Source: an uncultured SAR116 cluster alpha proteobacterium (GTDB lineage: Bacteria > Pseudomonadota > Alphaproteobacteria > Puniceispirillales > Marisalimonadaceae). From it: a DNA stretch of 64,000 nucleotides. Positions 1 through 64,000 of this stretch are shown here, piece after piece. Under the pieces are notes generated by a model, which was given only the letters and a program-made list of their open reading frames with translations, did no database searches and was not told the origin of the DNA. The position numbers were made by a program, and so were the translations under genes. The stretch covers positions 1 to 64,000 of the forward strand of contig CABYED010000003.1 of the NCBI GenBank assembly GCA_902517815.1, given 5' to 3'. The first letter of the stretch is position 1; every line of letters begins with the position of its first letter.

Positions 1-625
1 CCCTGAAGTAAAATCCTGCTAACAACAATAATTCATGACTATTTAAATTATTTTTTTCATAAATTAGATCAGCAATTTCAATTAGTTCGTCAGAATTATA
101 AAAATTTTCTAATATCAGTAACTTATGTATTGATGAGTTAATATAATATTTTTTTGTTAAATACTTTTTATTATTTTCTGTTTCATTAATCCAAAATTTT
201 GTTAAATTATTCAAATCATCTAAATTGAAAAATAATTTTTGATTTTTTGAAACTTCTAAACTACCTCTGTAATCATTATTTTTAATTTTTAAAATATATT
301 TAGGTAAATTATACAAAGTATTTTTTTTGCCGTAAATTTTTAGTTTATGAGAAACCTTGTCTGCAGTATCAAAATTTCCAATAACTAGATTTGAAAAAAA
401 CTTTATTTCCAAGAGTTTTTGATTGTTAAAATTTTTATTAAGTATTCTGCTGACTGTATAAGCATCTCCTTTTTTCATTGAATAGTTTGCTGTAAGATAA
501 TTTCCTGCATATGATGTTCTTAACTTTTGATTATTATGATAATGAGATACATCTGAGACATTAGCTTTGATATTACAACCTATCAAATTAAGTGTAATTA
601 GAAAAATTAGTGCACTTTTAATCAT
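1..625 (-). CDS. TPR-type lipoprotein, truncated by window edge
   Basis: The reading frame opens with ATG at 625 and stays open to base 1, so the 3' end lies outside the window (about 208 codons seen). The N-terminus is a short hydrophobic segment ending in a lipobox-like LIGC, so it is probably a lipid-anchored periplasmic protein. The following residues (SYAGNYLTANYSMKKGDAYTV and onward) resemble the first repeats of the tetratricopeptide proteins common in alphaproteobacteria. The gene diverges from the glycosylase-like gene. Its exact function is not recognised. The TPR assignment is inference from pattern; the open frame and lipobox are seen directly. Confidence 0.7.
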   Translation of the reverse strand, partial: MIKSALIFLITLNLIGCNIKANVSDVSHYHNNQKLRTSYAGNYLTANYSMKKGDAYTVSRILNKNFNNQKLLEIKFFSNLVIGNFDTADKVSHKLKIYGKKNTLYNLPKYILKIKNNDYRGSLEVSKNQKLFFNLDDLNNLTKFWINETENNKKYLTKKYYINSSIHKLLILENFYNSDELIEIADLIYEKNNLNSHELLLLAGFYFR

Positions 626-715
626 AAAATTTTCCAAAAGTTATTTATCTCTTTAATAAAAAACAATACAATCTATTTTATATTTATTAAATAATATTTA
701 ATAGGAAATTTTTAA

Positions 716-1474
716 TTGAAACTTTCAGAAATTAAAAACCAAAATTTAATTACAAATGTTTTAAATTTTTACAGAGAAATTGGAATCGACATTACAGTTT
801 CTAGTAAATTTTTTCATAAAGAGCCTCTTTTATTTAAAGATAACGAAAAAAATGTAAGACTAAACCAAAATGGCTGTATCCAAAAAAATAATGATTTATT
901 AATCAAACAACTAGAATATTCATTCAAAAATTTTGAAGGTTGTAAATTAAAAAAAACATCTACAAATTTTGTGAGCTTCTACGGAAATATAAATTCGAAG
1001 TTATTAATTATTGATGGACCTCCAGATGTTGAAGAAGATAAGAAAGGCGCATCTTTTGTTTCAAGTAAAGGATTATTATTTGAAAAAATGCTTAATGCTA
1101 TAGAACTGAAGATAGAGGAAACTTTCATTGTTAAAGGTATTCCTTGGAGACCTCCAGGTAATAGGTACCCAAGTAATGAAGAAATAAAAATCTGTAGACC
1201 CTTTATTCTTAATTTGATAAATTTATTAAAACCGAAAATAATTGTCTGTTTGGGCGAGGTGCCCACTTACCAAGTTTTAGAATTGAAAGAAAGCATAATT
1301 AAACTGAGGGGGAAATGGCAAATATTAAAATCTAAAGAGTTTAACTGTGAATTTCCTGTTCTTCCAACCTTTAGTATCTCACATTTATTAAACAGACCAG
1401 ATTTAAAAAAATATGCTTGGGAAGACATGAAGTTACTAAGAGACAGAATAAAAGAAAATTTAATTACGTTATGA
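716..1474 (+). CDS. Uracil-DNA glycosylase family 4-like protein with degenerate catalytic motifs
   Basis: A 252-residue protein starting at TTG 716. The fold signature of family 4/5 uracil-DNA glycosylases is clear: an FEGCKLK segment near residue 73, SFVSSKGLLFEKML near 113-126, WRPPGNRYP at 144-152 and the closing helix AWEDMKLLRDRI. The two catalytic motifs are altered: the GEAPG loop reads DGPPD (100-104), and the region that normally carries HPS/HPA reads SIS within TFSISHLLNRP (218-228). The enzyme may therefore be inactive on uracil or act differently. It overlaps the downstream transglycosylase gene by four bases (ATGA), which indicates translational coupling. Confidence 0.75.
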   Translation: MKLSEIKNQNLITNVLNFYREIGIDITVSSKFFHKEPLLFKDNEKNVRLNQNGCIQKNNDLLIKQLEYSFKNFEGCKLKKTSTNFVSFYGNINSKLLIIDGPPDVEEDKKGASFVSSKGLLFEKMLNAIELKIEETFIVKGIPWRPPGNRYPSNEEIKICRPFILNLINLLKPKIIVCLGEVPTYQVLELKESIIKLRGKWQILKSKEFNCEFPVLPTFSISHLLNRPDLKKYAWEDMKLLRDRIKENLITL

Positions 1475-3246
1475 CAATTTTAAAAAATATAAAATTGCTT
1501 TCTGCATTTATTCTTTTAGGTTCATTATTTTTTTCTAATATTTCATTTGCAAATAATGAAAATGTTAAAAAAATACTCTCAAAAAATGATATCAAAATTT
1601 ATAAAAAAATTTTTGAAATTCAAAAAATTCCAATTAAAAGTAAAAAATCTAAGGAGTGGAAAAAAGTTGACGATTTAATCAGGCAGTTAGATAATAAAAT
1701 ATTATTAGGAAATGTATATGCTGAACGATTTTTGCATCCTACTGGTTGGAGAAGTTCATACAATGATTTAAAAAATTGGCTTGATAAATATAATGATCAT
1801 CCAGATGCCACGAGGATTATCAGGATAGCTCTTAAGAGAAAACCGAATAATTTAAAGAGTCCAAAAAAACCAACACCAGGGTTTCTAAATGGATATGGTA
1901 CATACAAAGCAAACGTATTAAAGCCTAGGTTTCCTATTGATAATCATAAATATAAAACGTTCGCTTATTCTACTTCAATCAAATTTAGAAGAGCTATTAA
2001 TAAAAGAAATATTATATATGCTGAAAATTTGTTGAATAGCAAGAGAGTAAAAAAAAATCTCACTCAAAATGAGTTATCACAGCTTAGAGCAGAATTATCA
2101 CATGCGCTGTTTATTTTTGAAAAGGATTATAAATCTATAAGACAAGCTAGACTTTCATTAAGTTTGTCCCAAAAGCCAAACTCTCTAGCATTGTGGGCCG
2201 GTGGATTATCATCATGGAGAATAAAAGACATTAAATTGTCAAAATATTTCTTTAATAAATTATCAGATATTAAGGGACCTGAAGGAATAACTGCTGGTGG
2301 AGGTTATTGGTCAGCTAGAATTTCATATTTATTGGGAAATGCTAAAGATGCAAATTATTTCTTAAAAAAAGCAGCTACAAAAGAGCGAACTTTTTATGGA
2401 TCATTGGCAATGGCTTCTTTAGGTTATAAGTATAAACCAAATTTTGACTTACCAAAATATGACCGAAGTTTAATTAACAAAATTTTAAAATATAGGGGTG
2501 GTGTAAGAGCCTTAGCATTAATAGAAGTAAATGAATTCTACAAAGCCGCAAGAGAGTTTAGAAAAATTATTCCTAAATTTGACGTAAAAGATTATCCTCA
2601 ATTATTATCATTCACATCAAAAAACAACATGCCAGGATTAACTTTTAGGTTGGCTGCTATTTTAAGAAATGATCATAATAAAATATTATTAGGAGGTTTA
2701 TATCCTGTACCATCCTGGAACATAAATACTTCAGACTTGAAAGATAAGGCACTTCTATATGCTATAGCTCGACAAGAATCAGGTTTTAACCCAAGAGCCA
2801 AAAGCCCATCAAAGGCCATGGGTGTTCTTCAAATAATTCCTTCGACAGCAGCCTTTATAATGAAAAACAGAGAATATAGACTTAGAAGAAGTAAAAATCA
2901 CTTGCTTTATAATCCCCCTCATAACATTTCAATTGGTTCTAAATATATAAAATTTCTCTTTAGTTTGCCTATCGTAAATAATGATTTAATGTGGATGTTA
3001 GCAAGCTATAATGCCGGTCCAGGAAATTTTGGAAAATGGATAAAACACAGAAATTACAAATATAAAGACACTCTACTAATGTTGGAAAGTTTGCCTGCTA
3101 GAGAAACTAGAAATTATATAAAGTTAGTGCTTACAAATTTATGGGTCTACAAGACCAGATTTAATCAAGATAACACAGTACTGCTCTCACTTGCATCTGG
3201 AAAATCTATAGATTCAAAAGTTTTTTTCAAAAATACAGGAAGTTAA
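1471..3246 (+). CDS. slt: Soluble lytic murein transglycosylase (Slt-type)
   Basis: A 591-residue periplasmic enzyme that cleaves peptidoglycan glycan strands to 1,6-anhydromuropeptides. I chose ATG 1471, not the in-frame codon at 1417, because it overlaps the upstream stop as ATGA and begins directly with a signal peptide (cleavage likely after SFA, residue 27). A long alpha-helical superhelix region precedes the C-terminal SLT domain. The catalytic glutamate is E436 in ARQESGFNP, followed by AMGVLQIIPSTA and SYNAGPGN (512-519). Length and domain order fit the Slt70 class. The neighbours are unrelated housekeeping genes. Confidence 0.93.
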   Translation: MTILKNIKLLSAFILLGSLFFSNISFANNENVKKILSKNDIKIYKKIFEIQKIPIKSKKSKEWKKVDDLIRQLDNKILLGNVYAERFLHPTGWRSSYNDLKNWLDKYNDHPDATRIIRIALKRKPNNLKSPKKPTPGFLNGYGTYKANVLKPRFPIDNHKYKTFAYSTSIKFRRAINKRNIIYAENLLNSKRVKKNLTQNELSQLRAELSHALFIFEKDYKSIRQARLSLSLSQKPNSLALWAGGLSSWRIKDIKLSKYFFNKLSDIKGPEGITAGGGYWSARISYLLGNAKDANYFLKKAATKERTFYGSLAMASLGYKYKPNFDLPKYDRSLINKILKYRGGVRALALIEVNEFYKAAREFRKIIPKFDVKDYPQLLSFTSKNNMPGLTFRLAAILRNDHNKILLGGLYPVPSWNINTSDLKDKALLYAIARQESGFNPRAKSPSKAMGVLQIIPSTAAFIMKNREYRLRRSKNHLLYNPPHNISIGSKYIKFLFSLPIVNNDLMWMLASYNAGPGNFGKWIKHRNYKYKDTLLMLESLPARETRNYIKLVLTNLWVYKTRFNQDNTVLLSLASGKSIDSKVFFKNTGS

Positions 3247-3254
3247 AATTAATA

Positions 3255-3794
3255 ATGGTAGAAAATGAATTTATTCCTATAAATATTGCAGTTGTGACTA
3301 TTTCGGACACAAGGGAATTAAAAAACGACAAGTCAGGTGAGACTTTACAAAATAGAATTACTCAATTTGGGCACAAAGTAACAGTAAGAGAAATAGTAAA
3401 AGACGATTTTAATGAAATTTCTGATTTATTTAAAAAGTTACTTAAAAATAAAGATATAGATGTTGTAATTTCTACAGGTGGTACTGGACTTACAGGAAGA
3501 GATATTACACCGGAGGTAATGGAAACACTTTTTGAAAAAACTATAGATGGTTTTGGAGAGATGTTTCGTTGGTTATCATTTAAAAAAATTAATACATCAG
3601 CATTACAATCACGAGCACTTGCTGGAGTTGCATGTGGCAAATATATTTTTTGTTTACCTGGCTCTCCTTCTGCGTGTAAAGATGGATGGGACGAAATATT
3701 GAAATATCAATTGGATGTAAGACATAAACCATGTAACTTTGTAGAAATTATGCCTAGACTCCAAGAGCATAAATATTTTCGTTCTAAAAATTGA
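3255..3794 (+). CDS. moaB: MoaB/MogA-family molybdopterin adenylyltransferase-like protein
   Basis: A 179-residue protein of the MoaB/MogA fold, which adenylylates molybdopterin during molybdenum cofactor synthesis. Visible family marks are AVVTISDTRE at the N-terminus, STGGTGLTGRDITPEVME (residues 73-90), which forms the substrate loop, and LPGSPSACKDGWDEIL near the C-terminus. It follows slt by eight bases, and its TGA shares one base with the ATG of the RNase HII gene (TGATG), so the genes are probably co-transcribed. No other molybdenum cofactor genes occur in the window, so a role beyond the family assignment is inferred. Confidence 0.88.
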   Translation: MVENEFIPINIAVVTISDTRELKNDKSGETLQNRITQFGHKVTVREIVKDDFNEISDLFKKLLKNKDIDVVISTGGTGLTGRDITPEVMETLFEKTIDGFGEMFRWLSFKKINTSALQSRALAGVACGKYIFCLPGSPSACKDGWDEILKYQLDVRHKPCNFVEIMPRLQEHKYFRSKN

Positions 3795-4489
3795 TGATAA
3801 GTTTTGATATAGAAAGAGATTTATATAACAAAAATATAATTATGATAGGAGTTGATGAAGCTGGAAGGGGTTCATGGGCTGGTCCATTAGTGTCAACAGC
3901 ATGTTGGTTTGATTTTACTAAATATAAATCTTTGCATTCAGAAATTAACGATAGCAAGAAATTAAAATCGTCTAAGCGAAAAGAAATAATATTATCATTA
4001 GATAATTTTGTTAAATATTCTTCTTCTATTGCTAGTGTAATGGAAATTGACAAGTATGGTCTTTCATATGCAAATGCTATTGCTATGAAGAGGTCTATCT
4101 TTTCACTAACTCAAGAATTAAAAAAACACTCACAACTATATAGAAATAAAGATTTTTGTATTTATGTTGATGGAAAATTTAAACCAGATTTTAAAAATTT
4201 GGATAATTTTTTACAACTTAACAAATTACATTTAGATAAATATTCAATTGAAGGTCTTGTTAAGGGCGACAGTCTTAGCAAAACTATTGCTTTAGCAAGT
4301 ATTATTTCAAAAGAAACAAGAGATACTGTAATGAGGCAGTGGTCAAAAAAACACCCATCTTACTTGTTTGACAGTAATTTTGGATATGGGACCAAAAATC
4401 ATATAAATGCTATTTTAGAAAATGGTATTTTAGATTTACACAGAAAATCTTTCAAGCCTATTGCTACTATATATAGTAATATAAACTAA
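3794..4489 (+). CDS. rnhB: Ribonuclease HII
   Basis: A 231-residue endonuclease that removes ribonucleotides from RNA-DNA hybrids. Catalytic acidic residues sit in GVDEAGRG (D21, E22), the NDSKKLKSSKR segment follows, then VKGDSLSKTIALASIISKETRD, and HPSYLFDSNFGYGTKNH is the usual C-terminal signature. I chose ATG 3794, which overlaps the moaB stop by one base; a TTG three bases earlier is possible. The sequence after the catalytic loop is GSWAGPL instead of the GPLAGPV usual in proteobacteria. It is followed by a 117-base gap containing the ccrM promoter. Confidence 0.93.
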   Translation: MISFDIERDLYNKNIIMIGVDEAGRGSWAGPLVSTACWFDFTKYKSLHSEINDSKKLKSSKRKEIILSLDNFVKYSSSIASVMEIDKYGLSYANAIAMKRSIFSLTQELKKHSQLYRNKDFCIYVDGKFKPDFKNLDNFLQLNKLHLDKYSIEGLVKGDSLSKTIALASIISKETRDTVMRQWSKKHPSYLFDSNFGYGTKNHINAILENGILDLHRKSFKPIATIYSNIN

Positions 4490-4559
4490 TAAATATACAC
4501 ATATTGTATAAGTCAAATTAATTTAACTAAGTAATTGACATTATTAAATAATTATCATT

Positions 4560-4568
4560 TTATCCACA
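4560..4568 (+). promoter_or_regulatory. Perfect DnaA box upstream of ccrM
   Basis: TTATCCACA matches the high-affinity DnaA box consensus exactly and lies 38 bases before the ccrM start codon. A TATAAT hexamer (4572-4577) lies three bases downstream of it, so a bound protein would cover the promoter. No GANTC site is seen in the leader. A functional role is inferred; a single nine-base match could be chance. Confidence 0.5.
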
Positions 4569-4571
4569 GTA

Positions 4572-4577
4572 TATAAT
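4572..4577 (+). promoter_or_regulatory. Candidate -10 element for ccrM
   Basis: TATAAT lies 29 bases upstream of the ccrM ATG. No good -35 is present at the usual spacing. A TTGACA at 4535-4540 is too far from this hexamer but could pair with a poorer -10 near 4558. Assignment is by motif only. Confidence 0.35.
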
Positions 4578-4588
4578 CAAGATATTAA

Positions 4589-7841
<3,253 letters not shown>

Positions 7842-7886
7842 TTTTATCCCCAATGTGAGTATTATTCAAAAAATTAATATCATTTT

Positions 7887-9296
7887 TTAGAAATTATCTA
7901 AAGTTAATCCTTCATTTTTGAGAAAATTTTTAACTTCAAAATACAATTCTTTCTTATCTTTTTCAGATTTACCTTCAAACCTAACTACCAGTGCTTCTTC
8001 AGTGTTACTTGCGCGTATTAACCACCAACCATGATTATTTTTAACTCTTAAGCCGTCTAATGTAATTACATCATTGGAATTATATTTTTCAAACACTTTT
8101 TTAGATATATTATCTATAGTTAAAAACTTAATTTCATCAGAACAAAAAACTTTAATTTCAGGTGAAACAAATGTTTCAGGCAAAGTTGATATAAATTTAT
8201 CCAATTCAAAATTATTTGCCGTTAAGGTAAGTAATCTTATAGCTGCATAAAGTGCATCATCATAACCAAAATAGGTGTCACCAAAAAAAATGTGACCAGA
8301 CATTTCACCTGCTAATGGGGATTTTATTTCTTTAATTCTTTTTTTGATGTTTGAATGTCCTGTTTTTCCAATTTCTGCTTTAAAACCTAGAGATATAATA
8401 TTCTCATATGCAACGTAACTTGACTTAATATCTAAAATTATTGTTTGAATAATTTTATCATTTGCAGCTATTGAATTTGCAAGAAATGCAGTTAATAAAT
8501 CACCAGGAATTGGCCTTCCTTGCTTGTCAACAACACCAATTCTGTCACCATCTCCATCAAATGCTATTCCAAGTTCAGCATCAACCTCTTTCATTTTATT
8601 TCTCAAAATTTTTAGAGTAGACTCATCAGTAGGATCAGGATGATGATTTGGAAAATTGCCATCAACTTTAGAATATAAGATAACGTGTTTTCCAGGAATT
8701 TTTGTGGTTATCATCTCAAGTGAAGGACCGGATGCGCCATTGCCACAATCCCAAACAATAGTTTTATCATCAAGTTGTCGTTTAATATTTTGGAGAGGTT
8801 TAATAATTTCATCAACATAATGAGTATTTATTGCGACAGATTTAGAAAAACCATTATAGGTTCTTGAATAACCTTTGCTTGCGAAATGTCCTAGTTTTTG
8901 AATATCTTCTCCAAAGAAAGAGTTTTGATTTAAAACTATTTTAAAACCATTATAATCCTTTGGATTATGACTTCCAGTGACTTGTATTGCTCCATCTGCC
9001 TTATAATAATTACTTGCAAAATATAGCATTGGCGTTGGACCCAGTCCAATTCTATAAATTTCGCAACCAGAATTTTCAAGTCCTTCAGTCAGTTTTTCTT
9101 CTAATAATGGGCTAGATAACCTTCCATCCATTCCAACAACAATTAATGGATGTTTTTTTTTTGGGTTTTTTTCTCTGACTATAATGCCAAAGAAAAAACC
9201 GAGCATAAAGGCATCTTTTTCTGTTAAGGTTTTTTCATAAATACCCCTAATGTCGTATGATCGAAGAATTGTGTTGTTAAAAGTATGCTTAAACAT
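7887..9296 (-). CDS. Phosphomannomutase/phosphoglucomutase
   Basis: A 469-residue alpha-D-phosphohexomutase (AlgC/ManB type) interconverting hexose 6- and 1-phosphates. The phosphoserine loop is VTGSHNP (S109), the metal-binding loop is FDGDGDR (about 247-252), the sugar-binding segment is GEMSGHIFFGD, and the phosphate-binding loop near the C-terminus is RASNTEEALVVRFE. ATG 9296 is taken as start; the preceding codon is TTG and also possible. It follows galU by only five bases, so the two genes form one unit that makes UDP-glucose precursors. Confidence 0.92.
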   Translation of the reverse strand: MFKHTFNNTILRSYDIRGIYEKTLTEKDAFMLGFFFGIIVREKNPKKKHPLIVVGMDGRLSSPLLEEKLTEGLENSGCEIYRIGLGPTPMLYFASNYYKADGAIQVTGSHNPKDYNGFKIVLNQNSFFGEDIQKLGHFASKGYSRTYNGFSKSVAINTHYVDEIIKPLQNIKRQLDDKTIVWDCGNGASGPSLEMITTKIPGKHVILYSKVDGNFPNHHPDPTDESTLKILRNKMKEVDAELGIAFDGDGDRIGVVDKQGRPIPGDLLTAFLANSIAANDKIIQTIILDIKSSYVAYENIISLGFKAEIGKTGHSNIKKRIKEIKSPLAGEMSGHIFFGDTYFGYDDALYAAIRLLTLTANNFELDKFISTLPETFVSPEIKVFCSDEIKFLTIDNISKKVFEKYNSNDVITLDGLRVKNNHGWWLIRASNTEEALVVRFEGKSEKDKKELYFEVKNFLKNEGLTLDNF

Positions 9297-9301
9297 CAAT
9301 T

Positions 9302-10165
9302 TTAACTAACTATTTCACGTTTTAGCCAATTTTTAAGTTTCTGTTTCATTTCTGGCCTTTCAATAGAAAAACGAATGTTTGCTTGTATAAATCCTAATTT
9401 AGAACCACAATCAAATCGTTCCTCTGAAAATTTATATCCCATACAATTTGACACACCTATTCTACTTGCTATAGCGTCAGTAAGTTGAATTTCATTGCTC
9501 GCACCTCTATTTTGTTGTTCTAAAACCTCAAAAACGGCTGGTTCTATAATATATCTCCCGACAACAGCCATATTGCTAGGTGCATTTTCTGTGGATGGTT
9601 TTTCTATGAGGCCTAAAATTTCAGTAACATTTTTGTCTATCGATTTTCCAGGAGATATCACTCCATATGAGGATACGTCTTTTCTGTCTACATCCATTAC
9701 AGCAAGCATGTTACCAGAATTATATTTAGCAATCATTTCTTTAATTGTATTTCCACCATAAATTAAGTCATCCGCAAGAATTATCGCAACTGGTTCATCT
9801 CCAATTAAATGTCTAGCACACCAAACAGCATGACCGAGACCAGCCGGTTCTTGTTGTCTTACATAAGCAAATGATCCAGGGATTTTGAGCATTTCTTGAG
9901 CAGTTTTAAGGGTTTGTCTTTTTCCTTTTGAAAGTAAGTTATTTTCTAGTTCAAAAGAATGATCAAAATGATTTTCTATGGCAGATTTTCCTCGACTAGT
10001 AACAAAAATAAATTGTTCAATACCTGCATTAGCCGCTTCTTCAACTGCATATTGTATAAGGGGCTTGTCAACAATTGGAAGCATTTCTTTAGGCATTGAC
10101 TTGGTAGCAGGAAGAAATCTTGTACCTAATCCACCCACTGGAAATATTGCTTTCTTAATTTTCAT
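9302..10165 (-). CDS. galU: UTP-glucose-1-phosphate uridylyltransferase
   Basis: A 287-residue nucleotidyltransferase making UDP-glucose from glucose 1-phosphate and UTP. The N-terminal nucleotide-binding signature GGLGTRFLPATKSMPKEML (about residues 11-29) and VDKPLIQYAVEEA are textbook for GalU, and ADDLIYGGNTIKEM carries the metal-binding aspartates. Length is typical. It is first in the minus-strand pair with the phosphohexomutase and lies head to head with UDP-glucose dehydrogenase, the next enzyme in the pathway, across a 101-base shared promoter region. Confidence 0.96.
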   Translation of the reverse strand: MKIKKAIFPVGGLGTRFLPATKSMPKEMLPIVDKPLIQYAVEEAANAGIEQFIFVTSRGKSAIENHFDHSFELENNLLSKGKRQTLKTAQEMLKIPGSFAYVRQQEPAGLGHAVWCARHLIGDEPVAIILADDLIYGGNTIKEMIAKYNSGNMLAVMDVDRKDVSSYGVISPGKSIDKNVTEILGLIEKPSTENAPSNMAVVGRYIIEPAVFEVLEQQNRGASNEIQLTDAIASRIGVSNCMGYKFSEERFDCGSKLGFIQANIRFSIERPEMKQKLKNWLKREIVS

Positions 10166-10266
10166 TCACAAATCCTATAAACTGGTATAATAGTTGATAT
10201 GGTTATTATTTTTTTATTTTCAATCAGTTAAAAACTTTATGTTTCTCAAATATAAGAGGATATGTC

Positions 10267-11583
10267 ATGAAAATAACAATGTTAGGAACTGGCTATGTTG
10301 GATTAGTATCTGGAACTTGTTTTTCAGAGTTTGGTTTTGATGTATGTTGTGTAGACAAAGATAAAGACAAAATCACTAACTTAAAAAAAAACATTATACC
10401 TATCTATGAACCAGGTCTTGAGAATTTAGTTAAAAAGAACAAAGATGCTAACCGGCTCACTTTCAGCAATGATATAAAAAAAAATATAACAAACGCAGAC
10501 ATTGTTTTTATTGCAGTGGGAACACCTGCAAGACGTGGTGATGGTCATGCTGATTTATCATATGTTTATGAAGCTGCAGAAGAAATAGCAAAGAATTTAG
10601 TTGGCTATACAGTTGTTGTCACTAAGTCCACAGTACCAGTTGGAACAGGAAATGAAATTAAAAAAATTATTTGTAAAACAAATCCTAAAGCTAAATTTGA
10701 TGTGGTTTCAAATCCAGAATTTTTAAGAGAAGGTAATGCTATTCAGGATTTTATGAGACCAGATAGAGTAGTTGTTGGTTGCGAAACTGAAAAAGCTAAA
10801 GAAGTAATTTCAAAAATATACAAACCTTTGTATCTAATTGAAACTCCAATTTTATTTACTGACTTAAAAACAGCCGAGTTGATTAAGTATGCTAGTAATG
10901 CATTCTTAGCTGTTAAAATTTCTTATATTAATCAGATGGCAGATTTATGTGAAAAAGTTGGGGCGGATGTTCACGATGTTTCACGAGGGATCGGTCTTGA
11001 CAAAAGAATTGGTAGTAAATTCTTGCATCCTGGACCAGGTTATGGTGGATCTTGTTTTCCAAAAGACACTCAAGCTCTTGTAATAACTGCTAATTATTAT
11101 GACTCTAATATTTCTATTATAGAAAATGTGATCAATTACAATTCTCAAAGAAAAATAGATATGGCAGAAAAAATAATCTTTGTCTTAGGAAAAAATTATG
11201 AGAATAAGAAAATATCTATTCTAGGGCTAGCATTCAAACCAGAAACTGATGATATGAGAGAAAGTCCGTGTCTTGATATTATTCCCAAACTTCAAGAAAA
11301 AAATTTACAAATCTCTGCATATGATCCAGTAGCCATGGATGAAGCAAAAAAATTATTACAAAATGTCCAATTTACTGAAAGTATTGAAGATTGCATTAAC
11401 AATAGTGATGCACTTGTAATTTTAACTGAGTGGAATGAATTTAGAAGTTTGTCACCGGAAAGACTAAAAAAACATATGAAAGGAAATATTATAATGGATT
11501 TAAGAAACGCCCTTAACCCAGAAAGTTTTCGTGAGAGTGGTTTCAATCTTATTCAGATAGGGAGACCAATTCCTAGCCAGTAA
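10267..11583 (+). CDS. ugd: UDP-glucose 6-dehydrogenase
   Basis: A 438-residue enzyme oxidising UDP-glucose to UDP-glucuronate in two NAD-dependent steps. The Rossmann motif GTGYVGLVSG is at residues 7-16, VGTPARRGDGHADLSYV follows, and the catalytic cysteine is in GPGYGGSCFPKDTQAL. The C-terminal UDP-binding domain is complete. It is transcribed away from galU, which supplies its substrate; the product feeds surface polysaccharide synthesis. It ends 11 bases inside the convergent transporter ATPase gene, and its probable terminator lies inside that gene. Confidence 0.95.
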   Translation: MKITMLGTGYVGLVSGTCFSEFGFDVCCVDKDKDKITNLKKNIIPIYEPGLENLVKKNKDANRLTFSNDIKKNITNADIVFIAVGTPARRGDGHADLSYVYEAAEEIAKNLVGYTVVVTKSTVPVGTGNEIKKIICKTNPKAKFDVVSNPEFLREGNAIQDFMRPDRVVVGCETEKAKEVISKIYKPLYLIETPILFTDLKTAELIKYASNAFLAVKISYINQMADLCEKVGADVHDVSRGIGLDKRIGSKFLHPGPGYGGSCFPKDTQALVITANYYDSNISIIENVINYNSQRKIDMAEKIIFVLGKNYENKKISILGLAFKPETDDMRESPCLDIIPKLQEKNLQISAYDPVAMDEAKKLLQNVQFTESIEDCINNSDALVILTEWNEFRSLSPERLKKHMKGNIIMDLRNALNPESFRESGFNLIQIGRPIPSQ

Positions 11584-12625
11584 TATTTGTCCCAAGTGAC
11601 TTGGGTCTTTTCATGCCCTCAATTAAATTAACCATTTCAATCTTTCCAGTAACTTTACCTTTTGAGTTTTCAATTGTAACTGGCTTTGAGGGTGCATCTG
11701 ACATTATTTGAAGTATATCTTCTAAAACCATATCTTCTTTGACAGTGGCACCAGAGCTTTTTGTATTTGTTGGTGTCATAATTGATTTTGCTTGAATGAC
11801 CCTTGCTCTATTAATATCTTTTATAAAATCAGATACGTATTCATCTGCAGGGTTCATTATTATTTCTTGAGGATCGCTGTCTTGAACCATGCTTCCATCG
11901 CGAAGAATTGCTATTCTATCTCCAATTTTAAGAGCTTCATCAAGATCATGTGTAATAAATATTATAGTTTTATGTAATTCACTCTGAAGATCTAAAAGTA
12001 TATTTTGCATTTCTGAACGAATTAATGGATCTAAAGCAGAAAAAGCTTCATCCATTAGGAGGATTTCTGCATCTGTTGCCAGCGCTCTTGCAAGTCCTAC
12101 TCTTTGTTGCATGCCACCTGACAGCTGTCCTGGATAATATGTTTCGTAACCATCTAAGCCAACTCTTTTAATCCATTTTTGAGCTTTTTCTGACCATTCA
12201 TCTTTAGAAATATTTTGAATTGCAAGCCCGTAGCCAACATTTTGTAAAACTGTTTTGTGTGGAAATAAAGCAAACTTTTGAAAAACCATAGACATATTAT
12301 TTTGTCTGAACTGAATGAGTTCTTTGGAACTTAAATTTAGGATATTTGTATCGTTAAACAGTATTTCACCACTTGTTGGTTCTATCAATCTATTTAGATG
12401 TCTTATCAGAGTTGATTTGCCTGATCCAGAAAGACCCATAACAACTTGTATCTTCCCTCTATTAATATTTAGATTTATATTATTTAATCCAAGAACACAG
12501 TTTGACTTCTCTAGGAGTTCGTCTTTACCCATTCCATTTTTCACCAGATCAAGTGCACTTTTATCACCATCACCAAAAATCTTATAAAGTTGATTTACTT
12601 TGATTAATATATTTTTTGAATTCAT
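11573..12625 (-). CDS. proV: Glycine betaine/DMSP-type ABC transporter, ATP-binding protein
   Basis: A 350-residue ATPase of the ProV/OpuAA class energising osmolyte uptake. The Walker A motif GLSGSGKST is at 64-72, the signature LSGGMQQR at 168-175 and Walker B ILLMDEA near 188-194. The N-terminal segment before Walker A (YKIFGD, about 14-19) is typical of this subfamily, and a short CBS-like tail follows residue 280. ATG 12625 is preferred over the upstream in-frame start at 12694 because it lies four bases after the permease stop and has AAGGA upstream. Betaine or DMSP as substrate is inferred from family and context. Confidence 0.92.
   Translation of the reverse strand: MNSKNILIKVNQLYKIFGDGDKSALDLVKNGMGKDELLEKSNCVLGLNNINLNINRGKIQVVMGLSGSGKSTLIRHLNRLIEPTSGEILFNDTNILNLSSKELIQFRQNNMSMVFQKFALFPHKTVLQNVGYGLAIQNISKDEWSEKAQKWIKRVGLDGYETYYPGQLSGGMQQRVGLARALATDAEILLMDEAFSALDPLIRSEMQNILLDLQSELHKTIIFITHDLDEALKIGDRIAILRDGSMVQDSDPQEIIMNPADEYVSDFIKDINRARVIQAKSIMTPTNTKSSGATVKEDMVLEDILQIMSDAPSKPVTIENSKGKVTGKIEMVNLIEGMKRPKSLGTNITG
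11591..11610 (+). terminator. Intrinsic terminator of ugd inside the proV gene
   Basis: CCCAAG-TGA-CTTGGG (11591-11605) forms a perfect stem and is followed by TCTTTT. It begins eight bases after the ugd stop and lies within the last codons of the convergent ATPase gene, where it encodes part of the C-terminal tail. The minus strand lacks a T-run after the stem, so it should act only on ugd. Confidence 0.6.
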
Positions 12626-12629
12626 TATA

Positions 12630-13517
12630 TTAATCCTTACCTTCGTTCCTATATTTTTGCATTCTAAGTCCGAATTTTTGTGTAACTCTATCAAAAATAA
12701 TTGCTAGTATAACTATAGCAAGACCATTCATTAATCCCAGAGCTAAATATTGATTTGAAATTGCTCTTAAAACTGGAAGACCAAGACCTTTAACTCCAAT
12801 CATAGATGCTATTACCACCATTGCTAAGGCCATCATTATTGTTTGATTTACACCAGCAAATATAGTTGGTAAGGCCAATGGCATTTGAACTCCAAATAAT
12901 TTCTGCCAATAATTAGCTCCAAATGAGTCTGCTGCCTCTAACACGTCTTTATCTACTAACCTTATGCCTAAATTCGTTAAACGAACAATTGGTGGAATAG
13001 CATAAATACATACTGCAATTAATCCAGGAACCTTTCCAATACCCAAAAGCATCACAACGGGTATTAAATACACAAAACTAGGAATTGTTTGCATGACGTC
13101 TAAAATAGGAACTATTGCTGCTTGGACTTTATTACTTCTTGCCATAGCAATACCTAGTGGTATACCAATTGCTATACATAGGAATGTGGCTACAAGTATA
13201 ATGGCTAATGTTGACATTGTGTCTTCCCACATACCGAAATACCCAATCAACATAAAACTCAAAAAAGTTCCAACAACTATTAATATGGATCTTGAGCCTA
13301 TCCAAGAAAGTAAAAGAATACTGAATATTATAACAGGCCAAGGGGTGTTAATAAAAAGCTTCTCAAACCATACTAAGAACATCAGTAAAGGTTCAAAAAA
13401 TTCTTCAATGCCTTGGCCATAAGTTCTTGAAAAATCAGTGAATGCAAAATCTACTGTTTTCTTAAATTCTCTTAAATCAGATCTGCTCATGTCTGGGAAA
13501 TTAAAAAACCAATCCAT
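12630..13517 (-). CDS. proW: Glycine betaine/DMSP-type ABC transporter, permease
   Basis: A 295-residue inner-membrane permease of the ProW/OpuAB type. About 60 N-terminal residues are soluble, then at least six hydrophobic segments follow, starting with WPVIIFSILLLSWIG. The EAA-type coupling loop is EAADSFGANYWQKLFGVQMPLALPTI. The typical PSFVYLIPVVMLLGIGKVPG segment is present, here noted only in part. It lies between the binding-protein and ATPase genes, four bases before the latter. A hairpin separates it from the binding-protein gene and may lower its expression. Confidence 0.94.
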   Translation of the reverse strand: MDWFFNFPDMSRSDLREFKKTVDFAFTDFSRTYGQGIEEFFEPLLMFLVWFEKLFINTPWPVIIFSILLLSWIGSRSILIVVGTFLSFMLIGYFGMWEDTMSTLAIILVATFLCIAIGIPLGIAMARSNKVQAAIVPILDVMQTIPSFVYLIPVVMLLGIGKVPGLIAVCIYAIPPIVRLTNLGIRLVDKDVLEAADSFGANYWQKLFGVQMPLALPTIFAGVNQTIMMALAMVVIASMIGVKGLGLPVLRAISNQYLALGLMNGLAIVILAIIFDRVTQKFGLRMQKYRNEGKD

Positions 13518-13540
13518 TTTGCATTCCTAAGATTATAAAA

Positions 13541-13576
13541 ATAATCACTACCTCAATTTTTAAAGATAGTGATTAT
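13541..13576 (-). terminator. Intercistronic hairpin between binding protein and permease genes
   Basis: ATAATCACTA (13541-13550) and TAGTGATTAT (13567-13576) are a perfect 10-base inverted repeat with a 16-base loop. On the minus strand the stem is followed by a short T-run (TTTTA). It lies just after the stop of the binding-protein gene, the usual place for a partial terminator or RNA-stabilising stem that gives more binding protein than permease. Confidence 0.6.
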
Positions 13577-13591
13577 GAAATTTAGTTCTAA

Positions 13592-14608
13592 TTAGAGACC
13601 AGCTTTAACTTTTTTAGCTACGTCTGCAGAAACCCATTTTTCCCAAACGCCTCCATGCTTTTCTAAAAACTCGAAAGCTGCATCTTTTCCAGATGCTTTT
13701 TGTTCAGTCATAAAAACAAGCATTCCGTTCATAACTTCACCAGGGTACACTCTCTTGGAAATATAATCTAAAGCAACACCAGCGTTCTTTTTAAAGTTTG
13801 CAGATACTACACTATTGACAACAGATGTTACCCAAGATGATTTTTTAGGATTAGCACATTCTTTTTCTGGTTTTACAATGCAGTTATCCCAATGGTCTTT
13901 CCCTACAAATGGTACACCAAAATCAAGTTTATGCATTTTGTATTTACCAATCATTGAGGTAGGAGACCAATAGTAGCCTACCCAATTCTCTCCTCTTTCA
14001 ACAGCTTTCGCCATTGAACCATCTAAACCGGCGGCACTTCCTGGATCAACAAGAACCCATCCCTTCTTCTCCATTTCAAAAGCACGGAATAAATTTTGGT
14101 TTACTAATTGACATCCCCAACCAGCTGGACAACCAACAAAAGCACCTTTTGATTTGTCTTCTGAATAAGGAAATAAATCAGGTCTTTCTATAACATCTAA
14201 AGCTGTTTTAAGCTCAGGGTGTTTTTTAATAGTGTGTGGTGGAAGCCACCAGCCTTCACCTAAACCAGTTATTGGTGATTTGTTGGCAATAATTAATCTA
14301 TTCTCGCCAACAGCTTTGTTTAATGGAACAGCAACTGCATTAGCCCATAATTCTGGAGCCACATCAGGTGATCCTTTTTCATTCATTGAAGTAAAGGTTG
14401 GCATTGTTGCGCCTGAAACTAGTTCAACTTCGCATCCATACCCTTTTTCTAATATTATTTTATCTACATTGGCCATTAATTCAGCAGATGCCCAATTCAT
14501 TTCTGCAATAGTTACTTTTCCACATGCAGCGTTTCCTATTGTAGCCCAACTAAGGCCTACGGCTACGGTTGCTGCCATAGTAAATGCAGCTCCGAATACC
14601 CTTTTCAT
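13592..14608 (-). CDS. proX: Glycine betaine/DMSP-type ABC transporter, substrate-binding protein
   Basis: A 338-residue periplasmic binding protein of the OpuAC/ProX-like class. A signal peptide occupies residues 1-27 (cleavage likely after GNA, before ACGKVTIAE). The mature protein contains many tryptophans in the pattern expected for a quaternary-amine cage (EMNWASAEL, PELWANAV, GEGWWLPPHT, WVGYYWSPT). It is first in the transporter operon, with a strong ribosome binding site (AGGAG) before ATG 14608. It may take up glycine betaine, DMSP or a related osmolyte; the sequence alone does not decide which. Confidence 0.9.
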   Translation of the reverse strand: MKRVFGAAFTMAATVAVGLSWATIGNAACGKVTIAEMNWASAELMANVDKIILEKGYGCEVELVSGATMPTFTSMNEKGSPDVAPELWANAVAVPLNKAVGENRLIIANKSPITGLGEGWWLPPHTIKKHPELKTALDVIERPDLFPYSEDKSKGAFVGCPAGWGCQLVNQNLFRAFEMEKKGWVLVDPGSAAGLDGSMAKAVERGENWVGYYWSPTSMIGKYKMHKLDFGVPFVGKDHWDNCIVKPEKECANPKKSSWVTSVVNSVVSANFKKNAGVALDYISKRVYPGEVMNGMLVFMTEQKASGKDAAFEFLEKHGGVWEKWVSADVAKKVKAGL

Positions 14609-14818
14609 TTTATTCTCCTGTTTCCGCTTGTAATAAATACAAACCTTGATTAATTAAATTAAAGTAAATTGAATTACAAATTCAAGAATCATCTTAACAA
14701 TAAAACAGTACTAATTGCAAATCTGAGTTGGCGGAAAAAGCTATAAATTCTTAGTAAGTGTATGATATATATAAACAAAATTTTTTAAAAACATTTCAGA
14801 ATATAATAAAGAAATTTT

Positions 14819-14869
14819 CATAGTTATTTATTGTTTTATATCTTATATTTTTTAAATTTAATAACTATG
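14819..14869. repeat. 10-base inverted repeat before the gene at 14878
   Basis: CATAGTTATT (14819-14828) and AATAACTATG (14860-14869) are perfect inverted copies separated by 31 AT-rich bases. The right arm ends eight bases before the ATG at 14878, which has no clear ribosome binding site. It could be an operator for a dimeric regulator or a leader hairpin; nothing else indicates which. Confidence 0.45.
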
Positions 14870-14877
14870 TAAATAAA

Positions 14878-15426
14878 ATGTTCGAAGATTTTACACCATT
14901 TATAATAGCTTTAGTTGTAACATTCAGCTTTATGATATGTATTGCTTTATGGAATAGTATAAATGCTCCTCAACCGCCAGAAAAAGCACCTCCAATAGAA
15001 CCAGGTCCATCGAGGACTAGAGAAATTCTTGCTCGATTTAGTGAGTTTTATGTGAATTTAAATCCAGAAGGGGAAATGATCTTCGACACTGGCCTTTTAC
15101 CAGATCCAAAACAACATATTGTACATGCTCTATATGTTGGTTTTGATGAAAGTGAAAATGATGATGAGAGGTCGGCTATTGAGAGGGGTCTAAGGGCAAT
15201 AGTTACATTTCAGGAACGAGTTGGTGATTTACCTATCAAAAAGGAAATGTCAGAAATAGAAAAAAATCTAACCACACCTAACTCTGAAGAAAACATTACA
15301 AACAGTCATGATTCATCTAATGTTAATATTTTAAGCGAAGAAGAATTTCAAACATTTTCTGTTTTAAGAGACCAAGAATTAGATACACATTTTCAACATT
15401 TAAAAATAGAAACCGCAGAAGAATAG
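14878..15426 (+). CDS. Membrane-anchored protein of unknown function
   Basis: A 182-residue protein that I do not recognise. One N-terminal transmembrane segment (about residues 7-27) is followed by a proline-rich linker (APQPPEKAPPIEPG) and a soluble, acidic domain; FYVNLNPEGEMIFDTGLLPDPKQHIVHALYVG is its most structured-looking part. The last 50 residues are low-complexity and acidic. It diverges from the transporter operon and is followed after nine bases by an alpha/beta hydrolase gene, so the two are probably co-transcribed. An inverted repeat lies in its leader. Confidence 0.75.
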   Translation: MFEDFTPFIIALVVTFSFMICIALWNSINAPQPPEKAPPIEPGPSRTREILARFSEFYVNLNPEGEMIFDTGLLPDPKQHIVHALYVGFDESENDDERSAIERGLRAIVTFQERVGDLPIKKEMSEIEKNLTTPNSEENITNSHDSSNVNILSEEEFQTFSVLRDQELDTHFQHLKIETAEE

Positions 15427-15435
15427 GAAATAAAT

Positions 15436-16248
15436 ATGTCCATCTTTAAAATTGATGATCAAAACGAGATTTATTATGAATATGTTCCACCTAAAAATGG
15501 AGGCTTTACTTGTGTTTTTGTAAACGCATTGACTGGCGATGTATCTGCGTGGAACGGATCTATCGGTGAAAATTTAATTAAAAATAACGACGGTTATTTA
15601 GTATATAATTTTAGAGGACAAGCAAAAAGTAAGTTTGAAACTAATTTAGATTTAAGTGCTGAATTAATAGTAAGTGACCTTGTAAATTTAGTTAATTTTA
15701 TCAATCCAAAAAATATGGTTTTAGTAGGACTTTCAATAGGCGGGCTTTATGCTGCGATGTCTTTATCAAAAGGTGTTGAAGCAAAAGGTTTAGTGCTTAT
15801 AAATACTCTGCGAAAGCCCAGCGAAAGACTAAATTGGATAAATAATGCAATGGCCAATGCTGTAAAATTTGGTGGAACTTCTCTTATCTTAGATATGACA
15901 TTACCAGTAATAGCTTCACCAAAATTTTTATCTAAAATGAAAGATAATGCTCTAAAATATGAGAATTACCTTGGATTGGATGACTATAATGGGGTATCAA
16001 AACTTATGCATGGTGGATTTACAACAAATTGGGATTTTGATTGGAGTAAACTTGACTTACCCGTGTTAGTTTTGACAGGGCATTTTGATAAAGTTTTCAG
16101 AATTGAAGATGACATAAATAATTTGATAAAAAATATGAAAAATGTCAAAAGAATTGAAGTTCCAGAATGTGGACATTTAATACCTATAGAGGATCCAGAA
16201 TTATTTTCATATCACTTAAGCGGTTTCATAATATCTCTTAAATATTGA
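15436..16248 (+). CDS. Alpha/beta hydrolase
   Basis: A 270-residue alpha/beta-hydrolase-fold enzyme. The nucleophile elbow is VGLSIGG (S100), the acid is probably D218 in TGHFDKVF, and the catalytic histidine is H247 in ECGHLIPIEDPELF. The oxyanion region near the N-terminus reads FVNALTGDVSAWNG. Substrate is unknown; the family includes esterases, lactonases and dienelactone hydrolases. It follows the anchored unknown protein closely and ends two bases before the convergent methyltransferase gene. Confidence 0.85.
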   Translation: MSIFKIDDQNEIYYEYVPPKNGGFTCVFVNALTGDVSAWNGSIGENLIKNNDGYLVYNFRGQAKSKFETNLDLSAELIVSDLVNLVNFINPKNMVLVGLSIGGLYAAMSLSKGVEAKGLVLINTLRKPSERLNWINNAMANAVKFGGTSLILDMTLPVIASPKFLSKMKDNALKYENYLGLDDYNGVSKLMHGGFTTNWDFDWSKLDLPVLVLTGHFDKVFRIEDDINNLIKNMKNVKRIEVPECGHLIPIEDPELFSYHLSGFIISLKY

Positions 16249-16250
16249 TA

Positions 16251-16898
16251 TTATTTTTTAAGAATAATAGTTATATCATCCTTAAGTAGATTATGCTTTA
16301 TAACCTCAGGATCACAAAAATTTCTCTCGCATATTTTTTTTATCCAAGATAATTCAGTATAATAAAGTTTTTTTTCTATTTTTCTTTTTTCTTTTATTAA
16401 GCAGTTAAAAATCATAGCTTTTTTAACCAATTTCCAATTACTTATAAGATTTTTAATTATATAATCTTCCCACAAATGTATATTATTTGTTGGTGTAAGG
16501 TTATAAGTACCTGACATGACAACATAGTCAGTGTTTTTAAGAGGGAATGTACTTATTGCAAATTCAACATTTTCAAAATTTTTATTGTTTTTGCAAAAAT
16601 TAATTAATTTCTGATTTATATCAAACCCGTAATATTTAACTTTACCATTTAAGTTTCTCTCTTTAATAACTTCATATAATCTACCATATCCACAACCAAT
16701 ATCAGCAATTGAGAATTTCTCACTTTTTGCAATTTTTAATATTTTATCTAAAATTATATTTAATCTAAGGTCCTGTGATAATTTACTATTCCAAAATACT
16801 CCTTTAGGGGTATTATCATAATTATCAAAACGTTTATCATAAATGTTAGATATTTGTTTGTTTAGTAACTTATAAATAAGTGTTTTTAAAAAAGTCAT
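16251..16898 (-). CDS. Class I SAM-dependent methyltransferase
   Basis: A 215-residue protein with a clear S-adenosylmethionine-binding motif, IADIGCGYGRL (about residues 64-74), and an acidic second-strand end, YYGFDIN. The N-terminal 35 residues are not part of the core fold. The segment TDYVVMSGTYNL occupies the motif IV position. The acceptor is unknown. It is convergent with the hydrolase gene and divergent from purT. Its lysine-rich composition matches the AT-rich neighbours, so there is no sign of recent transfer. Confidence 0.8.
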   Translation of the reverse strand: MTFLKTLIYKLLNKQISNIYDKRFDNYDNTPKGVFWNSKLSQDLRLNIILDKILKIAKSEKFSIADIGCGYGRLYEVIKERNLNGKVKYYGFDINQKLINFCKNNKNFENVEFAISTFPLKNTDYVVMSGTYNLTPTNNIHLWEDYIIKNLISNWKLVKKAMIFNCLIKEKRKIEKKLYYTELSWIKKICERNFCDPEVIKHNLLKDDITIILKK

Positions 16899-16950
16899 TG
16901 AATCACATTAAGTCAGAACATAGGTAATTTAAACTTAAAAGGGTTATTAC

Positions 16951-18090
16951 ATGAAAAAAATTTTACTGTTAGGTAGTGGTGAGTTAGGCAAAGAACTAAC
17001 AATTAGCCTCAAAAGAATTGGATGTGTTGTAATAGCGTGTGATGCATATAAAAATGCGCCTGCCATGCAAGTTAGTGATAAAAATGAAGTATTTAACATG
17101 CTTGATAAAGAAAAACTGAGTGAAGTTATTAATAAACATAAACCTGATTACATTGTACCAGAGGTAGAAGCTATTGAGACAAATGTTCTAATTGATGCTG
17201 AACAAAATGGTTATAATGTAATTCCGTCAGCAAAAGCTGTAAATTTAACTATGAATAGAGATAGAATTCGGGATAGAGCAAAACATTTAGGATTAAAAAC
17301 TGCTAATTTTGCGTATGCAGAATCCGAAGAGGAATTAATTTTAGAGGCAAATAAAATTGGAACAAAGGTGGCAGTTAAGCCGGTTATGAGCTCTTCTGGA
17401 AAGGGTCAGAGTTATGCAAATTCAGAGGATGAATTAAAAGCATCTTGGAAATTTGCGCTCAATGGTATGAGAGGAAACCGGAAACGTGTGATAGTCGAAG
17501 AGTTCATAGATTTTGAGTATGAAATTACACTTTTAACAATTTTAGAAAAATCTGGGAAAGTTACGTTTTGTGATCCTATTGGACATTTTCAAAAAAGAGG
17601 TGATTATCAGTATAGCTGGCAGCCAGCCGAATGCTCACAGGTCGTAGTTAAAAGGGCACAAGAGGCTGCAAAAAAAATGGTCATAGACTTAGGTGGGTCA
17701 GGTATATTCGGGGTAGAATTCTTTATTGATAAAAAAGAAGAGGTAATTTTTAGTGAACTAAGTCCTCGTCCACATGATACAGGAATGGTCACAATGTTTA
17801 CTCAAAATTTTAGTCAGTTTGATATTCACGCCAGAGTTTTGTTGGGAATGCCATTACCAGAAATTAAGATAAATCAATCCGGTGCTAGTCATGTGATCTT
17901 AGCAGAAGAAAATGCTTCGGGTAACTATATCATTGATGGTGTTGAAGATGCACTTGAAGATAAAAATGTAGATTACAGAATCTTTGGAAAACCGTTTTTA
18001 AAATCATATCGTCGAGTGGGTGTTGTTTTAGCTCCAACTTTAGAGAAGGCGAAAAAGGCAGCTAATAAAATTTTTGTTAAAGAAATTTAG
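16951..18090 (+). CDS. purT: Formate-dependent phosphoribosylglycinamide formyltransferase
   Basis: A 379-residue ATP-grasp enzyme that makes formyl-GAR for purine synthesis from formate and ATP instead of formyl-tetrahydrofolate. The N-terminal GSGELGKELTISLKRIG, PEVEAIET, KPVMSSSGKGQS and ELSPRPHDTGMVT are PurT signatures, and the length is near the usual 390. It is convergent with the metF-type gene. Its position beside one-carbon genes suggests use of formate generated from methyl-group oxidation, which is an inference. Confidence 0.93.
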   Translation: MKKILLLGSGELGKELTISLKRIGCVVIACDAYKNAPAMQVSDKNEVFNMLDKEKLSEVINKHKPDYIVPEVEAIETNVLIDAEQNGYNVIPSAKAVNLTMNRDRIRDRAKHLGLKTANFAYAESEEELILEANKIGTKVAVKPVMSSSGKGQSYANSEDELKASWKFALNGMRGNRKRVIVEEFIDFEYEITLLTILEKSGKVTFCDPIGHFQKRGDYQYSWQPAECSQVVVKRAQEAAKKMVIDLGGSGIFGVEFFIDKKEEVIFSELSPRPHDTGMVTMFTQNFSQFDIHARVLLGMPLPEIKINQSGASHVILAEENASGNYIIDGVEDALEDKNVDYRIFGKPFLKSYRRVGVVLAPTLEKAKKAANKIFVKEI

Positions 18091-18112
18091 TTATATAAAT
18101 TGTGATTATTGT

Positions 18113-19003
18113 TTATTTAAAATTTGAAATAACAGAGGCTATTTCTTTTTCTTGTTTATATCCCATTAAATGAATTCCACTAACGCCTTCAATAGATTTA
18201 TATTTTTCTATTAATTCTATACAAATTTTAATACCTTCAAGGCTTTCGTCATTAGATTGTTCAATTCTATTGATTATTTCCTCAGGTATATTGATACCAA
18301 AGAGATTTTTGTTCATCCACCTAGCACTTTTTGCAGATTTAATTACCCCTAATCCAATGATAAAATAAGCTTTGTCAGTGATTTTAAGTTGTTTCAATTT
18401 TAGCATATAATTTTTAAGAATATCTTGTTCGAATACGTATTGTGTTTGAAAAAATTCGACACCAGCTTCAATTTTTTTAACTAAGTTTAAGCCATCAAAA
18501 TCATTGTTAATTTTAAATGGAGTATCTGCTCCACCAATGAAAAATTCTGGTGCATCATTAATTTTCCTGCCAGAAGGATACATTTTTTTTGTTTTAATTT
18601 CGTGAGCAGTTCTCAATATACCAATTGTATCTAGATCTCTAACTTCTTTGGTATCTGGTTGATCTCCGCCTTTAACTTCATCACCATATAAACAAAGAAT
18701 GTTTGGAATATCCAATGCCCACCCACCAAGAAGATCACCTTGTATTGCAATTCTATTTCTGTCTCTGGTGGTGAATTGTAAAATTGGTTCAATGCCATTT
18801 TGAGCAAGAATTGCTGCTGTCGCAAGAGCTGACATATGAGATTTTGCGCCAGCTCCATCAGTAACGTTAATTGCATCAGCTATACCGTTTAAACATTCTA
18901 CGTCATCAATAACAACATCTTTATTGCCAGAATCTGGTGGAGAAGTTTCAGCCGTAAAAACAAATTTACTTTCATTAAGTAATTTTCTTAATTTACTTTT
19001 CAT
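18113..19003 (-). CDS. metF: Methylene-tetrahydrofolate reductase family protein
   Basis: A 296-residue flavoenzyme family member interconverting 5-methyl- and 5,10-methylene-tetrahydrofolate. Family features are FTAETSPPDSG near the N-terminus, DAINVTDGAGAKSHMS, EPILQFTTRDRNRIAIQGDLLG (cited here only for the QFTTRDRNR core) and FFIGGADTPF. It is head to head with the DMSP demethylase gene across only 51 bases. DMSP demethylation yields 5-methyl-tetrahydrofolate, so this enzyme probably works in the oxidative direction to return the methyl group to the one-carbon pool. The direction is inferred from context. Confidence 0.85.
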   Translation of the reverse strand: MKSKLRKLLNESKFVFTAETSPPDSGNKDVVIDDVECLNGIADAINVTDGAGAKSHMSALATAAILAQNGIEPILQFTTRDRNRIAIQGDLLGGWALDIPNILCLYGDEVKGGDQPDTKEVRDLDTIGILRTAHEIKTKKMYPSGRKINDAPEFFIGGADTPFKINNDFDGLNLVKKIEAGVEFFQTQYVFEQDILKNYMLKLKQLKITDKAYFIIGLGVIKSAKSARWMNKNLFGINIPEEIINRIEQSNDESLEGIKICIELIEKYKSIEGVSGIHLMGYKQEKEIASVISNFK

Positions 19004-19054
19004 GAAATATGTCCAAAGTAATTTATAGATATTGTTTAATAGGGGTACAAATAA

Positions 19055-20158
19055 ATGTCTAATAGTTTTTTAATTAATACATCCAATAGAATTAGAACCA
19101 CACCATTTACTTCTAGAAATGATTTAGCAGGTGTTAAAAATTATACTGTCTATAATAACACATTATTACCCACAATATTTAAATCATTAAAAGAAGATTA
19201 TTATCATCTAATAAAAAATGTTCAGTTATGGGATGTTTGTGCCCAAAGAGTTATTGAAGTTAAAGGCAGTAAATCTTTGTCATTAATGCAATATCTTTTT
19301 TGTAGAGATTTCTCTAACATTTCTTCTGGCAAAGCATATTACGCACCAATAGTTAACTTTGAAGGTGGGTTATTAAATGACCCAGTTGTTTTTTGCGTCG
19401 CTGATAACCATTTTTTGATTTCTTTATCTGACTCAGACTTGTTTAATTGGGTCTCTGCAATAAATAATTCAAAAGAATTTTACTCTGAAGTAAGAGAAAC
19501 CGATATATTTACAATTGCTATTCAAGGACCAAAATCTGAAAAACTAGCTCAAAAAATCTTTGGCAAAGAAATACAAAACTTAAAATATTTTAATTTCATA
19601 AAACTTCCATTCAATGAAGAAGAAATTATGATTTCAAAAACAGGTTACAGCAAACAATCTGGTTACGAAATTTTACTAATTAATCCAAATAAAGCAGTTA
19701 TTCTGTGGGACCTAATAATGGAAAAAGGCAAGGAATTTAAAATTCGGGTTGGGTGTCCAAATATTATTGAGAGAGTAGAGAATAATCTTCTTAGTTATGG
19801 AAATGAGATGACCTATAAAGACACACCCTATGATTGTGGGTTAGGAAATTTTTGTAATCTTGACTCAGATTATGAATTTATTGGAAAATCTGCTTTATTG
19901 AAACAAAAAAAAGTTGGGTTTGCAAAAGATATATATAAAATTCAATTCGATTATAAAAGCGAAAATAAACAAATTTTTTTTAATAATCTTCCAGTATTCA
20001 AAGAAGATGTAGAGATAGGAAGAGCAACCTCAATTGTTTGGTCACCTAAACATTCTAAATACGTAGGTTTCTTAATCGCATCAAAAAATATTATGAATAA
20101 CTTAAATGATTATTATATCTTAGATAAAGTTAATTTTGATTTATCACATATGACATAA
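19055..20158 (+). CDS. dmdA: DMSP demethylase (DmdA-type, GcvT fold)
   Basis: A 367-residue aminomethyltransferase-fold protein. Long stretches match my memory of SAR11 DmdA: SFLINTSNRIRTTPFTSR, YTVYNNTLLP, FKSLKEDYYHL, the WDV that follows, GCPNIIERVENNLLSYGNE and FIGKSALLK. DmdA transfers a methyl group from dimethylsulfoniopropionate to tetrahydrofolate, giving 5-methyl-tetrahydrofolate and methylmercaptopropionate. The EIY triplet usual in DmdA and GcvT reads EIL here (205-207). It pairs with a divergent metF-type gene, but dmdB, dmdC and dmdD are not in the window. It ends 17 bases before the left boundary of the tRNA-Gly island. Confidence 0.8.
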   Translation: MSNSFLINTSNRIRTTPFTSRNDLAGVKNYTVYNNTLLPTIFKSLKEDYYHLIKNVQLWDVCAQRVIEVKGSKSLSLMQYLFCRDFSNISSGKAYYAPIVNFEGGLLNDPVVFCVADNHFLISLSDSDLFNWVSAINNSKEFYSEVRETDIFTIAIQGPKSEKLAQKIFGKEIQNLKYFNFIKLPFNEEEIMISKTGYSKQSGYEILLINPNKAVILWDLIMEKGKEFKIRVGCPNIIERVENNLLSYGNEMTYKDTPYDCGLGNFCNLDSDYEFIGKSALLKQKKVGFAKDIYKIQFDYKSENKQIFFNNLPVFKEDVEIGRATSIVWSPKHSKYVGFLIASKNIMNNLNDYYILDKVNFDLSHMT

Positions 20159-20175
20159 AGATGCTTATAGAGATT

Positions 20176-20190
20176 TTGGAGCGGGCGAAG
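20176..20190. repeat. Left attachment repeat (copy of tRNA-Gly 3' end)
   Basis: TTGGAGCGGGCGAAG is identical to 22674-22688, which comprises the last bases of the tRNA-Gly gene including its encoded CCA. Here it is not part of a tRNA: the bases that follow do not fold into one. It lies 17 bases after the dmdA stop. Confidence 0.75.
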
Positions 20191-20284
20191 TGTACATATA
20201 AGCCTATACCACGCTTCAATCACACATAATGTTTAGCAATTTCAATGATATAATTATATGAAAACATCGTCAATGTGCTCATTT

Positions 20285-20304
20285 TTCTACCCTTTTGTCT
20301 ACCC
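20285..20304. repeat. Left arm-site-like sequence
   Basis: TTCTACCCTTTTGTCTACCC contains two direct TCTACC elements and matches 22591-22610 at 18 of 20 positions. A related 12-base stretch, ATCGTCAATGTG (20266-20277), has a near copy at 22640-22651. Together they resemble recombinase arm-binding sites flanking the attachment core. The function is inferred. Confidence 0.45.
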
Positions 20305-20362
20305 TAAATTAGCGTTCTTAGTTAATAAATTGGGTTGAATTTAAAAGAAATAAAATCGTTTA

Positions 20363-20407
20363 TTTGCATTCTAACTAATGTTTTTGCATATTAAATTTGC
20401 ATATTAA
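20363..20407. repeat. Three iteron-like copies of TTTGCATATTAA
   Basis: Perfect 12-base copies lie at 20383-20394 and 20396-20407 with a 13-base period; a third copy (TTTGCATTCTAA) with two mismatches lies at 20363-20374. They sit directly before the ribosome binding site of the first island gene. An operator or a recombinase/excisionase binding region are both possible. Confidence 0.5.
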
Positions 20408-20419
20408 CAGGTGACAAAC

Positions 20420-20764
20420 ATGGTAAAACCTATAACTAAAGAAACTTTGTTCATGAATTGCATGGAACTAGACTTTGCAACAAAAGTAGAATTAGAACAC
20501 TGGATGGCAACTTTTGAAGAAAAAATATGGACAGAAGATGTAATGAAAGAGTTATCTAAAGCAGGATTAGTGAGAAGAACTGTTGCACAAGTCTGGAATA
20601 AACAAAATCACAGATTAACTAGCACATTTGAGTATGAAAATGAGAATGCATACAAAGCTTGTCAAAAGATAATTGAAAAAAAAGTAATGCCTAAAGCGCA
20701 AGCAAGTTACACTATCAAAGCTAGAAATAATAGAGGTGTAATTTTTTATGATTATAGAAGCTAG
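20420..20764 (+). CDS. Island protein of unknown function (114 residues)
   Basis: I do not recognise this protein. ATG 20420 is preferred because AGGTGA stands six bases upstream; an in-frame GTG at 20411 is an alternative. The sequence mixes charged helices with a C-terminal strand-like segment (VIFYDYRS), and the order helix-strand-helix-strand loosely suggests a small ferredoxin-like or dimeric barrel fold, which is only an impression. It contains two cysteines (FMNCMEL, AYKACQK). It is the first gene in the island, preceded by iteron-like repeats, and has the same AT-rich codon use as the rest of the window. Confidence 0.65.
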   Translation: MVKPITKETLFMNCMELDFATKVELEHWMATFEEKIWTEDVMKELSKAGLVRRTVAQVWNKQNHRLTSTFEYENENAYKACQKIIEKKVMPKAQASYTIKARNNRGVIFYDYRS

Positions 20765-20865
20765 TTTAATCTTTAAATTCTATTTTGAAAATAAACTACA
20801 GTAAATAGCTTATTAAATTTTTGATATTATTTTGTGATATTGAATATTAATTAAAAAAAGATTAA

Positions 20866-20991
20866 ATGATTATTATGGCAATAATACAAAAAATCATAAT
20901 TATACCAATATTGAGATCACAAATCAGACTTTATATTTTCTTTGGTATTCTTTTTGGTTTTTATCAATTTATTTCATGGATAGAAAATTAG
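20866..20991 (+). CDS. Tiny membrane protein in island (41 residues)
   Basis: The open frame ATG 20866 to TAG 20991 encodes a mostly hydrophobic peptide with two basic residues in its middle (ILRSQIRLYIFFGILFGFY) and aromatic residues near the C-terminus, consistent with one or two membrane passes. It has no family I recognise. The next small gene starts nine bases after its stop with a GGAGA ribosome binding site overlapping its end, which supports a real two-gene unit. Confidence 0.45.
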   Translation: MIIMAIIQKIIIIPILRSQIRLYIFFGILFGFYQFISWIEN

Positions 20992-21000
20992 GAGATTAAA

Positions 21001-21153
21001 ATGTTTGGAATAGGAATAATTAAAGGAACTATAATAGGAATGGGTATAGGAGTAATGGCAGGCTTAGCTTTAAAAGAAGTTTGCAAGATGAAAAAGAAAA
21101 AAGATCAAGTATGTAAAACTGAAAATGATATAGTTGATACAGAAAACAGTTAA
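21001..21153 (+). CDS. Tiny glycine-rich membrane protein in island (50 residues)
   Basis: ATG 21001 has GGAGA seven bases upstream. Residues 2-24 form a glycine-zipper membrane segment (GIGIIKGTIIGMGIGVMAG), followed by a lysine-rich stretch (KMKKKK) and a polar tail. This is typical of small single-pass proteins with a cytoplasmic basic edge. Glycine zippers favour helix packing or oligomerisation; toxin-like or phage-like small proteins may share this layout, but there is no specific match. Confidence 0.6.
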   Translation: MFGIGIIKGTIIGMGIGVMAGLALKEVCKMKKKKDQVCKTENDIVDTENS

Positions 21154-21169
21154 TACAAATACATAAACA

Positions 21170-21718
21170 ATGGATTTAACGAAATATAAATGGAAATGTA
21201 GAATACTTTTGTTAAGTACCACTTGTTATGGAGATAGTGACTATAAAAAATCTAAAGAACTTTATCAAAAACATATAAAAGAATTTCATAAAAAACATGT
21301 CAAATTAATGTCTTTTAGAAAAAAGGGTCTTAAATTTTCTATCAGACTAATAGGTTATGATGGTACTTTAAAAAAAGAATATTCAACTTTAGAACCTCAT
21401 AACATTTTTGATCTTATAGATTCTATGCCAATGAGTAAGCAAGACTATCAGGGAAAGTTAGAGCCTCTTAATCTGTCTCTATATTCAGATTACAAGCCCG
21501 AGACGACTCTAAATGGGCTCGGATTTAAGAATAAAGAAAAAGCAATCTATACAATAGATGCAATAAAAGCTAGAGACAAAAAATATCAGGTTAATGTTGT
21601 ATCCACCATGTTAGGTAGAGCAAAGAAACACCCAAACAATACTGCTGATATGGATGAAGCAATATTAGTTTTTGAGAAATGGATGCTAGACTATAAAAAG
21701 AACAAGCTTTTAGTCTAA
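21170..21718 (+). CDS. Two-part island protein (DUF4174-like N-terminus, helical C-terminal module)
   Basis: A 182-residue protein. Residues 1-85 (KYKWKCRILLLSTTCYGDSD, then FSIRLIGYDGTLKKEYSTLE) look like a thioredoxin-like DUF4174 domain, which I call from pattern only. Residues 115-178 form a separate module (LGFKNKEKAIYTIDAIKARD followed by VVSTMLGRAKKHP and a MDEAILVFEKWM helix) of a kind I associate with small uncharacterised marine proteins. The two parts are joined by a short linker near residue 105. It ends one base before the convergent NTF2-like gene. Confidence 0.65.
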   Translation: MDLTKYKWKCRILLLSTTCYGDSDYKKSKELYQKHIKEFHKKHVKLMSFRKKGLKFSIRLIGYDGTLKKEYSTLEPHNIFDLIDSMPMSKQDYQGKLEPLNLSLYSDYKPETTLNGLGFKNKEKAIYTIDAIKARDKKYQVNVVSTMLGRAKKHPNNTADMDEAILVFEKWMLDYKKNKLLV

Positions 21719-21719
21719 G

Positions 21720-22058
21720 TTAATCAATACGTGTTGCACCACTCTCTGTCTTTACAATTTTACCATTTGATAATGTATGAACTGCCATAATAGCTTCTTT
21801 TGTTCCATCTGGGAAATGTCCAATGCTGTGCATCACTAATATATCTTCATTTTCATAAATGCATCTGTTTTCTTCAAATTTCAGTTTTTTTTCTCTCATA
21901 GCATCAAATATACCTGTTACTACTGGAGTCCATTCAGTTTTAGATACTGTTTGACCAGATTGGTGTCTTATAAAGACATAATCTTCATGTAATAAATTTA
22001 AATAACTTTGGACACTACAATCATCAAAAGAGCTTATTATATTTTTATAAACTGACAT
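21720..22058 (-). CDS. NTF2/SnoaL-like protein
   Basis: A 112-residue protein with the look of the NTF2-like fold: an N-terminal helix, YLNLLHEDYVFIRHQSG, a central helix (GIFDAMREKKLKFEE) and a run of strands (DILVMHSIGHF, EAIMAVHTL, GKIVKTESG). Members of this fold are ligand-binding proteins or small isomerases and hydrolases; the substrate cannot be told. It has a near-perfect ribosome binding site (AAGGAGG before ATG 22058). It is the only sizeable minus-strand gene of the island. Confidence 0.72.
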   Translation of the reverse strand: MSVYKNIISSFDDCSVQSYLNLLHEDYVFIRHQSGQTVSKTEWTPVVTGIFDAMREKKLKFEENRCIYENEDILVMHSIGHFPDGTKEAIMAVHTLSNGKIVKTESGATRID

Positions 22059-22278
22059 AACTCCTCCTTAATTGATTAAAATTAAATATAAAGAAACAAT
22101 TATTAAAAGAAAATAATAGTTATATATATTTTCATAGTTTGTTCTTCACCGTCAGTTGTATTAGTAACTAATCTATTTCTAATTCAACTTCAACAGCATG
22201 TATTAAACTTTATTATTTTTGTAATAAAACTGTAATTAAATGTGAACTTAAAACAAAAACTTTCTAGGAGAAAATATA

Positions 22279-22374
22279 GTGGATTGGCTATCAAAAATTA
22301 TAGAAAAGCTTGTCCATAGATATTTTGAACAAAAAGCAGTACCAAAATATCTGTCAGGCAGAGGAAAAGTATAA
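22279..22374 (+). CDS. Possible 31-residue small protein in island
   Basis: GTG 22279 to TAA 22374, preceded by AGGAG nine bases upstream. The predicted peptide begins as an amphipathic helix (MDWLSKIIEKLVHRYFEQK) and ends basic. Only the ribosome binding site and the helix pattern support it; no family is recognised. Confidence 0.35.
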   Translation: MDWLSKIIEKLVHRYFEQKAVPKYLSGRGKV

Positions 22375-22673
22375 GCTAAATAAATTTTAAATCTGAAACT
22401 GTGTATTACAATACTTTCAATAAAGATATTTATTTAGGCTAAGACAATTATAGAGTTTTTACCACTTTAATAACTTATTTAGTCCATATATCTGGGTCTG
22501 TGAAATATGAGAAATTATTCATGAGATTTATTACATGCCTACTATAATAATAAACTCGTCTCTTTTTATTGACGTACTTACACTTTAATTTTCTACCATA
22601 TTGTCTACCCACATTTGCTTCTCAACAAAATATGCAAGATCATCAATGTGTTAGATCATAGGATTTTATGGAA
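22375..22673. other. Right flank of island, mostly non-coding
   Basis: About 300 bases without a convincing gene. A 45-codon minus-strand frame (22475-22612, GTG start, basic N-terminus GRQYGRKLKCKYVNKKRR) has no good ribosome binding site. The flank holds the right arm-like repeat and ATCATCAATGTG (22640-22651). No recombinase coding sequence could be traced in any frame. Confidence 0.4.
22591..22610. repeat. Right arm-site-like sequence
   Basis: TTCTACCATATTGTCTACCC matches the left copy (20285-20304) at 18 of 20 positions and again holds two direct TCTACC elements. It lies about 65 bases from the attachment repeat, against about 95 on the left side. Confidence 0.45.
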
Positions 22674-22688
22674 TTGGAGCGGGCGAAG
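22674..22688. repeat. Right attachment repeat within tRNA-Gly
   Basis: Fifteen bases identical to 20176-20190, overlapping the acceptor end of the tRNA-Gly gene. The tRNA on this side is complete, as expected when an element replaces the 3' end it interrupts. Confidence 0.75.
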
Positions 22689-22749
22689 AGATTCGAACTC
22701 TCGACATTCTCGTTGGCAACGAGATGCTCTACCACTGAGCTACGCCCGC
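22675..22749 (-). tRNA. tRNA-Gly (anticodon GCC), CCA encoded
   Basis: Read on the minus strand, GCGGGCG pairs with CGCCCGC, followed by discriminator T and an encoded CCA. The D arm is GCTCAGTGGTAGAGC, the anticodon stem-loop is TCTCG-TTGCCAA-CGAGA, and the T arm is GAGAG-TTCGAAT-CTCTT. All stems are intact. The 3' end is the integration site of the adjacent island. A fitting promoter stands upstream at 22765-22792. Confidence 0.97.
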
Positions 22750-22764
22750 TTAATATTGCGTTGA

Positions 22765-22792
22765 AATATAACATCCTAATCAATAGTATCAA
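22765..22792 (-). promoter_or_regulatory. Sigma-70-type promoter of tRNA-Gly
   Basis: On the minus strand TTGATA (22787-22792) and TATATT (22765-22770) are separated by 16 bases. The -10 element ends 15 bases before the tRNA 5' end, a normal leader length. Confidence 0.55.
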
Positions 22793-22813
22793 GGAAAAAT
22801 AAAAAAAATTGAT

Positions 22814-23956
22814 TTATCTTAGCGTTTTAAAAAAATTATTTATGTTCTCAGATATGTAAATAATATCATCATCTTTTAAGTATGGGTGCATGGGAAGAGA
22901 TAAAACACTTCTAGATAAATAATATGTAACATCTAAACCACTTTGAGATACTGGATATTTATTATAAGGTCTGTGTTCATTTAGAGGTATTGGATAATAA
23001 ACAGCAGTAGGAATATTTTTTGATTTTAAATATTCTTGGAGTTTGTCTCTGTTTATTTTTTCTGGAAGCAAAATAGTATATTGAGCCCAACTGCTTTTGA
23101 AATTCTTGTTAATTTTTGGCAATTCAATGCCTAAATTTAGATTGTTTAAGTTTTTATTATATTTGTCTGCAACAATCTGCCTTTTTTGTAACTCCTCTGG
23201 AAATATTTCAAGCTTTTCTAACAATATGGCAGCTTGAATTGTAGACATACGAGCATTCATTCCTATTCTATCGTATTCATACTTTTTTTTCCCCATACCA
23301 TGGACATGTGAAGAATTTGCTATTTCATAAATTTCTTTATCATTTGTAAAAACTGCTCCTCCATCTCCATAACAACCTAGAGGTTTTGCAGGAAAGAAAG
23401 ATGTTGCAGCTACTTCAGATAAATTTCCAACAATTTTATCTTTATGCATACCTCCAAAAGATTGTGCAGCATCATCGAGAACCCATAAATTATTGTTTTT
23501 TGCAAAAGCATTAATTAAATCCATCTCTGCTGGTTGTCCAAACAAACCAACAGGCATTATACCTTTTACACTAATGCCTATGTCTTTCGCAGTCGTTAGA
23601 GCACTAGAAAGTTTAGATGGATCTATATTAAAAGTGTCACGCTTAACATCAACAAAAATTGGAATAGCACCAAGTAAAGGCATAACTTCAGCAGATGAAG
23701 CAAAAGTAAAAGCAGGAACAATTACACCTTCACCAGGTTTAATTTTTAAACCAAGCAGAGATAATAACAATGCATCTGTTCCGCTGGAGCAACATAACAC
23801 ATATTTAGAGCCTGTAAATGAACTAAGTTTATCTTCAAGTTCTTTTACTTCTGGACCCAAAATGTATTGTCCATGATCAAGAACCTGATTAATACGCTTG
23901 TCAATTTTATTTCTAATTAACTTTTGTTGAGCATTTAAATCAATAAATGGAATCAC
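22814..23956 (-). CDS. DegT/DnrJ/EryC1/StrS-family sugar aminotransferase
   Basis: A 380-residue PLP-dependent aminotransferase acting on nucleotide-linked keto-sugars. The PLP lysine is K191 in FFPAKPLGCYGDGG, the PLP-binding aspartate is in VLDDAAQSFGG (about 161) and CSSGTDALLLSL binds phosphate. The start is GTG 23956 with AAGG upstream, five bases after the dehydrogenase stop. It resembles WbpE, and paired with the dehydrogenase it suggests synthesis of an amino sugar for surface glycans. The exact sugar cannot be told. Confidence 0.9.
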   Translation of the reverse strand: MIPFIDLNAQQKLIRNKIDKRINQVLDHGQYILGPEVKELEDKLSSFTGSKYVLCCSSGTDALLLSLLGLKIKPGEGVIVPAFTFASSAEVMPLLGAIPIFVDVKRDTFNIDPSKLSSALTTAKDIGISVKGIMPVGLFGQPAEMDLINAFAKNNNLWVLDDAAQSFGGMHKDKIVGNLSEVAATSFFPAKPLGCYGDGGAVFTNDKEIYEIANSSHVHGMGKKKYEYDRIGMNARMSTIQAAILLEKLEIFPEELQKRQIVADKYNKNLNNLNLGIELPKINKNFKSSWAQYTILLPEKINRDKLQEYLKSKNIPTAVYYPIPLNEHRPYNKYPVSQSGLDVTYYLSRSVLSLPMHPYLKDDDIIYISENINNFFKTLR

Positions 23957-23960
23957 AAGC

Positions 23961-24923
23961 TTACCTTATTCTCTTTAATTTTTTCTCTATCATATCTATA
24001 ACAGTTTGAACTTTTACAGCTTCCTTATGATTTGTTAAAGGGGTTTTTCTTGAATTTACACAGTTTATAAATTCTTTTAATTCACTTTTAAGTGGTTCGT
24101 TTTCTTGTATTTCAATTTTTTCTATTGGAGCATTAATTATCGAATTTGTAGATGTTACAATTGATGGATTATATATTAGTTTTTCTGACCAAGTTTTTGT
24201 GTCGTCAAAAATCAATGAGCCTTTTGTTCCAATTATAGAAAATTTATGTTCTCTATAAGGGCACATCCAGTCAGAATTAATTAGCGCAGTTAAACCTTTT
24301 GAAAATGATAATTTTATATTAACTGCATCGGGTCCAATATTATGATGATGATGAATTGATTGAACATTTACTTCAATAGGTAATTCTTTTGCAATAGAAA
24401 GTATCATTGAAATATCGTGGGCTGACAAATCATAAATTACAGACTCTTCTGATCTGATAGCGCCAAGAGCAAGACGATTTGCTCGAATGTTTTGTGGAAC
24501 GCCTATTTTTCCATCTTTGATAAGTTCTCTCATTTTTATAAATGCGTTATGGTAATTTAGTAAATGGCCAACCATCAAAATTCTATTTTTATTTGTAGCC
24601 AACTCTGAAAGTTTTTGAGCATCGGGTAATGACAAACAAAATGGTTTTTCTATAAATACATCTTTACCATTTTTTAGAGCTTCAATGGCCATGTCTTTAT
24701 GTGTTATTGCGGGTGAAGCAATTACAATTGCGTTGATGTTTTGATCCTTAAAAATTTTATTTAGCTCTAAAGTGGGTAGAGAATAGTCATAACTAAGTTT
24801 TTGGGATAATTTTACATTTGAGTCATATATGTATGTCAGAGAACCCATTTGATGTAAATTTCTAGCTATATTTTTCCCCCAGTTGCCACAACCAATTAAA
24901 GCAATTTTTAATTCTCTTATCAT
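23961..24923 (-). CDS. Gfo/Idh/MocA-family oxidoreductase
   Basis: A 320-residue NAD(P)-dependent dehydrogenase. The Rossmann motif is ALIGCGNWGKNIA (about residues 8-20), and the catalytic EKP is at 92-94 in FIEKPFCL. HDISMILSI and VNIKLSFSKG are usual in the C-terminal domain. WbpB-like enzymes of this family oxidise UDP-sugars at C3 to give the substrate for DegT-type aminotransferases such as the one encoded downstream. It diverges from cnoX. Confidence 0.9.
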   Translation of the reverse strand: MIRELKIALIGCGNWGKNIARNLHQMGSLTYIYDSNVKLSQKLSYDYSLPTLELNKIFKDQNINAIVIASPAITHKDMAIEALKNGKDVFIEKPFCLSLPDAQKLSELATNKNRILMVGHLLNYHNAFIKMRELIKDGKIGVPQNIRANRLALGAIRSEESVIYDLSAHDISMILSIAKELPIEVNVQSIHHHHNIGPDAVNIKLSFSKGLTALINSDWMCPYREHKFSIIGTKGSLIFDDTKTWSEKLIYNPSIVTSTNSIINAPIEKIEIQENEPLKSELKEFINCVNSRKTPLTNHKEAVKVQTVIDMIEKKLKRIR

Positions 24924-25075
24924 TTTACATCATAATTTTCATTTTGGGTTTAATTATTCTAATCTTTAGATACATTCACTTTAGTAATTGGTCAATTGTA
25001 GTATTTTGTAATAAATTGTTGAAATATTATTTACTGACAACCATATCTATATTCTATATCTAGGGAGCTCAAATA

Positions 25076-25978
25076 ATGGTAAATAATGATTTAATCTCAA
25101 AAATGAGCAATATCATAGATGTAAATGAAGAAACATTTATGAGTGAAGTTGTAGAAGTTTCCAAGACAAAGCCAGTCATTGTTGATTTTTGGGCTCCATG
25201 GTGTGGGCCTTGTAAAACTCTTACACCTTTATTAGAAGATGCTGTTAAAGGTTATGAACAAAATTTAATTTTAGCTAAAATTGATATTGATCAAAATCAA
25301 AATATTGCCACACAATTAAGAATTCAATCTATTCCAACAATCTATACTTTTTTTGAAGGTAAAGTTGTTGATGGATTTCAAGGGGCTAAATCAAATAGTG
25401 AAATAATAGATTTTGTTAAAAAATCAGCTAGTTTAGCTGGTCCTGGCCAAGAAATTGAAGATTTAATTTCAAGTGCAAAAGAATTTATAGAATTAAGGGA
25501 TTGGAATAATTCTTTTGAAATTTCTCAGAAGATTTTAGCTATAGATCCAGAAAATCATATTGGTTTTGGAAATCTTATTCGATCAATGATTGGTTTAGAT
25601 AAATTTAATGAAACAAAAAAATTAATTGATGGTCTGGCTCCAGAAATAAAAAATTCTAAGCCAGTTGAAGAAGCAATTTCCTTGCTTGAAACTTCTGAAA
25701 AGGCTTTTATGGCAAAAGGAAATATCGAAGATTTGGAAAAAAAATTACAACAAGAACCAGATAATTTAGATTATCTATTACAAATGGCAATTGCTTTATT
25801 TGGTATAGGTAAAATTGAAGATTCTTTTGAAATGCTTTTGAAATCAATTAAAATAGATAAAGAATGGAATAAACAAGCAGCTAGAAAGCAGTTACTGGAA
25901 TTCTTTTCATCAGCAGGTATCGAAGCTAAAGAGACAATCAGTGCTAGAAAAAAGCTAGCAACTTTATTATTTTCTTAA
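25076..25978 (+). CDS. cnoX: Thioredoxin-domain co-chaperone CnoX
   Basis: A 300-residue protein (YbbN/CnoX) joining an N-terminal thioredoxin domain to C-terminal TPR repeats. The active site is complete, WCGPC at 42-46, unlike the E. coli protein, which has lost one cysteine; the Caulobacter type keeps it. The TPR region runs from about residue 125 to 290. The family holds clients for chaperones and protects them under oxidation. It is followed closely by a LON-domain and a DUF971 gene, an arrangement frequent in alphaproteobacteria. Confidence 0.92.
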   Translation: MVNNDLISKMSNIIDVNEETFMSEVVEVSKTKPVIVDFWAPWCGPCKTLTPLLEDAVKGYEQNLILAKIDIDQNQNIATQLRIQSIPTIYTFFEGKVVDGFQGAKSNSEIIDFVKKSASLAGPGQEIEDLISSAKEFIELRDWNNSFEISQKILAIDPENHIGFGNLIRSMIGLDKFNETKKLIDGLAPEIKNSKPVEEAISLLETSEKAFMAKGNIEDLEKKLQQEPDNLDYLLQMAIALFGIGKIEDSFEMLLKSIKIDKEWNKQAARKQLLEFFSSAGIEAKETISARKKLATLLFS

Positions 25979-25993
25979 ATAGGATAAATTTAA

Positions 25994-26650
25994 ATGGATG
26001 AAAATTCTAAAAATGAAATAAAATTACCAGATATAATTCCAATATTTCCATTGAAAGGTGTAGTAATGTTTCCGGACACCTATCTTCCATTAAATATTTT
26101 TGAACCTCGTTATTTAAAAATGATAGATCACGCTATTTCAAATGAAAATAGATTAATTGGCATGATACAACCTAAAAATTCAAACGAAAAAAATGATAAA
26201 CAAAATTTTTATAGTGTTGGGTGCGCTGGTAAAATTATAAAATTCGAAGAAACTGACGATAATAGATATTTAATTACTCTTAAAGGTTTAATGAGATTTA
26301 ATTTAATATCAGAAAAAACTAATGACCAAAAATTTAGAGAAGCAAATATTAATTGGGAAAATTTTAGTAAAGATTTGAACACAAATATAAATTCCTCTGA
26401 TTTTAGAACTTTAAAGATAACACTAAAAAAATATTTTCAAATAAAGAACATCAAAGCAAACATGGACGCAATTGACACATTTAATGACTATAATCTTGCT
26501 GATCAAATAACAATGATATGTCCTTTAGAAAATAATGAGAAACAATTATTGTTAGAAACAATTTCTATTTCAAAAAGAAATAAATTATTACAAACCATAT
26601 TAGATAGCTATATTAGTGAAGAAAATATTTCCGATATTAGTAAGCATTAA
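25994..26650 (+). CDS. LON substrate-binding domain protein
   Basis: A 218-residue protein consisting only of the N-terminal substrate-binding domain of Lon, without ATPase or protease parts. The diagnostic opening is IPIFPLKGVVMFPDTYLPLN followed by IFEPRYLKMI; the VGCAGKI segment marks the central strands. Stand-alone LON-domain proteins are widespread in proteobacteria and have no settled function. It starts 15 bases after the cnoX stop, so co-expression with that co-chaperone is likely. Confidence 0.88.
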   Translation: MDENSKNEIKLPDIIPIFPLKGVVMFPDTYLPLNIFEPRYLKMIDHAISNENRLIGMIQPKNSNEKNDKQNFYSVGCAGKIIKFEETDDNRYLITLKGLMRFNLISEKTNDQKFREANINWENFSKDLNTNINSSDFRTLKITLKKYFQIKNIKANMDAIDTFNDYNLADQITMICPLENNEKQLLLETISISKRNKLLQTILDSYISEENISDISKH

Positions 26651-26689
26651 AAAAGTAAAAATTAATTTCATAGTCTTAAAGGGAATGAA

Positions 26690-27016
26690 ATGGAAATTTC
26701 ACCTACACTAATTAAAAAAAAAGATAATGGTAAATATTTGTTAATTCATTTTGATGATAATTCAAAGTATAATATTTCATCAAAATTATTAAGAGTAGAA
26801 AGTCCATCTGCTGACGTGCAAGGTCATGGAGGTCCCAAGGTTATAGTGAGAAACAAAGATAACGTTTTAATTGATCAAATTGAACCCGTAGGTAATTACG
26901 CTATAAGAATTATCTTTTCTGATAATCATTCATCAGGCATTTATAGTTGGGGGTTATTATACGATTTTGGCAATAATCATGATAAGTATCTTCAAGAATA
27001 CTATAATTCTCTATAA
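26690..27016 (+). CDS. DUF971 domain protein
   Basis: A 108-residue protein matching the DUF971 pattern (also found at the N-terminus of gamma-butyrobetaine hydroxylases): LLIHFDDNSKYNISSKLLRV, a central LIDQIEPVGNYAIRI and the C-terminal SGIYSWGLLYDF. Stand-alone members are thought to relate to iron-sulfur or metal handling, but this is not established. It is third in the cnoX cluster and ends one base before the convergent hydroxylase gene. Confidence 0.85.
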   Translation: MEISPTLIKKKDNGKYLLIHFDDNSKYNISSKLLRVESPSADVQGHGGPKVIVRNKDNVLIDQIEPVGNYAIRIIFSDNHSSGIYSWGLLYDFGNNHDKYLQEYYNSL

Positions 27017-27017
27017 A

Positions 27018-28220
27018 TCAAATTGATGCTAAATCTCTAAAAATATTTTTAAGATTAGTTTGATTTAAATTTTCCATACCTTTTGTTAATAATGACTGTG
27101 TTTTATTTGAAGTTGAAGTAAATCCGAAAAACATTAAATCTGTAAAAGCTGTCATTGAAATATTTTTTGGTAATCTCTCCCTTTTGTAAAACTCAAAAAT
27201 TTCTTCATCACCAAGATCATTTCCAATTTTCAAACAATTTCGTATTGCAGTTAATGCGGTAACACAATCCCCTAAGGATAGGTTAAGTCCCTGTCCTGCC
27301 AAGGGATGGATTGAGTGAGCGGCATCACCTATTAGTATTGCCCTTGAAGATGTTGGATTGAGTATAAGATTTAAGTCAAGATCCCAATAAGACAATTTAT
27401 TTTCTATTTTATTTATTTTTTTTACAGGACTAAAATTAAGATTAATTTGTGAAAAAAATTTATTTAATTCTTCACATATAAAATTCTCTGGATTTTCTTT
27501 TGATAAAATTTTTTTACACTCACTTTCTTGGATACTTTGAACAAAATTTACAAGGTTTTTATTTTCATATGGGAGTATTCCAATTGGACCAATGTTCGTA
27601 AATGCTTGAATAGCTGTTGAATTGTGATTTTTAGATTGTTTTAAAAAACCAGAAATTGCTATGTGTTTAGTTTTTTTATTTATAGTACTTATGGATAGCA
27701 ATTTTCTGAGATTAGAACTCTTTCCGTCTGCTGATAAAACTAAATGTGAATTGATAAAAGTTTTATTATCTAAATATAAGGTTCTTTCAAATTTGTTGCA
27801 TTTAGTATTGGTAACAAAACTGTTGTACTGTTTTACATCTTTTACTAGATCTTCCACAATACTCAAAACAATATCATTTTTTATTATCGCACCAAGTTCT
27901 CTTTTTGTATCACAACTATCCCATTCTAATGGCGAACTGTTATTGGAACCAAATACTTTTATTTTTTTAACCGATGTATAATCATTTTTTTTCAATACTT
28001 TTAAAACATTTAATTTCTTTAGTAATTCTAAGCTGGTTTTATTGTAAAATGTAGTTCTAAAATCATTTTTTGATTTTAAATTTGGCTTAATCCAAGCTAT
28101 ATCACTCAATTTGAACATATTTGAATTTTTTAACAACAAAACCATCACAGCTCCTGTTATTCCTCCACCAACAACACAAATTTTATGAAAATTTTCTTGT
28201 GATAGGTCTTTAATATCCAC
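27018..28220 (-). CDS. UbiH/UbiF/COQ6-family FAD monooxygenase
   Basis: A 400-residue flavoprotein hydroxylase of the ubiquinone pathway family. The FAD dinucleotide motif VVGGGITGAVMVLLLK is near residue 17, and the second flavin motif LIGDAAHSIHPLAGQGLNL is near 293. The central DG-type motif reads LVLSADGKSSNLRK. Which ring position it hydroxylates cannot be told from sequence, because a single enzyme of this family can serve more than one position in alphaproteobacteria. It diverges from the aminotransferase gene. Confidence 0.88.
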   Translation of the reverse strand: MDIKDLSQENFHKICVVGGGITGAVMVLLLKNSNMFKLSDIAWIKPNLKSKNDFRTTFYNKTSLELLKKLNVLKVLKKNDYTSVKKIKVFGSNNSSPLEWDSCDTKRELGAIIKNDIVLSIVEDLVKDVKQYNSFVTNTKCNKFERTLYLDNKTFINSHLVLSADGKSSNLRKLLSISTINKKTKHIAISGFLKQSKNHNSTAIQAFTNIGPIGILPYENKNLVNFVQSIQESECKKILSKENPENFICEELNKFFSQINLNFSPVKKINKIENKLSYWDLDLNLILNPTSSRAILIGDAAHSIHPLAGQGLNLSLGDCVTALTAIRNCLKIGNDLGDEEIFEFYKRERLPKNISMTAFTDLMFFGFTSTSNKTQSLLTKGMENLNQTNLKNIFRDLASI

Positions 28221-28319
28221 TAATGATCTCGTTTAGTTAAATAATACAATTATATTAGTTTTAAAATTTACCAGTATAATATAAATAAATAAATGTAAAA
28301 ATTATTAGTAGGTTTTTAA

Positions 28320-29525
28320 ATGGTTAACTCTGATTACAATATTTTAAAGGACTGGATGTTTGGGAAACTTACATCTCTTTTAGAAAACACCGATCCTAAT
28401 CCTAAATACTCAGTATTAAAAATGTCTTTAGGTGAACCTACATTGGGAGTTCCAAATTTTACAAAAAAAATTTTAGATGTTAATTCTAAAGATTGGGCAA
28501 AATATCCACCAAGTGAAGCAATACCAATTTTTGGAAATAGCATATTAAATTATATAAAAAGAAGATACCCAGGTGCAGACAAACTTATAAAATTAAACAA
28601 AAATATTGTTCCTGTTCCGGGAACAAGAGAACCTTTACATCTTGTAGGTTTATTAGCAAAGAATTTAAAAGTTGGAGAAACAACAGCCCTAGTAACTAAT
28701 CCATTTTATCATGCTTGGTTGGCAGGAAGTATTTCAAGTGGTTCTAAAATACATTGGCTAAACTCTTTACCAGAAAACAATTATTTACCAGATATTTCAA
28801 ATTTACCTGAAAATTTGTTAAACTCTTCAGTAATAATGTATATTTGTTCCCCATCCAATCCTCATGGTGGTGTTGCTAGTATAGATTACTTAAAAAAGGC
28901 AATACTACTTGCTAGAAAACATAAATTTATTTTGGCTATTGACGAATGCTACGGTGATATCTACAGAATGAACAAACCCAAACCAACTGGAGGATTAGAA
29001 GCGGCTCTAAATTTGGGAAAAAGTTTAGAAAATTTAATAATTTTTAATTCTTTATCAAAAAGAAGTAATGCTTGTGGGATGAGGGCTGGTTTTATAGCTG
29101 GAGATGAAAATATAATTGAAAAATACAAATTGTTGGTATCAAATGGCGCTTCACCAGTCCCAATTCCTATTCAAAAAGTCGCAAGCGCATTGTATAACGA
29201 CGATGATCATCAAATAAAAGGTTGCTTACATTATGACAAAAATTTTGAACTTGCAGAAAAATATTTAAAACCTTTTTATAAAGATTTTAAAATCCCAGAT
29301 GCAGGTTTTTTTCTTTGGTTAAAAGTAAATGACGACAAGAAAGCAGCCAAAATGTTATGGGAAAAATTTTCGTTAAGGGTTATGCCAGGAAGTTTCATGG
29401 CCAAAGATGTGAATGGTACAAATCCAGGTAGAGGATACTTAAGAATATCCTTGGTTGACAAAAAAGAAGTTGTTGAGGAAACAATGAGACGTATTTGTTT
29501 ATTTTTAAAAATGGATGTTGCATAA
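28320..29525 (+). CDS. Class I/II aminotransferase, candidate succinyldiaminopimelate transaminase
   Basis: A 401-residue PLP-dependent aminotransferase. SLGEPTLGVP, the SPSNPHGGVAS phosphate-side loop, DECYGDIYR and the PLP lysine in NSLSKRSNACGMRAGF are visible. The pattern fits the DapC-like group (N-succinyl-L,L-diaminopimelate to succinyl-amino-ketopimelate), and dapF lies 4 kb downstream, but other substrates are possible. It precedes ftsK by 19 bases. Confidence 0.78.
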   Translation: MVNSDYNILKDWMFGKLTSLLENTDPNPKYSVLKMSLGEPTLGVPNFTKKILDVNSKDWAKYPPSEAIPIFGNSILNYIKRRYPGADKLIKLNKNIVPVPGTREPLHLVGLLAKNLKVGETTALVTNPFYHAWLAGSISSGSKIHWLNSLPENNYLPDISNLPENLLNSSVIMYICSPSNPHGGVASIDYLKKAILLARKHKFILAIDECYGDIYRMNKPKPTGGLEAALNLGKSLENLIIFNSLSKRSNACGMRAGFIAGDENIIEKYKLLVSNGASPVPIPIQKVASALYNDDDHQIKGCLHYDKNFELAEKYLKPFYKDFKIPDAGFFLWLKVNDDKKAAKMLWEKFSLRVMPGSFMAKDVNGTNPGRGYLRISLVDKKEVVEETMRRICLFLKMDVA

Positions 29526-29544
29526 GAATAATAAAGATTAAGAT

Positions 29545-31911
29545 ATGGAATTCAGTAATTTTTATATTAAAATAGCTAATAAAATTTTATCTTCAATTTT
29601 ATTTTTTTGTTCTATATCAATTTTTTTAATTTTATTTTCATTTCATCCTCTAGATCCTGGTTGGGGTATTGTTTCCGAAAATATCCCAAAAAATCTCTAT
29701 GGTGTTACAGGATCTTTTTTTTCTGGGTTTGTTATAAGAGAATTAGGTATTTTACCTGGATTATTTTTTTCCTCAATTTTATTTATATGGTCTTTAAAGT
29801 TATTTAATGAAAACAATATAAAATTTTTAAAAATAAAAATTTTCACAATTATCTTTATGATATTCCTAAGTTCCATAGGAGGCACTTATCTTGAGAATAA
29901 TATAATTCATAAACTAAATCTTGATTTCCCAATCTTTAGACAAAATGGTTTGTCTGAGTGGTTATTATTAGCTTGTTCAAGTAAAATCTCTAATTTAGTA
30001 GCTTTTGACATTACTTTATCTCAAACATTATTAGGGCTAACGTCTCTAATCATCTCTTCGGCATTGTTTTTTTGGATACTATCCATTAGTGAAAAAGAAA
30101 TAAAATTCTTTAAATTTATTTTTAGACCCATATTCTTACCTTTAGTTTGGATATTAACAATGTTTTCAAATCTGTTATTTTTGAACGATAAAAAAGTTGA
30201 AAATGAATTAGAAGAAGAGAAAAATGAACTTGGCTTTTTAAGCAAGCTTAAAAATAAAATTTTTAAATTTAAAGGTAATGCGATTGGCAGAAAAAAACCA
30301 AAAGTTAGAAAGAACCCAATATTAATTAAAAATACTCACAAAGAAGCAAATTTAAAGAAAAAGTCAGAAAATTATAATTTATATCAAGATGATTTGCCGT
30401 TAGGTTCTGAAAGTGGATTTATGTTACCATCTGTAAGTTTGCTAAAAGATTTTACAGAAGATATCAAACCTCCTAGCAAAGAAACCCTCGACATGAATGC
30501 AAAAGTTCTTGAAGGAGTTTTGTCAGATTATTCAATTAATGGAAATATTGAGTCCGTTAGGTATGGCCCAGTTGTAACTAGGTACGACTTACAACCGGCA
30601 CCAGGTTTGAGAAGTCAAAGGGTTATATCTTTGGCTGATGATATTGCAAGATCAATGTCTGTTGAGGCAGTAAGGGTGGCAATGGTGCCAGGTCAAAATG
30701 TTATTGGTATTGAGTTACCTAACAAATCTAGAGAAACAGTGATTTTGAGAAATATCTTACAACACCAGGAATTTCAAAAATCAGAATTTACTCTGCCAGT
30801 CTGTCTTGGTAAAAATATAGCAGGATATCCAGTTGTAGCTGACTTAGCAAGAATGCCACATTTACTTGTAGCAGGAACAACAGGTTCAGGTAAATCTGTT
30901 GGAATAAATGCAATGATCTTATCGTTACTATATAAACATACTCCAGAAACTTGTAGACTTATTATGATTGATCCTAAAATGTTAGAATTATCAGTCTATG
31001 ACGGTATACCTCATCTTCTAACACCTGTTGTAACCGATCCAAATAAAGCAATTATCGCATTAAAATGGGCTGTTAGGGAAATGGAAACTAGATATATGTC
31101 CATGAGTAAACTTGGTGTTCGAAATATTGACAGTTATAATGAAAGATTAATTCAAGCAAGAAAGAAGGGTGAAATCATCTCAAAAAATATCCAAATTGGT
31201 TTCGATCCAGAAACGGGCCAACCAATTTTTGAGGATCAACAAATAAGTTTAACACCTTTACCTTACATTGTAGTAATAATTGATGAAGTTGCAGATTTAA
31301 TGTTAGTTGCTGGAAAAGATATAGAGGCTGCAGTTCAACGATTAGCCCAAATGGCAAGAGCAGCCGGAATTCACGTTGTGATGGCCACGCAAAGACCATC
31401 CGTAGATGTTATAACAGGAACAATTAAGGCAAATTTTCCAACCAGAATTTCATTTCAAGTTACAAGTAAAATTGACAGTAGAACAATATTAGGAGAGCAA
31501 GGTGCCGAACAGCTTCTTGGAAGGGGAGACATGCTATACATGGCAGGTGGTGGTAAAGTAACACGAGTACATGGCCCTTTTGTGGAAGATAATGAAGTCG
31601 AGAAAGTTACAAAATTCTTATCTGATCAATCTATTCCAGATTATGATGAAACTATTACCGAAGAACCTGAAAATTTTTCTTCAAGTGATCTAAATCATTT
31701 TAACAGTAATAAAAATTCAAGAGATGAATTATACGATGAAGCTCTAGCTTTGGTAATTAGAGAAAGAAGAGCAAGTACATCATTTATTCAAAGACATCTG
31801 AAAATAGGCTATAACAGAGCAGCTACAATAATTGAAAAAATGGAAGATAATAATGTTGTATCTAAACCAGGTAGAGCTGGTAAAAGAGAAATTTTGATTG
31901 AGGATACTTAA
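29545..31911 (+). CDS. ftsK: DNA translocase FtsK
   Basis: A 788-residue septal DNA pump that resolves chromosome ends at division. The N-terminus has four or five membrane segments within about 200 residues, then a short basic linker, shorter than in E. coli. The motor has Walker A AGTTGSGKSVG (443-453), Walker B YIVVIIDEVADLM and MATQRPSVDVITG. The C-terminal gamma winged helix (DEALALVIRERRASTSFIQR) is present. The stop codon is directly followed by the TTG of lolA. Confidence 0.96.
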   Translation: MEFSNFYIKIANKILSSILFFCSISIFLILFSFHPLDPGWGIVSENIPKNLYGVTGSFFSGFVIRELGILPGLFFSSILFIWSLKLFNENNIKFLKIKIFTIIFMIFLSSIGGTYLENNIIHKLNLDFPIFRQNGLSEWLLLACSSKISNLVAFDITLSQTLLGLTSLIISSALFFWILSISEKEIKFFKFIFRPIFLPLVWILTMFSNLLFLNDKKVENELEEEKNELGFLSKLKNKIFKFKGNAIGRKKPKVRKNPILIKNTHKEANLKKKSENYNLYQDDLPLGSESGFMLPSVSLLKDFTEDIKPPSKETLDMNAKVLEGVLSDYSINGNIESVRYGPVVTRYDLQPAPGLRSQRVISLADDIARSMSVEAVRVAMVPGQNVIGIELPNKSRETVILRNILQHQEFQKSEFTLPVCLGKNIAGYPVVADLARMPHLLVAGTTGSGKSVGINAMILSLLYKHTPETCRLIMIDPKMLELSVYDGIPHLLTPVVTDPNKAIIALKWAVREMETRYMSMSKLGVRNIDSYNERLIQARKKGEIISKNIQIGFDPETGQPIFEDQQISLTPLPYIVVIIDEVADLMLVAGKDIEAAVQRLAQMARAAGIHVVMATQRPSVDVITGTIKANFPTRISFQVTSKIDSRTILGEQGAEQLLGRGDMLYMAGGGKVTRVHGPFVEDNEVEKVTKFLSDQSIPDYDETITEEPENFSSSDLNHFNSNKNSRDELYDEALALVIRERRASTSFIQRHLKIGYNRAATIIEKMEDNNVVSKPGRAGKREILIEDT

Positions 31912-32529
31912 TTGAAGCAATTAGAAACCATAACAAAATTTTTTTTATATGTTTTTTTAGTAATTTTAAGTTGTAATAAATCTTATGCTATTGAAAAAAA
32001 CCAATCAGCAACTTTTAAAATTGAAAAATTTTTTGAAAATCTTATTACACTTGAAGCAAATTTTATACAAGTAAGTCCATCAGGAAACGTTAGTAATGGT
32101 AAAATATATTTGGACTTGCCAGGGAAATTAAGAATTGATTATGAAAAACCTAGCAATCTACTCATAACGTGCAAAGGATTTTGGATAGTAATTCAAGACA
32201 GAGAGGCAAAAACAACCAACAATATTCCTGTTAAAAATTCTCCTTTTGCTATCCTATTAGAAAATACCTCTTTTTTAAATAACCAAAATATCAAAACAGA
32301 GTATAGTATTGAAGCAGGCATAATATCATTAAAACTTAAAAGCCAAAATAATGATAATCAGGAAAGTTTAGTTTTAGAATTTTCAGAAAACCCATTCAGC
32401 TTAAAAAAATGGGTAATTCAAGACTCCTTGGGAGAAAACACTACTGTATTAATTCAAAATGCAAAATTTAATAATAAACTTTCTCATTTGTTATTTTTCC
32501 CGATTGATTTTCCTGAGCCAACTAATTGA
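31912..32529 (+). CDS. lolA: Outer-membrane lipoprotein carrier LolA
   Basis: A 205-residue periplasmic chaperone moving lipoproteins from the LolCDE complex to the outer membrane. The TTG start abuts the ftsK stop with no spacer. A hydrophobic N-terminus ends near SYA (residue 25) and is a normal signal peptide. Family features are LEANFIQVSPSGNVSNGKIY, the LPGKLRIDYEKP loop and the C-terminal beta-strand region. The ftsK-lolA-xthA order is common in alphaproteobacteria, supporting the call. Confidence 0.9.
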   Translation: MKQLETITKFFLYVFLVILSCNKSYAIEKNQSATFKIEKFFENLITLEANFIQVSPSGNVSNGKIYLDLPGKLRIDYEKPSNLLITCKGFWIVIQDREAKTTNNIPVKNSPFAILLENTSFLNNQNIKTEYSIEAGIISLKLKSQNNDNQESLVLEFSENPFSLKKWVIQDSLGENTTVLIQNAKFNNKLSHLLFFPIDFPEPTN

Positions 32530-32580
32530 TAAATTTTAATCTCTTTTATTAATTATAATTAAAGGCCAATAGGAAGAATG

Positions 32581-32601
32581 AATTTATTTTCAAAATAAAT
32601 T
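32581..32601. repeat. 21-base perfect palindrome between lolA and xthA
   Basis: AATTTATTTT and AAAATAAATT flank a single central C. The arms contain no G or C. It lies 52 bases after lolA and could be a weak hairpin at the end of the ftsK-lolA transcript or a protein-binding site. Confidence 0.4.
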
Positions 32602-32689
32602 TATAATTATATCAGGTTAATTTAATTTCTGATATAGATTTAGTATTGAAATGAATTGAATTAGACACAAAAAAATTAGAGGTGTTTCT

Positions 32690-33475
32690 GTGAGAATAGC
32701 AACGTGGAATATTAACTCTGTAAGACTGAGATTACCTCAAGTTTTACGTTTAATTAAAGAGCAAGACATAGACATATTGTGCCTACAGGAAACCAAGACC
32801 CCAGATGAATTTTTTCCAAAAGATGAATTAGAAAATTGTGGCTTTAAACATCTATATTATAGAGGTGAAAAATCTTATAATGGAATTGCTATTATATCAA
32901 AAGTTGAATTTTCAGATACTAGCTATATCAATTGGTGTAAAAAACAAGATACTCGTCACATTTATGTAAAAATAAAAAATAATATTGAACTTCATAATTT
33001 TTATGTGCCTGCAGGTGGAGATGAGCCTGATATTTTAGTTAATCCAAAGTTTGAACATAAAATCTCATTCATTAATGAAATGAAAAATTATTTTTCATCA
33101 GACACAAAAATAAATAAAATTTTAGTGGGAGATTTAAACATTGCTCCTCTAGAACATGATGTTTGGTCACATAAACAATTACTAAACGTGGTATCACACA
33201 CACAAATAGAAACAAAAACTTTATTGGAATTAATTCAGACTGGTGATTGGGTAGACATAATGAGGGAGCTTGTTCCACATAATGAAAAACTTTACTCTTG
33301 GTGGTCATATCGAAATAGAAATTGGGAAATTTCAAATAGAGGTAGAAGACTTGATCACTTTTGGATATCAAAAAATTTATTTTCATTAGTAAAGTCAGGT
33401 GTTATTTATAAAGACTCTAGGTCATGGGAAAAACCTTCGGACCATGTGCCGATTATAGTTGATATTGATATTTAA
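32690..33475 (+). CDS. xthA: Exodeoxyribonuclease III
   Basis: A 261-residue Mg-dependent nuclease of the exonuclease III/AP endonuclease family, used in base-excision repair. The start GTG 32690 leads directly into MRIATWNINSVRLRLPQV. CLQETKTPDEFFP carries the catalytic glutamate, VGDLNIAPLEHDVW the aspartate and asparagine, and RRLDHFWIS plus KPSDHVPIIVDI the C-terminal catalytic pair. Length is typical. It pairs functionally with uracil removal. Confidence 0.95.
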   Translation: MRIATWNINSVRLRLPQVLRLIKEQDIDILCLQETKTPDEFFPKDELENCGFKHLYYRGEKSYNGIAIISKVEFSDTSYINWCKKQDTRHIYVKIKNNIELHNFYVPAGGDEPDILVNPKFEHKISFINEMKNYFSSDTKINKILVGDLNIAPLEHDVWSHKQLLNVVSHTQIETKTLLELIQTGDWVDIMRELVPHNEKLYSWWSYRNRNWEISNRGRRLDHFWISKNLFSLVKSGVIYKDSRSWEKPSDHVPIIVDIDI

Positions 33476-33498
33476 AAACAAAAATGAAAGCTTAGATT

Positions 33499-34311
33499 TT
33501 GAAAATACCATTTATAAAAATGCATGGTTTAGGAAATGATTTTATTATTTTTGATAATATAGTGAATTCTATAATTCATAACCCAAAATTTATAAATAAA
33601 ATAAGTAATAGACGCATAGGAATAGGATGTGATCAAGTTTTGATTATTGAAAATACTAATACTCCTGAAAATTTTAAAGTTAAAATGTACAATTCTAACG
33701 GCTCAGAAACTGGTGCTTGTGGAAATGGTACAAGATGCGTGGCTGATTATTTAATGAAAAAGAATGACCTTAATTCTTTGACTATTGAAAGCATCAGTAA
33801 TGATTTGTTTTGTTCTAAAACTGATAATTTAGTAACTGTAAATATGGGAGTACCCAAATTTAGCTGGAATGAAATACCATTATCAAAAAAGCAAGATACA
33901 CAACATGTCAAATTAGATGAGTTTGAAGCTTTCTGTTTGTCCATTGGAAATCCACATGCAGTTATATTTATAAAGACCCAAGAAGAGCTTGAGAATTTAA
34001 ATATAAACACTATCGGTCCTAGGTTGGAAAAACATTCGATTTTTCCTGAATGTGCAAATATTGAATTTGTATCTGTTTTAGAAGATAAGTCCTTAAGAAT
34101 GAGAGTTTGGGAGAGAGGAGTGGGTATAACTTCAGCATGTGGGTCTGGGGCGTGCGCAACATTAGTCGCTGCCTCTTCATTAAATAAAAGTGTTAAAGAG
34201 AATAAAGTTGTTTTAGACGGTGGAGATTTGTTTATTAAATGGCTTGATAACAGGTCTGTAACACTTTCTGGTGAAACTGAAAGAGTATTTGAAGGTTTCA
34301 TAGGTGAATAA
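33499..34311 (+). CDS. dapF: Diaminopimelate epimerase
   Basis: A 270-residue PLP-independent epimerase converting L,L- to meso-diaminopimelate for lysine and peptidoglycan. The start is TTG 33499. The two catalytic cysteines are C74 in GACGNGTRC and C214 in SACGSGACA, with MHGLGNDFIIFDN at the N-terminus. It ends directly before the ATG of mtaB, and the pair is a frequent alphaproteobacterial arrangement followed by ftsY, as here. Confidence 0.96.
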   Translation: MKIPFIKMHGLGNDFIIFDNIVNSIIHNPKFINKISNRRIGIGCDQVLIIENTNTPENFKVKMYNSNGSETGACGNGTRCVADYLMKKNDLNSLTIESISNDLFCSKTDNLVTVNMGVPKFSWNEIPLSKKQDTQHVKLDEFEAFCLSIGNPHAVIFIKTQEELENLNINTIGPRLEKHSIFPECANIEFVSVLEDKSLRMRVWERGVGITSACGSGACATLVAASSLNKSVKENKVVLDGGDLFIKWLDNRSVTLSGETERVFEGFIGE

Positions 34312-35604
34312 ATGAATATCACTTCAAAAAATAAAAACTCATTACCTGACATTAAGACTTTTGGATGTAGGTTAAATATATGGGAAAGTCAGGTTATTAG
34401 TGACCTTGTTAGTAAGAATGGTCAAAGTGATTTAATAATTTTTAACACATGTGCTGTAACTAGTGAAGCTGAACGTCAAGCAAGACAGGCAATTAGATCG
34501 TCTAAAAAAAATAGACCAGATGCTCAAATTTTGGTTACAGGTTGTGCTGCTCAAGTAGACCCTCAAAAATGGAATTCCATGCCGGAAGTAGACTTTGTAA
34601 TAGGTAATCAAGAAAAGCTTGATGAAGATTTCTGGAAGAGATTTGTACCAGAAGATAGCTTTCATCAAAATCAAAATGTATTTGTTCAAGATATTATGGA
34701 AGTAAAAAGTACATCCGGGCATCTTGTTGAATCATTCAACAAACACACACGTGGTTTCGTTCAAGTTCAAAATGGATGTGACCATAGGTGTACATTTTGT
34801 ATTATTCCATTTGGAAGAGGGCCTAGCAGGTCAGTATCAACTCAAGATGTGATTAACTCTATTAACTCTTTATTAAAGAATGGAGTAAAAGAAATTGTTC
34901 TCACTGGTGTTGATTTAACATCTTGGGGTATTGATATTTTTGGGAAGCCAAGTTTAGGATTGTTAGTAAAAAAAATTTTAAAAAATATTCCAAATTTGCA
35001 TAGACTAAGATTGTCTTCCATTGATCCAGCTGAAGTTGATTTTGACTTGATGGATGCATTTGAGCATGAAGAAAGACTAATGCCTCATATTCATTTATCT
35101 ATTCAACATGGTGATGACATTATTTTGAAAAGAATGAAAAGAAGACATCTTTATAGAGACGTAATTAATTTTGTAAAAGAAGCAAAAAGACGAAGAAATG
35201 ATATTGTGTTCGGAGGTGATTTTATAGCTGGCTTCCCTACTGAAGATGAAAAAGCTCACCAAAAGAGTATGCAACTAATAGAAGAAGCTAACATTACATA
35301 TATCCATGTCTTTCCATACTCCAACAGAAAAAATACTCCAGCATCAAATATGCCACAAGTACAAAAAAAAATTATTCAAAAAAGAGCTAAAGAACTGAGA
35401 GCCTTAGCTGAAAAACAACATAATAAGTTTTTAGTCAGTCAGATTGGAACTACTCAAAAAGTTTTAGTAGAAAATAATTCAGTTGGTCATGCTACAAATT
35501 TTTCAAAAATAAAATTAAAAGAACATGTTGAAGCGTGCACAATTGTTTCTACAAAAATTTTGGAAATTAACCCTGGAGGGTTATTAGGAACTATTCGAAA
35601 TTGA
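34312..35604 (+). CDS. mtaB: tRNA t6A37 methylthiotransferase MtaB
   Basis: A 430-residue radical-SAM enzyme adding a methylthio group to t6A37 in tRNA. The N-terminal methylthiotransferase domain has KTFGCRLNIWESQ and NTCAVTSEAERQ; the radical-SAM cluster is CDHRCTFC (C156, C160, C163). A C-terminal TRAM-like region follows. The ATG immediately follows the dapF stop, indicating coupling. The choice of MtaB over MiaB rests on the GCRLN and CAVT motifs and on the dapF-mtaB-ftsY order. Confidence 0.92.
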   Translation: MNITSKNKNSLPDIKTFGCRLNIWESQVISDLVSKNGQSDLIIFNTCAVTSEAERQARQAIRSSKKNRPDAQILVTGCAAQVDPQKWNSMPEVDFVIGNQEKLDEDFWKRFVPEDSFHQNQNVFVQDIMEVKSTSGHLVESFNKHTRGFVQVQNGCDHRCTFCIIPFGRGPSRSVSTQDVINSINSLLKNGVKEIVLTGVDLTSWGIDIFGKPSLGLLVKKILKNIPNLHRLRLSSIDPAEVDFDLMDAFEHEERLMPHIHLSIQHGDDIILKRMKRRHLYRDVINFVKEAKRRRNDIVFGGDFIAGFPTEDEKAHQKSMQLIEEANITYIHVFPYSNRKNTPASNMPQVQKKIIQKRAKELRALAEKQHNKFLVSQIGTTQKVLVENNSVGHATNFSKIKLKEHVEACTIVSTKILEINPGGLLGTIRN

Positions 35605-35629
35605 AATAGATAAAAAAGAGTCAAATTTA

Positions 35630-36562
35630 ATGGCATTAAATTGGTTTAAAAAATTAAAGACTGGATTAAGCAAATCGGCATCTAAGGTGGAAGGTGCGAT
35701 TGCCTCCATAACTGGAAAAAAAACAATTGATCAAGAAACACTTTATGATATTCAAGATCAGTTAATACTAGCCGATCTTGGTGTGGAAGTTGCTGGTAGA
35801 ATAGCAAAAAAGATTAAAGATCAGAAATTCGAATTAAATAAAAATAAAGAAATAGAAAAAACACAAATCGCAAAAACTTTGGCTGAAGAAATTGAACAAA
35901 TTTTAATGCCTCGCGAACAAAATCTGTATGAAAAAGTTAACTCTAAACCACATGTTTTGCTATTAGCAGGGGTTAATGGTTCTGGGAAAACAACTACCGC
36001 TGCTAAACTAGCAGAAAAATTTAGACTTGAAAAAAAATCAGTTGTTTTAGCCGCATCAGACACTTTTAGAGCAGCTGCCGTAGAACAGTTAAAGACGTGG
36101 GGAAAAAGAGTTGGTGCACAAGTGGTATCTGGAGAAGAAGGAGGAGATTCTGCTGCTGTAGCTTTTCGAGCATATGAATTAGCAAAAAAAGAAGACATAG
36201 ACATTGTTATTATCGACACAGCTGGTAGATTACAAAATAAAAAAGATTTAATGGAAGAACTGACAAAAACCTGTCGAGTTGTATCTAAATTAGATCACGA
36301 TGCTCCACATCAAAAAGTTGTAGTTTTAGATGGCACTGTTGGTCAGAATGCACACTCTCAATTAAAAAGCTTCGATGAATCTATAGGTTTAACAGGTATG
36401 ATAATTACAAAGTTAGATGGAAGTGCAAAAGGAGGAGTTGTTGTATCCTTAGCTGAAAAGTTCGAAATTCCTATTCATGCACTAGGCGTTGGTGAAGGAT
36501 TAGATGATCTACAAATTTTTGAAGCTTCATCATTTTCAAAAGCATTAGCTGGCTTGGATTAG
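35630..36562 (+). CDS. ftsY: Signal recognition particle receptor FtsY
   Basis: A 310-residue SRP GTPase docking ribosome-SRP complexes to the membrane. The acidic N-terminal A domain of E. coli FtsY is absent, leaving a short amphipathic N-terminus (NWFKKLKTGLSKSASK) ahead of the N domain. The P-loop GVNGSGKTT is at 114-122, followed by ASDTFRAAAVEQL, DTAGRLQNKKDL and TKLDGSAKGG. Its partner ffh lies 137 bases downstream. Confidence 0.96.
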   Translation: MALNWFKKLKTGLSKSASKVEGAIASITGKKTIDQETLYDIQDQLILADLGVEVAGRIAKKIKDQKFELNKNKEIEKTQIAKTLAEEIEQILMPREQNLYEKVNSKPHVLLLAGVNGSGKTTTAAKLAEKFRLEKKSVVLAASDTFRAAAVEQLKTWGKRVGAQVVSGEEGGDSAAVAFRAYELAKKEDIDIVIIDTAGRLQNKKDLMEELTKTCRVVSKLDHDAPHQKVVVLDGTVGQNAHSQLKSFDESIGLTGMIITKLDGSAKGGVVVSLAEKFEIPIHALGVGEGLDDLQIFEASSFSKALAGLD

Positions 36563-36642
36563 TGATTTCTTTCAGTTAGGCTTGACTTGATTGATAAAAT
36601 TCTATACTGAAACATCAATTTATTGTTAAAGATTCGTAAACG

Positions 36643-36679
36643 CGCGTCCTTGAGTTTCAAGCACGGGCGTGTTCGTGGT
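36643..36679 (+). promoter_or_regulatory. GC-rich hairpin in the ffh leader
   Basis: Within an AT-rich gap, ACGCGC pairs with GGGCGTGT-type bases across an internal loop, and CTTGA pairs with TCAAG around a three-base loop. There is no T-run after it, so it does not look like a simple terminator. It ends about 20 bases before the ffh start. It could be a leader RNA structure; the function is not known. Confidence 0.45.
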
Positions 36680-36699
36680 TATAACTAATTGGTTTGAAA

Positions 36700-38220
36700 A
36701 TGTTTGAAAACTTAACTGATAAACTTGGAAATGTTTTTAAAGGACTTACTAAAAGAGGAGCTCTGTCTGAAAGTGACGTTGAAAACGCACTCAAAGAGGT
36801 TCGAACGGCTCTACTAGAAGCTGATGTCGCTCTATCAGTCGTCAGAGAATTTATTGATAAAGTTAAAGTGAGGGCAGTTGGTGAAGAAGTTCTTAGATCA
36901 GTTACACCTGGTCAGCAAGTTATAAAAATTGTCAATGACGTTTTAATAGAAGTTCTTGGCTCATCAGAATCAGAGCTATTAATAGACCACGCTCCTCCTG
37001 CAGTCATATTGTTAGTTGGTCTTCAGGGTTCTGGTAAAACCACAACTGCAGGTAAGTTGGCTTTTCATTTGAAATCAAAAAAAAGAAAGAAAGTTATGCT
37101 TGCATCGCTTGATATTTACAGACCTGCAGCTAGAGAACAACTTAGGATATTAGGTGAACAAGCAGATGTCTTAGTGCTTCCAGAAATTGATGGTGAAAGC
37201 CCAGAGAAAATAACAAAAAGAGCAATGGCCGCATCTAAAGTTCAAGCGATAGATGTTTTGATACTTGATACAGCAGGTAGAACGACACTTGATACAGCCA
37301 TGATGTCTGAGGCAAAAGAGGTTTTTAAATTATCTAAACCATCCGAAACTTTATTAATTGCAGATGCAATGACAGGTCAGGATGCTGTCCAGACAGCAAA
37401 AGCTTTTTCAGAGCTAATAAAAATATCAGGAGTTGTTTTAACGCGGTCTGATGGTGACGCAAGAGGTGGTGCAGCACTATCAATGAGATCAGTAACTGGG
37501 TGCCCTATAAAATTTGTTGGTATTTCTGAAAAACTAGACGGATTAGAACCATTTTATCCAGAAAGAGCAGCTGGTAGAATTTTAGATATGGGTGATGTCG
37601 TCTCACTTGTAGAAAAAGCTGCAGAGACTATCGCAGAAGAAGACGCTGCTCAAATGATAAAAAGAATGTCACAGGGCAGTTTTGATATGAATGATATGTT
37701 AAAACAAATTGGACAGTTAAAAAAAATGGGAGGTTTAGGTGGAATAATGTCCATGCTTCCAGGTATTGGTAAGCTCCAGAAACAAATGGCTGCTAATAAC
37801 TTTAATGATAAAGCAATTTCAAAACAGGAAGCTATAATTTATTCAATGACAAAAAAAGAAAGAGTAAATGTTTCTCTTTTAAATGCTTCTCGTAGAAAAA
37901 GAATTGCTTCAGGATCAGGAACAGCTGTCTCTGATGTAAATAGACTCGTGAAACAACAACAAGATATGGCTCGTATGATGAAAAAAATGGGTAAAATGGG
38001 TGGTCTTGGTGGATTAAAAAATATGATGTCTTCACTTGGAGGAGCAAGTCCAAATCCTGGATTAGGGGATGGACAAAATTCAGTTATGGATGCCAATAAA
38101 ATGGCCGAATTACAAAAAATGATGGGCGGTAATATGCCTAATCTAGGTAACATGGCAAATCGATTTGGAGGTATGGGTTTACCAGGGTTAGGTGGAAAAC
38201 CATCTAAAAAAAGAAGATAA
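36700..38220 (+). CDS. ffh: Signal recognition particle protein Ffh
   Basis: A 506-residue GTPase binding signal peptides and SRP RNA. NG-domain motifs are LVGLQGSGKTTTAGKLA, DIYRPAAREQL, DTAGRTTLDTA and TRSDGDARGGAAL. The M domain begins near residue 330; its tail is rich in methionine and glycine (residues about 425-500) and ends in KKRR. ATG 36700 is chosen; TTG 36694 is in frame. The SRP RNA gene is not in this window. Confidence 0.96.
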   Translation: MFENLTDKLGNVFKGLTKRGALSESDVENALKEVRTALLEADVALSVVREFIDKVKVRAVGEEVLRSVTPGQQVIKIVNDVLIEVLGSSESELLIDHAPPAVILLVGLQGSGKTTTAGKLAFHLKSKKRKKVMLASLDIYRPAAREQLRILGEQADVLVLPEIDGESPEKITKRAMAASKVQAIDVLILDTAGRTTLDTAMMSEAKEVFKLSKPSETLLIADAMTGQDAVQTAKAFSELIKISGVVLTRSDGDARGGAALSMRSVTGCPIKFVGISEKLDGLEPFYPERAAGRILDMGDVVSLVEKAAETIAEEDAAQMIKRMSQGSFDMNDMLKQIGQLKKMGGLGGIMSMLPGIGKLQKQMAANNFNDKAISKQEAIIYSMTKKERVNVSLLNASRRKRIASGSGTAVSDVNRLVKQQQDMARMMKKMGKMGGLGGLKNMMSSLGGASPNPGLGDGQNSVMDANKMAELQKMMGGNMPNLGNMANRFGGMGLPGLGGKPSKKRR

Positions 38221-38256
38221 ATTTATTAAACAATAACTTAATTATAAGGAAAAAAA

Positions 38257-38820
38257 ATGGCTTTAAAAATAAGATTGTCTAGAGGTGGAGCAAAGAAGAG
38301 ACCTTTTTACAAAATCGTAGTTGCAGAAGCATTGTCACCAAGAGATGGAAAATTTATAGAAAGATTAGGTTCATATAATCCAATGGTAGCTAAAGACCAC
38401 GCTGAAAGATTAGTTCTTGATATTGAAAGAGCAAAATACTGGTTATCAAAAGGCGCTCAGCCAACATTAAGAGTTGCAAAAATGCTATCATCTGACGGTT
38501 TAGTAAAAGCACCTGTGATTAGAGATCAACCAATTAAAAGTGCTCCAGGTAAGAAAAGGCAAGAAAGAGAAGCAGAAGCAGCAGAAAAGTCAGCAGCTCC
38601 AGCAGAGGTGGCAGCTACAGAAGAGGCACCTGCTACAGAAGCTCCAACAGAGGAAGTAGCTAAAGAAGAGTCACCTGCTGCAGAAGCTCCAGCAGAGGAA
38701 GCGGCTACAGAAGAGGCACCTGCTGCAGAAGCTCCAACAGAGGAAGCGGCTACAGAAGATGCACCTGCTGCAGAATCTGCAGCGGAGGAAGCAGCCAAAG
38801 AAGAGGACAAAAAAGAATAG
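38257..38820 (+). CDS. rpsP: 30S ribosomal protein S16 with repetitive acidic tail
   Basis: A 187-residue protein. The first 85 residues are a normal S16 ([35 protein letters not shown]). After a short basic stretch, residues 121-180 are four copies of a 15-residue Ala/Glu/Pro/Thr unit ([15 protein letters not shown] in consensus), ending in KEEDKKE. S16 is usually 80-120 residues long; some alphaproteobacteria carry extended tails, but a tail made of clean tandem repeats is striking. It leads the rpsP-rimM-trmD-rplS operon. Confidence 0.96.
38617..38796 (+). repeat. Four tandem 45-base repeats in rpsP
   Basis: Units lie at 38617-38661, 38662-38706, 38707-38751 and 38752-38796, each encoding a 15-residue acidic unit. 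The second and third are the closest in sequence, consistent with duplication by slippage. Confidence 0.85.
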
Positions 38821-38827
38821 AATAACT

Positions 38828-39337
38828 TTGTCTAAAAAAAAATTAATTGAAATAGGATGCTTTGTAGGTGTCCATGGTATTAAAGGAGAAGTTAAGCTTA
38901 AAAGCTTTACAGAAATTCCAGAAAATATTTTTTCTTTCAATGAAATTTTTACAGAGAGCTCTGAAAATCCAATAAAATTTAATTTGATTAGAAAATTAAA
39001 ACAAATATTTATTTGCAAAATTGAAAATGTTGAAACAAGAACTGACGCTGAGAATTTTAAAGGATTAAAGTTATTTATATCTAGAGAAAGTTTACCAAAA
39101 CTTACAAATAATGAGTTTTACCATTCTGATTTGTTGAACTTTGAAGTTTATAATTTAAATAAAGAAAGCTTTGGCAAAGTAATATCTTTGGAGGATTTTG
39201 GAGCAGGGTTATTGGTTGAGGTAAAAGAAAATAATAAGACTTTTTATTTGCCAATGGGAAAAAATTTTCTAAAAAAAATTGATTATAAATATAAACAAAT
39301 AATTTTAGATCTTGAGAAAGATTTAATCGAAAATTAA
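38828..39337 (+). CDS. rimM: Ribosome maturation factor RimM
   Basis: A 169-residue protein assisting 30S assembly by binding S19. The start is taken as TTG 38828, eight bases after the rpsP stop, because the family N-terminus then follows directly (IEIGCFVGVHGIKGEVKLKS). The longer in-frame extension to 38759 would run through the rpsP repeat and is rejected. The PRC-barrel domain occupies the C-terminal half (FYHSDLLNFEVYN, FYLPMGKNF). It lies between rpsP and trmD as usual. Confidence 0.93.
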   Translation: MSKKKLIEIGCFVGVHGIKGEVKLKSFTEIPENIFSFNEIFTESSENPIKFNLIRKLKQIFICKIENVETRTDAENFKGLKLFISRESLPKLTNNEFYHSDLLNFEVYNLNKESFGKVISLEDFGAGLLVEVKENNKTFYLPMGKNFLKKIDYKYKQIILDLEKDLIEN

Positions 39338-39351
39338 AAAGGAGATTTTTT

Positions 39352-40038
39352 GTGTGGAATGCAACTGTTTTGTCATTATTCCCGGAAATGTTTCCTGGCA
39401 CTCTAGATTTTTCAATAGCAGGCAAAGCCCTTAGAAAAAATTTGTGGTCTCTAAAAACTGTTAATATTAGACATTTCTCAAATAACAAAAATGGTAAAGT
39501 AGATGAAGTTCCATTCGGTGGTGGGCCAGGAATGGTTATTAATCCAGAAGTTTTAGATAAAGCCCTTAAATCTGTTGCTAAAGCTGTTGGTCGTAGAATT
39601 TACCTTACACCAAGAGGAAAAAAATTTGATCAAGAATTCGCAAAGAAATTATCACAAGAAAAAGGTGTTGTTTTTATATGTGGAAGATATGAAGGTGTTG
39701 ATGAAAGGTTTTTAATTCATAACGAAATAGAAGAAGTAAGTGTTGGAGATTTTGTTTTATCTGGTGGTGAAATAGGTGCTCAATTAATTATGGACGCAAC
39801 CATAAGACTTATTCCTGAGGTAATTGGAAATGCCGCAGGATTGATGGATGAAAGTTTTGAAAGACATTTGTTAGAATATCCATTATATACTCACCCAAGA
39901 GTATGGAATAATATGGAAGTACCAGAAATATTATTATCTGGAAATCATAAGAAAATCCAAATGTGGAAGTTAAAGATGTCTGAAAATCTTACAAAATTAA
40001 GGAGACCAGATTTATGGTCAAAATATATTAAATCTTAA
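39352..40038 (+). CDS. trmD: tRNA (guanine-N1-)-methyltransferase
   Basis: A 228-residue SPOUT enzyme making m1G37 in tRNA, needed to prevent frameshifting. GTG 39352 is preceded by AGGAGA. The knot region carries [16 protein letters not shown] and [15 protein letters not shown], and the N-terminus has [20 protein letters not shown]. Length and position between rimM and rplS are standard. Confidence 0.97.
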
Positions 40039-40091
40039 CTAGAAAAATTTTTATTAATTTGCTAGAAGTATTTTCACGAAAGGGTAGACAG

Positions 40092-40523
40092 ATGAATGTT
40101 ATTGATAAAATTCAAAAAGATCAGATGGACAAGATTATTGCTGAAAGAGCCATACCTGATTTCAGCGCAGGTGATACCATTAAAGTTGATGTAAAAATTG
40201 TTGAAGGTGATAAAGAGAGGATTCAAGCATTTGAGGGATTATGTATTGCTCGAAGTGGAGGTGGATTGAACGAAAGTTTTACCGTTAGAAAAATTTCTTA
40301 TGGTGAAGGCGTTGAAAGAATTTTCCCAATATTTTCTCCTAAAATTGCTGGAATTACTGTTCTTAAAAAAGGTAAAGTAAGAAGAGCTAAGTTGTATTAT
40401 TTAAGAGATAGAAGAGGAAAATCAGCTCGTATTGTTGAAAAAATTCAAGTCTCTAAAAAAGACAGTAAAACTCAAGTTGATGAACCTGTTTCTAAAGAAG
40501 TTACTGAAGATACAACTTCATAA
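40092..40523 (+). CDS. rplS: 50S ribosomal protein L19
   Basis: A 143-residue ribosomal protein at the 30S-50S interface. ATG 40092 is chosen because the family N-terminus ([13 protein letters not shown]) begins there; the in-frame TTG at 40059 would add 11 atypical residues. Core features are [29 protein letters not shown] and [19 protein letters not shown] tail of about 23 Lys/Glu/Thr-rich residues follows the family core. Confidence 0.96.
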
Positions 40524-40590
40524 AAGCTCATTAACTTTATCAAAATAAAAACATGTTAATATTTTGATTTCAACTTAATGGAGTTCTAAA

Positions 40591-41994
40591 ATGAAGCCCA
40601 GAACATTATTTGATAAAATTTGGGATTACCATCTTATTAGCACACAAGAAGATGGAGCGTCATTAATCTACATTGATAGACATTTAGTACATGAAGTAAC
40701 AAGCCCGCAAGCATTTGAAGGTTTAAGAATGTCTGGTAGAGTTGTAAATTCCCCCAACAGAACTCTAGCTGTGGCTGATCATAACGTTCCAACAACAGAT
40801 CGAGCTGGAGGAATTCAAGAAGAAGAATCTAAGATCCAAGTTGAAGCGTTAGATAAGAATGTAGAAGATTTTGGAATACCATATTTTAATATGATGGACA
40901 AAAGGCAAGGAATTGTTCACGTTATAGGACCAGAACAAGGCTTTACCCAACCAGGTATGACGATAGTTTGTGGCGACAGCCATACCGCAACCCACGGTGC
41001 ATTTGGAGCTCTGGCGTTTGGTATTGGCACTTCAGAAGTAGAACATGTTTTGGCTACTCAAACTTTAATTCAAAAGCCAGCTAAAAACATGCTTATAAAC
41101 GTTGAAGGTGAACTTCAACCAGGTGTGTCTCCTAAAGATTTAGTCCTTGCTATTATTGGAGAAATAGGCACTGCAGGTGGTACTGGTCATGTTATCGAGT
41201 ATTCAGGTAAAGCTATAGAGCAACTTTCTATGGAAGGACGTATGACAGTTTGCAATATGTCAATAGAAGCTGGTGCAAGAGCGGGAATGATAGCCCCTGA
41301 CAAAGTAACATTTGATTACTTGAGAGATAAGCCCATGTCTCCAAAAGGTAAAGATTGGGATTTAGCTTTAGAATGGTGGAAATCATTGCCTTCGGATGAA
41401 AATGCATTTTATGATAAGAAGATTACCATTGATGCTAGTAAAATTAAGCCAACTGTAACCTGGGGCACTAGTCCGGAAGATGTTGTTTCAATTGATGGTT
41501 ATATACCTGATCCTTCCAAGATAAAAGATGAGGATGCAAGAGCTAAAGTACAAAGATCACTTGACTATATGGGATTGAAAGGCGGCCAAAAAATTTCTGA
41601 AGTTGAAATAAACACTGTATTCATCGGTTCATGTACAAACTCTAGAATTGAAGATTTAAGATCAGCCGCAAAAGTAATCGATGGAAAAAAAGTTAAAAAA
41701 GGGATAAGAGCAATGGTTGTTCCAGGTTCTGGGTTGGTGAAAAGTCAAGCTGAAGAAGAGGGTCTAAACTTGTTATTTACTGAAGCTGGATTTGAGTGGA
41801 GAGAGCCTGGCTGTTCAATGTGTTTAGCTATGAATGAAGATAAACTTCAGCCTGGTGAAAGGTGTGCAAGTACATCTAATCGAAATTTTGAAGGCAGACA
41901 GGGTAAAGGTGGTAGAACACATCTAGTTAGTCCTGAAATAGCTGCTGCCTCTGCAATTACAGGCAAATTAACTGATTATAATTCAATCATGTAA
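40591..41994 (+). CDS. leuC: 3-isopropylmalate dehydratase, large subunit
   Basis: A 467-residue aconitase-family subunit that, with LeuD, isomerises 2- to 3-isopropylmalate in leucine synthesis. Cluster cysteines are in [12 protein letters not shown] and [11 protein letters not shown]. The N-terminal [10 protein letters not shown] and [20 protein letters not shown] are typical. It begins the leuCDB-asd run, 67 bases after rplS, and length matches the bacterial LeuC class. Confidence 0.97.
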
Positions 41995-42010
41995 TTTTAG
42001 GGGTTCAATT

Positions 42011-42616
42011 ATGGAAAAATTTAAAAATATTAGAGGTATAGCTGCTCCATTTAATTTTATAAATGTAGACACAGACAAAATAATTCCTAAACAATTTTTA
42101 AAGACAATTAAAAGAACAGGTTTAGGAAAACATCTCTTTGATGAGATGAGATTTAATGATGACGGTTCTGAAAAAGATGAGTTTGTGTTAAATAAAGAAC
42201 CATATAGAAAAAGTAATATCCTTGTTGCAGGTGATAACTTTGGATGTGGTTCAAGTAGAGAACATGCACCCTGGGCTTTATCTGATTTTGGAATAAAATG
42301 TATTATCTCAACATCTTTCGCGGATATTTTTTACAATAACTCTTTTAAAAATGGTCTTTTACCTATTAAAGTTTCATCTGACGAAAGAGATGCTTTGTTG
42401 GCAGATTCAAAAGACATGGAAAATCCTGAACTAGAAATTGACCTTCCATCTCAAGAAATTAGAAGACCTAATGGAGCAGTTATCAAATTTGAAATCGACC
42501 CTTTCAGAAAAAAATGCTTACTTGAAGGATTAGATGATATAGGCATAACAATGCAACAATCTAGTGATATCAAAGAATTTGAAACCAAAATGTCTAATGA
42601 AAGACCTTGGTTATAA
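42011..42616 (+). CDS. leuD: 3-isopropylmalate dehydratase, small subunit
   Basis: A 201-residue swivel-domain subunit pairing with LeuC. Key segments are [16 protein letters not shown] at the N-terminus and [16 protein letters not shown], which forms the substrate-binding loop. [17 protein letters not shown] is also typical. It starts 16 bases after leuC and precedes leuB by 20 bases, so the three genes are translated from one transcript. Confidence 0.97.
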
Positions 42617-42636
42617 TTAAAAAGTGAGTTTATAAA

Positions 42637-43752
42637 ATGGCATCTAATCGAACGTTAATGGTTCTTCCTGGAGATGGAGTTGGGCCAGAGGTTATTAAAG
42701 AAACTTTAAGAGTTGTTGATTGGTTTGCAAAAAATAAAAGTATTAGTTTTAACATAAAAGAAGGTTTAGTAGGAGGTGCTTCTTTCGACAAATATGGTAC
42801 GCCTCTTTCAGACGAAACTTTATCAGATGCAATTGATGCTGATGCAATTTTATTTGGTGCAGTAGGAAGTCCAAAATATGATGGGGTTGAATTTGAGAAG
42901 AGACCTGAAAATGGTCTTCTGAGATTAAGAAAAGAAATGGATTTGTTTGCTAATCTTAGGCCTGCCATGGTGTTTCCTGCACTTGTTGATGCTTCTTCCC
43001 TTAAACCTAATATAATCTCAGGCCTAGATATTTTAATTTTAAGAGAGTTAACAGGAGGTATTTATTTTGCAGAGCCTCGTGGAATAGAAGAAATTGATAC
43101 TCAAATAAAAAAAGGTTATGACACTAATCTTTATACTACCCCAGAGATTGAAAGAATTGGTAGAGTTGCCTTTGATATGGCAAGAGCCAGAAATGGGAAA
43201 GTTACTTCTGTAGAAAAAGCTAACGTAATGATGTCAGGTGTTTTGTGGAGAGAGGTGATAACTAATCTTCATAAAAAAGAAGGCTCAGATATATTAATTA
43301 ACCATATGTATGCTGATAATTGCGCAATGCAATTAGTGAGAGATCCTAAGCAATTTGATGTTATTGTTACAGACAATTTATTTGGAGACATTTTATCTGA
43401 CTGCGCAGCTATGTTAACTGGTTCACTTGGAATGCTTCCTTCTGCCAGTTTAGGATCTGTAGACCAAAATACTGGAAAGAGACATGCTATGTATGAGCCA
43501 GTTCATGGATCAGCCCCAGATATAGCTGGAAAAGAGTTAGCAAATCCATTGGCAGAACTTTTAAGTTTATCAATGTTATTTCGTTATTCATTTGAAATGA
43601 AAGAAGAGGCAGATTTAATTGATGAGGCCGTTTCAAGAGCTTTAGATGCTGGACCAAGAACGCAAGATATAATGGCTTCAGGAAGTGTCAAAGTTGGTAC
43701 GAAAGGAATGATGGATTCAGTTATCAACAAGTTAGAGGAATTAACAAAATAA
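42637..43752 (+). CDS. leuB: 3-isopropylmalate dehydrogenase
   Basis: A 371-residue NAD-dependent oxidative decarboxylase of the leucine pathway. MVLPGDGVGPEVIKETL cut here to LPGDGVGPEV, RKEMDLFANLRPA, ELTGGIYFAEPRG and the metal-binding DNLFGDILSDCAAML are clear. The C-terminus AGPRTQDIMASGS matches proteobacterial LeuB. Its TAA is immediately followed by the ATG of asd. Confidence 0.97.
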   Translation: MASNRTLMVLPGDGVGPEVIKETLRVVDWFAKNKSISFNIKEGLVGGASFDKYGTPLSDETLSDAIDADAILFGAVGSPKYDGVEFEKRPENGLLRLRKEMDLFANLRPAMVFPALVDASSLKPNIISGLDILILRELTGGIYFAEPRGIEEIDTQIKKGYDTNLYTTPEIERIGRVAFDMARARNGKVTSVEKANVMMSGVLWREVITNLHKKEGSDILINHMYADNCAMQLVRDPKQFDVIVTDNLFGDILSDCAAMLTGSLGMLPSASLGSVDQNTGKRHAMYEPVHGSAPDIAGKELANPLAELLSLSMLFRYSFEMKEEADLIDEAVSRALDAGPRTQDIMASGSVKVGTKGMMDSVINKLEELTK

Positions 43753-44781
43753 ATGTCTTATAATATTGCTGTTGTTGGTGCCACGGGTGCCGTTGGTAGA
43801 GAAATGCTTCAAACTTTGTTTGAAAGAAAATTTCCAATAAAAAACATCTACGCTCTTGCTTCAAGGTCTTCTGTTGGTAAGGAAGTATCTTTTGGTGACA
43901 ACAAAATACTAAAAGTTAGTTCAGTTGATGATTTTAACTTTGAAAAAGCAGATATTGCTCTTTTTTCAGCAGGATCAGATATAGCAAAAAAATTTGGTCC
44001 AAAGGCAGGAGTTAAAGGTTGTATAGTCATTGACAATTCTTCTTGTTTTAGGATGGATGACAAAGTCCCTTTAATTGTACCTGAAGTTAATCCTGAAGCG
44101 ATTAATAGTTATAAAAACAAAAATATAATTGCAAATCCTAATTGTTCAACTATCCAATTAGTAATTGCCTTAAAGCCAATTCATAAAAAATATGAAATAA
44201 CAAGAGTTGTTGTTTCCACATACCAAGCTGTTTCAGGAGCTGGGAAACCAGCTATGGACGAACTTTTTAATCAAACAAAGGGTGTTTTTGTTCACGATCA
44301 AGCTAAACCAGAACAGTTTACTAAAAAAATAGCATTTAATGTAATCCCTCATATTGATATTTTTATGGATGATGGGTTTACGAAAGAAGAGTGGAAAATG
44401 AGGGTTGAGACAAAAAAAATATTAGACCCTAATATTGATTTGGTTGCTCATTGCGTAAGGGTTCCAGTATTTATCGGTCATAGTGAAGCGGTTTTTATAG
44501 AATGCAAAAAAAATATTGAAGAAAAAAATGTTAGAAGCTTATTAAGAGATGCTAATGGTGTAACAGTGGTAGATCACCGAGCAGATGAAGGATACGTAAC
44601 TCCCGAAGAAGTGGCTGGTGAAGACGATATTTATATTAGCAGAATCAGAAAAGATCCTTCAGTAAAAAACGGTATTGTTTTTTGGTGTGTTGGAGATAAT
44701 TTAAGAAAAGGTGCGGCATTAAATACCGTCCAGATAGCTGAATTGTTGGCAAGCAAAAAAATTAAAGGAGTTCCACTTTAA
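43753..44781 (+). CDS. asd: Aspartate-semialdehyde dehydrogenase
   Basis: A 342-residue NADPH-dependent enzyme making aspartate semialdehyde for lysine, threonine, methionine and peptidoglycan. The Rossmann motif is VVGATGAVGREML (8-20), and the catalytic cysteine is C131 in NPNCSTIQL. The ATG abuts the leuB stop with no gap. It ends the amino-acid block. Together with dapF and the aminotransferase it covers part of the diaminopimelate route. Confidence 0.96.
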   Translation: MSYNIAVVGATGAVGREMLQTLFERKFPIKNIYALASRSSVGKEVSFGDNKILKVSSVDDFNFEKADIALFSAGSDIAKKFGPKAGVKGCIVIDNSSCFRMDDKVPLIVPEVNPEAINSYKNKNIIANPNCSTIQLVIALKPIHKKYEITRVVVSTYQAVSGAGKPAMDELFNQTKGVFVHDQAKPEQFTKKIAFNVIPHIDIFMDDGFTKEEWKMRVETKKILDPNIDLVAHCVRVPVFIGHSEAVFIECKKNIEEKNVRSLLRDANGVTVVDHRADEGYVTPEEVAGEDDIYISRIRKDPSVKNGIVFWCVGDNLRKGAALNTVQIAELLASKKIKGVPL

Positions 44782-44815
44782 TGTTTAAAATTAATAAAAT
44801 TTCAAAATAATTATT

Positions 44816-45745
44816 ATGGAATTTATCTGGATTTTTGCCGCAATATTTGCCGCCGCCTGCCAAACTGCCCGTTCTGCATTTCAAAAAAATATGATCTCCA
44901 AATTAGGAGAATATGGAGCCGCCTATATTAGATTTTGTTATGCTTTACCTTTTACCTCACTTATTTGGCTAATTTGGATAAGCATTCCAGGAAATAATAT
45001 TCCTGACCTTTCTTTATATTCGCTATTTTTATGTTTATTGGGATCAATTTTTCAAGTTTTATTTACTTACGTTCTTATGAAAGTTTTTGCACATAAAAAC
45101 TTTGCTACAGGAATTGCATTTTCTAAAACAGAAGTAATTCTTATTGCTTTTTTGGAGATCATAATTCTAAGTGTTACTTTCTCTACATCTATAATGTTAG
45201 GTATAATACTAGGTGTTATATCTGTATTATTATTATCTTATGCCAAAAAAGCAGATAGCATTTTAAAAACTATTAAACTTCTAATTAACTCAACTTTATC
45301 TGTAGGTACTCTTGTTGGTCTTTTATCTGGATTACTTTTAGCTGGCTCTGTAGTTGCATTTAGAATGTCTATTATATCAGTAGAGGGTCCACTCTTAGAT
45401 AAATCACTTTTTATTTCTTTTATAGCGATTGTTTTTCAAACTATATTGGTAGGCTTGTATCTCGTAATAAATAAAGGAGATCAATTTTTAGCTGTTATTA
45501 AATATTGGAAACCTAGTTTGCCAGCAGGCTTATCTGGTACAGGAGCAACATTTGGTTGGTTTGTAGCATTTGGTCTAACAACAGCAGCTGAAGTAAGGGC
45601 AGTTGGGCAAATAGAATTAATTTTTTCAATTTTAATTTCAGTTATTTTTTTTAAGGAAAGGATTAAAATCACTGAACTTACAGGTATTATTTTACTTGGT
45701 TTATCAATTTTAATTATTATTTTTGAAGAAAATTTAAAATTTTAA
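44816..45745 (+). CDS. DMT-superfamily (EamA-type) transporter
   Basis: A 309-residue membrane protein with about ten hydrophobic segments in two halves, as in the drug/metabolite transporter superfamily. The first half has AACQTARSAFQKNM and GEYGAAYIRFCYALPF; the second ends in AEVRAVGQIELIFSILISVI and FFKERI, a usual EamA-type closing pattern. Substrate is unknown. It sits between asd and sdhC, interrupting an otherwise conserved housekeeping run. Confidence 0.85.
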   Translation: MEFIWIFAAIFAAACQTARSAFQKNMISKLGEYGAAYIRFCYALPFTSLIWLIWISIPGNNIPDLSLYSLFLCLLGSIFQVLFTYVLMKVFAHKNFATGIAFSKTEVILIAFLEIIILSVTFSTSIMLGIILGVISVLLLSYAKKADSILKTIKLLINSTLSVGTLVGLLSGLLLAGSVVAFRMSIISVEGPLLDKSLFISFIAIVFQTILVGLYLVINKGDQFLAVIKYWKPSLPAGLSGTGATFGWFVAFGLTTAAEVRAVGQIELIFSILISVIFFKERIKITELTGIILLGLSILIIIFEENLKF

Positions 45746-45810
45746 ATTTTAGATTTGAATTTTTTATTTATTTAGTTCATTTATTTAAATAACCAAACAA
45801 TGAGATTAAT

Positions 45811-46197
45811 ATGAGCAGACAAAGACCACTTTCACCACATCTTCAAATATACAAACCACAAATAACTTCTATGTTGTCAATTCTTCATAGAGCAACGGGT
45901 ATAGCATTATCAATAGGAAGTGTAATTTTAGTGCTATGGATTGTAGCGCTTACTTTAGGTGAAAACACTTATTTAATATATTCAAATCTAATTAATAACT
46001 GGTTTGGCAAATTGATAATTTTTGGTTTCACTTTTGCTTTGTTTTATCATCTCAGTAATGGTATTCGGCATCTTTTTTGGGATGCTGGATATGGATATGA
46101 TTTAAAACATGCCTATATTTCAGGCGTGGCTGTAATAATTTCTTCTTTATTGTTGACTTCTATAACATGGTTAATAGTGTATTTGAGATTTGTTTGA
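45811..46197 (+). CDS. sdhC: Succinate dehydrogenase cytochrome b556 subunit
   Basis: A 128-residue membrane anchor of complex II. The N-terminal RPLSPHLQIYKPQITSMLSI followed by LHRATGIAL is the SdhC signature; HLSNGIRHLFWD supplies the heme-ligand histidine region. Three hydrophobic segments are visible. It is the first gene of the sdhCDAB operon and follows the transporter gene by 65 bases. Confidence 0.95.
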   Translation: MSRQRPLSPHLQIYKPQITSMLSILHRATGIALSIGSVILVLWIVALTLGENTYLIYSNLINNWFGKLIIFGFTFALFYHLSNGIRHLFWDAGYGYDLKHAYISGVAVIISSLLLTSITWLIVYLRFV

Positions 46198-46237
46198 AGT
46201 ATTGTTGATAATTTAATTTTTAAAGAAGGTAATAAAA

Positions 46238-46576
46238 ATGCAATCGAAATCTCACGGTGTTGTTCACTGGAAATTACAAAGAATTTCAGCAATTGCAATG
46301 ATACCTCTCGTAATTTGGTTTGTTTCTTCTCTTACATTTAGCTTGATTAATAGCTATGACCAATCTATTGCTTGGCTGCAAAATCCATTGAACGCAACCG
46401 GATTGGTTCTTTTATTTGGGACTTTGTACTTTCATGCTGCATCAGGATTACAAGTTGTTATTGAAGATTATGTACATAATGAGGGGTTGAAAATTATGTC
46501 CTTAATACTTATAAAATCATTATCTATTCTTTTAGGTGTTTTATCAATTCTTTGCGTTTTGAAAATTTATTTATAA
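46238..46576 (+). CDS. sdhD: Succinate dehydrogenase membrane anchor subunit
   Basis: A 112-residue hydrophobic subunit with three membrane segments. SHGVVHWKLQRISAIAMIPL at the N-terminus and LYFHAASGLQVVIEDYVHN, which contains the heme and quinone-proximal residues, identify SdhD of the alphaproteobacterial type. It lies 40 bases after sdhC and 15 bases before sdhA. Confidence 0.93.
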   Translation: MQSKSHGVVHWKLQRISAIAMIPLVIWFVSSLTFSLINSYDQSIAWLQNPLNATGLVLLFGTLYFHAASGLQVVIEDYVHNEGLKIMSLILIKSLSILLGVLSILCVLKIYL

Positions 46577-46591
46577 TTAGAAAGTTATTAT

Positions 46592-48382
46592 ATGTCTGAA
46601 TATGAAATTGTAGACCATGAACATGATGTTGTAGTTGTAGGTGCTGGAGGTGCTGGATTAAGAGCAACTTTGGGTATGGTATCTGGTGGTTTAAAAACGG
46701 CTTGCATTACCAAAGTTTTTCCAACAAGAAGTCACACTGTCGCAGCTCAAGGTGGTATTGGAGCAGCTCTTAATAATATGGGTGAAAATGATAGCTGGCA
46801 GTTTCATATGTATGATACAGTTAAAGGATCTGATTGGCTTGGTGATCAAGACGCTATCGAATATATGTGTAAAGAAGCCATTCCATCTGTGACCGAGTTA
46901 GAAAATTTTGGAGTTCCTTTTTCCAGAACAGAAGATGGTGAAGTTTATCAAAGACCATTTGGTGGTCATACATTAGATTACGGAAAGAAAATGGCACGAA
47001 GAGCTTGTGCTGCTGCAGACAGAACTGGGCATGCAATTCTTCATACTCTCTATCAACAATGTCTAAAATATCAAGCTGAGTTCTTTGTAGAGTATATAGC
47101 GCTTGATCTGCTTATGGATGATAATGGCAAGTGTGTTGGAGTATTAGCTTTATGTATGGATGATGGTAAAATTCACAGATTTAGAGGACATCAAACAGTC
47201 CTTGCCACCGGTGGTTATGGAAGAGTTTATTTTTCTTGTACTTCTGCTCATACTTGTACAGGTGACGGAAATGCAATGGTTTTGCGAGCAGGCCTACCTC
47301 TTCAAGATATGGAGTTTGTTCAGTTTCACCCAACTGGTGTTTACGGTGCAGGAGTTCTTATAACAGAGGGATCAAGAGGTGAAGGTGGATATCTTACAAA
47401 TTCTGAAGGTGAGAGATTTATGGAAAGATATGCACCTACGGCCAAAGACCTTGCTAGTAGAGATGTAGTATCACGATCTATGACTATTGAAATTAATGAA
47501 GGCAGAGGAGTTGGCCCAAATAAAGATCATATTTTTATGCATTTAGAACATATTGATCCAGCCACCTTACAGATGAGGTTGCCAGGCATAAGTGAAACCG
47601 CAAAAATTTTCTGCGGTGTTGATGTAACTAAGGAACCAATTCCAGTTTTACCTACAGTTCATTACAATATGGGTGGAATCCCAACTAACTATAATGGTGA
47701 AGTAGTAACAAGAAAAGGTAATGACCAAGATGCAGTAGTCTCAGGACTAATGGCTATTGGAGAAGCAGCATGTGTGTCTGTACATGGAGCTAATAGATTG
47801 GGTACTAACTCATTATTAGACATTGTTGTTTTTGGACGTGCTGCGGCACAAAGAGCTCTAAAAACAGTTGAAAAAGGAAGTGCTCATGCGCCCTTACCCA
47901 AAATTGTAACAGATAAAATTTTAGCGAGACTTGATAAAGTAAGATATTCAAATGGCGATGTTTCTGTAGGCGAAGTTAGAAACTTAATGCAAAACGCAAT
48001 GCAAAAACATGCAGCAGTTTTTAGATCAAATACTTCAATGAAGGAAGGTGTCCAAAAAGTTGATACCATCTCAAAAGGTATGGATAACATCGGTATTAAA
48101 GATAGATCAATGATTTTTAATACTGACTTAGTTGAAGCTCTTGAGCTAGAAAACTTAATGCAACAAGCAATTGTTACAATGAAGTCAGCAGATCAAAGAA
48201 AAGAATCGCGTGGTGCACATTCTCACGAAGACTATCCTGAAAGAGATGATAAGAATTGGATGAAACATACAATTATGTGGCTTAATGAGAAAAACAAAAC
48301 TAAGCTAGACTATAGAGACGTCCACCTAAATACATTAACAAACGAAGTGGCATCAATACCTCCAGCCGCAAGAGTTTACTAA
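46592..48382 (+). CDS. sdhA: Succinate dehydrogenase flavoprotein subunit
   Basis: A 596-residue FAD subunit oxidising succinate to fumarate. [16 protein letters not shown] binds [17 protein letters not shown] carries the covalent flavin-histidine (H in RSHTVA), and [18 protein letters not shown] and [13 protein letters not shown] are active-site and FAD-binding segments. The C-terminal helical domain is complete. Length is typical. Confidence 0.98.
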
Positions 48383-48398
48383 TTAAGAGGAGAATTTT

Positions 48399-49178
48399 GT
48401 GGCTGAATTTGCCCTTCCAAAGCATTCCAAAATTGTTAAAGGTATTGACTATCCAATAAAGAGTGAAGCTGAAAATACAAAAAAAATTAATGTATATAGA
48501 TGGTCACCAGATGATGATCAAAATCCAAGAATAGACAGTTACACTATTGATTTAGATCAATGCGGTCCTATGGTTTTAGATGCCCTAATAAAAATCAAAC
48601 AGGAAATAGACTCAAGTTTAACTTTTAGAAGGTCTTGTAGAGAAGGTATTTGTGGTTCTTGCTCTATGAATATAGATGGCACAAACACACTTGCATGTTT
48701 AAAATCAATTGATGATGTTAAAGGTGACATAAATATATATCCTTTACCACATATGGAAGTTATTAAGGACTTAGTGCCTGACTTATCCAAAGCTTATGAA
48801 CAATTAACATCAATCAAACCATGGCTGCAAAGTAAATCTGACCCCGAAAAGGGGAAATCTAGAAAACAATCACCAAATGAACGTGAAAAAATTGATGGAT
48901 TGTGGGAATGTGTTCTTTGTTTTTCATGTTCAACTTCTTGTCCTTCTTATTGGTGGAATGGGGACAAATATTTAGGCCCCGCTGTATTATTGCAGGCATA
49001 TAGATGGATAGCTGATAGTAGAGATGAAAACACTGAAAAAAGACTTGAAGATCTCGAAGATTCTTTTAAGCTTTATCGTTGTCATACTATTATGAATTGT
49101 ACTAAAACTTGTCCTAAGGGTTTGAATCCAGCAAAAGCGATAGGCGAAATTAAGAAACTTCAACTTGAAAGAAAGTAA
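48399..49178 (+). CDS. sdhB: Succinate dehydrogenase iron-sulfur subunit
   Basis: A 259-residue electron-transfer subunit with three clusters. The 2Fe-2S cysteines are in [20 protein letters not shown], completed by the following C; the 4Fe-4S and 3Fe-4S sites are in [16 protein letters not shown] and [17 protein letters not shown]. The start is GTG 48399 with AGGAG upstream. It completes the operon and precedes zapE by 29 bases. Confidence 0.98.
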
Positions 49179-49207
49179 GTTTTAAGGCTTTTTTTACGGC
49201 TAATATT

Positions 49208-50278
49208 TTGAAAATAAATGAAGAAAAGTCACTAAGTCTAATTGCTTCAAAAAAATCAATAATATTTGATGCTGGTCAGGTATTAGTAGCGAAATTTTTT
49301 GATAATTTACTAATTAAATTTGGTAAATTTCAATCTGAAAATTTTGTTTCCAAAATTTTTACAAAAAATAATACCAAAAAGATTAAAGGACTTTATCTCT
49401 ACGGTGGTGTTGGTAGAGGTAAATCAATGATGATGGATTTATTTTTTCACCAAGTTCAAATAAAAGAAAAAAGACGCTTACACTTTCATGATTTCATGAA
49501 GGAAGTTCATCAAAGGATTCTTGAAAAAAGAAAAATTGAAAAAAATAAAGATACAGTTCTATTAGTAGGTCAAGATTTAGCCAAGAAGGCAAAATTACTT
49601 TGTTTTGATGAAATGGAGGTAAAAGATATAGCAGATGCGATGATTTTATCACGTTTATTTGAAGTCATGTTTGCACATGGTACAATATTAGTTACGACAT
49701 CAAACCAACCACCGGATGGTCTATATAAAGATGGATTGCATAGAGATAGAATTCTGCCATTTATAGAAAATTTAAAACTAAAAACTGACGTTGTTGAAAT
49801 TCCAGAAGGTGAAGATTGGAGAAAAAGATCTCTTAGTGGGAAAAAGTATTGGTTAAATCCAGTTAATAAAAAAAATAGGGAAAAAATTAACGATATATTT
49901 AAAACCTTATCTATAGGTTTTGAAATAATATCTGAGAATGTTGAGGTGTCTGGAAGAAAAATAAATATTCCAGAAGTTGCTGCGGGTGTTGCGAAAATCA
50001 GTTTTGATGATTTATGTAATAAACCATTGGCTGCTGCCGATTATATTGAAATAGCACTAAGATATAAAGGTATTATTATAGATGACATACCAAACTTGAA
50101 TGATAACCTTCGAAATGAGACTAGAAGATTTATATGGTTGGTTGATGCTCTTTATGATAAAAATTGTTTTCTCATTGCCAACGCAAACGCTGATTTTTCT
50201 GATATATACACGGGCGAACATTGGAAGTTTGAATTTCAAAGAACGATTTCAAGAATAACAGAAATGTCACAACTTTAA
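49208..50278 (+). CDS. zapE: AFG1-type ATPase / cell division protein ZapE
   Basis: A 356-residue P-loop ATPase. Walker A is YGGVGRGKSMMMDLFF, Walker B LLCFDEMEVKDIADAMIL, and the sensor segment TTSNQPPDGLYKDGLHRDRI is distinctive. The family contacts the Z-ring in E. coli and acts on mitochondrial inner-membrane proteins in eukaryotes. TTG 49208 is taken as start, leaving a 29-base gap after sdhB; no better ATG precedes the conserved part. Position between sdhB and mdh is typical for alphaproteobacteria. Confidence 0.93.
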   Translation: MKINEEKSLSLIASKKSIIFDAGQVLVAKFFDNLLIKFGKFQSENFVSKIFTKNNTKKIKGLYLYGGVGRGKSMMMDLFFHQVQIKEKRRLHFHDFMKEVHQRILEKRKIEKNKDTVLLVGQDLAKKAKLLCFDEMEVKDIADAMILSRLFEVMFAHGTILVTTSNQPPDGLYKDGLHRDRILPFIENLKLKTDVVEIPEGEDWRKRSLSGKKYWLNPVNKKNREKINDIFKTLSIGFEIISENVEVSGRKINIPEVAAGVAKISFDDLCNKPLAAADYIEIALRYKGIIIDDIPNLNDNLRNETRRFIWLVDALYDKNCFLIANANADFSDIYTGEHWKFEFQRTISRITEMSQL

Positions 50279-50314
50279 ACGTTAATAACTTTGATTCTGA
50301 CCTTGATGCACTCT

Positions 50315-50338
50315 AAAAAAAAGTCTAAAAGATTAGAC
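50315..50338 (-). terminator. Weak minus-strand hairpin with T-run, no gene assigned
   Basis: GTCTAA (50323-50328) and TTAGAC (50333-50338) form a six-base stem with loop AAGA. On the minus strand the stem is followed by eight T (50315-50322). No minus-strand gene lies to the right, so if functional it would end an unannotated antisense transcript; it may be chance in AT-rich DNA. Confidence 0.3.
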
Positions 50339-50391
50339 AAAAATAACAATTTAAATTTAAATTAACAAATTTACTAAATTAAAAACATTAA

Positions 50392-51357
<966 letters not shown>

Positions 51358-51381
51358 GCTCAGAATAGAAAGGTTAAAGTT

Positions 51382-52548
51382 TTGAATATTCATGAACATC
51401 AGGCTAAAGAGTTATTAAGACAATATAATATACCTACGCCCTCTGGATATGTTGCATTCACAACTGAAGAAGCCATAAAAGTATCAAAAAAATTACCAGG
51501 GCCAATTTTTGTTGTTAAAGCTCAAATTCATGCAGGTGGAAGAGGTAAAGCTGGTGGAGTAAAAGTTGTAAAAAATTTAGACGAAGTGAAAAGTTCAGCT
51601 CAGACAATATTAGGAAAAAACTTAATCACGCATCAAACAGGTCCAGAAGGAAAATTAGTTCAAAGGCTCTACATTGAAGATGGATGTGATATAAGTGCAG
51701 AATATTACTTTTCTATGGTTATAGACCGAGTTACTAGTAGAGTTTCAGTAATAGCATCTACTGAAGGAGGCATGGACATTGAACAAGTAGCAAAAGAAAC
51801 TCCTAAGAAAATTTTATCTTTCAATATAGACCCAACAATTGGCTTTCAACCTTTTCATTCAAGATTAATAGCAAATGAACTTAAATTAAAAGGTTCTAGT
51901 TTTAAGCAAGCTAGTAAATTTTTTAATCAATTATATAAACTCTTTACTGAAAAAGATGCTAGTTTGTTAGAAATTAACCCACTTGTATTAACCTCTGAAA
52001 ATAATCTAGTTGCTTTAGATGCAAAAATGTCTTTTGATAATAACGCCTTATTTAAACACCCAGACATAATATCCTTAAGAGACGAAACTGAAGAAGATCC
52101 TGCTGAAATTTTAGCAAGCAAATTTGATTTGGCCTATATAAAACTTGATGGAACAATAGGCTGTTTGGTAAATGGCGCAGGTCTTGCCATGGCTACAATG
52201 GATATCATTAAACTGAAAGGAGCGTCTCCAGCAAACTTTTTAGACGTTGGAGGAAGCGCTACTAAAGAAAAAGTTACGGAAGCTTTTAAAATTATTTTAT
52301 CGGATGAGGCTGTGGAAGGTATTTTGGTTAATATTTTTGGAGGTATAATGCGTTGTGACATTATTGCTAGTGGCGTGGTTGCTGCTGCTAAAAAACTCTC
52401 ATTATCTAAACCTTTGGTTGTAAGACTGGCTGGTACTAATGTAGAAGAAGGAAAACAAATTCTTAGAGATTCTGGATTGAAAATTATACCTGCGGATGAC
52501 TTAGATGAAGCGGCAATGAAAATTGTTAGTGCTGTTAAAGGAGATTAG
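51382..52548 (+). CDS. sucC: Succinate-CoA ligase (ADP-forming), beta subunit
   Basis: A 388-residue ATP-grasp subunit. It begins at TTG 51382 ([20 protein letters not shown]). [16 protein letters not shown] binds nucleotide, [10 protein letters not shown] and the C-terminal [16 protein letters not shown] contact metal and CoA-linked succinyl phosphate. It pairs with sucD four bases downstream, giving substrate-level phosphorylation in the TCA cycle. Length matches E. coli SucC exactly. Confidence 0.97.
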
Positions 52549-52552
52549 CTAG

Positions 52553-53434
52553 ATGTCTGTATTGATAAACAAAGATACAAAAGTTATTTGCCAGGGGTTT
52601 ACAGGTGGCCAAGGAACTTTTCACTCAGAACAAGCAATTGCATACGGCACTAAAATGGTTGGAGGAGTTACTCCAGGTAAGGGTGGCACTAAACATTTAA
52701 ATCTTCCTGTTTTTAATACTGTCCAAGAATGTGTTGACGAAGTAAATCCTGATGCAACCGTTATATATGTCCCTCCTCCTTTTGCGGCTGATTCAATATT
52801 AGAAGCGATAGCATCGAAAGTACCTTTAATAATTTGTATCACTGAAGGTATACCAGTCCAAGATATGATCAAGGTTAAGCAGTTTTTAAATCAGTCAAAC
52901 TCTAGACTTATAGGCCCTAACTGCCCAGGTGTAATCACCCCTGACCAATGTAAAATTGGAATTATGCCAGGTCATATTCATGCTTCCGGTAAAATAGGAA
53001 TTGTTTCTAGGTCTGGTACGTTAACTTACGAAGCCGTTGCACAAACCACAGCTGCTGGTTTAGGTCAATCAACGTGTATTGGCATTGGTGGCGACCCAAT
53101 TAATGGAACCAATTTTATAGATTGCTTAGATATGTTTTTAAAAGATGACCAGACAGAAGCAATATTAATGATTGGTGAAATTGGTGGAAATGCAGAAGAA
53201 GAAGCAGCAAATTTTTACAAAAATCATAAAATTAATAAACCAATTGCGGGTTTCATTGCTGGGAAAACCGCTCCTCCAGGAAGAACAATGGGTCATGCCG
53301 GAGCAATAGTTAGCGGTGGAAGTGGAGGCGCAGATGCCAAGGTTAAAGTCATGAGTGACTGTGGTTTTATAATGTCAGAATCTCCATCGGGTTTGGGTGA
53401 ATCTGTTTTAAAAGCAATAGAAGAATGGAAATAA
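52553..53434 (+). CDS. sucD: Succinate-CoA ligase (ADP-forming), alpha subunit
   Basis: A 293-residue CoA-binding subunit. [15 protein letters not shown] binds CoA, and the phosphorylated active-site histidine is H248 in [19 protein letters not shown] and the Pro-rich VPPPFAAD are characteristic. ATG 52553 follows the sucC stop closely. It is separated from sucA by 70 bases, which could hold a weak internal promoter, though none is evident. Confidence 0.97.
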
Positions 53435-53504
53435 CTTGATTTAATCGTTAAGTTTTTGTTTATTGTAATTTAGGCACATTACTTTTTAAAAGGACTATTA
53501 AACC

Positions 53505-56387
53505 ATGAACGACCAAAGCTTTCTTTCTGGTGCCAATGCTACCTTCATAAATGATTTGTATAAAGAATGGAAAGCAAACCCAAATTCAGTTCCAAAAGAA
53601 TGGGATTTATGGTTTAAAACGAACGCAGACGACAAATTACTAGATGAGGGGCCTAGCTGGGCTAAAAAGAATAGTAAAGTTATTGGAGCTATAGATACTG
53701 TTGAGAGTGTAAAAGCTGTTGCTCGAGGAATAGCAGGTAAAGGTAATTTATCTGCAACAGATTTGAGAGCGGCAACCACTGACTCTATCAGAGCTATTAT
53801 GCTTATTAGAGCATATAGAATAAACGGACATCTTTTAGCTAAATTAGACCCACTTAATTTACAAGAACAGAACATTCATCCTGAACTAGATCCTAAATCT
53901 TATGGTTTTACAAATGATGACTGGGACAGACCTATATTTATAGACAATGTACTAGGTATGGAATCGGCTACCCTCAGACAAATTATGGAAATAGTCAAAG
54001 AAACCTATTGTGGTTCAATAGGAATTGAATTTATGCATGTTCAGGATCCAGCTCAGAAAGGATGGATACAAGAAAGAATTGAGTCTATTCGTAATGCTAC
54101 AGAATTTACCAATAGAGGTAAAAAAGCTATATACGAACGTTTAGTTGGAGCAGAGACTTTTGAACAATTTCTTCATAAAAAATACGCAGGAACTAAAAGA
54201 TTTGGACTAGATGGATCAGAGTCAGTAGTACCTGCTATAGAGCAAATATTGAAAAGGGGCAGCCAGTTAGGTATGAAAGAAGTTGTCATAGCAATGGCTC
54301 ACAGAGGAAGACTAAACCTGTTGTACAATATTTTAAACAAACCTTTTCGAGCAATTATTTCTGAATTTTTAGGTAACCAAGCAAATCCAGAAGATGCTGG
54401 AGGTTCTGGAGATGTTAAATACCACATGGGAGCTTCAGCTGACAGAGAGTTTGATGGAAAAACAGTTCACTTATCTTTGCAAGCCAATCCTTCACATCTA
54501 GAGGTTGTTGCACCAGTTGTAATAGGTAGAGTAAGAGCAAAACAAAACCAACACAATGATACAAATGATAGATTGTCAGTATTAGGAATAGTTCTACACG
54601 GTGATGCTGCTTTTGCAGGCCAGGGAATAGTCGCTGAAACTTTTGATTTTTCAGGTCTTAGAGGTTATAGGACCGGTGGAACAATACATATAGTAGTTAA
54701 TAACCAAATTGGCTTTACTACTAGTCCAAATTATTCACGCTCTAGTCCTTATTGTACTGATGTTGCTAAAATGGTTATGGCTCCTATAATGCATATAAAT
54801 GGAGATGATCCAGAAGCAGTGGTTCATGCCTCCAGAATTGCAACTGAATTCAGGCAAAAATTTGCATGTGACGTTGTGCTAGATATCATAAGTTATAGAC
54901 GTTATGGTCACAATGAAGGTGATGAACCGGCATTTACTCAACCAATAATGTATAAAACAATAGGTTCTCATGATAGTATTAGCAAAATTTATGCTCAAAA
55001 ACTTATTAATCAAGGAATAATAACTCAAAAGGAAGCTAAAGACGAAGTTGAAAATCACAATAAGTTTTTAGAAAAAGAATTTATAGCTGGCTCAAGTTAC
55101 AAACCAAATAAAGCTGATTGGTTAGAAGGACAATGGTCAAATTTAAGGTCTGCTCATGGTGATGCAAGAAGAGGAGAAACTTCTGTTTCAACAAAAATGC
55201 TAAAAGAAGTTGGTAAGGCAATTACGACCATTCCTGAAGGTTTTCAAATCAATAAAAAATTATCAAGAGTTGTTGATGCTCGAAGAAAAGCCATCGAAAG
55301 TGGAGAAGGAATTGACTGGTCTACTGCAGAACACCTTGCGTTTGGCTCATTGCTTTTAGAGGGTCATCCAGTAAGATTGTCTGGTCAGGACAGTGGTAGA
55401 GGAACTTTTTCTCAAAGACATTCTGTTTTCATAGATCAAACTTCTGAAAATAGATACATTCCCTTAAATAATATTAAAGATAAACAAGAAACATTTGAAG
55501 TAATTGATTCACCATTGTCAGAAGCTTCCGTACTTGGGTTTGAATACGGTTATTCTTTGACTGAACCGACAGCCCTAGTTATGTGGGAGGCACAATTTGG
55601 AGACTTTGCCAACGGTGCTCAAGTCATAGTTGATCAATTTATTTCAAGCGGTGAGGCAAAATGGTTAAGAATGTCAGGCTTGGTTATGCTTTTGCCACAT
55701 GGTTACGAAGGTCAAGGACCAGAGCATTCATCAGCCAGATTAGAAAGATATTTACAGCTATGTGGTGAAGATAATATGCAGGTGTTGAATTGCAGCACAC
55801 CTGCAAACTATTTTCATGCGCTGCGAAGGCAACTTAAACGAGATTTTCGAAAACCTCTGATAATTATGACTCCTAAGAGTTTACTTAGACATAAAATGTG
55901 CGTATCTAGTCTGTCAGATATTGCAGAACAAACTGCTTTTAGAAGAGTCATTAGAGATCCAAATGTAAATCTTAAGGATAGTGAAATAAAAAGAGTAGTA
56001 ATTTGTTCAGGTAAAGTATTTTATAATTTATTAGAAGAACGAGAAAAAAGAAAAATTAATAATGTTCGAATACTTAGACTTGAACAAATATACCCTTTTC
56101 CTTCGAAAACATTAAAAGAAATGTTATCAAAAACCCCAAATGCTGAAGTCGTTTGGTGTCAGGAAGAGCCAAAGAACATGGGTGCATGGTTTTTTGTTGA
56201 TAGAAGAATAGAGCAAGTGTTACTTGATATTAAAGCTAAGTTAACAAGACCAACTTATGTAGGTAGATTAGAAGCCGCTTCTCCAGCAACGGGCTCCTTT
56301 TCCAGACACAACAAAGAGCAAAATGATTTAGTAAATGATGCTCTAGAATTGACCACAAAGAAAGCTAGCAGACATGCAGCAGAGTAG
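53505..56387 (+). CDS. sucA: 2-oxoglutarate dehydrogenase E1 component
   Basis: A 960-residue thiamine diphosphate enzyme decarboxylating 2-oxoglutarate. The N-terminal segment [20 protein letters not shown] is the E2-contacting arm typical of E1o. [28 protein letters not shown] and [20 protein letters not shown] (TPP binding) are clear, and the C-terminal [13 protein letters not shown] is standard. It is followed after eight bases by the rearranged E2 gene. Confidence 0.97.
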
Positions 56388-56395
56388 ATGATTTA

Positions 56396-57685
56396 ATGAA
56401 TAATAAAAATAAAATTATTCAAAAGCTTGCAATGCCATCTGCCGCAAAGCTTATAGAAGAAAAAAAAATAGATATAAATACTGTGGTTGGTACAGGTGTT
56501 GACGGAAGAGTAACAAAAGGGGATGTTCTTCTTCACTTAAACTTAATTAAAAATAATAAATTAGAAGAAGACACTTCTAAATCCCAGAAAAATATTCTTA
56601 AAGGAAAGGAAAATGGTATGGATGTCTTAGTACCAGTTTTAGGAGAATCTGTTGTAGAGGCAACTGTTTCCAAATGGATAAAGAAAAAAGGCGACTATGT
56701 TGAAGTTGACGATCCAATTGTAGAATTAGAAACAGATAAGGTAACCCTAGAAGTTCCTGCTTCTATTTCAGGAATATTAGAAAACACCCTTGTTTCTGAA
56801 GGAGACACAGTAGAAGTTGGAGCTATATTAGGGACAATAATTGCTGGAGAAAAACAAGACAAAAAGGAAGAAGTTTCTAAAGAAGTAGAAGTTAAAGATG
56901 TAGAAAAAGAAAAATCAATCACAAATAAACTTGAAGTTAAATCTAATAACCAAGTAACTGAAAACAGTCGAAATGAAGATAATATTAATCTTGAAGAGAG
57001 AATTCCGATGTCTCGTCTTCGTCAAGCTATAGCAAGGAGATTAAAAGAAGCTCAGAATACTGCGGCAATGCTAACAACATACAATGAAGTTGACATGTCA
57101 GCACTAATGGAGATGCGTAAGAATTATCAAGAAAGTTTTGAAAAGAAGAATGGTGTAAGACTTGGTTATATGAGCTTTTTTGTAAAAGCATCGATCGACG
57201 CATTAAATCAATTTCCAGCTGTGAATGCTGAAATAGATGGCAATGATATTATTTATAAGAATTATTATAATATAGGTGTCGCGGTTGGAACGTCCCAGGG
57301 TTTAGTTGTTCCTGTTCTAAAAAATGCAGATAAAATGTCTTTTGGTGAAACTGAAGCAACAATTGCTGAATTTGGTAAAAGAGCAAAAGAAGGTAATTTA
57401 GCAATGTCTGACATGGCAGGTGGAACTTTCACTATCTCAAATGGTGGTGTCTATGGATCATTAATGTCTTCACCAATTTTAAATCCACCTCAATCTGGGA
57501 TTTTAGGAATGCACAAAATTCAAAAAAGACCAGTTGCAATAGCTGATAATATTGAGATTAGACCAATGATGTATCTCGCGCTTTCATATGATCATAGAAT
57601 AATTGATGGTCGTGAAGCAGTCTCTTTTTTAGTTAGGATCAAAGAAATAATAGAAGATCCTAGACGCCTTGTAGTAGGCGCATAG
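56396..57685 (+). CDS. sucB: 2-oxoglutarate dehydrogenase E2 (dihydrolipoyl succinyltransferase), permuted domains
   Basis: A 429-residue acyltransferase core of the complex. The order of domains is unusual. A peripheral subunit-binding domain is first (about 10-48: [20 protein letters not shown], then [15 protein letters not shown]), then a lipoyl domain (75-150; lipoyl lysine K115 in ETDKVTLEV), a charged linker (151-200) with no second binding domain, and a complete catalytic domain (202-429; H400 and D404 in [11 protein letters not shown]). The usual order is lipoyl, binding, catalytic. Met75 (codon at 56618) sits at the normal E2 N-terminus, suggesting fusion upstream of it. The frame is uninterrupted. 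Confidence 0.95.
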
Positions 57686-57706
57686 TTTTTAAGTTGAGGG
57701 TGTTAA

Positions 57707-59119
57707 ATGTCTGATAAAAAATTTGATCTTGTTGTAATTGGAGCAGGCCCTGGAGGTTATGTTTCTGCTATTGTCGCTGCTCAAAAAGGCATGAGAGTTG
57801 CCTGTATAGAAAAACGAAAAACTCTAGGTGGAACATGTTTGAATGTTGGATGTATTCCATCTAAAGCATTATTACATGCTTCTGAACAATATGAAAATTC
57901 AATCAAATCCAATGGTAATGATGAATGGGGTATTAGATACAAGGAAGTAAGCCTTGATTTAACAAAATTACTTAAAAAGAAATTGGGTATTGTGGACGAG
58001 CTAACAAAAGGAATAGATTTCCTGTTTAAAAAAAATAAAGTTAATAAATATATTGGGTCTGCAAAAATTTTATCTCCTAACGCAATTGAAATTATGAATA
58101 GTGAAAAAACTGAAATAATTAATGCAGATAAAATTATTATTGCTACAGGATCTGTATCTACAAATCTTCCAAATATAAATGTAGATGAGAAAAAAATTGT
58201 AACATCTACAGGTGCTCTAGAATTGGATAAGGTTCCCCAAAAGATGATAGTCATTGGTGCTGGAATAATTGGACTTGAAATGGGTACTGTCTGGAGAAGA
58301 CTTGGTGCGGAAGTAGAAGTAGTAGAATATCTTCCTAGAATTTTACCAGGAATAGATGATGAAATAGCCAACAATTTTATGAAAATACTTCAAAAACAGG
58401 GTGTTAAATTTAAATTAGCTCACTCGGTTGAAAAAGCAGAAATCAGTAATGATAAAGTATTGCTCTCCGTTAAAGATATTAATAACAACACCCATAATGA
58501 ATTAGATGCAGACGTTGCGCTGGTATCCGTTGGAAGAAAACCAAATACTAATGGATTGGGTTTAGAAAAATTAAATTTGAAAATAGACAAGCATGGATTT
58601 ATAGAAACAAATGAAAATTTTCAAACTTCATTATCAAACATTTATGCAATTGGTGATGTAATTAAGGGACCAATGTTAGCTCACAAAGCAGAAGAAGACG
58701 GTGTGGCGGCTGTAGAGATAATGAATGGGGAAGCTGGCCACGTTGATTACAATCTTGTGCCAGGTATCATATATACTTCACCTGAAGTGGCTGTTATTGG
58801 CAAGACAGAAGAAGAATTGAAAGCAGAGGGTATTTCTTATAATAAAGGAACATTTCCTCTAATGGCTAATAGTAGAGCTAAAGCTATTAGACATACTGAT
58901 GGCATGGTAAAGATCTTATCAGATAAATCTACAGATAAGATTCTAGGGGCACACATGATTGGTCACGAGGCAGGAACTGTAATACACGAGTTATCTATTG
59001 CAATGGGATTTGGTGCGTCGTCTGAGGATGTAGCTAGAATTTGTCACGGACATCCAACGGTAAATGAGGCAGTCAAAGAAGCGGCTTTAGCAACCTACTC
59101 CAAAGCGATACATTTTTAA
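57707..59119 (+). CDS. lpd: Dihydrolipoyl dehydrogenase (E3)
   Basis: A 470-residue flavoprotein reoxidising dihydrolipoyl groups. FAD motif VIGAGPGGYVSAI, redox-active cysteines C44 and C49 in GGTCLNVGCIPSKALL, NAD motif VIGAGIIGLEMGTVWRRLG and the C-terminal catalytic CHGHPTVNEAVKEAAL are all present. It completes the complex encoded just upstream and probably serves other lipoyl enzymes. Its stop overlaps the SMR gene stop by four bases. Confidence 0.97.
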   Translation: MSDKKFDLVVIGAGPGGYVSAIVAAQKGMRVACIEKRKTLGGTCLNVGCIPSKALLHASEQYENSIKSNGNDEWGIRYKEVSLDLTKLLKKKLGIVDELTKGIDFLFKKNKVNKYIGSAKILSPNAIEIMNSEKTEIINADKIIIATGSVSTNLPNINVDEKKIVTSTGALELDKVPQKMIVIGAGIIGLEMGTVWRRLGAEVEVVEYLPRILPGIDDEIANNFMKILQKQGVKFKLAHSVEKAEISNDKVLLSVKDINNNTHNELDADVALVSVGRKPNTNGLGLEKLNLKIDKHGFIETNENFQTSLSNIYAIGDVIKGPMLAHKAEEDGVAAVEIMNGEAGHVDYNLVPGIIYTSPEVAVIGKTEEELKAEGISYNKGTFPLMANSRAKAIRHTDGMVKILSDKSTDKILGAHMIGHEAGTVIHELSIAMGFGASSEDVARICHGHPTVNEAVKEAALATYSKAIHF

Positions 59120-59445
59120 TTTGCACCCATTTTACTATAAAAAACCAATAATATTACTCCAAGAATAATAAGGCCTAGACCTAAAATAGCCAATAAATCT
59201 GGTATTTCTTTATATTTTAATGCGCCTAAAATTGTTATTGCAGAAATTCCAATGGCAGCCCAAATTGAATATGCTATAGCAATAGGAATGGTTTTCATAG
59301 CAAGCATCATAAAATAAAAAGCTGTTGCAAAACCTAATACAACGTAGGTGGTAGGTAATAACTCCGTGAAATTATTTGTACTCTTAAGATTAATGGTGCC
59401 AATTACCTCACCAATAATTGCGATTAAAAGATAAATATATCCCAT
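59116..59445 (-). CDS. Small multidrug resistance (SMR) family transporter
   Basis: A 109-residue protein with four transmembrane helices. The membrane-embedded glutamate is E13 (IAIIGEVIGT), matching the proton/substrate-coupling Glu of EmrE. AYSIWAAIGISAITILG in helix 3 is the family signature. Members export quaternary cations or guanidinium; the subtype cannot be settled. It is convergent with lpd, sharing a four-base overlap, and divergent from the aldolase-family gene. Confidence 0.92.
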   Translation of the reverse strand: MGYIYLLIAIIGEVIGTINLKSTNNFTELLPTTYVVLGFATAFYFMMLAMKTIPIAIAYSIWAAIGISAITILGALKYKEIPDLLAILGLGLIILGVILLVFYSKMGAN

Positions 59446-59530
59446 ATATATTCCTTCACTTTGTTTTGTTTATACTATTTGACTTTTTTAAATACAATAT
59501 GAGAGAATTAAAATTTTATGGTGTAATAAA

Positions 59531-60307
59531 ATGGATGAAATAAAACTAACAGAAAATCATTTATCAAATGATAATTATCTTGAAGAACGAAAAGATATGG
59601 CCGCTGCATTTAGATGGGCAGAAAGAATTAATTTGCATGAAGCAGTAGCTAATCACTTCAGTCTTGCAGTAAATCCAGAAGGTACTCAATTTTTAATGAA
59701 TCCAAATATGTGGCATTTTTCAAGGATAAAGGCTTCTGATTTACTATTATTAAATGTTGATGATAAGTCAGTTCTTTCAGGAGATAATCCACCAGATGCA
59801 ACAGCATGGGGATTACATGGAGCTATTCATAAATTATGTCCACACGCAAAATGCATAATGCATGTTCACTCTGTTTATGCAACGACTTTAGCTTCTATTG
59901 ATGAATGTATTTTACCTCCAATTAATCAAGTTTCATCAATGTTTTTCAACAGACAAGTAGTAGACAAAAACTATGGAGGACTGGCTTTTGAAGAAGAGGG
60001 TAAAAGATGCGCAGATTTACTTTCTGACCCAAAAAAACATACCTTTATAATGGGCAATCATGGAATATTAATATTTGGGCAAAATGTTGCTGAAACTTTC
60101 AATAGACTATTTTATTTTGAAAGAGCAGCTAAAATATATGTACAAGCTCTTCAAACTGGAGAAAAACTTAGCATATTAGATGACGTTATTGCTGAGAAAA
60201 CTGCTCAGGAATTGGACAATGAAGAGTATCCCAATCCTGCGGGAACTGCTTTTTTGAGAGAGATAAAACTTATTCTTGATCAAGAAAAGTCTGATTATTC
60301 TCAATAA
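59531..60307 (+). CDS. Class II aldolase/adducin family protein
   Basis: A 258-residue zinc-dependent aldolase-fold protein. Zinc histidines are in CIMHVHSVYATTLAS and NHGILIFGQNVAETF; LHEAVANHFSLAV at the N-terminus is typical of the adducin-like class. The catalytic role (fuculose-phosphate-type aldolase, epimerase or decarboxylase) cannot be told. It stands alone between the SMR gene and htpG. Confidence 0.88.
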   Translation: MDEIKLTENHLSNDNYLEERKDMAAAFRWAERINLHEAVANHFSLAVNPEGTQFLMNPNMWHFSRIKASDLLLLNVDDKSVLSGDNPPDATAWGLHGAIHKLCPHAKCIMHVHSVYATTLASIDECILPPINQVSSMFFNRQVVDKNYGGLAFEEEGKRCADLLSDPKKHTFIMGNHGILIFGQNVAETFNRLFYFERAAKIYVQALQTGEKLSILDDVIAEKTAQELDNEEYPNPAGTAFLREIKLILDQEKSDYSQ

Positions 60308-60403
60308 CAATCCAATTTAGAATAGCATTTTTTGAACTAATTTACGATTATTTTTATTAGTAAATTAAAAGATTTTAATAAAACCAAAAATATAAATTTT
60401 ACT

Positions 60404-60432
60404 CTTGAAAAACTAGTTTTAATTACTAATTT
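60404..60432 (+). promoter_or_regulatory. Candidate heat-shock (RpoH-type) promoter of htpG
   Basis: CTTGAA (60404-60409) and CTAATTT (60426-60432), separated by 16 bases, fit the alphaproteobacterial RpoH pattern (CTTGAA and CYTATNT) with one mismatch in the -10. The start codon of htpG is 34 bases downstream. Assigned by motif and by the gene's known heat-shock role. Confidence 0.45.
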
Positions 60433-60466
60433 ACAATATAAATTAACAAAAATTAAGGTAATTTCT

Positions 60467-62365
60467 ATGACTAATATGAACAACAAATTTGAAGCTGATA
60501 CCGGGAAAATTCTAGATATAGTCATTAATTCTTTGTACTCAGAAAGAGAAATATTTTTGCGTGAGTTGATTTCAAACGCTTCAGATGCGCTAGATAAAAG
60601 AAAATATCTTGGTTTGACAGATAAAAAAATTGCCAACTCATCAGAGACCCCAGAAGTAATAATAGAAGTGGATAATAAAGAAAAAACTCTAACTATTTCT
60701 GATAATGGTATAGGTATGAATGAGGAAGACCTTAAGTCATCATTAGGAACAATAGCAAGGTCAGGAACTAAAGCTTTTTTAGAACAAATTTCAAAAAGCA
60801 ATAAAGATAAAAAAACTGACATGTCAATGATTGGCCAATTTGGTGTAGGTTTTTATGCTTCATTTATGGTAGCTGACGACGTTGAAGTAATATCTAAGAA
60901 AGCAGGAGACAGCCAAGCTTGGAAGTGGTCTTCAGATGGTAAAACTGGTTTTAATTTAGTTAAAGCTGACAAGGATAATTTTGGAACATCTATTTTATTA
61001 AAACTTAAAAAAGATGCAAAAGAGTTTCTGGAAGAAACTAGACTTCAGTTTATTGTAAGGAAGTATTCAGATCATATTTCTTATCCTGTAAAATTAAGCC
61101 AAAATGATAAAAAAGACTCTGAAATTAAAACATTAAATGAAGCTTCTGCCCTTTGGACTCGTCCTGCTAAAGAAATTAAAGATGAACAATATCAAGAATT
61201 TTTCTCTCATATAGGTGCGGGATTTGGAAAGCCACTCTTAACAATGCATAATAATACAGAAGGAACAATTAGTTATACTAATCTTATTTGTATACCATCT
61301 ACTAGACCTTTTGATTTATTTAATCCTGATAGAAAATCATCTTTAAAATTATATATTAACAGAGTTTTCATAACTGATAAATGCGATGCATTGATACCTA
61401 GTTATCTAAGATTTATAAAAGGACTTGTTGATACACAAGACATAGATTTGAATGTTAGTAGAGAAATGCTTCAAAATAATCCTGCTGTTGCAAAAATTAG
61501 CAAATCTTTAGTTGGTAAAATTCTAAGAGAGCTTAAAAAAGTTAGTGAAAAAGATTTGGATGGTTATAAGAACTTCTGGAAAGAATATGGAGCCGTTCTT
61601 AAAGAAGGTTTGTATGAGGATGCAGAAAGAAAAGAAACATTGTTAGATTTATGTAAATTTTCGACTAATGAAAGTGAAGACCCAATATCTCTATCAAAAT
61701 ATTTAGAAAAAATGCCTGATACACAAAAAGAAATATATTACATTTCAGCTGAAACAAGAGCTCAAGCATTAGCCAGTCCACATTTAGAAGGTTTTAAATT
61801 AAAAAACATACCAGTGCTAATAATGACTGATGCAATAGATCAATTTTGGTTACCAATGGTTGGATCTTTTAAAGAAAAGAAATTTACATCAATCACTCAA
61901 GGTAAGATAAATTTAGATGAATTAGACTCAAAAAATAAAGATAAAAAAAATAAGTCTAATGATGATAAAGATAAACAAAACAAAGAGTATGTAGATTTAA
62001 TTGCTCAACTAAAAGTTGTTTTGGGAGATCAAGTCAAAGACATAAGGTTATCCTCTAAATTGACAGATAGTCCAGTATGTCTAGTAGCAGACGAGGGTGA
62101 TATGGATATAGCCATGGAACAATTAATGGCTCAAAGAGACTCTAACTATAAAGGAGCCCCGAGAATATTAGAAATTAATGGAGATCATTCTTTAATCAAA
62201 AATATGAAAGCACTTCTAAGTAAAAAAGAAAGTAATGATTTAGTAAGTGATGCTGGAACGCTTTTATTTGAACAAGCAAGACTAATGGAAGGCAAGATGC
62301 CAGCTGACCCTGCACAATTTAGTAAGATAATGAACCAATTTTTATTAAAGGCCATACCTAACTAA
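60467..62365 (+). CDS. htpG: Chaperone HtpG (Hsp90)
   Basis: A 632-residue ATP-dependent dimeric chaperone. The GHKL ATPase domain has LIVSNASDALDKRKYL-like motifs (ELISNASDALDK), TISDNGIGM, GTIARSGT and IGQFGVGFYASFMV. The middle domain includes NVSREMLQNN, and a lysine-rich linker (about 480-505) precedes the C-terminal dimerisation domain. Length matches E. coli HtpG (624). A heat-shock-type promoter stands upstream. Confidence 0.97.
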   Translation: MTNMNNKFEADTGKILDIVINSLYSEREIFLRELISNASDALDKRKYLGLTDKKIANSSETPEVIIEVDNKEKTLTISDNGIGMNEEDLKSSLGTIARSGTKAFLEQISKSNKDKKTDMSMIGQFGVGFYASFMVADDVEVISKKAGDSQAWKWSSDGKTGFNLVKADKDNFGTSILLKLKKDAKEFLEETRLQFIVRKYSDHISYPVKLSQNDKKDSEIKTLNEASALWTRPAKEIKDEQYQEFFSHIGAGFGKPLLTMHNNTEGTISYTNLICIPSTRPFDLFNPDRKSSLKLYINRVFITDKCDALIPSYLRFIKGLVDTQDIDLNVSREMLQNNPAVAKISKSLVGKILRELKKVSEKDLDGYKNFWKEYGAVLKEGLYEDAERKETLLDLCKFSTNESEDPISLSKYLEKMPDTQKEIYYISAETRAQALASPHLEGFKLKNIPVLIMTDAIDQFWLPMVGSFKEKKFTSITQGKINLDELDSKNKDKKNKSNDDKDKQNKEYVDLIAQLKVVLGDQVKDIRLSSKLTDSPVCLVADEGDMDIAMEQLMAQRDSNYKGAPRILEINGDHSLIKNMKALLSKKESNDLVSDAGTLLFEQARLMEGKMPADPAQFSKIMNQFLLKAIPN

Positions 62366-62374
62366 TGGAATAAT

Positions 62375-63607
62375 TTAGCTTTTCCTAATTAAAAAATAAA
62401 AGCCAGTTGCAATAAGGCATATTAAACCAAGATATACGTTTATTCGAAGTGTTTGGTCAACTGGGATTAGTGTTATTATCCATGACAAGTTAATCAATCC
62501 AAGTGGGGCAGTTCCAATACAAGTTACTAGTATACCAAAATTATTACCCCTAGAAGTTGTTGAGGCCTGGTATACTAATGCTCCTTGCATTGTACTGAAC
62601 CCTGAAAGAAAGATCCCTCCACAAGTTAAACTTATAAAAGCTATTAATAAGCTAGGTGAATAAGAAAACATATACATACCAAAAAAGAAACCTCCCACAC
62701 CAGTAATAAAAATTAAAGAAAGATATCTTTGAGGTGAAATATTTCCAATGAGTAAGGCACCTATAAGTGCTCCTAAACCTTCTGATGATGCCAGAATGCC
62801 AATATTAAATTCAGATAACATTAGCTTTTCTCTACCTAATACAGGTATTAACGAAACTAATGGAAACCCAAAAACATTAAAAATTAGGGTGGTTATTAAT
62901 ACGAACCTTAATCTAATTAAACTATAAGCATTTTTACTGGTTTTTAAGATTTCAGCTAAAAGTCCATGTGCCCAATGCTCTTTGATGTTTGAAACTATTT
63001 TGTTTGAAGAGTTTAAAAACTTTTTATTATTTGTATTATCTTTAAATCTAAATATTAATCCGAGTGCAATAAAATACATCAATAATTGAAGACAAAAAAT
63101 ACCTGATAAACCCGCAAAAGCATATAAAGATCCAGCACAAAGAGGTCCAATTAACCGTGTTGCGTTGTTAGAAAGGGTTTCCATTGCTAGAGAAGAACTT
63201 AAAAGATTTTTTTTAATATTCTCTGCTAGTACCCGTCTTCTAACAGCAAGATCTACAACCCAAGTAATTCCATTTATAAATGCAAGAGTAAATGCAAAAT
63301 AAACATTAAAATTATTCGTGATGACTAATATAACGCTTGTTGCAGTGAAAATATTAGATAAAGAATAAATAATTTTAATTAATAATAATGGTGATATTCT
63401 TTCTGAGATAGTACCTATTATTATTCCTAAGAGGCTCATTGGCAACATTCTTGCTGCAAAAATTATCGTAACTAAATATGGAAGTCCGAGTTCTTGCAGT
63501 GCGTATAAACTTAGTGCTAAAAACTCCATTGCTCTTGCAATGCCAGTCATTCCACCGGCACCCCAAAGAACTCTAAAGTCTCGATTTTTAAAACATTCTT
63601 TAATCAT
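62375..63607 (-). CDS. MFS transporter
   Basis: A 410-residue major facilitator with about 12 hydrophobic segments. The first helices read LSLYALQELGLPYLVTIIFA and the GTISERISP loop lies between helices 2 and 3. Such exporters move drugs, siderophores or metabolites; the substrate is unknown. It is convergent with htpG and lies eight bases after the VOC-family gene, with which it is probably co-transcribed. Confidence 0.88.
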   Translation of the reverse strand: MIKECFKNRDFRVLWGAGGMTGIARAMEFLALSLYALQELGLPYLVTIIFAARMLPMSLLGIIIGTISERISPLLLIKIIYSLSNIFTATSVILVITNNFNVYFAFTLAFINGITWVVDLAVRRRVLAENIKKNLLSSSLAMETLSNNATRLIGPLCAGSLYAFAGLSGIFCLQLLMYFIALGLIFRFKDNTNNKKFLNSSNKIVSNIKEHWAHGLLAEILKTSKNAYSLIRLRFVLITTLIFNVFGFPLVSLIPVLGREKLMLSEFNIGILASSEGLGALIGALLIGNISPQRYLSLIFITGVGGFFFGMYMFSYSPSLLIAFISLTCGGIFLSGFSTMQGALVYQASTTSRGNNFGILVTCIGTAPLGLINLSWIITLIPVDQTLRINVYLGLICLIATGFYFLIRKS

Positions 63608-63615
63608 TTAAGTTG

Positions 63616-64000
63616 TTAGGAAATTTTTTGATGGACTTCAATGATATTGCCCTCTGGATCTTGAAAGAAAACTTGGTGCCATTCTCTAGCAAAAGTAGTT
63701 CCATAGTCTGAAAATGGTATATTATTATCTCTTAATTTTTTTAGAAATGACTTAATATCATTTGTTCTAAATGCTATATGCCCATGATCAACAGGATTAA
63801 TTGTTTGATTGTTTTTAAAAGCAACATTTAAGTCTCTCTCAGCTAAATGCATCTCTATTTTACCCTCAGTAACAAAATTTATTTTCCCACTATATCCACT
63901 ATCAGCTGTTTCTTCTGTTCTGGGGAAGTTTTCAATAGGAATGCTATCCATACATAAAATGTTTTTATAAAAATCATTCATTTTGTCTACATCTTTAGAT
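63616..64000 (-). CDS. VOC-superfamily (glyoxalase-like) protein, truncated by window edge
   Basis: The frame is open to base 64000: ahead of the ATG at 63981 it reads SKDVDKMNDFYKNIL, which is how VOC-family proteins continue near their N-terminus, so the true start lies outside the window. GHIAFRTNDIKSFLKKLRDN and VFFQDPEGNIIEVHQ form the second beta-alpha-beta module with the metal-ligand glutamate (IIEVHQ). Members include glyoxalases, dioxygenases and resistance proteins; the specific role is unknown. Confidence 0.85.
   Translation of the reverse strand, partial: SKDVDKMNDFYKNILCMDSIPIENFPRTEETADSGYSGKINFVTEGKIEMHLAERDLNVAFKNNQTINPVDHGHIAFRTNDIKSFLKKLRDNNIPFSDYGTTFAREWHQVFFQDPEGNIIEVHQKIS

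Follow-up and report, generated by a model that had tools for sequence, protein, structure and literature searches.

What does a protein with the fold of a uracil-DNA glycosylase (UDG) do once both of its catalytic motifs have changed? The question is raised by an open reading frame at one end of the window (the whole 64,000-nucleotide stretch of SAR116 DNA analysed here), which the initial annotation had described as a UDG homologue that keeps WRPPGNR and the overall layout with both motifs altered. This description was borne out. The 252-residue product matches PF03167 at 71.4 bits (Pfam cut-off, 24.3), lies above the NCBIfam cut-off for family 4 (TIGR00758; 129.5 vs 125.3 bits), carries WRPPGNR at residues 144–150, and reads DGPPD and SIS at the two motifs. 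Its AlphaFold2 model (mean pLDDT, 87) overlays the family-4 structures 1vk2, 1l9g and 1ui1 with Z of 27 (27.4 for 1vk2) and 1.5–1.6 Å over 182–188 residues, such that fold and family score both place the protein among the family-4 UDGs. The features of the locus are as follows.

716..1474, + strand: UDG-like gene (252 aa, TTG start, stop included); family-4 UDG homologue, predicted to be catalytically dead
746..799, + strand: N-terminal conserved segment, residues 11–28 (LITNVLNFYREIGIDITV); class-wide motif, proposed clamp-loader tether
800..895, + strand: linker, residues 29–60; variable in the alignment
899..1465, + strand: UDG-fold domain, residues 62–250 (about), from the AlphaFold2 model and structural overlay
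1013..1027, + strand: altered motif 1, DGPPD, residues 100–104 (GE[A/G]PG in family 4)
1034..1036, + strand: E107, kept; equivalent of Tth E47
1133..1135, + strand: K140, at the position of the uracil-binding N80 of Tth; Asn lost
1145..1171, + strand: WRPPGNRYP, residues 144–152, including N149 (Tth N89); invariant in 25 sequences of family f1
1250..1258, + strand: LGE, residues 179–181; E181 is invariant and corresponds to UdgX A141
1373..1390, + strand: altered motif 2, SISHLL, residues 220–225 (HP[A/S]xLL in family 4); S220 replaces the catalytic His
1406..1420, + strand: KKYAW, K231–W235; kept in 42/42 His-less sequences and aligned with KRALW of HolD
1471..3246, + strand: downstream slt-like lytic transglycosylase gene, named by eye; its start overlaps the stop of the UDG-like gene

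In the model, residues 2–21 form a helix and residues 34–51 of the linker are predicted to be disordered (pLDDT <50).

Residues lost and kept in the catalytic pocket

Alignment to UDGa of Thermus thermophilus (Tth) places E41, G42, N80 and H155 at G101, P102, K140 and S220, all four altered, and the equivalents of E47, F54 and N89 are retained as E107, F114 and N149. The change of the uracil-specificity Asn (N80) to K140 is a loss beyond the two motifs noted first, and motif 2 reads SIS at residues 220–222 vs HP[A/S] in family 4. Compared with Tth, at the four positions that we take to be the Fe-S cysteines of family 4, C76 and C160 are kept and F73 and W144 occupy the other two; Trp at the latter position is common to the orthologues of the order. 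A further invariant residue, the new E181, aligns with A141 of UdgX (alignment to 8iiq), which is listed as a DNA-backbone contact in the available text of PMC10359453.

According to the accessible part of PMC5387724, H155S in Tth UDGa lowers k2 by more than three orders of magnitude, E41Q lowers k2/Km by three orders, replacements of N80 cost more than 40-fold, the E41G-G42E variant is inactive, and N89 is the proposed water-coordinating residue. As the lost residues are each critical in Tth UDGa, uracil cutting by the window protein is predicted, on its sequence, to be very unlikely. No intact GEAPG or HPS was found elsewhere in the protein by alignment to solved enzymes, by family alignments or by overlay on 1vk2, 1l9g and 1ui1, and the observation of two altered motifs thus stands against an alternative alignment. 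H223 (within SISHLL) was considered as a relocated catalytic His and rejected because H and Y alternate at this position within the clade.

Conservation within the family and order

The comparison at the level of the order included 90 orthologue loci, of which 28 belong to the window's family (f1; genera g1 and g3), with motif 1 of three contig-cut f1 genes taken from a separate reading of their sequence. Across f1 the altered motifs are conserved and not drifting, the point on which the initial annotation had made its interpretation depend: motif 1 reads D-[GSC]-x-P-[DNE] in 28/28 loci and the H155 position holds S, N or G in 28/28, and the His155 equivalent is kept in 62/62 orthologues from the order's other three families. 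For 25 f1 sequences, the H155 position is S (n = 16), N (n = 7) or G (n = 2) and the N80 position is K (n = 15), N (n = 9) or T (n = 1), with D100, P103, E107, F114, WRPPGNRYP, E181 and N149 invariant. Reading frames are open in the 25 complete f1 orthologues, dN/dS is about 0.15–0.32 in the 12 closest orthologue pairs, and the slt-like gene directly follows the UDG-like gene in 25/25 f1, 2/2 g2, 6/6 f2 and 55/58 f3/f4 loci. The two orthologues from genus g2 (L210 and L211) have also lost WRPPGNR, with the same slt neighbour and an open frame of ~205 aa retained in both genomes; in genus g4, an orthologue of the UDG-like gene was not found. Judged from these alignments, the window protein is under purifying selection and is not decaying. 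Three genomes of genus g8 of the order (G073, G074 and G075) each have one in-frame TAG in the orthologue frame, near the N-terminus or the gene end.

The initial annotation had also asked whether the genome holds another UDG, and the one other PF03167 match in the genome is a family-1 Ung (L002) with intact motifs (VGQDPYH and HPSPFS). Because of this intact enzyme, the suggestion that reduced uracil repair could raise mutation is weakened. Compensation by Ung as a special trait of the dead lineages was rejected, as most listed genomes of the order possess at least two UDG-superfamily matches and the presence of Ung therefore does not mark those lineages. Nine loci from genera g2 and g4 of the window's family (L202–L208, L220 and L221) encode a family-5-like UDG (GLAPG) with a second motif of YHCS, a Pro to Cys change from the usual YHPS at that position.

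Distribution and loss of the pocket across the Alphaproteobacteria

A protein query found the UDG-like family in 366/385 alphaproteobacterial genomes. Low-scoring or unmatched genomes (n = 60) were then examined further, of which 53 gave a match. A total of 80 named loci, in part chosen by the peptide PWRPPGNR, were added, and 246 of the 256 aligned sequences of this non-random sample were complete enough for scoring H155: 204 have retained the His and 42 are without it. The H155-less sequences consist of 25 from f1 and 17 others, the latter from SAR116 (L122 and L123), genus g2 (L210 and L211), the Rhizobiales (L136, L138 and L149) and families designated by code (L275, L279, L282, L283, L288, L290, L297–L299 and L301). 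A FastTree phylogeny of 166 thinned rows, built without the motif columns, has at least 10 changes at H155, a count that long branches may distort. P228, K231 and W235 are kept in all 42 His-less sequences (W235 in 152/204 of the His-bearing sequences), and a strict pattern for the N-terminal motif is found in 183/204 His-bearing, 22/25 f1 and 13/17 other His-less sequences. In these alignments, what the alphaproteobacterial family can dispense with is its catalytic residues, and the pocket has been lost repeatedly. In family f94, a dead UDG-like protein occurs with a canonical cysteine-bearing family-4 UDG (L282 with G228:C61; L284, G506; L286, G338), a pattern that would fit the acquisition of a fresh active copy alongside the dead protein.

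Relationship to the psi subunit of the clamp loader

Overall, the evidence points to a psi-like role in the replisome, which was absent from the options in the initial annotation. The AlphaFold2 model of a gammaproteobacterial HolD has psi itself as its nearest PDB entries (Z, 20), and 32 of the 33 PDB rows at ranks 3–35 in VIA-align are family-4 UDG or UdgX, with middling scores (Z, 5.0–6.4; 103–108 residues; 13–18% identity). Only VIA-align ranked UDGs; their absence from the top 50 of Foldseek with the same HolD model counts against the psi-like reading.

Profile comparisons gave a graded result. The psi proteins of family f215 (L325, L327 and L328; PF03603 above cut-off for the two scanned) align with two alphaproteobacterial UDG-like sets in HHalign at 95.4% and 96.8% probability and with f1 at 72%. 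HolD without f215 reached 50% for f1 and 26% for the degenerate set, and gammaproteobacterial HolD without f215 only 1.5% for the canonical alphaproteobacterial UDGs, which weighs against a link to psi. The two-sequence g2 set scored ≤3.6% and the controls (n = 27; 18 unrelated families or Ung, 9 reversed alignments) ≤0.8%. Searched with a UDG-like HMM, the f215 psi proteins gave E-values of 9e-11 to 3.5e-9, and the remaining HolD proteins 0.057 or higher. In the opposite direction, a HolD HMM searched over 260 UDG-like proteins placed L397 at the top (1.2e-4), followed mostly by dead f1 proteins, with L210 at 1.4e-3 and the window protein at 8.9e-3 (E-values for 260 sequences; the proteins are AT-rich). 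Three further searches are unfavourable to the psi-like reading: PF03603 had no match to the window protein up to E 10, a profile of the N-terminal segment against PDB sequences returned eight weak unrelated matches and no psi, and the gammaproteobacterial HolD profile against PDB sequences returned psi chains and then noise, with no UDG. The N-terminal motif is also absent from some dead lineages (L279 and L297–L299), a further point against.

Gene order and the N-terminus provide additional connections. The gene rimI is present in 25/29 HolD loci, f215 has the order tsaB-rimI-psi, and in a phylum-level sample of 50 family-4 UDG loci (47 outside the Alphaproteobacteria) rimI adjoins 4/47 of the non-alphaproteobacterial loci (L331, L344, L397 and L409). 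L397 is an intact family-4 UDG (PF03167, 1.3e-31) beside rimI with the N-terminus MSNVQHQYLDALGITRWVIRAPA, residues 4–25 of which match PF03603 positions 3–24 (E 0.016, below cut-off), and L409 is a degenerate UDG-like protein in the order tsaB-rimI-X. A Pro occurs nine residues past the N-terminal Gly in 61% of 198 alphaproteobacterial sequences and 70% of 27 HolD sequences. The case that psi and family-4 UDG share an ancestor is strong for f215 and suggestive for gammaproteobacterial HolD. No publication linking psi/HolD to UDG was found among the openly licensed literature.

Distribution of chi and psi

Chi (HolC, PF04364) is present in 336/385 alphaproteobacterial genomes, and the 28 matches to psi (PF03603) among 299 Pseudomonadota genomes include none in the Alphaproteobacteria. 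A table in the accessible portion of PMC3290774 lists HolC for the alpha-, beta- and gammaproteobacteria and HolD for one proteobacterial class only, and the available text of PMC3197488 acknowledges as a gap that chi occurs in some bacteria where psi cannot be found. The same text describes the psi N-terminus as disordered, conserved and required for clamp-loader binding, and the N-terminal peptide is shown bound in 3GLI (PMC13213242, in the part available). Within the order, chi was above the PF04364 cut-off in 60/73 f3 and f4 genomes and in 0/58 f1 and 0/5 f2 genomes, assemblies that are often incomplete, a result that counts against the psi-like reading. A chi profile built from 30 sequences of the order had no match in the window and f1 loci, which cover a minor part of the genome. 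Three explanations offer themselves: divergence of chi past the profile in f1, loss of chi, or a partner other than chi. Co-occurrence with chi was discarded as proof of psi, being uninformative: chi is present in part of the dead lineages and undetected in the rest, including f1.

Proposed role and alternatives

We propose that the window protein is a family-4 UDG that has been conserved without catalytic activity and has a structural role, as the alphaproteobacterial counterpart of psi (HolD), at a probability of about one half. The broader scenario, that psi arose from a clamp-loader-tethered family-4 UDG and that the ‘family 4 UDG’ of the Alphaproteobacteria (and some other Pseudomonadota) is the missing psi, with glycosylase activity lost in many lineages (gammaproteobacterial HolD, f1 and other alphaproteobacterial families) and the replisome role kept, is judged somewhat better than an even bet. 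In this model, the N-terminal segment would attach to DnaX of the clamp loader in the manner of the psi N-terminal peptide in E. coli, and the disordered linker that follows would join it to the UDG-fold domain. That domain would then be the binding module, its partner being chi/SSB in genomes with chi, or some other protein, by analogy with psi, which bridges DnaX and chi-SSB. Family members with intact pockets may in addition deliver uracil excision at the fork, a job that would be gone in the window's lineage, with Ung remaining. We infer that the protein binds DnaX, that the family acts as psi in the Alphaproteobacteria, and that it functions in the window's lineage where chi is not recognisable. 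Chi is undetected in f1, and the protein is therefore not filed as a member of HolD; it is filed as a dead family-4 UDG homologue that is probably psi-like in its work.

A conserved non-catalytic scaffold for a partner other than the clamp loader, with the likeness to psi reflecting ancestry only, is possible though doubtful. Such a protein would fit a dead pocket under selection, undetected chi in f1 and a neighbour that is slt and not rimI, but leaves aside the N-terminal segment and its Gly-to-Pro spacing, common to alphaproteobacterial proteins and HolD, and the class-wide occurrence of chi without psi. The initial annotation had offered a non-catalytic damage-binding protein, of which the non-catalytic part agrees with the loss of critical residues and the damage-binding part is not supported. 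A sensor of uracil or damage that binds lesions without cutting may be consistent with the invariant pocket residues N149, E107 and F114, but the base-recognition Asn varies (K, N and T in 15, 9 and 1 of 25), two acidic residues, D100 and E181, are invariant at the entrance to the DNA site, and WRPPGNR is gone altogether in genus g2, all of which make it improbable.

Different chemistry, another of the original options, is likewise improbable. Though an enzyme acting by changed chemistry, or on a different substrate, could use D100 and E181 (invariant in 25 sequences) along with E107 and N149, the Tth counterpart of which is proposed to coordinate water (accessible part of PMC5387724), other His-less lineages keep the gene without any of the new residues and neither a leaving-group His nor a substitute is fixed (S, N and G in 16, 7 and 2 of 25). 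Decay, which had been suggested as well, would account for missing catalytic residues in a genome rich in AT, the further erosion in genus g2 and the orthologue not found in g4, but is contradicted by open frames in the 25 complete orthologues, the low dN/dS, the fixed neighbour and the same motif changes in 28/28 f1 loci, and is highly improbable. Least credible is a still active uracil-DNA glycosylase: the protein passes the TIGR00758 cut-off, but H155S alone costs more than three orders in Tth UDGa (PMC5387724, in the part available) and here four pocket residues are altered.

Were the psi-like reading correct, a family-4 UDG-like gene in 366/385 alphaproteobacterial genomes would gain a role in the replisome, and an intact pocket would mean a physical link between uracil repair and the clamp loader. 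The conversion of a repair enzyme to a structural subunit would be traceable from the intact L397 through the dead but conserved SAR116 proteins to the reduced HolD, and a ‘UDG’ annotation would cease to indicate uracil repair in genomes of this kind. The dead enzyme by itself is a modest finding; the interest rests on the psi-like reading.

Comparison with known systems

The window protein has in common with the family-4 UDGs (Tth, 1ui0/1ui1; Thermotoga maritima, 1vk2) the fold, RPP.NR, the equivalents of E47, F54 and N89 and the TIGR00758 score, but lacks the equivalents of E41, G42, N80 and H155 and two Fe-S cysteines and has an extra N-terminal segment and linker. It resembles psi (HolD, PF03603; 1em8_B, 3sxu_B) in a conserved N-terminal segment of similar pattern, the flexible linker, a UDG-like domain without catalytic residues and a C-terminal K..[AL]W pattern; unlike psi, its domain is about twice the size, WRPPGNR is kept, a PF03603 match is absent, the gene adjoins slt and not rimI, and chi is undetected in f1. 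UdgX of Mycobacterium smegmatis has the family-4 fold in common (Z, about 24), but the window protein is without the KRRIH-type loop insertion (alignment to 8iiq), has lost motifs 1 and 2, and scores 64.1 bits for TIGR03914, below the cut-off of 189.95. Vaccinia D4 is a UDG within a replication complex with a role independent of catalysis (PMC1936997, available part), but it is a viral family-1 protein tethered via A20, with a replication role of unrelated origin. The N-terminal part of the family-A DNA polymerase of phage phiLo (9qhs_A) also matches the window model (Z, 16.1; 153 residues), a further case of a replication protein that incorporates a UDG-like domain. Elsewhere in the window (38248–39334), an open reading frame for an S16-like ribosomal protein (identified by eye) overlaps a long repetitive frame rich in Lys, Gln and Arg, which suggests a repeat-containing C-terminal extension.
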